The translations under genes and the position numbers were made by a program. A DNA stretch of 20,675 nucleotides from a virus, in the IMG/VR virus record IMGVR_UViG_3300030109_005280, positions 1 to 20,675 of that record; one strand, written 5' to 3'. Numbering within the stretch: the first letter of the stretch is position 1; each line of letters starts with the position of its first letter. Shown here one piece after another: positions 1 through 20,675 of the stretch. Below the pieces are notes generated by a model. It ran no database searches. It was not told the origin of the DNA and worked only from the letters and a program-made list of their open reading frames with translations.

Positions 1-2
1 TT

Positions 3-332
3 ATTGAAGCTGATCCGAAAGAACTAATATTAATAAAATATTTTAGAAATGCTTACCTTGCTACTAAAGTGTCTTTTTTTAATCAAGTATATGACTTATG
101 TAAGGCATCGAGTGTTAATTTTGAAAATGTAAGAAAAGGTATTGTGCTAGACCGTAGGATAGGCACTAGTCATAGTCAGGTAACTAAAGACCGTGGTTTT
201 GGTGGACATTGTTTGCCAAAAGATACCAAAGCTATTAAACAATCAGCTTTGCATTATGGAGTTGATTTAGGCATATTAAGAGAAGTAATTAATTATAATA
301 AACAGGTAAAAAATGAAACTGACAAGGAATGA
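3..332 (+). CDS. UDP-glucose/GDP-mannose dehydrogenase family protein, 5'-truncated by window edge
   Basis: The frame is open to the left edge, so only the 3' part is visible. It contains the central dimerisation-domain helix (KYFRNAYLATKVSFFNQ) and the catalytic loop GFGGHCLPKD. In this family the Cys forms the thioester during NAD+-dependent oxidation of UDP-glucose to UDP-glucuronate or of related sugars. Known members continue for more than 100 residues into a C-terminal nucleotide-binding Rossmann domain. Here the protein ends 35 residues after the loop, so that domain is absent or was lost. An internal GTG at 69 could pass for a start, but homology runs upstream of it. The stop overlaps the next gene by 20 nt. 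A phage copy would probably serve sugar metabolism or surface polysaccharide. Family is sure; activity is doubtful. Confidence 0.85.
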   Translation: MEADPKELILIKYFRNAYLATKVSFFNQVYDLCKASSVNFENVRKGIVLDRRIGTSHSQVTKDRGFGGHCLPKDTKAIKQSALHYGVDLGILREVINYNKQVKNETDKE

Positions 333-1029
333 TACTAGCTTTACCGTATCTGGATTTAAAAAAACACATCCTTACCAATATAAAAATTATACTCGTAATG
401 ATAATGACGGGCCTAGAACTTATAATGTTCAAGATAAAAAAGTACCCAGTGTTACTACTATATTGTCAGCTACACAATCTCTTGAAAAAAAGAAAGCTTT
501 AGATAGTTGGCGTAATCGAATAGGCCACGAAGAAGCTACACGGATCACGACTCAGGCTGCCACTCGTGGCACAGAAATGCACTATGTGTTAGAACAATAC
601 ATGAATGGTGTAGGGTATTTAAATTTAGGAGAGGACGGCTCTCTTCCTAGGATGATGGCTCATACAATTATAAGTAATTTACAAAATTTAAGTGAAGTTT
701 ATGGCACTGAAATAAATTTAGTTTACAAAGACCGTTGGGCAGGGTCTACAGATTTAGTATGTGTGTATAATGACGTGCCTACTATCGGTGATTTTAAACA
801 AGCTAACAAACCTAAAAGAGAAGAATGGATTGAAGATTATTATTATCAAATTGCAGCTTACTCTTTAGCTCACAAGTATCAATATGGTGAGATTGAACAG
901 GGTGCTATTTTTGTTTGCACTAAAAATTTATTGTTTCAAAAGTTTATTATGGACAAATCTATGTTAAATGAGTACGAAGAACGATGGTTGGAAAGAGTTG
1001 ATAAATACCACAAAAATGTTAGTTTTTAG
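313..1029 (+). CDS. PD-(D/E)XK exonuclease, RecB/Cas4-like phage type
   Basis: A 238-residue predicted nuclease of the PD-(D/E)XK superfamily. The motifs appear in order: VPSVTTIL near residue 44, typical of phage RecB-like exonucleases; RGTEMH (85-90) with E94; AGSTD (143-147); the core D160-F-K162; and QxxxY at 179-183. These match the metal-binding and catalytic residues of Cas4/RecB nuclease domains. Such phage enzymes resect DNA for recombination or recycle host DNA. The ATG at 313 has an AGGT ribosome binding site and overlaps the previous gene. The gene precedes a convergent junction. Cas4 itself is unlikely because the iron-sulphur cysteine cluster is not visible. Confidence 0.85.
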   Translation: MKLTRNDTSFTVSGFKKTHPYQYKNYTRNDNDGPRTYNVQDKKVPSVTTILSATQSLEKKKALDSWRNRIGHEEATRITTQAATRGTEMHYVLEQYMNGVGYLNLGEDGSLPRMMAHTIISNLQNLSEVYGTEINLVYKDRWAGSTDLVCVYNDVPTIGDFKQANKPKREEWIEDYYYQIAAYSLAHKYQYGEIEQGAIFVCTKNLLFQKFIMDKSMLNEYEERWLERVDKYHKNVSF

Positions 1030-1031
1030 CT

Positions 1032-1079
1032 ATTTTGCCAAAAAAACGAGCTCCTGAGAGGCCCATATAGGCGTTTTTA
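1032..1079. terminator. Convergent-junction element, left copy (inverted-repeat partner of 12146-12191)
   Basis: This lies between the exonuclease stop and the convergent SNF2 helicase. It contains AAAAACG and CGTTTTT arms around a GC-richer centre, consistent with a bidirectional terminator. Its reverse complement resembles the element at 12146-12191: shared blocks are AAACGC, ATAT, CGTTTTTTTG and CAAAAT in the same order. Terminator function is inferred from position and shape. Confidence 0.5.
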
Positions 1080-1114
1080 AAAGGTACCTAACCCATTGGT
1101 AACCCCCTAAAAAC

Positions 1115-2521
1115 CTACAAAAATGATAAAACATCTTCACCTAAAGTTTCTGCACTTAATTTTATTTTTTTGTTTAAAGCTCTAATAACAGATTCATCAA
1201 TAGTATTTTTTGCAATAATATCTATATATAAAACATTATTTTTTTGACCGATACGATGTGCTCTATCTTCAGATTGTTGTCTTTGTTCTAAATCGTAATT
1301 ATTACTAAAATAAATAACTGTGCTTGCTGCAGTTAGAGTTAAACCGTAACCACCTGTTTGCGGGTTGCTAACAAAAAACCTAGTGTTTTTATTTTTTTGA
1401 AAAAGTTCTACAGCCTCTTCTCTATTTTTACCTGAAATAGCTCCGTAATTTGCAACCGTGCTTTCTTCACCAAATTTATTTTTTAAAGTTTTGATAATAG
1501 TTTCTAAAGTATGTACCCAATTAGCCCAAATAATAACTTTACCTTCAGTTTCTTCTAATATATTTAAAAGCTCTTCTAATTTAGCATTTTTTAGATCTTT
1601 TATTTCTCCATCATCTGAATTAACAAACCCTGCAGTTACTTGTAATAGTTTTATTATCTCGGTTAATTTATTGTTATAGCTTATTTCTTTGTCCTCAATA
1701 ATAGTCCGAGCTTGTTCTTTTAACTCGTGGTATATATCAGCTTGCTCTTTACCTAAAGTAACTATTCTTTTTTGATATAGTTTATCAGGTAGATCAAGAC
1801 AGTCCTCTTTCCTAACCCTAAAAGAAAAAGATTTAATTATTTTTTCTAAAGCGTCTAAATTTTTATAATACTGCGGTATCATGAATGATTTTGTGCCCGT
1901 GTTAATACTGTGCATAACACAGTAAGTTGCCCTATACACATAAAAATTATCGGTGCCTAACAAATTAGGGCTTAAAAAATCAGCTTGACTGTATAAATCT
2001 AAGGGACTTTTTGTAATTGGTGATCCTGTTAATATTCTTTTGTATCTAACAGGTCTACCCAAAGCAACTAAACTTTTAGTTCTTTTTGCGGTTCTATTTT
2101 TTATAGTAGTTGATTCATCAATTACCATCAGGCACTCTTCTTTGTATTTTTCTATTAGAGGTTTTAAAGTTTCTACACCTGATTTATGACTAAAGGCTTC
2201 AACATTCATTAAAAAAATATTTAATTTATCTTTACTAAAAATAAAATCTTTTAGCTTATCTACTTTATAAGTAAACACTGATGTATCAATAGGACAATGT
2301 ATGTCTATTTCTCTTTTCCAATTTTGATAAACAGAGTTAGGAGCTATGATAACCGCTATTTTTATTTTATTATCTAACCAAAGTTTTGAAAAATTATCAA
2401 TACAAACTTTAGTTTTTCCTGTACCCATTTCCATAAAATAGGCGTACGAATAGGCTTCTGCTCCTTTTACTAAAGCTTTTTCTTGATGTGCATACGGTTT
2501 TGTCTTATATTTATATCCCAT
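1115..2521 (-). CDS. SNF2-family (SF2) DNA helicase/translocase
   Basis: A compact 468-residue SNF2 helicase. From the chosen start, the Walker A motif MGTGKT is at 32-37, motif II is DEST (135-138) where most SNF2 proteins have DEGH or DEAH, and motif III is TGSP near 165. The C-terminal lobe has GYGLTLTAA and the family signature RAHRIGQ (420-426). Phage members are ATP-driven duplex translocases of unclear role, probably remodelling replication or recombination intermediates. The frame is open further upstream, but ATG at 2521 (MGYKYKTKPYAHQ) starts just before the Q-motif region and sits about 11 nt from a -10 box. That implies a nearly leaderless message with no Shine-Dalgarno. It is the only minus-strand gene in the replication region and is divergent from the operon at 2613. 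Confidence 0.88.
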   Translation of the reverse strand: MGYKYKTKPYAHQEKALVKGAEAYSYAYFMEMGTGKTKVCIDNFSKLWLDNKIKIAVIIAPNSVYQNWKREIDIHCPIDTSVFTYKVDKLKDFIFSKDKLNIFLMNVEAFSHKSGVETLKPLIEKYKEECLMVIDESTTIKNRTAKRTKSLVALGRPVRYKRILTGSPITKSPLDLYSQADFLSPNLLGTDNFYVYRATYCVMHSINTGTKSFMIPQYYKNLDALEKIIKSFSFRVRKEDCLDLPDKLYQKRIVTLGKEQADIYHELKEQARTIIEDKEISYNNKLTEIIKLLQVTAGFVNSDDGEIKDLKNAKLEELLNILEETEGKVIIWANWVHTLETIIKTLKNKFGEESTVANYGAISGKNREEAVELFQKNKNTRFFVSNPQTGGYGLTLTAASTVIYFSNNYDLEQRQQSEDRAHRIGQKNNVLYIDIIAKNTIDESVIRALNKKIKLSAETLGEDVLSFL

Positions 2522-2532
2522 GACGATATAGA

Positions 2533-2561
2533 ATAATAGATAATTTTTATTGACATTGCAA
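2533..2561 (-). promoter_or_regulatory. Promoter for the SNF2 helicase
   Basis: On the minus strand, TTGCAA (2561-2556), a 17-nt spacer, then TATTAT (2538-2533). The predicted start of transcription is about 5 nt from the ATG at 2521. It overlaps the divergent plus-strand promoter. Confidence 0.55.
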
Positions 2562-2578
2562 GGTAATAATATTAAATT
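2550..2578 (+). promoter_or_regulatory. Promoter for the replication operon
   Basis: TTGACA (2550-2555), a 17-nt spacer, then TAAATT (2573-2578), about 35 nt before the first operon ATG. A TATAAT at 2587-2592 lacks a matching -35. The leader continues into TTAGATAGGAGAG, where the ribosome binding site AGGAGA coincides with a half-site of the TAGATAGGA motif seen in other promoters here. Confidence 0.55.
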
Positions 2579-2612
2579 GGGTATTCTATAATTATTTAGA
2601 TAGGAGAGTTCA

Positions 2613-3149
2613 ATGGACTTAGAAGCAGAATCAACCGTAACGGTTGATACCGCAGCAACGAAAGACATCGCTGAATCTTGCAATAAGTTATTAGAAACTC
2701 AGAATGAAGTACAAAAAGTTGAAGACAAACTGAAGAAGTTAAAAGAGACTGAACGTGAACTTTCTGAGATGACAATACCTAGTGCAATGCAAGCGGCAGG
2801 GCTATCAATGTTAAAACTAGAAAATGGTGTTACTGTTGATATTCGACCTTTCTACGCTGCAAAAATCCCAGCATCTAAACAAGAAGAAGCTTTTGAATGG
2901 CTTCGTGATAATGGTGCAGGGGATTTAATAAAAAACATTGTATCCTTAAATTTTGGTAAATCTGAAGATCAAGAAGCAAGTAATCTTGTCGAAGATTTAA
3001 AAACTAGAGGGTACGCTGTCGACCAAAAAATGAAAGTTGAACCAATGACTTTAAAAGCTTACGTTAAAGAGCGTATTCAAAATGGTCAAAAGATCGACAT
3101 GGAACTTTTTGGGGTATATATCGCAAACAAAACTAAACTAACCAAGTAG
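2613..3149 (+). CDS. Conserved phage protein with N-terminal coiled coil, unknown function
   Basis: A 178-residue protein that opens the replication operon, with AGGAGA 7 nt before ATG. Residues about 20-55 (QNEVQKVEDKLKKLKETERE) are charged and heptad-like, predicting a coiled coil. The remainder contains EAFEWLRDNGAGDLIKN, LNFGKSEDQEA and a C-terminal segment near EPMTLKAYVKERIQNGQ. This resembles a phage family I have seen next to SSB-like and primase genes, where it is annotated only as hypothetical. No catalytic motif is visible. The operon position suggests a replication or recombination accessory role, perhaps a partner of the next gene. That role is inference. Confidence 0.75.
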   Translation: MDLEAESTVTVDTAATKDIAESCNKLLETQNEVQKVEDKLKKLKETERELSEMTIPSAMQAAGLSMLKLENGVTVDIRPFYAAKIPASKQEEAFEWLRDNGAGDLIKNIVSLNFGKSEDQEASNLVEDLKTRGYAVDQKMKVEPMTLKAYVKERIQNGQKIDMELFGVYIANKTKLTK

Positions 3150-3157
3150 GAGTAAAT

Positions 3158-3955
3158 ATGACTAAAGCAATAAAGAAGCAAGACGCAAAACTGCCAGTTG
3201 TCTCTAACCTAGAAGAATTTTCGGGCCAAGGCACAGAGCATATTACCGCAAGAGATACGAAGTTACCTATTTTAAAATTAATAGGCAATACTTCCCCTGT
3301 CTTAAACCCGTCTGACCCAAAGTATAATGAGAACGCTAAATTAGGTGACATCTACAATGAAGTCACAGGTTCTTTGTACAGAGGAAAAGATGGTTGTATT
3401 GTTGTGCCATGTTTGTATGTAAACACTTTTAATGAGTGGGCTGATCGTGGGGATTCTCCAGGAAGACCTATTAACATACATACAGATTCAAGTATTATGG
3501 CTCAAACAAACAGAGCGGATGATGGTAGAGATAGACTTGATAATGGTAATTATGTAGAAGATACAGGAAATCATTTTGTTTACATATTAGACGAAGAGTA
3601 TAACCCTGTTGAAATGGCACTTCTTACTATGAAGTCTACTCAAAAGAAAAAATCAAAACTTTGGAACTCTATGATTTCTACTAGAAAGATGAAAGGTAAA
3701 AATGGTTTTTTCACACCACCTTCATGGGCAAGTGCTTACAGATTATCAACTGTTCAAGAATCTAATAATAAGGGTTCATGGACTGGATGGTCTGTAGAAT
3801 TTGACCGTCTTTTAGATCAACCAACCGATACTTCAACTCTTGAAATAACTAAAGAGTTTTACGAATCTGCTATGAAGTTAGATTTATTCGGCAAGGTTGC
3901 TTTCGAATCTGATGTAAACGTACTTGAAAAGAAAAACGGTGACGTTCCTTTTTAA
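3158..3955 (+). CDS. Putative ssDNA-binding protein of phage type
   Basis: A 265-residue protein with a strong TAGGAG ribosome binding site, 8 nt after the previous gene. It begins with a disordered-looking basic stretch and then LPILKLIGNTSPVLNPSD, GDIYNEVTGSLY and a segment rich in aromatics (FNEWADRG, SWASAYRL, GSWTGWSVEF). This fits a family found in phage replication modules. The C-terminus reads VLEKKNGDVPF. That resembles the D-D-I-P-F tip of bacterial SSB, which docks partner proteins, although this tail is less acidic. The gene sits where phages such as T7 encode an SSB, between a recombination-type gene and primase. DNA binding is inferred from context and tail, not from a visible OB-fold motif. 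Confidence 0.65.
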   Translation: MTKAIKKQDAKLPVVSNLEEFSGQGTEHITARDTKLPILKLIGNTSPVLNPSDPKYNENAKLGDIYNEVTGSLYRGKDGCIVVPCLYVNTFNEWADRGDSPGRPINIHTDSSIMAQTNRADDGRDRLDNGNYVEDTGNHFVYILDEEYNPVEMALLTMKSTQKKKSKLWNSMISTRKMKGKNGFFTPPSWASAYRLSTVQESNNKGSWTGWSVEFDRLLDQPTDTSTLEITKEFYESAMKLDLFGKVAFESDVNVLEKKNGDVPF

Positions 3956-3957
3956 TT

Positions 3958-5538
3958 ATGCACCAGAAGTTATTGAAACTTTTTGCGGGGGACAACACCC
4001 GCTACCTCAAGTCCTTGCTTACTGGCAAGGACGACGAGAGGGGTAAGAAAGGCACTGAATATCAAACTATTCACGAACCACTGACCGCGGAACTTTGGAA
4101 AGAACATTTAGACGGTGAAATCCGTATAGGTATTAAACCAGAATTAGATGGTAGATGTGTTTGGGGTTGTATTGATGTTGATCCACATAGCTATACTAGT
4201 TTTTCTTCTAAAAAATACATAGATATAATAAAAAAATATAAGCTTCCTTTAATAGCAGTAAAATCTAAATCGGGTGGTTTACATATTTTTATTTTTTTCA
4301 GTGAATGGGCGGATGCTACTAAGGTATCTAAAAAACTTTCTCAAATTAATGAACAGTATTTTCAAGCTCAGGAAGTTTTTCCATGTAATAAAATGCTCAA
4401 TATGCCTTATAACGATCAAGAAGCCACTATGGAACACGCTTATGATGATAATAATAATGCTCTTTTAGTTGGTCGTTTTTTAAAACTCGCCGAACAAAAA
4501 AAAATAAAACCTCAAGAGTTTTATGATTACAAAGTTCAAGAGTATGATGTTGAATCTGAATGGAGTCATTACCCACCTTGTGTGCAAAAATTAATACAGG
4601 AGGGTTGGGCAGGCAACAATAGAAATAATTATTTATTTAATGTGCTTGTTTTAGAGATGAAAAAAAACAACTCATTAACAATACAACAAATAGAAGAGAC
4701 AGCTCAAGATAGAAACTCTTCTATTTTTACAACTCCTTTAGATAGAAATGAAGTAACTTCTATAGCAAAGTCTGTGCATAAATCTGGTTATGAGTTTCAG
4801 TGCCCACCTAAACATCCAGAGTTTCAACCTATTTGTAATAAAGATTTATGTAAAACTAGAAGGCTAGGTATTGGAGAAGCTATTCCAGAAATTATTGATA
4901 GTTTTAAAAATATAACTTATATACAAGATCCTAAAAATACTTCTTATACATTCGACTTTAAGGAACAACATGTTATAGTATTACCAGAGGATATGAAAGA
5001 CGAAAAATCCTTTAGAGTCAAGTTGTTACGACATAGAATATTTTGGATGACATTACCAAAATCAAGAAAAGGGCCCGACCCTTTTGAATTGTTAATGAAA
5101 GGTATTGTTGAAAAAGCAGAAGAAGATAAAGAGCATACATATGAAGATACATTGGAGGAAGAGAGATACCAAGCATTAAAAGATTTTTTTGAGTCACATA
5201 TGGAGCAGGATAAATTTGATAAACTTAAAGACGGTTATGTTATTTTAGATTCTAAAACTAATCTTTGTTATTTTAAAAAAATCACTTTAGATAGATTTTT
5301 AAAAAAAAGTGGTACGAGAATTTTTGCCAGTACAACTGAAGCTATTCGTTTGTTAGGTTGTTCTAGAAAAGATTATCATGAGGGAGAAAAAAATGTTTGG
5401 TGTGTAGAAATGCCTACTTTCGTAACTCATAAAGCAATGAAGAAAAAAGTAGTTAATAAACCTAGTGAGATGGATGATGACTATCACAGAAAATTCAGGG
5501 ATTCAAAAACAAAAGCTGTTGCACCAGAAGACCATTAA
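3958..5538 (+). CDS. Archaeo-eukaryotic-type primase with PriL-like Cys cluster
   Basis: A 526-residue primase of the AEP superfamily. The catalytic D73-x-D75 lies in CIDVD, and the second metal/nucleotide motif is KSKSGGLH (102-109). This pattern resembles the primase-polymerases of TOTE-type elements. Four cysteines follow at about C208 (YPPC), C282, C293 and C298 (CxxxxC just before RRLGIG). Their layout resembles the PriL iron-sulphur domain, so one chain seems to join catalytic and large-subunit-like modules. The final 200 residues are not recognised. There is no helicase domain; a separate helicase overlaps by about 65 nt downstream. The start follows the previous stop by 2 nt with no clear Shine-Dalgarno, which suggests translational coupling. 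Confidence 0.82.
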   Translation: MHQKLLKLFAGDNTRYLKSLLTGKDDERGKKGTEYQTIHEPLTAELWKEHLDGEIRIGIKPELDGRCVWGCIDVDPHSYTSFSSKKYIDIIKKYKLPLIAVKSKSGGLHIFIFFSEWADATKVSKKLSQINEQYFQAQEVFPCNKMLNMPYNDQEATMEHAYDDNNNALLVGRFLKLAEQKKIKPQEFYDYKVQEYDVESEWSHYPPCVQKLIQEGWAGNNRNNYLFNVLVLEMKKNNSLTIQQIEETAQDRNSSIFTTPLDRNEVTSIAKSVHKSGYEFQCPPKHPEFQPICNKDLCKTRRLGIGEAIPEIIDSFKNITYIQDPKNTSYTFDFKEQHVIVLPEDMKDEKSFRVKLLRHRIFWMTLPKSRKGPDPFELLMKGIVEKAEEDKEHTYEDTLEEERYQALKDFFESHMEQDKFDKLKDGYVILDSKTNLCYFKKITLDRFLKKSGTRIFASTTEAIRLLGCSRKDYHEGEKNVWCVEMPTFVTHKAMKKKVVNKPSEMDDDYHRKFRDSKTKAVAPEDH

Positions 5539-7102
5539 AATATTTGGTCCTCCTGGAACTGGTAAGACATACACTCTTATTGAGAGAGTGTTAAAAGGTT
5601 ATTTAAATAAAGGTATTCATCCAAAAGATATTGCTTTTATTTCTTTTACTAACAAAGCTGTAAACACGGCAAGGGATAGAGCATTGAATACTTTTCCTAA
5701 TTTTAGTATAGAAGATTTTGCAAGGTTTAAAACTTTACATAAATATTGTCGTCAATACTTTGAAGAAGAAGTGTTTGATCCTAAAAATTGTATGTTAGAT
5801 TATGCCATGGAAGCTAAAATAATTAAAACGTCTGACTCAAGATTAGCAGACGACAACTTCACTTACAAAGATTGGTCGTTAGGTATTTATGATAAAGCAA
5901 GAAACATGTTACAAGACCCACGGCTCGTATACAAAAAAGAATCTTACAAAAAAGATAATTTAGATGTATTTTGTAGAAAAATATCAACTTACGAACATTA
6001 CAAAAAAGAATCTTTTATAGATTTTACAGACATGATTCAAAGAGCCATTGATGAAGTAAACTTTCCACCACTAGAAGTTTTAATTCTTGACGAAGCACAA
6101 GATTTTACTCCATTACAGTGGTCTGTGTTGTATAAAATGGCAGACAATGTAAAAAGAATTTATTTAGCAGGAGATGATGATCAGGGTATCTATCGTTGGA
6201 ATGGGGCAGACCCTAAATATTTTACTGATTATTTTCCAGGCCGCAAAGTTATTTTAAGACAAACTAGAAGATTTGGTAAGGACATTCATCATTTTTCTGA
6301 AATTATTAGACGCGGTATAGTCGATAGTGTTGAGAAAGACTACGATTATTTAGCCAAAGAGGGTTCTGTTAAAAGGTACTTAAACTTCAATGAAGTGCCT
6401 ATTGGTGAGTTGTCGGGTACATGGTATATACTTGGGCGAGTCAATGAAACTGTCAATGAGTTAAGAATGTGTGCTAAAGACTCAGGTTTATATTATGCGG
6501 ATAACAGAGGTAATAAATCTTTTGATATAAAACAGTGGCGAGCAATTAAAGCATGGACCACTTTAAGTAAAGATAAAAAAATATTTAAAAAAGAAGCTGA
6601 GAACATGTATCGTTATATTAGAGAATTAAAAGCTCCTAAGTATCGAACACCTAAATTTTGGATGAACACTTCTGACCACGAAGAATTAAGTTTTGTAGAT
6701 CTGGTAGATTACTTTGGGTTAGACTTAGACGTAGAGCATCAAATTTTACCTTGGTTTGATATTTTAAAAAGAAATTTTACACCTAATCAAATAGCTTATT
6801 TTGTGAGACTACTAGAACGTTATGGACAGAAAACTTTAGATGAAGAACCTGATATAATAATAGATACAATACATTCAGTAAAAGGCGGAGAGGCAAATAA
6901 TGTTTTACTTTATTCAAAAGCTAACTGGCCTTCAGCTTTTATTAATAAAAACAACGCACAACAATCTGACGAAAAAAGAGTTATTTACACAGGGGTTACT
7001 AGAGCAAAAGATAGTTTACATATTTTATCAACAGATCATAAGTTTAATTACCCTATTGGGGAAGACTATTTAATTTTTTTACAGGAGAGTAAAAATGTCT
7101 AA
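5474..7102 (+). CDS. SF1 DNA helicase, UvrD/Rep-like
   Basis: About 540 residues with the complete SF1A motif set: Walker A GPPGTGKT near the N-terminus, FISFTNKAVNTA (Ia), LILDEAQD (II), LAGDDDQGIYRWNGAD (III), RQTRRF (IV), DTIHSVKGGEANN (V) and YTGVTRAKD (VI). UvrD/Rep-family enzymes translocate 3' to 5' on ssDNA and hydrolyse ATP. As no DnaB-like helicase is visible here, this is the candidate replicative or repair helicase. A GTG at 5465 is in frame, but ATG at 5474 or 5477 is more plausible. The start lies inside the primase end, and the stop overlaps the polymerase start, so translation is probably coupled. Confidence 0.9.
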   Translation: MMTITENSGIQKQKLLHQKTIKIFGPPGTGKTYTLIERVLKGYLNKGIHPKDIAFISFTNKAVNTARDRALNTFPNFSIEDFARFKTLHKYCRQYFEEEVFDPKNCMLDYAMEAKIIKTSDSRLADDNFTYKDWSLGIYDKARNMLQDPRLVYKKESYKKDNLDVFCRKISTYEHYKKESFIDFTDMIQRAIDEVNFPPLEVLILDEAQDFTPLQWSVLYKMADNVKRIYLAGDDDQGIYRWNGADPKYFTDYFPGRKVILRQTRRFGKDIHHFSEIIRRGIVDSVEKDYDYLAKEGSVKRYLNFNEVPIGELSGTWYILGRVNETVNELRMCAKDSGLYYADNRGNKSFDIKQWRAIKAWTTLSKDKKIFKKEAENMYRYIRELKAPKYRTPKFWMNTSDHEELSFVDLVDYFGLDLDVEHQILPWFDILKRNFTPNQIAYFVRLLERYGQKTLDEEPDIIIDTIHSVKGGEANNVLLYSKANWPSAFINKNNAQQSDEKRVIYTGVTRAKDSLHILSTDHKFNYPIGEDYLIFLQESKNV

Positions 7103-8966
7103 TTTACAATTAACTTTTAATTTTAAAAAGCACATTTGGTCAGCCCCAAGCGAATATAAGGATCTTTCGCAGTATGACGAAATAGCAATAGATTTAGAGA
7201 CTAGAGACGAAGGTATTAACGCAGGACTCGGTGCAGGTTGGGCTACTAATAATGGTGAAGTTATTGGTTTTGCCGTTGCCGTTGAAGGGTGGCAGGGTTA
7301 CTTTCCATTTGCACATTTTGGTGGTGGTAATTTAATTAAAGAACAAGTGATTAGATACATGAAAGATGTTTGTGGGTTACCTGCAGTAAAAATATTTCAC
7401 AACGCTCAATATGATGTGGGTTGGTTAAGAGCTATGGGTATTAAAGTACAGGGGGAGATTGTAGATACCATGGTGGCGGGGGGTCTAATTGATGAAAATC
7501 GTTTTAGTTATACTTTAAATTCTTTATCTAAAGATTATCTAGGTGAACTTAAAGCAGAAACTGATTTGGTAGAAGCCGCAAAACAACACGGTGTAGATCC
7601 GAAAGGTGAAATGTGGAAGTTACCTGCGGAGCATGTTGGTTTTTACGCGGAACAAGATGCACGGCTCACGCTAATGTTATGGCAGAGATTTAAAAGTGAA
7701 ATTTACACACAAAGTTTAGGGACTATTTGGGATTTGGAAAAAAGTCTTTTACCTATTCTTATTGAAATGAGAAAACAAGGTATAAGGGTAGACACTGAGA
7801 AATGTTCAAATTTACAAGGTAGTTTTAAAAAACAAGAAAAAGACACGTTACAAAAAATAAAAAAACTTGTAGGTCAAGATATTGATATTTGGGCGGCACG
7901 GCAAATAGGTTTTGCTTTTGATAAATTAGGTATTGATTACCCAAGAACAGCTAAAACAGATGAACCAAGTTTTACACAAAGTTGGTTAAATAATAACCCT
8001 AATGAAATTAGTAAACTTATTGTGCAAGCAAGAGAAATAAATAAATTTCATAATACTTTTTTAAACTCTATTATGAAATACGAACACAATGGTAGAATAC
8101 ATGCTGAGATTAGACAAATAAAAAATGATTTTGGTGGGACAGTAAGTGGTCGATTGTCTATGTCTAACCCTAACTTACAGCAGTTACCTGCAAGATCTAA
8201 AGAGTTTGGCCCAATGGTACGAAGTTTGTTTTTACCTGAAAATGGTTGTCAATGGGGCAGTTTTGATTATTCACAACAAGAACCACGTCTAGTGGTACAT
8301 TACGCATCTTCTATTGGTGAGGGTTATGCAGGTTCTCAGGAATTAGTAGAAGCTTATGCTAATGCTGATGCAGACTTTCATCAAACAGTGGCGGATTTGA
8401 TTGGTATTGAGCGTAAACAAGCTAAAACTATTGGTTTAGGGTTAATGTATGGTATGGGTAAAAACAAATTAGGCACTATGCTAGGGGTAAATCCTGATGA
8501 AGCTCATGATTTAATTAACAAATACAATAGTAAAGCACCATTTGTCAAAGCCTTATCAGATAGATGTATGCAGAAAGCGTCCTCAGAGGGCGTAATTCGC
8601 ACTAAATTAGGTAGAAAATGCCGTTTTGATATGTGGGAGCCAAAAGACTTTGGTATTCACACAGCAGAACGTTTTGATAATGCTTCAGCTAAATATGGGG
8701 CTCAAAACATAAAAAGAGCTTTTACCTACAAAGCTTTAAATCGTCTTATTCAAGGCAGTGCTGCAGATCAGACTAAACAGGCAGTCGTCAATTGCCACAA
8801 AAGAGGGTTTACGCCCATGCTTCAAATACATGATGAGCTCTGTTTTAGTATTAAAAATGATAAAGAGGTTAAGGCTATCAAAAATATTATGGAAAATTGT
8901 ATAGAGTTAAAAGTTCCTAGTGTGGTTGATATTGCTTTAGGTAAAGATTTTGGTGAGGCTAGCTAA
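7095..8966 (+). CDS. Family A DNA polymerase with 3'-5' exonuclease, Leu762 type
   Basis: A 623-residue replicative polymerase. The proofreading domain is intact: D33-x-E35, HNAQYD (102-107) and YAEQD (184-188). Polymerase motif A is FDYSQQEPR (D391), motif B begins R440 and K444 and ends Y452-G, and motif C is HDE (579-581). Aligning motif B with E. coli Pol I (R754, K758, Y766) puts Leu448 at the position of Phe762, the Leu762 class known from marine phage surveys. There is no 5'-nuclease domain, as expected for a phage enzyme. ATG at 7095 has AGGAGAG 6 nt upstream and overlaps the helicase stop by 8 nt. It is the last gene of the operon. Confidence 0.95.
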   Translation: MSNLQLTFNFKKHIWSAPSEYKDLSQYDEIAIDLETRDEGINAGLGAGWATNNGEVIGFAVAVEGWQGYFPFAHFGGGNLIKEQVIRYMKDVCGLPAVKIFHNAQYDVGWLRAMGIKVQGEIVDTMVAGGLIDENRFSYTLNSLSKDYLGELKAETDLVEAAKQHGVDPKGEMWKLPAEHVGFYAEQDARLTLMLWQRFKSEIYTQSLGTIWDLEKSLLPILIEMRKQGIRVDTEKCSNLQGSFKKQEKDTLQKIKKLVGQDIDIWAARQIGFAFDKLGIDYPRTAKTDEPSFTQSWLNNNPNEISKLIVQAREINKFHNTFLNSIMKYEHNGRIHAEIRQIKNDFGGTVSGRLSMSNPNLQQLPARSKEFGPMVRSLFLPENGCQWGSFDYSQQEPRLVVHYASSIGEGYAGSQELVEAYANADADFHQTVADLIGIERKQAKTIGLGLMYGMGKNKLGTMLGVNPDEAHDLINKYNSKAPFVKALSDRCMQKASSEGVIRTKLGRKCRFDMWEPKDFGIHTAERFDNASAKYGAQNIKRAFTYKALNRLIQGSAADQTKQAVVNCHKRGFTPMLQIHDELCFSIKNDKEVKAIKNIMENCIELKVPSVVDIALGKDFGEAS

Positions 8967-8973
8967 TTTTCTC

Positions 8974-9003
8974 TTGACATATCTTATCTAGCTGTAATAA
9001 AAT
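8974..9003 (+). promoter_or_regulatory. Promoter P1 with operator-like spacer
   Basis: TTGACA (8974-8979), an 18-nt spacer, then TAAAAT (8998-9003). The spacer begins TATCTTATCTAGCTG, a motif shared with other promoters in the window. The next ATG is only 8 nt from the -10, so the message would be leaderless or nearly so. Confidence 0.65.
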
Positions 9004-9010
9004 AAGCTTT

Positions 9011-9151
9011 ATGAGTAACAATATAAACCAAGCAATTTTGGAAGACTTGTATGAAGACGGTTTAGAACAAGGTCTTTCTGAAGAAGAAGCGGCAAAATAC
9101 GCTATGGAAAAATTTGAAGAAATGGGACCTGCGGATGAAACAACCTTTTAA
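9011..9151 (+). CDS. Small acidic protein, 46 aa, unknown
   Basis: Begins at the ATG 8 nt after the -10 box of P1 and has no Shine-Dalgarno, so it would need leaderless initiation. The product is acidic and probably all helical (NQAILEDLYEDGLEQGLSEE), with no recognised family. It opens a plus-strand operon of small genes that runs at least to 10548. The stop overlaps the next gene by 17 nt in another frame, which supports it being real. Function unknown; an acidic helical phage protein could bind a host protein or mimic DNA, but nothing in the sequence proves either. Confidence 0.6.
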   Translation: MSNNINQAILEDLYEDGLEQGLSEEEAAKYAMEKFEEMGPADETTF

Positions 9152-9398
9152 TAAAAATGGATCTGTTTTAACAGATAATGCAGAAAACTCTACTAAACTT
9201 TTAGGTGAATATGCACAATATCTCCAGATGTTAGCAGAGTGGTGTTTATGTTACATGGATAAACATCAAAAATTAAATTTAACACAACATGATTTTGTCA
9301 GGTTAGAGGTAGACAAAGAGAAAGGAACAGATGTTCAAACAATAATTAATGAACTTAATAAAATGACTATGGAGCTAGAGAAAAACAACTATGAGTAA
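9135..9398 (+). CDS. Hypothetical protein, 87 aa
   Basis: No family recognised. The likely start is ATG at 9135 inside the end of the previous gene; an in-frame TTG at 9114 lies further upstream but is a poor start. The middle (KLLGEYAQYLQMLAEWCLCY) predicts amphipathic helix and the C-terminus is charged (ELNKMTMELEKNN). There is no membrane segment. It overlaps the next gene by 8 nt, so it is part of the same compact operon. Confidence 0.6.
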   Translation: MKQPFNKNGSVLTDNAENSTKLLGEYAQYLQMLAEWCLCYMDKHQKLNLTQHDFVRLEVDKEKGTDVQTIINELNKMTMELEKNNYE

Positions 9399-9549
9399 AA
9401 AAGACGAAGAAATTAGAGAAACATATATTGAAGATAGAGATGATCAACAGTTACAAAACAACAATGACGAAAATTTAGAATGGATTGAAGAAGAGCGACA
9501 AAAACTTTTAAATGAATTACAAAAGGAGTACAACAATGGATGTAACTAA
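9391..9549 (+). CDS. Small acidic coiled-coil-like protein, 52 aa
   Basis: Starts at ATG 9391 overlapping the previous stop (TATGAGTAA) and ends inside the next gene. It is very rich in Glu, Asp, Gln and Asn (NLEWIEEERQKLLNELQKE), which predicts a single charged helix. Overlaps on both sides and the absence of internal stops support translation. No family is recognised. Its 3' end carries the AAGGAG ribosome binding site of the ribbon-helix-helix gene. Confidence 0.55.
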   Translation: MSKKDEEIRETYIEDRDDQQLQNNNDENLEWIEEERQKLLNELQKEYNNGCN

Positions 9550-9742
9550 ATGGAAAAGTGTAGCAATAACAGTGGAAGATTATGCTGTTTTAAGAAGTTT
9601 ATGTAATAAAGAGTTTCGTAAACCTGCGGCCTTCGTCAGCATGTTGTTAAAAGGTTATGTTGAGAAACAAGCTAAAGGAAGTAAGATTAAACCAGAAACC
9701 TTTATAAAAAAACTTTTAGCGGAAAGTAAAGATGTTAATTGA
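9536..9742 (+). CDS. Ribbon-helix-helix-like DNA-binding protein, 68 aa
   Basis: The start is chosen at ATG 9536 because AAGGAG lies 7 nt upstream; an earlier in-frame ATG at 9512 lacks one. The N-terminus WKSVAITVEDYAVLRSLC looks like the beta strand and first helix of an Arc/MetJ fold. It is followed by a turn and second helix (RKPAAFVSMLLKGYVEKQ), then a basic tail. Proteins of this fold bind operators as dimers or serve as antitoxins. No toxin is adjacent, so a phage transcription regulator is more likely. It is the only candidate in this window for the factor that reads the repeated promoter-spacer motif, but that link is untested. Confidence 0.6.
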   Translation: MDVTKWKSVAITVEDYAVLRSLCNKEFRKPAAFVSMLLKGYVEKQAKGSKIKPETFIKKLLAESKDVN

Positions 9743-10178
9743 GCGAGCTTGGGCAATGCCTTCTCACAAAACTTTTGAAATACCACCTATTGCAAAACTA
9801 ATAGAGGCCGAGTTAGGGTACACTTTTGTGGACCCTTTCCCTTACCCTTATAAACAAGACGCAATTGAGTATTTAAAAACCATACCGTCTGAATCAGTGG
9901 AGTCTCTTGCTTTTGATCCACCTTACTCACAAAGACAGTTGAAAGAAATGTACGAAGGTAATGGTCTTTCTTTAGACAACCCAATGAACGCTTCTTACTG
10001 GTCTAATTGTAAAAAAGAGATAGGTAGAATTGTTAAAAAAAATGGCAGGGTTATGTCTTTTGGTTGGAATAGTGGGGGTATTGGTAAAAAGTATGGTTTC
10101 AAGTTGAATCGTATTTTACTCGTGGCTCACGGTGGTCAACACAACGACACCATTTGCACTGTGGATATTAAACAATAG
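9732..10178 (+). CDS. DPPY-motif methyltransferase-like phage protein
   Basis: A 148-residue protein with the catalytic motif of adenine or cytosine-N4 methyltransferases (AFDPPYS, about 60-66). It is followed by QRQLKEMYEGNGLS, FGWNSGGIGKKYGF and a conserved ending HGGQHNDTI. This belongs to a small phage family usually annotated as SAM-dependent DNA methyltransferase. At 148 residues it is shorter than a full enzyme, and the SAM-binding FxGxG motif is not visible. It may act with a partner or may not methylate at all. The ATG is 4-5 nt after GGAAAG and overlaps the previous stop by 11 nt. Methylation of phage DNA would fit the antirestriction gene at 19207. Confidence 0.75.
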   Translation: MLIERAWAMPSHKTFEIPPIAKLIEAELGYTFVDPFPYPYKQDAIEYLKTIPSESVESLAFDPPYSQRQLKEMYEGNGLSLDNPMNASYWSNCKKEIGRIVKKNGRVMSFGWNSGGIGKKYGFKLNRILLVAHGGQHNDTICTVDIKQ

Positions 10179-10306
10179 TGCCTAAAGTCAAACTAAAGAA
10201 AAATGAAACCTTTAACATTTTAATTAAAAGGTGGCTAAGAGCCGTGCAAAAGGCTAATATCATGAAAGAACTTAAACGAAGAGAGTATTACGATAAAAAC
10301 AAATGA
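10178..10306 (+). CDS. rpsU: Ribosomal protein bS21 homologue (phage-encoded, 42 aa)
   Basis: A 42-residue basic protein starting at GTG 10178 in a TAGTG overlap with the previous stop. It follows the bS21 pattern closely: MPKVKLKKNETFNILIKRW, then VQKANIMKELKRREYYDK, equivalent to the bacterial signature K-x-(R/K)-x-N-E-x-F...A-L-R-R-F-K...K-A-G-x-x-x-E-x-R-R-R-E-Y-Y-x-K. The basic C-terminal extension of cellular bS21 (about 71 aa in E. coli) is missing, so this is a minimal version. bS21 sits on the 30S platform near the anti-Shine-Dalgarno and helps initiation. Phage bS21 proteins are known and are thought to redirect host ribosomes. The ATGA overlap with the following gene supports expression. 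Confidence 0.82.
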   Translation: MPKVKLKKNETFNILIKRWLRAVQKANIMKELKRREYYDKNK

Positions 10307-10548
10307 TAAAAAGAATACATGTTAATCAACATATCATAAAGAAAAATGCTAAAACAGGTGAAAGAGAGCCTGTCATAACTGTTAAAACTTCAAAACAAAA
10401 TGTTTATGGACACACCGTTGAAGTACAGGGGGCCTCAAAAGTTGTTTACTCTCCTGATAAACCATTGTCTTGTGGTGCAAAAGTTTGGATGGAAACTAAA
10501 GAAATTTGTATTGTAGACAACGGGAAAGAAAAAATAAAAGTTATTTAG
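10303..10548 (+). CDS. Conserved hypothetical protein, 81 aa
   Basis: Starts in an ATGA overlap with the bS21 gene. The sequence (MIKRIHVNQHIIKKN, REPVITVKTSKQNVYGH, SCGAKVWMETKEI) is beta-rich and resembles short conserved phage and plasmid proteins of unknown function. The strand-turn pattern with conserved SKVVYS and LSCGAKVW suggests a small beta barrel. Its coupling to bS21 is notable, but no role can be assigned. Confidence 0.7.
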   Translation: MIKRIHVNQHIIKKNAKTGEREPVITVKTSKQNVYGHTVEVQGASKVVYSPDKPLSCGAKVWMETKEICIVDNGKEKIKVI

Positions 10549-10572
10549 CCATACCATACCACACCATATACG
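10549..10572. repeat. CCATA repeat cluster R0
   Basis: Starts right after the stop codon at 10548: about four CCATA or CCACA units in tandem. The same pentamer makes up longer arrays at 16965, 17676 and 18984. Confidence 0.6.
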
Positions 10573-10581
10573 GTCAAGAAC

Positions 10582-10610
10582 TAGACATTTTTATGCCATA
10601 TGAGAAAATA
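10582..10610 (+). promoter_or_regulatory. Weak promoter candidate for gene at 10616
   Basis: TAGACA (10582-10587) followed at 16-17 nt by GAAAAT/AAAATA. The ATG at 10616 lies about 6 nt from this box and has no ribosome binding site, so it would be another leaderless message. The match to consensus is modest. Confidence 0.3.
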
Positions 10611-10615
10611 ACCAT

Positions 10616-10837
10616 ATGGCAAGTAAAAAAACTACAAATTGGGACGAATTATTAGAAACTGATGTATTTGCAACAGGTCTAGCAAATCCGTCAGATCTAA
10701 GCCCTGATGATTTACATGCTTTTGTCGAATCAATTTATCAAGATTATATCTTTTATAAAAAACAAAAATATGATACATATGTAATTAAACTTTATGAGAC
10801 CATATTATCTCATTTAATTAAAACATATGGACATTGA
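10616..10837 (+). CDS. Hypothetical protein, 73 aa
   Basis: No family recognised. The product begins MASKKTTNWDELLETDVFA, continues NPSDLSPDDLHAFVESIYQD and ends in an aromatic-rich helix (YDTYVIKLYETILSHLIKTY). There is no signal peptide or clear membrane span. The start ATG lies within CCATATGG and lacks a Shine-Dalgarno. It is separated from the upstream operon by the R0 repeats and a possible promoter, and followed after 5 nt by the next gene. Confidence 0.6.
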   Translation: MASKKTTNWDELLETDVFATGLANPSDLSPDDLHAFVESIYQDYIFYKKQKYDTYVIKLYETILSHLIKTYGH

Positions 10838-10842
10838 AATAA

Positions 10843-11304
10843 TTGAGTGATTTTACCGTAACACAAACTTATCAACTTTCTCCAGATGCTTTAGCTTTTC
10901 CTGAGTTAAAGCCAGAAGAACGTTTATGGCGTAGTGTAGTCATAACCGCTTTAGAAGATGCTCGTATTACACATTCTGACCGCAAACACTCCATAGCAAA
11001 ACTTAAAGCTCATAATTGGATTTTAAACAACACTTCTAATTTTTTTGATATATGTTGTTGGGCAGGATTAGATCCTGAAGTCATTCAAGCTAATTACCGT
11101 AAAAGTTTAAAGAAAGGCATAGTTACCTTTAATAAAAAACAAATACTTTGGTTTCGATATGACAGGGTATATCAAAGACTTAAAGAAAATTTAGATGTAG
11201 AAGAAAAAAAACATATACGAAGACAAATAAAAAACATGCGGTTTAAAATATATCAAACTTCTGAAGAGATTTTAAATGAAACGTTTATATCTTTTTTGTT
11301 TTAA
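10843..11304 (+). CDS. Conserved phage protein of unknown function, 153 aa, TTG start
   Basis: The frame lacks any ATG before residue 130, so TTG at 10843 (MSDFTVTQTYQLSP) is the only reasonable start. The middle (EERLWRSVVITALEDAR, then KAHNWILNNTSNFFDICCWAG and LDPEVIQANYRKSLKKG) resembles a family in phages and prophages where a Trp-containing helix pair precedes a helix-turn-helix-like segment. The C-terminus is basic and helical (EEKKHIRRQIKNMRF). DNA binding is possible but not demonstrated. Confidence 0.65.
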   Translation: MSDFTVTQTYQLSPDALAFPELKPEERLWRSVVITALEDARITHSDRKHSIAKLKAHNWILNNTSNFFDICCWAGLDPEVIQANYRKSLKKGIVTFNKKQILWFRYDRVYQRLKENLDVEEKKHIRRQIKNMRFKIYQTSEEILNETFISFLF

Positions 11305-11472
11305 AAAGGGAATGGAAAGGTAGCCTTGTACTTTCAATCATTCTAAAATTAAATGAAGACATCTTCCCATTCCAAAGGGGGTTGTTATGTTAGTAACTTC
11401 TTATTATTACCTGATAATCATATATTTGTAAACCCCTTGTACCATGTTGATATTTAAGTTATTTTTACATTT
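11305..11472. other. Structured 168-bp intergenic region
   Basis: Two long-range complementary pairs are visible: GGAATGG (from about 11311) with CCATTCC (to about 11373), and AAGGGG-GTT (from about 11375) with AACCCCTT (to about 11440). Between the latter is a 14-codon ORF (ATG 11387) preceded by AAGGGGG, possibly a leader peptide. No promoter is convincing. It could be an untranslated leader of the following nuclease gene or a small RNA. Confidence 0.3.
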
Positions 11473-12108
11473 ATGGGTAGAATTACAGACAAAAGTAACC
11501 ATATTGAATTAACAGACGAGTTTTTAAAAACTTGGAAACCTGATTTTAAAGGACGAAGAGGTATCTATGTTCGTGATACCATACAAAAAAACCTGTTATG
11601 TAATGCAAGTAAAAAAGGATCACATAGTTTTGGTTTTGATTATTCTTTAAAAGGTGTTCATAAATCAAAAGTCATCGGCTATTATCCTGCTATGTCAATT
11701 CAAGATGCACGGATCAGGGTGCAAGAATGTGAAAAATTGGTAGCTCAAGGTTTAACTTATGATGATGTTTTTGAAATAAAACGATTACCTAGTATGATTT
11801 ATTTTTTAGAAAATTCTCAGGGGCATATAAAAATAGGTAAAAGTAACGATTGGGTACATAGAGTTAAGCAACTGGTTTTATCAACAGAGGGGGTAAGATT
11901 AATCGGTATTCGTTTAGAAACAGATATTTTTAATGAAACTAGATTGCACAATTTATATCAAACTTTTCGTTTTACAGGCAACGAATATTTTGTAGATGAA
12001 AAAGGTTTTATTAAACAACTTATTACTCAAGCGGTTGTTTATAATGTTTCAGAAGAACAACTTAATAAAATGATTCAAAGTCAAGAAAGGGTTATCTACC
12101 ATAAATAA
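11473..12108 (+). CDS. Integrase arm-binding (DUF4102-like) domain fused to GIY-YIG nuclease
   Basis: 211 residues in two parts. Residues about 8-98 look like the DUF4102 arm-type DNA-binding domain of P4-family integrases: FKGRRGIYVRD, a strand rich in Lys and Gly, then the signature VIGYYPAMSIQDARIRVQE (68-86) and VAQGLTYDD. Residues about 107-185 form a GIY-YIG domain of the T5orf172/MUG113 type: MIYFLE (Y110), IKIGKS (119-124), R130, ETRLH with E155 and H159, and R166 plus GNEYF (169-173). No tyrosine recombinase catalytic domain follows. A site-specific nicking or homing nuclease is a reasonable inference. No Shine-Dalgarno precedes the ATG. The stop codon lies in the terminator stem. 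Confidence 0.82.
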   Translation: MGRITDKSNHIELTDEFLKTWKPDFKGRRGIYVRDTIQKNLLCNASKKGSHSFGFDYSLKGVHKSKVIGYYPAMSIQDARIRVQECEKLVAQGLTYDDVFEIKRLPSMIYFLENSQGHIKIGKSNDWVHRVKQLVLSTEGVRLIGIRLETDIFNETRLHNLYQTFRFTGNEYFVDEKGFIKQLITQAVVYNVSEEQLNKMIQSQERVIYHK

Positions 12109-12118
12109 CCCTTTTTTT
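12087..12118 (+). terminator. Intrinsic terminator of the DUF4102-GIY-YIG gene
   Basis: Stem AAGGGTTAT (12087-12095) with ATAACCCTT (12105-12113), 9-nt loop, then a T run to 12118. The stop codon TAA is within the right arm. Confidence 0.85.
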
Positions 12119-12145
12119 CGAGGTACTTTGGGTAGGGGCTATCTA

Positions 12146-12191
12146 AATAAACGCGAATATAAGCCCCTGAGAAAGCCGTTTTTTTGCAAAA
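12146..12191. terminator. Convergent-junction element, right copy (inverted-repeat partner of 1032-1079)
   Basis: Lies between the plus-strand nuclease gene and the converging minus-strand operon. It reads AAACGCG, AATATAAGCCCCTGAG, then CCGTTTTTTTGCAAAAT, and matches the reverse complement of the left element in the order and spacing of its blocks. AAACG and CGTTT arms plus the T run suit termination of plus-strand transcripts. Confidence 0.5.
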
Positions 12192-12196
12192 TCTTC

Positions 12197-12361
12197 TTAA
12201 TCATCTAATTTAGTTATTAAATTCGTGGTTTCATATTCTTTTACTTGTTCACCTCTCGTAATTCCTATATTAGCCTTATCCCAAGCTTCTTCTTCATTGT
12301 TAGCATCTACAGTATAAGTAGTAACAATTACTTTTTCTTCTTCAAAGAAATAACTATTCAT
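12197..12361 (-). CDS. Small hypothetical protein, 54 aa
   Basis: The ATG (12361) is in an ATGA overlap with the preceding gene's stop, and AAGGAGATGTAA provides a strong ribosome binding site. The product begins MNSYFFEEEKVIVTTYTVDA, continues NNEEEAWDKANIGITRGEQ and ends KLDD. The alternation of beta strand and an acidic helix containing the motif EEAWDKA is typical of short phage proteins of unknown function. It is the last gene of the long minus-strand operon. Confidence 0.75.
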   Translation of the reverse strand: MNSYFFEEEKVIVTTYTVDANNEEEAWDKANIGITRGEQVKEYETTNLITKLDD

Positions 12362-12597
12362 TTACATCTCCTTACTGCCGATATTAAATTAATAGACCTT
12401 GCAATAGTGTGCCTTACGTCATTAAGATGTCTACTGACAAATTTTTCTACTTGTGGATCATGCTCCTGACTGGCCACCATACTCATTAGCTCTTTTAATT
12501 TGTTATGAGCATCTTGCGAAAGCTCAGTAAGCTTTTTTAAATCATCACGTCTATCTATATCTACTACTTTTTTATTTACTTTTTTTGCTTTTTTCAT
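12358..12597 (-). CDS. Small basic helical protein, 79 aa
   Basis: Start taken at the ATG with GGAG 6 nt upstream (12597); an earlier in-frame ATG at 12609 lacks a ribosome binding site. The N-terminus is strongly basic (MKKAKKVNKKVVDIDRRDD). It is followed by long amphipathic helices (LKKLTELSQDAHNKLKELMS and a later segment VEKFVSRHLNDVRHTIARS). It could bind nucleic acid or form a helical bundle. No family recognised. Confidence 0.7.
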   Translation of the reverse strand: MKKAKKVNKKVVDIDRRDDLKKLTELSQDAHNKLKELMSMVASQEHDPQVEKFVSRHLNDVRHTIARSINLISAVRRCK

Positions 12598-12618
12598 ATC
12601 ATACTCCATATTGGTTAT

Positions 12619-12951
12619 TTAATATATTTTACTTACACTTGCTTTTTTGTTGACAATTCTATAACCGTCAATAAAAACTGGTTCTTTATTTTTAAAAATA
12701 AATTCTATGCCTAATGCTTTTTGCACCACCATAATAGTATCCATAGCCATAGGTTCTCGTTCATCTATCTCGTACCAATTCTCATCACCATTTTCATCAA
12801 GAGCCACGTCCCACGAATCAGGGTTCAAGGCGGTTACCATAAGAACATCATTATTCAACATATAAGCCGTGTTGATCTTCGTTAAAAAAACAATTCGTTG
12901 CTTTTTATTAACTCCGTCTTCGGTAACATATCTATCTTCGGTTATTGTCAT
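12619..12951 (-). CDS. Hypothetical protein, 110 aa
   Basis: Begins MTITEDRYVTEDGVNKKQRI, with GAGGT upstream of the ATG and a 20-nt overlap with the preceding gene. Acidic and beta-rich in the middle (NPDSWDVALDENGDENWYEI), ending in a more basic strand-rich part (FKNKEPVFIDGYRIVNKK). No motif or membrane segment is recognisable, so nothing about function can be stated. Confidence 0.7.
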   Translation of the reverse strand: MTITEDRYVTEDGVNKKQRIVFLTKINTAYMLNNDVLMVTALNPDSWDVALDENGDENWYEIDEREPMAMDTIMVVQKALGIEFIFKNKEPVFIDGYRIVNKKASVSKIY

Positions 12952-13114
12952 TTTTTACCTCTTTTGTGTCTTGTTCTTTTTTCCATTCATGTATGGCGAG
13001 TAATAAATCTTCATTATCCTCTATTAAATTTTTGTGCGTCATGTTGCATTTGTCGTTCACATTTAATTCTAGCCATTTTATAATACGTCTCAATACATAT
13101 TTACTTTTCATCAT
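12932..13114 (-). CDS. Small hypothetical protein, 60 aa
   Basis: The frame is open upstream, but the start is placed at the ATG pair (13114/13111) preceded by AGGAG inside the end of the previous gene. The product (MMKSKYVLRRIIKWLELNVN, then LIEDNEDLLLAIHEWKKEQD) is basic at the start and acidic later, probably two helices. Overlap at both ends indicates coupled translation. Confidence 0.65.
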   Translation of the reverse strand: MMKSKYVLRRIIKWLELNVNDKCNMTHKNLIEDNEDLLLAIHEWKKEQDTKEVKNDNNRR

Positions 13115-13262
13115 TTTTCTCCTGCATGTACTCATGCAATGCTTTAGTTTGTTCTTCGGTTGTAAGACTTCTAGCAATGTACTTCTTGATTGCTAGTTCT
13201 TTCTCTTCTTTTGTTACATTAATTCTGTTTATTTCCCACCATAGATATGCAAAGTCAGTCAT
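13101..13262 (-). CDS. Small helical protein, 53 aa
   Basis: ATG 13262 overlaps the preceding stop (ATGA) and has AGGGGA upstream. The product is MTDFAYLWWEINRINVTKEE, KELAIKKYIARSLTTEEQ and a charged tail; helical with two adjacent tryptophans. Not recognised. It is too short for many gene finders, but its ribosome binding site and overlaps on both sides make it convincing. Confidence 0.65.
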   Translation of the reverse strand: MTDFAYLWWEINRINVTKEEKELAIKKYIARSLTTEEQTKALHEYMQEKNDEK

Positions 13263-13405
13263 TTATGTCCCCTGTACTCGTAATCAATAATTGTTATTTG
13301 ATCTTGTATGTGTTCTAAATCCTCTTGTGCAACCTCAGTCGGTTCATCTAATAAACAAGCAATAGATATACTGAGTTCATCAATAGCTTTTTTTAATTTA
13401 CTCAT
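13259..13405 (-). CDS. Small acidic helical protein, 48 aa
   Basis: Starts at 13405 with AGGGGGAACG before the ATG and ends in an ATGA overlap with the next gene. The sequence MSKLKKAIDELSISIACLLD, then EVAQEDLEHIQDQITIID, predicts an amphipathic helical hairpin or coiled coil. Function unknown. Confidence 0.65.
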   Translation of the reverse strand: MSKLKKAIDELSISIACLLDEPTEVAQEDLEHIQDQITIIDYEYRGHK

Positions 13406-13413
13406 CGTTCCCC

Positions 13414-13623
13414 CTATACAGTAAATGTTGTTTCAAACCACTCAAAATTAGACTCATTTTCCATAAAATCTTCACTACCATTTTCTTCTACCCTCCATTT
13501 GTTATGTTTTTTTAACCATTCATTAAAAGATAGAAGTGTCGTATCTTCATATGAATAAGGATTACCATTACTATCCCCTCTATACATTATGGTTGTTACT
13601 GTTATTTCTTTTTTATCACTCAT
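13414..13623 (-). CDS. Hypothetical protein, 69 aa
   Basis: Strong ribosome binding site GGAGGTGAG before the ATG, which lies inside the end of the preceding gene. The product (MSDKKEITVTTIMYRGDSNG, SFNEWLKKHNKWRVEENG, NFEWFETTFTV) has the strand-helix-strand pattern of small phage proteins, with a FNEWLKKHN helix. No family can be named. Confidence 0.7.
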   Translation of the reverse strand: MSDKKEITVTTIMYRGDSNGNPYSYEDTTLLSFNEWLKKHNKWRVEENGSEDFMENESNFEWFETTFTV

Positions 13624-13852
13624 TGCTCACCTCCTCTACGTAAGTATTACAATCATCACCAATTTCTGTGCCTAAAAAAGTAGACTTAAATCTTCTGCCT
13701 TTCTCACCACCTAAATAGGTATAGCCGTCTTTTAATATACAACCTTGAGCTATTTCCATAACCTCATCTTTTGATAGTTTTACATCACTTTCCACATTAA
13801 ATGCTCTTACATCAACAGAACTTTCTTCATATATATATTTATATTTACTCAT
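13616..13852 (-). CDS. Hypothetical protein, 78 aa
   Basis: GAGGTGAAAG precedes the ATG. The protein starts MSKYKYIYEESSVDVRAFNV, has a charged helix (KLSKDEVMEIAQGC) and ends with an acidic tail (CNTYVEEVSNE). There are two cysteines, no membrane span and no motif. It lies 12 nt after the HNH gene and overlaps the next gene by 8 nt. Confidence 0.7.
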   Translation of the reverse strand: MSKYKYIYEESSVDVRAFNVESDVKLSKDEVMEIAQGCILKDGYTYLGGEKGRRFKSTFLGTEIGDDCNTYVEEVSNE

Positions 13853-13864
13853 CTTTCACCTCTC

Positions 13865-14584
13865 TTAGTTAAAAATACCAAAATCAACTGCTTGAACTTG
13901 TCGTCTTGCAATTTCAATTGGTACTGCGTTTTTTTGTGCATTGGTCGCCCATTGCGTAAATACTACATTATCTTTTCTTCTACCTCGTGCCGTTACATAA
14001 CCAATCCCGCTTGAGTGTGGTTGAATACGGTCAACCGATACATTGGTCATAGGTCGTAGATCTCCCGAATCTGCATCCCAATGAATAAAGGTAAATGGCT
14101 CACCCGTATAATAATCATTACGTCCATAGACACTTACATATTTGAGATAGTAAGCCCAAAACTTTTCCCAACCCGTACTGCTTTTAGTATCTACAAACGA
14201 ACAAGCGATATCATTTTCTCGTACTCTGGTTTTCATAGAATTGTATAAACCGCGAACAAAACGTTCTTCATTGCCATTCATTCTTTCTATGAGAATCACG
14301 GCTCTTTTTTGCTCATTCAATCTTTTTGTAACTTTTTTCCCTTTGGGTGTTTTGTTGTACGCATTTTTCTTTTTCTTAATTTCTTTTGAGTTTTTGTCAT
14401 AATACTGCTCAGAATAAACTTTAATTGTTTTCTTACCTTTTCTACTTTTACTGTATTTTTCTTTTGCTTTTTTTCTAGACTTTTTACCCTCGGGACTTTT
14501 ACCCCATAACTGACGATAAGCCTTGCGGTATTCCGCATAAGTCGCAAAGTCGTTTCTATCTAAACCCATTTTATCTTTCATCAT
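13865..14584 (-). CDS. HNH-family endonuclease with basic repeat N-terminus
   Basis: 239 residues. The C-terminal part has the HNH (His-Me finger) layout: YYTGEPF (158-164), NVSVDRIQP (181-189), GYV (195-197), then DNVVFTQWATNAQKNAVP with N206, N215 and K218. The usual zinc cysteines are not evident. Residues about 28-95 are very Lys-rich with loose repeats of the type P-x-G-K-K (SPEGKK, SRKGKK, TPKGKK), probably DNA-binding. It could be a free-standing homing endonuclease or a packaging or recombination nuclease. The first of two tandem ATGs gives 14584; the second (14581) is better spaced from AAGGGGG. The start overlaps the upstream stop. Confidence 0.72.
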   Translation of the reverse strand: MMKDKMGLDRNDFATYAEYRKAYRQLWGKSPEGKKSRKKAKEKYSKSRKGKKTIKVYSEQYYDKNSKEIKKKKNAYNKTPKGKKVTKRLNEQKRAVILIERMNGNEERFVRGLYNSMKTRVRENDIACSFVDTKSSTGWEKFWAYYLKYVSVYGRNDYYTGEPFTFIHWDADSGDLRPMTNVSVDRIQPHSSGIGYVTARGRRKDNVVFTQWATNAQKNAVPIEIARRQVQAVDFGIFN

Positions 14585-14730
14585 TCCCCCTTATTTATTA
14601 AAAATTGTCTAAATTCTTCATGCGTTATATCTACCCCTTCTTTTTCTATCCAGTCTAAAATCATTGGCTCAAGGTTTTTCCATATTACAACCTCGGCAAA
14701 TAACTCTAATAAAACTTTTTGTTTATCCAT
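14581..14730 (-). CDS. Small hypothetical protein, 49 aa
   Basis: ATG 14730 overlaps the upstream stop as TAATG, and the stop overlaps the HNH start. The product, MDKQKVLLELFAEVVIWKNL, then MILDWIEKEGVDITHEEFRQ, is acidic and helical. Its pattern is common among short phage proteins but has no assigned function. The AAGGGGG near its end serves the HNH gene. Confidence 0.65.
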   Translation of the reverse strand: MDKQKVLLELFAEVVIWKNLEPMILDWIEKEGVDITHEEFRQFLINKGE

Positions 14731-14963
14731 TACGCCCCCTTTTCACAAGCATAATCAAAAAGAAAATCTACATACCATTTTTCTTCACCAAAATGTTTAT
14801 AGACTTCATAATGATTAATGCCCTCTGCGATACAATGTTCTTTATCTACTACAGCCCAATCTTCTGAATCATCGTGTCTAGTAAATAAAGTACCATTAAT
14901 ATCCATTGTATATTCACACCCATGTGGCTCATATTCAAATACTATTCGTGAAAAAATATTCAT
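14730..14963 (-). CDS. Hypothetical protein, 77 aa
   Basis: The frame extends upstream to 15053, but a GGAGGTAG ribosome binding site and an intergenic hairpin at 14989-15006 place the start at ATG 14963 (MNIFSRIVFEYEPHG). The rest is rich in acidic and aromatic residues (RHDDSEDWAVVDKEHC, HFGEEKWYVDFLFDYACEKG). Three cysteines are present. No family recognised. Confidence 0.65.
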   Translation of the reverse strand: MNIFSRIVFEYEPHGCEYTMDINGTLFTRHDDSEDWAVVDKEHCIAEGINHYEVYKHFGEEKWYVDFLFDYACEKGA

Positions 14964-14988
14964 CAATTTTACTACCTCCATTAAAAGT

Positions 14989-15006
14989 GGGGGTATTGCT
15001 ACCCCC
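14989..15006 (-). terminator. GNRA-loop hairpin between minus-strand genes
   Basis: On the minus strand GGGGGTA, loop GCAA, TACCCCC, followed by ACTTTTAATGGAGG. It is a perfect 7-bp stem with a GNRA tetraloop directly before the ribosome binding site of the next gene. It lacks a strong T run, so it may be an attenuator or mRNA-processing or stability element as much as a terminator. Confidence 0.55.
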
Positions 15007-15013
15007 GTTGATA

Positions 15014-15271
15014 TTAAAGAACTCTGTCTAATAACTGATAAGGCACGTTCCACGTACCGATTTCAGTTTTGATTTTAGCTCTAGTAGGGTTTTTCTTGAG
15101 TACATTACCCTCTATTAGTTCACCGTTATGCTTAAATTGAACTGCACCCCCTATATCTAAATGCTGTTTGATCTTCAAAGCTAGTGAATCCCTTGCCCAT
15201 AAAGTCAGTTCCCTATGCTCTTCGGCGGTAAGCTCGCCTATATCGTTTTTTACCTGTTCTAGTATTGCCAT
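15014..15271 (-). CDS. Small SH3-like phage protein, 85 aa
   Basis: The N-terminal half is helical (MAILEQVKNDIGELTAEEHR). The second half (GGAVQFKHNGELIEGNVLKK, then KTEIGTWNVPYQLLDRV) has the pattern of a small conserved phage domain: a strand, G-x-V-x-x-x-N, and an ending W-x-V-P-x-x-L. That pattern suggests a five-stranded SH3-like barrel that might bind nucleic acid or protein. The ATG follows a CGAGGACAG leader. Function is not known. Confidence 0.7.
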   Translation of the reverse strand: MAILEQVKNDIGELTAEEHRELTLWARDSLALKIKQHLDIGGAVQFKHNGELIEGNVLKKNPTRAKIKTEIGTWNVPYQLLDRVL

Positions 15272-15302
15272 TTTTCTGTCCTCGTTTTAGTTTAAATTAA
15301 AT

Positions 15303-15323
15303 GCCACTTTTGTAGGGAGTGGC
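15303..15323 (-). terminator. Hairpin between minus-strand genes
   Basis: On the minus strand GCCACT, a 9-nt loop, AGTGGC, then ATTTAATTTAAAC and the CGAGGACAG leader of the next gene. It has the same position and flanking TTTAAACTAA block as the hairpins near 18.2 and 18.5 kb, but a weaker stem. Confidence 0.45.
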
Positions 15324-15339
15324 TAACCCTTATAACCTT

Positions 15340-15543
15340 CTAGCCCTTTGCAAGTTCTGAAAGTAATCTTGCCATTTTGTTATTGTAGAACTTTGTTTGC
15401 TCTTCAAAGTATTTAATTTCATGTTCCTCTAGTTTTCTTGAGCCAAACTTATTCCTTGCTTTCAATAATCTGCTAGTCCATTCGTTAATCTCTTTTGATA
15501 ACAGATACACATTGTGCAAGTTTATCTTATATTTATCTTCCAT
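15340..15543 (-). CDS. Small coiled-coil-like protein, 67 aa
   Basis: First gene of the 15543-12197 minus-strand operon, with an ACGAGGACAG leader before the ATG and promoter P6 about 35 nt upstream. The product (MEDKYKINLHNVYLLSKEIN, EWTSRLLKARNKFGSRKLEE, YFEEQTKFYNNKMARLLSEL) is almost all helix with heptad-like leucines. No family recognised. As the promoter-proximal gene it is probably expressed early and strongly, which is inference. Confidence 0.65.
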   Translation of the reverse strand: MEDKYKINLHNVYLLSKEINEWTSRLLKARNKFGSRKLEEHEIKYFEEQTKFYNNKMARLLSELAKG

Positions 15544-15577
15544 TTTTCTGTCCTCGTTTAGTTAATGTTACCTTATA

Positions 15578-15605
15578 ATTATCTCATGTAGATAGGATAT
15601 TGCAA
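15578..15605 (-). promoter_or_regulatory. Promoter P6 of the minus-strand operon
   Basis: On the minus strand TTGCAA (15605-15600), 16-nt spacer TATCCTATCTACATGA, then GATAAT (15583-15578). The spacer matches the operator-like motif of P1. An additional TATCTTATCTAGATA copy is upstream at about 15632-15617 on the same strand. Confidence 0.6.
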
Positions 15606-15765
15606 CTACTTTTTAATATCTAGATAAGATATAGAAAAGATACATGAATCACGGGGCACGGTACAATGAAATGTTTTTATAGTCCCAATAAGTAGGTTTT
15701 ATGTCCTAATCCCCCTAATGCACTTCCTTAGAGATTTTTTTTTAAATGAAAAGTCCTAGAGAGCA

Positions 15766-15866
15766 AAAGTTTTAGGAAAACAGGAAATATAGTGTATCAA
15801 TAGGAATGTAGAGAATTTAACTTTAGGAAAGTTTTAGGAATATTCCTAAAGTTTTAGGAAAAAGAG
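15766..15866. repeat. AAAGTTTTAGGAA iterons with palindrome
   Basis: Copies at 15766-15780, 15828-15840 and 15848-15860 plus a partial CTTTAGGAAAG at 15821-15831. The middle copies form the perfect palindrome TTTAGGAATATTCCTAAA at 15833-15850. Spaced direct repeats around a dyad suit binding by a replication initiator or a regulator. Confidence 0.65.
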
Positions 15867-15927
15867 AGGAAGTCCCTATGGAATTTTATTTTTTTATTTT
15901 TTTTTGTAAGGAATGACATTAGGGGAA

Positions 15928-16185
15928 TTAGTCTTGAATTTCTATTTCGTGCATTTCTACAATACAGTTTTTGAGTATTAAATCTAAACCACCCCAACCA
16001 CCGTCAGACGTGTAAGTATTACATAATTTAATAGAATCTTTATCCTTGTGTATTAAATATCCAATACTGTAAGCGAGGACATATTTTTCTTTGGTTATTT
16101 CTTCTATACTTTTCCATGAACTATCTCCTATATGATCTTTCCAAATTACAAGATAAAGCGGAAAGTTAGGTTTATTCGTTTTCAT
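15928..16185 (-). CDS. Conserved small phage protein of unknown function, 85 aa
   Basis: Start placed at ATG 16185 (MKTNKPNFPLYLVIWKDHIG), overlapping the upstream gene's stop; the frame is open to 16206 without a better site. The sequence follows a pattern common in phage and plasmid proteins: a strand ending I-W-x-D, then D-S-S-W, a helix, YSIGYLIHKDKDSIKL, a variable loop with NTYTSDGGWGG, and a final strand. Family members have no known function. Last gene of a two-gene unit. Confidence 0.7.
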   Translation of the reverse strand: MKTNKPNFPLYLVIWKDHIGDSSWKSIEEITKEKYVLAYSIGYLIHKDKDSIKLCNTYTSDGGWGGLDLILKNCIVEMHEIEIQD

Positions 16186-16489
16186 CTTCAACCACAACTG
16201 CCACATTTTCTGCTGATAATATTTTTTTAATTATTTCTATATTAGAAAGAATATCATGTGGGTGAACTTCAATGTGAGTAAGTCCATTTTCTTCATGGTG
16301 TATAATCTCAGGATATTCCTTGCTTAATAGTTTTTTAGTGTAAGCGGTGTAGTAGGCATTTTCAATTCTCTTTTTGATAGCTTTATCTAAGCTCAAATAA
16401 TAATAAATAAATCTATCCGAATCCTGTTGAGTATCAATATCAAGCAAAGAAACCGTAAAATTTCCAAATTTATCCATTTTTTGTTCCAT
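16172..16489 (-). CDS. Hypothetical protein, 105 aa
   Basis: ATG 16489 is preferred because GGTGA lies 5 nt upstream; an in-frame ATG at 16501 lacks a site. The product (MEQKMDKFGNFTVSLLDIDT, then LDKAIKKRIENAYYTAYTKK and a His-rich middle EIIHHEENGLTHIEVHPHD) ends in a Val-rich strand and an acidic tail. No family recognised. It is divergent from the VRR-NUC gene, and the short AT-rich gap between them must hold both promoters. Confidence 0.65.
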   Translation of the reverse strand: MEQKMDKFGNFTVSLLDIDTQQDSDRFIYYYLSLDKAIKKRIENAYYTAYTKKLLSKEYPEIIHHEENGLTHIEVHPHDILSNIEIIKKILSAENVAVVVEDENE

Positions 16490-16556
16490 TTCAATCACCA
16501 TTTTTTTGGTTTATATGTTATATTCTATCAAAAATTGTAAAGAAAAAGCACCCCCT

Positions 16557-16940
16557 ATGAAGATAAGCGAATCAAATTTGTGGAAAAGGATTAACTTGAT
16601 TCAAAAGCCCAATAAAAATTGGCACTTAACACGCATTGAAAGCCCCACCGTATGCGGAATACCCGATATTTTTGGTATCATTGACGGGCATAATTTTTGG
16701 CTAGAATTAAAAGCAAATAATGCTAAGAATTTGAACTTAACAAAATTTCAAATTAACTGGCATATTAAATATCAATCTTGTGGCGGTGTGGTTCGTATTC
16801 TTAATTGGTTACCCCCGCAAAGCACCCTTGAACTTCTAGAGGTACAAGAAGACCGCTCCGTGAGCCGTGTATCATGTTACGACAAACAAAAAACCTTTGA
16901 CGAGAACCTGCGGGAAATGCTCCAACGAGCAAGAAAATAA
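16557..16940 (+). CDS. VRR-NUC domain nuclease
   Basis: A 127-residue single-domain nuclease from ATG 16557, which matches the usual family start; in-frame TTG 16506 and ATG 16515 would add up to 17 residues and have no better ribosome binding site. Motifs: E5 in the first helix (ESNLWKR), RIES (26-29), GIPD (34-37), ELK (50-52) and a helix with Q65 followed by CGGVVRIL. These are the PD-(D/E)XK residues of VRR-NUC proteins, such as the FAN1 nuclease domain and stand-alone phage enzymes. The latter are proposed structure-specific or Holliday-junction nucleases, probably resolving replication intermediates before packaging. The stop codon lies in a perfect hairpin. Confidence 0.88.
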   Translation: MKISESNLWKRINLIQKPNKNWHLTRIESPTVCGIPDIFGIIDGHNFWLELKANNAKNLNLTKFQINWHIKYQSCGGVVRILNWLPPQSTLELLEVQEDRSVSRVSCYDKQKTFDENLREMLQRARK

Positions 16941-16964
16941 AATCGCGTAGCGATTTTATTTTCT
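16932..16964 (+). terminator. Perfect 15-bp hairpin over the VRR-NUC stop codon
   Basis: AGAAAATAAAATCGC (16932-16946) pairs fully with GCGATTTTATTTTCT (16950-16964) around a 3-nt loop. The last coding residues are inside the stem. The T-rich right arm suits termination, but it is not followed by a T run. Confidence 0.65.
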
Positions 16965-17095
16965 ACCATACCATACCATATCACCATATCACCATATTAG
17001 AATATGCTAATATTCGCGTACCATATCATATCCATATCTATATCATAATCTAATTATATTAGAATATTAGAATATACTAATGCTCCGCGGATCGT
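16965..17095. repeat. CCATA tandem and AT-palindrome cluster R1
   Basis: CCATA/CCATATCA units run from 16965, then an inverted repeat GAATAT-GCTA-ATATTC followed by GCGTACCATATCATA (17000-17030), then further TATTAGAATAT units to about 17080. The block TGCTAATATTCGC is repeated at about 17714 and 19105. Confidence 0.7.
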
Positions 17096-17130
17096 GTTTC
17101 TTGAAAAGTCAAATAAAAAAAATTAATCAC

Positions 17131-17199
17131 GGTCATAAAAACAATTCATTGGACTATCTTAGCTAGCTATGATATAATAAAAGGGTGGTTGAGGGCGGG
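17131..17199 (+). promoter_or_regulatory. Promoter P4 in duplicated 69-bp cassette with G-rich initial transcript
   Basis: TTGGAC (17149-17154), 18-nt spacer, extended -10 TGATATAAT (TATAAT at 17173-17178). The spacer and -10 contain the near-palindrome TATCTTAGCTAGCTATGATA. Four bases after the -10 comes GGGTGGTTGAGGGCGGG (17183-17199). The cassette aligns without gaps to 18908-18976 with 57 of 69 bases identical. Confidence 0.65.
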
Positions 17200-17237
17200 A
17201 ATATATAAAAATAATTAAAAATAAGTAAAATAAGTGC

Positions 17238-17266
17238 TTGACTATCCTATGAAGATAGGACATAAT
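17238..17266 (+). promoter_or_regulatory. Promoter P2 with dyad operator in the spacer
   Basis: TTGACT (17238-17243), exactly 17 nt, CATAAT (17261-17266). The spacer is ATCCTATGAAGATAGGA, containing the dyad CCTAT-N4-ATAGG. The leader then has AATGAGGAT before ATG 17300. Confidence 0.7.
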
Positions 17267-17299
17267 TAACTCACGATTAATTATTAATGAGGATTTAAA

Positions 17300-17641
17300 A
17301 TGGAATACAGAACACAGGAACAGTTTGACGAAATGTGTCTCAGTTTGATCAATGGTAATTTCAGTCAAGCTGTAGCTCAGTACGTTGAGTATGGCTTCAA
17401 CGCTCAAGACTTACGCGTCATGGTTGATAATACCCAATGGTTACATGATAACCCATACTTCAGCAGTGAAGACTTTTATCAGGTTATTGAATCAGCTAGT
17501 AAAATGAGCTATATCTATTATAAAGATGTTGAAAGTGTGATATCTCGTCTTACAGAAATTACCAAAGATAAATGCTCTACACCAAGAGATATAATAGAGG
17601 CCCACGAGTTAAGGTCTAAGCTACAAAAAATTAGTAGCTAA
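17300..17641 (+). CDS. Hypothetical protein, 113 aa, from an operator-controlled promoter
   Basis: ATG 17300 follows the AATGAGGATTTAAA leader and tandem promoters P4 and P2, and a strong terminator begins just after the stop, so this is a monocistronic unit. The product (MEYRTQEQFDEMCLSLINGN, FSQAVAQYVEYGFNAQDLRV, NPYFSSEDFYQVIESASKMS) is acidic and helical throughout, with a C-terminal helix of charged residues. No catalytic motif, signal peptide or membrane span. The dedicated control region suggests a regulatory or early host-interaction role, but the family is unknown. Confidence 0.75.
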   Translation: MEYRTQEQFDEMCLSLINGNFSQAVAQYVEYGFNAQDLRVMVDNTQWLHDNPYFSSEDFYQVIESASKMSYIYYKDVESVISRLTEITKDKCSTPRDIIEAHELRSKLQKISS

Positions 17642-17643
17642 CT

Positions 17644-17675
17644 AAAAAGCCCCGTGATCCTTGCGGGGCTTTTTT
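17644..17675 (+). terminator. Intrinsic terminator after gene 17300
   Basis: AAAAAGCCCCG (17644-17654) pairs with CGGGGCTTTTT around a 9-nt loop and ends in a T run. A textbook factor-independent terminator, partly bidirectional. Confidence 0.92.
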
Positions 17676-17775
17676 ATACCATACCATATTAGAATATTAT
17701 TATATTAGACTATGCTAATATTCGCGTACCATACCATATCATATACCATACCATATCATATCATATCATATGGAT
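17676..17775. repeat. CCATA tandem and AT-palindrome cluster R2
   Basis: Begins directly after the terminator: CCATACCATATTAGAAT, then TATTAGACTATGCTAATATT followed by CGCGTACCATACC (from 17703), then a run of CATAT(C/A) units to the CATATGG near 17772. The 17703-17743 part closely matches 16995-17030 of R1. Confidence 0.7.
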
Positions 17776-17837
17776 CGTCATCTTTATCCTTATCTATATC
17801 TTAATCTTAATCTTTATTATTTTTTAAAAAAGAAAAA

Positions 17838-17873
17838 GCGGAACAGATTAAATGAGGATAAAACCTGTTCCGC
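17838..17873 (-). terminator. Terminator of the 18794-17886 minus-strand genes with anti-leader loop
   Basis: On the minus strand GCGGAACAG, an 18-nt loop, CTGTTCCGC, then TTTTTCTTTTTT. The 9-bp stem and T run make a good terminator. The loop contains TATCCTCATT, complementary to the AATGAGGAT(A) leaders used by genes in this region. Confidence 0.75.
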
Positions 17874-17885
17874 CGTACTCGGTAA

Positions 17886-17981
17886 TTAGTCTGAATACTC
17901 CATGATTATTAATAACCCAATTCCTGCAATTATTAAACCTAAACCTATGCCTACTACTAAACCTGTTAGATATAAACTCAT
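17886..17981 (-). CDS. 31-residue single-span membrane peptide
   Basis: The ATG overlaps the previous stop (ATGA) and has AGGTGA upstream. Nearly the whole peptide is one hydrophobic, glycine-rich helix (TGLVVGIGLGLIIAGIGLLI) with a short acidic end (MEYSD). It should insert in the inner membrane. The G-x-G-x-G-x-I pattern could drive oligomerisation. Candidates are a membrane-depolarising or exclusion peptide, or a holin-like or toxic mini-protein; sequence alone cannot choose. It is the last gene before the terminator at 17838-17873. Confidence 0.65.
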   Translation of the reverse strand: MSLYLTGLVVGIGLGLIIAGIGLLIIMEYSD

Positions 17982-18205
17982 AGTTCACCTCGCTTGAATT
18001 TTGCGTAATCGCTGTTGTTTTGCTCGTTTACTTTTGCTTGTATTTTTAGATCTGTAAAGTAATTCTGAATATCAAAGTGAGCAGTCTCATACCAGTTAAC
18101 TTTCTCAACCATTCTAACTTGATCTTCTTTAAGACTATACTCATTTGGATGATCTTTAAAAAAATTGTTTATCATTGTTTTCTGTTTTTTGTTTAGTTTT
18201 CTCAT
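17978..18205 (-). CDS. Hypothetical protein, 75 aa
   Basis: Starts after an AATGAGGAAAG leader with a GNRA hairpin just upstream. Basic N-terminus (MRKLNKKQKTMINNFFKDHP), a middle with YETAHFDIQNYFTDLKIQAK and a basic C-terminus. Mostly helical and soluble. It overlaps the membrane-peptide gene by ATGA, so the two are probably made together. Not recognised. Confidence 0.7.
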   Translation of the reverse strand: MRKLNKKQKTMINNFFKDHPNEYSLKEDQVRMVEKVNWYETAHFDIQNYFTDLKIQAKVNEQNNSDYAKFKRGEL

Positions 18206-18224
18206 TATCTTTCCTCATTAAAAT

Positions 18225-18246
18225 GCGAGAGCCTTTCGGCTCTCGC
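18225..18246 (-). terminator. GAAA-loop hairpin between minus-strand genes
   Basis: On the minus strand GCGAGAGCC, loop GAAA, GGCTCTCGC, then ATTTTAATGAGGA. A perfect 9-bp stem sits about 20 nt before the ATG at 18205. The flank TTTAAACTAACC is identical to the next hairpin at 18524. Confidence 0.65.
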
Positions 18247-18253
18247 GGTTAGT

Positions 18254-18502
18254 TTAAATTACTCCCTGAAATTTATATTCCTTTACTTCAGGAAATTCCT
18301 TTTTAACTCTATATAACGCTTCAGCTAAATGCACCGCACTATATGTTTTTTGCCTATTGCCATCTAACATAAAAACATAGCTTTTAGGTTCATCTGAACA
18401 GTGGGGAAATATAATTGCCCACGCATCTACATACTTTTTCTTACCTTTATGTATATAACTCCAATCTTTTAAAGCGTCAGGTTTATTCCATTCTTCATTC
18501 AT
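18254..18502 (-). CDS. Hypothetical protein, 82 aa
   Basis: Leader AATGAGGACAACGAT precedes the ATG. The product (MNEEWNKPDALKDWSYIHKG, KKYVDAWAIIFPHCSDEPKS, a middle LDGNRQKTYSAVHLAEALYR, then FPEVKEYKFQGVI) alternates strands with one clear helix. The fold looks globular and small; no motif known to me. It is flanked on both sides by GAAA-loop hairpins, so its message is probably a discrete, hairpin-bounded segment. Confidence 0.7.
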   Translation of the reverse strand: MNEEWNKPDALKDWSYIHKGKKKYVDAWAIIFPHCSDEPKSYVFMLDGNRQKTYSAVHLAEALYRVKKEFPEVKEYKFQGVI

Positions 18503-18523
18503 ATCGTTGTCCTCATTAAAAGT

Positions 18524-18545
18524 GCAAGGGCCTTTCGGCCCTTGC
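18524..18545 (-). terminator. GAAA-loop hairpin between minus-strand genes
   Basis: On the minus strand GCAAGGGCC, loop GAAA, GGCCCTTGC, then ACTTTTAATGAGGA. It has the same stem length, loop and flanks as the hairpin at 18225-18246 but a different stem sequence, which indicates that structure is conserved rather than sequence. Confidence 0.65.
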
Positions 18546-18557
18546 GGTTAGTTTAAA

Positions 18558-18794
18558 TTAATAGAACCAGTTTTTATTGACGGTTTTTGGTTTAAACCAA
18601 TTAATATGGCCTTTAACTACGCCAATTAAATTTGGTTTATTCCATGGTTCACGTTCCTTATATACTGGATGTACATCCATTAATTGATGAAATACATTTT
18701 CAATATCTTCCTCAGAATGTACATTTCCTTCTGGGGATACATGTAAAAAACCAACTATATCATCGTCTTTAATTACAAAACTTAATTTAGACAT
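18558..18794 (-). CDS. Hypothetical protein, 78 aa
   Basis: First gene of the 18794-17886 unit, with promoter P7 about 65 nt upstream and AATGAGGATTTTAAA before the ATG. The product (MSKLSFVIKDDDIVGFLHVS, PEGNVHSEEDIENVFHQLMD, then VVKGHINWFKPKTVNKNWFY) has two strands, a helix and a Trp-rich basic tail. No family recognised. Confidence 0.7.
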   Translation of the reverse strand: MSKLSFVIKDDDIVGFLHVSPEGNVHSEEDIENVFHQLMDVHPVYKEREPWNKPNLIGVVKGHINWFKPKTVNKNWFY

Positions 18795-18860
18795 TTTAAA
18801 ATCCTCATTATGTTAACCATGTCAGTGCGTCCTTGCACTATCTTTCTTTATCCTATACTT

Positions 18861-18889
18861 ACTATACGCCTATTATCATAGGATGTACA
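18861..18889 (-). promoter_or_regulatory. Promoter P7 with dyad operator in the spacer
   Basis: On the minus strand TGTACA (18889-18884), a 17-nt spacer TCCTATGATAATAGGCG, then TATAGT (18866-18861). The spacer holds CCTAT-N4-ATAGG, the same dyad and placement as in P2. Confidence 0.6.
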
Positions 18890-18907
18890 GTAAAAAGTTT
18901 TTATGAA

Positions 18908-18976
18908 GGTCATAAGTAAAATTGATTGGACTATCCTAGCTAGATATGATAAACTGATAGGGTGGTAGCGGGCGGG
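18908..18976 (+). promoter_or_regulatory. Promoter P5 in duplicated 69-bp cassette with G-rich initial transcript
   Basis: TTGGAC (18926-18931), 18-nt spacer, TGATAAACT with the -10 at 18950-18955. The operator-like TATCCTAGCTAGATATGATA overlaps it. Four bases later is GGGTGGTAGCGGGCGGG (18960-18976), keeping every G block of the first copy while loop bases differ. Confidence 0.6.
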
Positions 18977-18983
18977 AAGCAAA

Positions 18984-19130
18984 CCATACCATACCATACC
19001 ATACCATATCATAATATTAAAATATAATAATATGCTAATGAATGGCTGGGCCTCTATTAGTATATAAGAATATAAGAATATTCTAATATTAGAATATAAT
19101 AATATGCTAATATTCGCTTGGAAATTAATT
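18984..19130. repeat. CCATA tandem and AT-palindrome cluster R3
   Basis: About five CCATA units from 18984, then two AATATAATAATATGCTAAT blocks (about 19021 and 19093) and the perfect 20-bp palindrome ATATTCTAATATTAGAATAT at 19078-19097, ending with TGCTAATATTCGC at about 19105-19117, as in R1 and R2. Confidence 0.7.
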
Positions 19131-19141
19131 TAAAAAAGCTA

Positions 19142-19170
19142 TTGACATGATAGCTAGATAGGACTATTAT
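19142..19170 (+). promoter_or_regulatory. Promoter P3 of the ArdC-like gene
   Basis: TTGACA (19142-19147), exactly 17 nt, TATTAT (19165-19170): the best consensus match in the window. The spacer TGATAGCTAGATAGGAC carries the operator-like motif in reverse relative to P1. The leader continues to AAATGAGGAT. Confidence 0.75.
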
Positions 19171-19206
19171 GAAAGGGAATTTAAACAAAAATGAGGATCT
19201 AGAAAA

Positions 19207-20139
19207 ATGAAATACAAAAGTGAAAAACAGAAAAAATTCGTAGAAGGTAAAAAGAAAATTATTACTGATGCGATTATTGCACAATTAGATACTGTTAACG
19301 CGAATGACTGGAAAAAAAGCTGGTTTTCGCGTGGCGGTATTCCACTTAATGCAATTACTAAAAAACCTTATAACGGTGTTAACTGGTTATACCTTTCAAC
19401 ACTTAATTATAAATTTTCGCATTTCGCAGGTTATAACCAATGGACTACAGCAGGATATACTATTGCGAAGGGTGTAAAAAGTCATCCTATTTGCCTTGCA
19501 CAAATAACAGAAGATAAAAAGAAAAAAAACGCGGATGGCACGCCTTACAAATTTTGGTCGGTGCGTTGGTTTAATGTTTTCAATTGCGAACAATTAGAGC
19601 CTGAAAGTTTTGAGAGATATACAAACAAACTTGCAAAAGAAAATACTAAAAAAGTTATTCTGGAACGTGAGCCGCTGGTTGAATCTTTTATTGCTAATTG
19701 CAATATTGATACGGACTTTATTGACGGTGATAGATGCTGTTATAGTCCATCCATGAATAAGGTACAGATGCAACCAATAGAAACATTTGAAAATATCAAC
19801 GCGTATTATTCTGTATTAATGCATGAGTATACTCACGCGACAATGCACGCGGACCGTTTAAACCGTAAACCAAACGACAAACAAACACCACGCCAACAAT
19901 ACGCTTTTGAAGAATTGGTTGCGGAGTTAGGAGCGGTTTATACAATGCAAACGTTAGGTTTTTATAATGTTGAACCACGTAAAGATCACGTACAATATAT
20001 TAAAAGCTGGTTGAGTGCTTTGAGAAATAATAATGATTATATATTTCAAGCTAGCACAAAAGCTAACAACGCGGTTAACTGGATGATGGATCAGCAAACA
20101 AAAGATATTCAAACTACATTAAAGGGGGTGCAATTATGA
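19207..20139 (+). CDS. ArdC-like antirestriction protein (ssDNA-binding plus zincin metallopeptidase)
   Basis: A 310-residue two-domain protein. Residues about 15-130 form the ArdC N-terminal domain: WKKSWF (35-40), GIPLNAITKKPYNGVNWLYL (44-63), NQWTTAGYTIAKGV and WFNVFNCEQLE (121-131). The C-terminal part is a metallopeptidase-like domain with H206-E-Y-T-H210 and the downstream helix EELVAE (235-240) that supplies the third ligand, ending YIKSWLSALRNNNDYIFQAS. Plasmid ArdC binds ssDNA and protects incoming DNA from restriction. The promoter P5-P3 array and GAGGAT leader suggest strong, regulated, probably early expression. The stop overlaps a tiny membrane-peptide gene. Confidence 0.9.
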   Translation: MKYKSEKQKKFVEGKKKIITDAIIAQLDTVNANDWKKSWFSRGGIPLNAITKKPYNGVNWLYLSTLNYKFSHFAGYNQWTTAGYTIAKGVKSHPICLAQITEDKKKKNADGTPYKFWSVRWFNVFNCEQLEPESFERYTNKLAKENTKKVILEREPLVESFIANCNIDTDFIDGDRCCYSPSMNKVQMQPIETFENINAYYSVLMHEYTHATMHADRLNRKPNDKQTPRQQYAFEELVAELGAVYTMQTLGFYNVEPRKDHVQYIKSWLSALRNNNDYIFQASTKANNAVNWMMDQQTKDIQTTLKGVQL

Positions 20140-20213
20140 TAGACTTATTAATAGTTATACTATTTATTTTTATAATATTTATTTTGTGGAATGTAATGAC
20201 AAATATATTATAA
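20136..20213 (+). CDS. 25-residue hydrophobic membrane peptide
   Basis: ATG 20136 overlaps the ArdC stop as ATGA and has AAAGGGGGTG upstream. The peptide is one hydrophobic span (LLIVILFIFIIFILWNV) with an acidic residue near the N-terminus. It precedes the terminator at 20242. The translational coupling and ribosome binding site make it plausible, but at this length chance cannot be excluded. A role in membrane targeting or exclusion is only a guess. Confidence 0.5.
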   Translation: MIDLLIVILFIFIIFILWNVMTNIL

Positions 20214-20241
20214 ATAAATAATGAATACTTGCTAGAACTTG

Positions 20242-20267
20242 GGCCCGCTTTTCGCGGGCCTTTTTTT
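20242..20267 (+). terminator. Intrinsic terminator after the ArdC unit
   Basis: GGCCCGC (20242-20248), loop TTTTC, GCGGGCC (20254-20260), then seven T. A strong terminator that isolates the ArdC unit from the terminase. Confidence 0.92.
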
Positions 20268-20318
20268 GAAGGCTCAATACAGATTCCAAAATCATTTTAT
20301 AAATAATATAATTTAATT

Positions 20319-20378
20319 TATTACTTGCGAAAGCCCTATTAACATTTAGCATAAATGTTAAGTTAGCCACAAGTAATA
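20319..20378. promoter_or_regulatory. Nested hairpin upstream of terminase
   Basis: Outer arms TATTACTTG (20319-20327) and CAAGTAATA (20370-20378) enclose inner arms TTAACATTTA (20339-20348) and TAAATGTTAA (20352-20361) with a 3-nt loop. Both stems are perfect. It may be an RNA element in the terminase leader or a DNA site for the packaging machinery. Confidence 0.5.
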
Positions 20379-20416
20379 TGGTGGAAAAAATTCTAGTAAT
20401 CACTATAATGTTCTTT

Positions 20417-20675
20417 ATGAAAACAGAATTGATGACCACCGAACAAATGAGGCTCGAGGTAGAAAAGCTTTGGATTCAGCATATAAAGCTTTGTCAGGAT
20501 AATTTTCTAGCTTTTGTTCAAGAAGTTTGGCCCGATTTTATTTGTAGAAAATCTAAAGATCCAGAAAAGTGGGGCCATCATCAGATTATCGCCAAAGAGT
20601 TTACTGATATTGCCGATCAAAGAAAAGGGAGGCTCTTGATAAATATGCCACCCAGACATACGAAATCAGAATTTG
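20417..20675 (+). CDS. terL: Terminase large subunit, N-terminal part (cut by window edge)
   Basis: The frame is open to the right edge. Visible are an N-terminal helical region (EQMRLEVEKLWIQHIKLCQD, FLAFVQEVWPDFI), HHQIIAKEFTDIA and RLLINMPPRHTKSEF, which is the Walker A region of phage terminase ATPases. The large subunit packages DNA into the prohead with an ATPase and a later nuclease domain, the latter outside this window. The start is uncertain: in-frame ATGs at 20378, 20417 and 20432 all lack a clear ribosome binding site; 20432 (MTTEQMRLEVEKL) would also suit. No small terminase gene is visible upstream. Confidence 0.88.
   Translation, partial: MKTELMTTEQMRLEVEKLWIQHIKLCQDNFLAFVQEVWPDFICRKSKDPEKWGHHQIIAKEFTDIADQRKGRLLINMPPRHTKSEF

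Follow-up and report, generated by a model that had tools for sequence, protein, structure and literature searches.

Loop of a marine phage operon terminator is complementary to the leaders of surrounding accessory genes and may serve antisense feedback

In staphylococci, Shine-Dalgarno sequences are the pairing targets of C-rich loops on separate sRNAs. The phage terminator described here resembles them in having a CCUC/UCCC-type loop core aimed at the Shine-Dalgarno, and differs in being the terminator of an operon, with a match to a lineage-specific leader that runs beyond the Shine-Dalgarno core. With an ordinary Rho-independent terminator it shares a fully typical stem and U-tract, whereas its loop, 12 nt in length, is long, unstructured, conserved and matched to local leaders. 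A further comparison is offered by OppZ and CarZ of Vibrio cholerae, 3'-UTR-derived autoregulatory sRNAs which are released by RNase E, depend on Hfq and have been proven experimentally (PMC7398697). OppB was still inhibited when the terminal stem-loop of OppZ was mutated at eight positions, and the pairing region of OppZ therefore lies outside this stem-loop (PMC7398697). As in these RNAs, the operon's own 3' end in the phage would pair with translation-initiation regions of the parent mRNA and so exert negative feedback; unlike in them, the anti-leader sequence forms the loop of the terminator and matches a leader class present on both strands. In a literature search of limited scope, no paper on phage terminators with anti-Shine-Dalgarno loops came up, and such papers may exist.

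The window, by which we mean the whole stretch of DNA analysed, is a 20.7-kb virus record (20,675 nucleotides) of a marine phage. By DNA comparison, the named sequence nearest to it is the terminase gene of Pelagibacter phage HTVC023P, 71% identical over 256 bases. In the right-hand part of the window (17.2-20.2 kb), before the large terminase gene, lie small accessory genes on both strands together with an antirestriction gene that is ArdC-like by its Pfam domains, ArdcN and MPTase-PolyVal. The terminator closes a four-gene operon on the minus strand, as follows from the order upstream of it, namely a 31-aa ORF (17982-17887) and genes 18205-17978, 18502-18254 and 18794-18558. The features are these:

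17827..17837, minus strand: U-tract TTTTTCTTTTT, 3' of the stem
17838..17873, minus strand: intrinsic terminator hairpin GCGGAACAGGTT-TTATCCTCATTT-AATCTGTTCCGC, from its fold and from stem pairing in relatives
17850..17861, minus strand: 12-nt loop TTATCCTCATTT (= UUAUCCUCAUUU), complementary to AATGAGGA leaders
17887..17982, minus strand: ORF of a predicted 31-aa membrane peptide (MSLYLTGLVVGIGLGLIIAGIGLLIIMEYSD), called from sequence; last gene before the terminator
17978..18205, minus strand: operon gene, 75 aa, without Pfam match, with a AATGAGGA leader
18212..18219, minus strand: leader AATGAGGA of gene 18205, 8-nt match to the loop
18254..18502, minus strand: operon gene, 82 aa, without Pfam match; relatives found in viral contigs
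18510..18517, minus strand: leader AATGAGGA of gene 18502, 8-nt match to the loop
18558..18794, minus strand: first operon gene, 78 aa, without Pfam match
18801..18809, minus strand: leader AATGAGGAT of gene 18794, 9-nt match to the loop
18861..18889, minus strand: candidate operon promoter TGTACA-17-TATAGT, from a consensus scan only
17300-17641, plus strand: gene with leader AATGAGGAT at 17286..17294 (plus strand), 9-nt match to the loop
19207-20139, plus strand: ArdC-like gene with leader AAATGAGGAT at 19189..19198 (plus strand), 10-nt match to the loop

The hairpin has what defines a Rho-independent terminator: a stable, G+C-bearing stem followed by a U-tract, 3' of the last gene. Its stem comprises 12 bp, nine strong pairs and then G-U, U-A and U-A, and its folding energy is -19.9 kcal/mol (z = -4.6). 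The first-pass annotation had placed a minus-strand terminator with an 18-nt loop here; the terminator is indeed at this place, with a loop of 12 nt, and 18 nt results only from counting the outer 9 bp and leaving out the three pairs inside them. A role for the plus strand was rejected, as the wobble pairs turn into A-C mismatches and neither a U-tract nor a gene lies downstream. In the promoter list no promoter-like site stands directly upstream of the hairpin, and the RNA would accordingly come from the 3' UTR; the idea of an sRNA with its own promoter was dropped for this reason. Rfam gave nothing above the gathering score, its sole match being a sub-threshold rimP leader elsewhere (17625-17705).

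Complementarity of the loop to the leaders of genes 17300, 18794 and 19207, claimed in the first-pass annotation over 9-10 nt, was borne out at 9, 9 and 10 contiguous nt, respectively, and two leaders absent from that claim, those of genes 18502 and 18205, are complementary over 8 nt each. It did not hold for the full 10-mer AATGAGGATA, to which none of the window's leaders corresponds; at 19207 the matching 10 nt read AAATGAGGAT. On both strands of the window AATGAGGA occurs six times (0.80 expected; 0/100 shuffles reached six), and these sites are the five leaders and the terminator loop, nothing else; none of the roughly 30 other predicted genes of the window has such a leader. Among random 12-mers drawn from the window, about 0.1% had a complement of at least 7 nt to all five leaders, a figure that should consist mostly of the leaders' own antisense strands since these were kept in the sampling. 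Duplexes predicted between loop and leaders come to -10.3 to -12.0 kcal/mol at an opening cost of 0.5-2.4, energies to be read as upper estimates because a hairpin loop may not permit all ten pairs. Pairing of the leaders with the 16S 3' end, for which generic alphaproteobacterial sequences were assumed, is weaker at about -6 kcal/mol. The three leaders of the operon itself pair with the loop over 8-9 nt (-10.3 to -11.3 kcal/mol), so that, in the manner of OppZ and CarZ, the 3' end is complementary to the translation-initiation regions of its own operon. When loop targets were ranked across the window, all five leaders fell within the top 14, beside some G-rich coding sites.

Based on the terminator itself, the strand of its RNA, its complementarity and its presence in relatives, we infer pairing, hiding of the Shine-Dalgarno and feedback, and tentatively propose that the 3' end of the operon is an antisense feedback repressor acting through the terminator loop. 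The feature is an intrinsic terminator, that of a small phage operon built from cassettes, and its loop carries an anti-leader sequence fitting the AATGAGGA class of the surrounding accessory genes on both strands. Either free or still within the mRNA, the operon 3' end would pair by this loop with AATGAGGA leaders and conceal their weak Shine-Dalgarno, GAGG, from the ribosome, and the outcome would be negative feedback on the operon and on neighbour genes with the same leader. Pairing in cis and pairing in trans would both fit. If the proposal is true, a terminator that is obligatory anyway would also regulate, by antisense pairing, a whole class of accessory genes in the phage, the ArdC-like antirestriction gene among them.

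Relatives came from searches of viral contigs, among which only three stem types were found: type A in the window, L007 (= L005/L011) and L010 (= L006), type B in L012 (= L008) and L009, and type C in L013 (= L036). In alignment A1, with five sequences, 60/60 stem cells are paired and 6 of the 12 pairs show two-sided changes, shifted registers on the same alignment reach no more than 33-50% pairing, and only the minus-strand RNA is compatible with the G-U pairs. The relatives thus support a real minus-strand RNA element, as judged from sequence comparison. The loop is identical across types A and B (L007, L010, L012, L009). Between the window and L012, 8/24 stem positions differ and 0/12 loop positions do (P = 0.024, all positions assumed alike); keeping in mind that the flanks of these two are 87-95% identical, which puts the chance of an unchanged loop at about 1 in 5, the identical 12-nt loop is unsurprising and it is the stem that stands out. 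Type C carries more weight: alignment of its flanks is poor, yet its loop, TTACCTCATTTT, retains the core CCTCATTT (RNA CCUCAUUU), with one T lost and one gained. Averaged over its own leaders, pairing of the type C loop comes to about -9.5 kcal/mol; the A/B loop would reach -12.8 on these leaders. The loss, about 2-3 kcal/mol, has no matching change in the leaders, which we regard as weak evidence against co-evolution of loop and leaders. Uncompensated change of loop and leaders in relatives had been named beforehand as speaking against an antisense role, and the outcome is divided: the core is kept across three stem types, and the type C change goes unmatched in the leaders. No relatives were found in a plasmid search. 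Matches to the terminator pattern in genome contigs (six loci in archaeal and bacterial MAGs) were set aside as probable chance, and a leader scan of viral contigs returned mostly single, isolated occurrences in unrelated contigs.

Close behind the antisense proposal in plausibility comes an ordinary terminator whose loop derives from an inversely oriented copy of a gene leader, acquired through cassette shuffling, the complement being a by-product of shared ancestry that entails no regulation. Shared ancestry also leads one to expect leaders and terminator to occur together, the region is a mosaic of exchanged cassettes, the hairpin read on the plus strand, GATTAAATGAGGATAAAAC, is similar to leaders such as ATTATTAATGAGGATTTAAAATG over more than the core, and the pairing base lost in type C is uncompensated. 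A relic loop, however, would be expected to drift fastest, whereas compensatory changes maintain the stem and the core CCTCATTT persists even in L036, whose flanks can hardly be aligned. The earlier alternative of a decayed leader copy is accordingly retained as to copy origin; "decayed" fits poorly, given the retained core CCTCATTT and a stem in which all changes preserve pairing.

It is improbable, in our judgement, that the loop is conserved for another partner, for instance an RNA of the host or an RNA-binding protein from phage or host, with the leader complement secondary. Conservation by itself names no partner and CCUCAUUU is a plain single-stranded motif, but on this reading it would be mere chance that the loop exactly complements the leader class of its own lineage.

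The leader class belongs to the phage lineage rather than to the genes. Among AATGAGG-led genes in six loci, 30/31 continue with A to give the AATGAGGA leader, a count conditional on AATGAGG, which was the search condition. HTVC023P, the L014 contig and L002/L003 have neither the leader class nor, by model search, the terminator; the L015 type is likewise without the terminator by model search and has one leader-class site; and L039, near-identical to L013, has the leaders and ends before the terminator. Gene 17978 is found with 98% DNA identity in L002/L003 (2996-3227), which are otherwise different phages; the similarity sets in about 5 nt upstream of the start codon, and L002/L003 have the leader AAAGAGGTGAAGTA. 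The middle genes of the operon differ among relatives while leaders and terminator stay. It is from this sharing of gene 17978 without its leader, and from the swapping of gene content behind constant leaders, that we assign the class to the lineage. An HTVC023P terminator matching six leaders was rejected, its loop being T-rich and the matches read as low-complexity. In HTVC023P several genes that precede the terminase have a different leader in common, ACTAACAAA... (L040: 5850, 6568, 8078, 8934), and lineage-specific leader classes may be common in its phage group.

Antisense feedback on the operon could be extended to a phage regulon, in which the terminator loop regulates in trans every accessory gene with the lineage's standard leader; we consider this doubtful. 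Were it true, a captured cassette would join the circuit merely by placement behind the standard leader, a simple common control of swapped-in genes in mosaic phage genomes. More improbable than any of the foregoing is a role at the DNA level, with leader and loop as short homologies for cassette exchange or inversion, as the stem evolves as a minus-strand RNA helix that a DNA-only role would not need and exchange requires no complement inside a terminator loop, even if a recombination-like junction lies near the start codon of gene 17978 in comparison with L002/L003 and gene content changes among relatives while leaders stay.

Several minor observations concern the operon and its surroundings. 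The 31-aa ORF has the same position in L005/L007, L010, L008/L012 and L009, and its L013 counterpart encodes 42 aa; this small membrane-peptide ORF is always the terminator-adjacent last gene, and length cut-offs miss such an ORF. For the protein of gene 18502, a search of phages gave no relatives. Intergenic hairpins with GAAA tetraloops stand directly upstream of operon leaders (18524-18545 and 18225-18246, minus strand) and also in L007, L010, L012 and L009, inside a common spacer TTTAAACTAACC...CACTTTTAATGAGGA; their stems vary by copy (AAGGGCC, GAGAGCC, GAGGGCC), with arms that mostly match, and they are possible mRNA processing or stability elements. Between the cassettes lie AT-rich intergenic repeat islands (16960-17090, 17680-17770 and 18980-19120; ACCATATC..., ATTAGAATATTAGAATATGCTAATATTCGC), present in L013 as well, which are possibly sites of cassette exchange. 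Finally, an operator-like near-palindrome (e.g. TTGACTATCCTATGAAGATAGGACATAAT) lies between the -35 and -10 of the following cassette promoters, which suggests one repressor common to the accessory genes:

17150-17178, plus strand: cassette promoter with near-palindrome
17238-17266, plus strand: cassette promoter with near-palindrome
18889-18861, minus strand: cassette promoter with near-palindrome
19142-19170, plus strand: cassette promoter with near-palindrome
about 7053-7080 in L013: cassette promoter with near-palindrome
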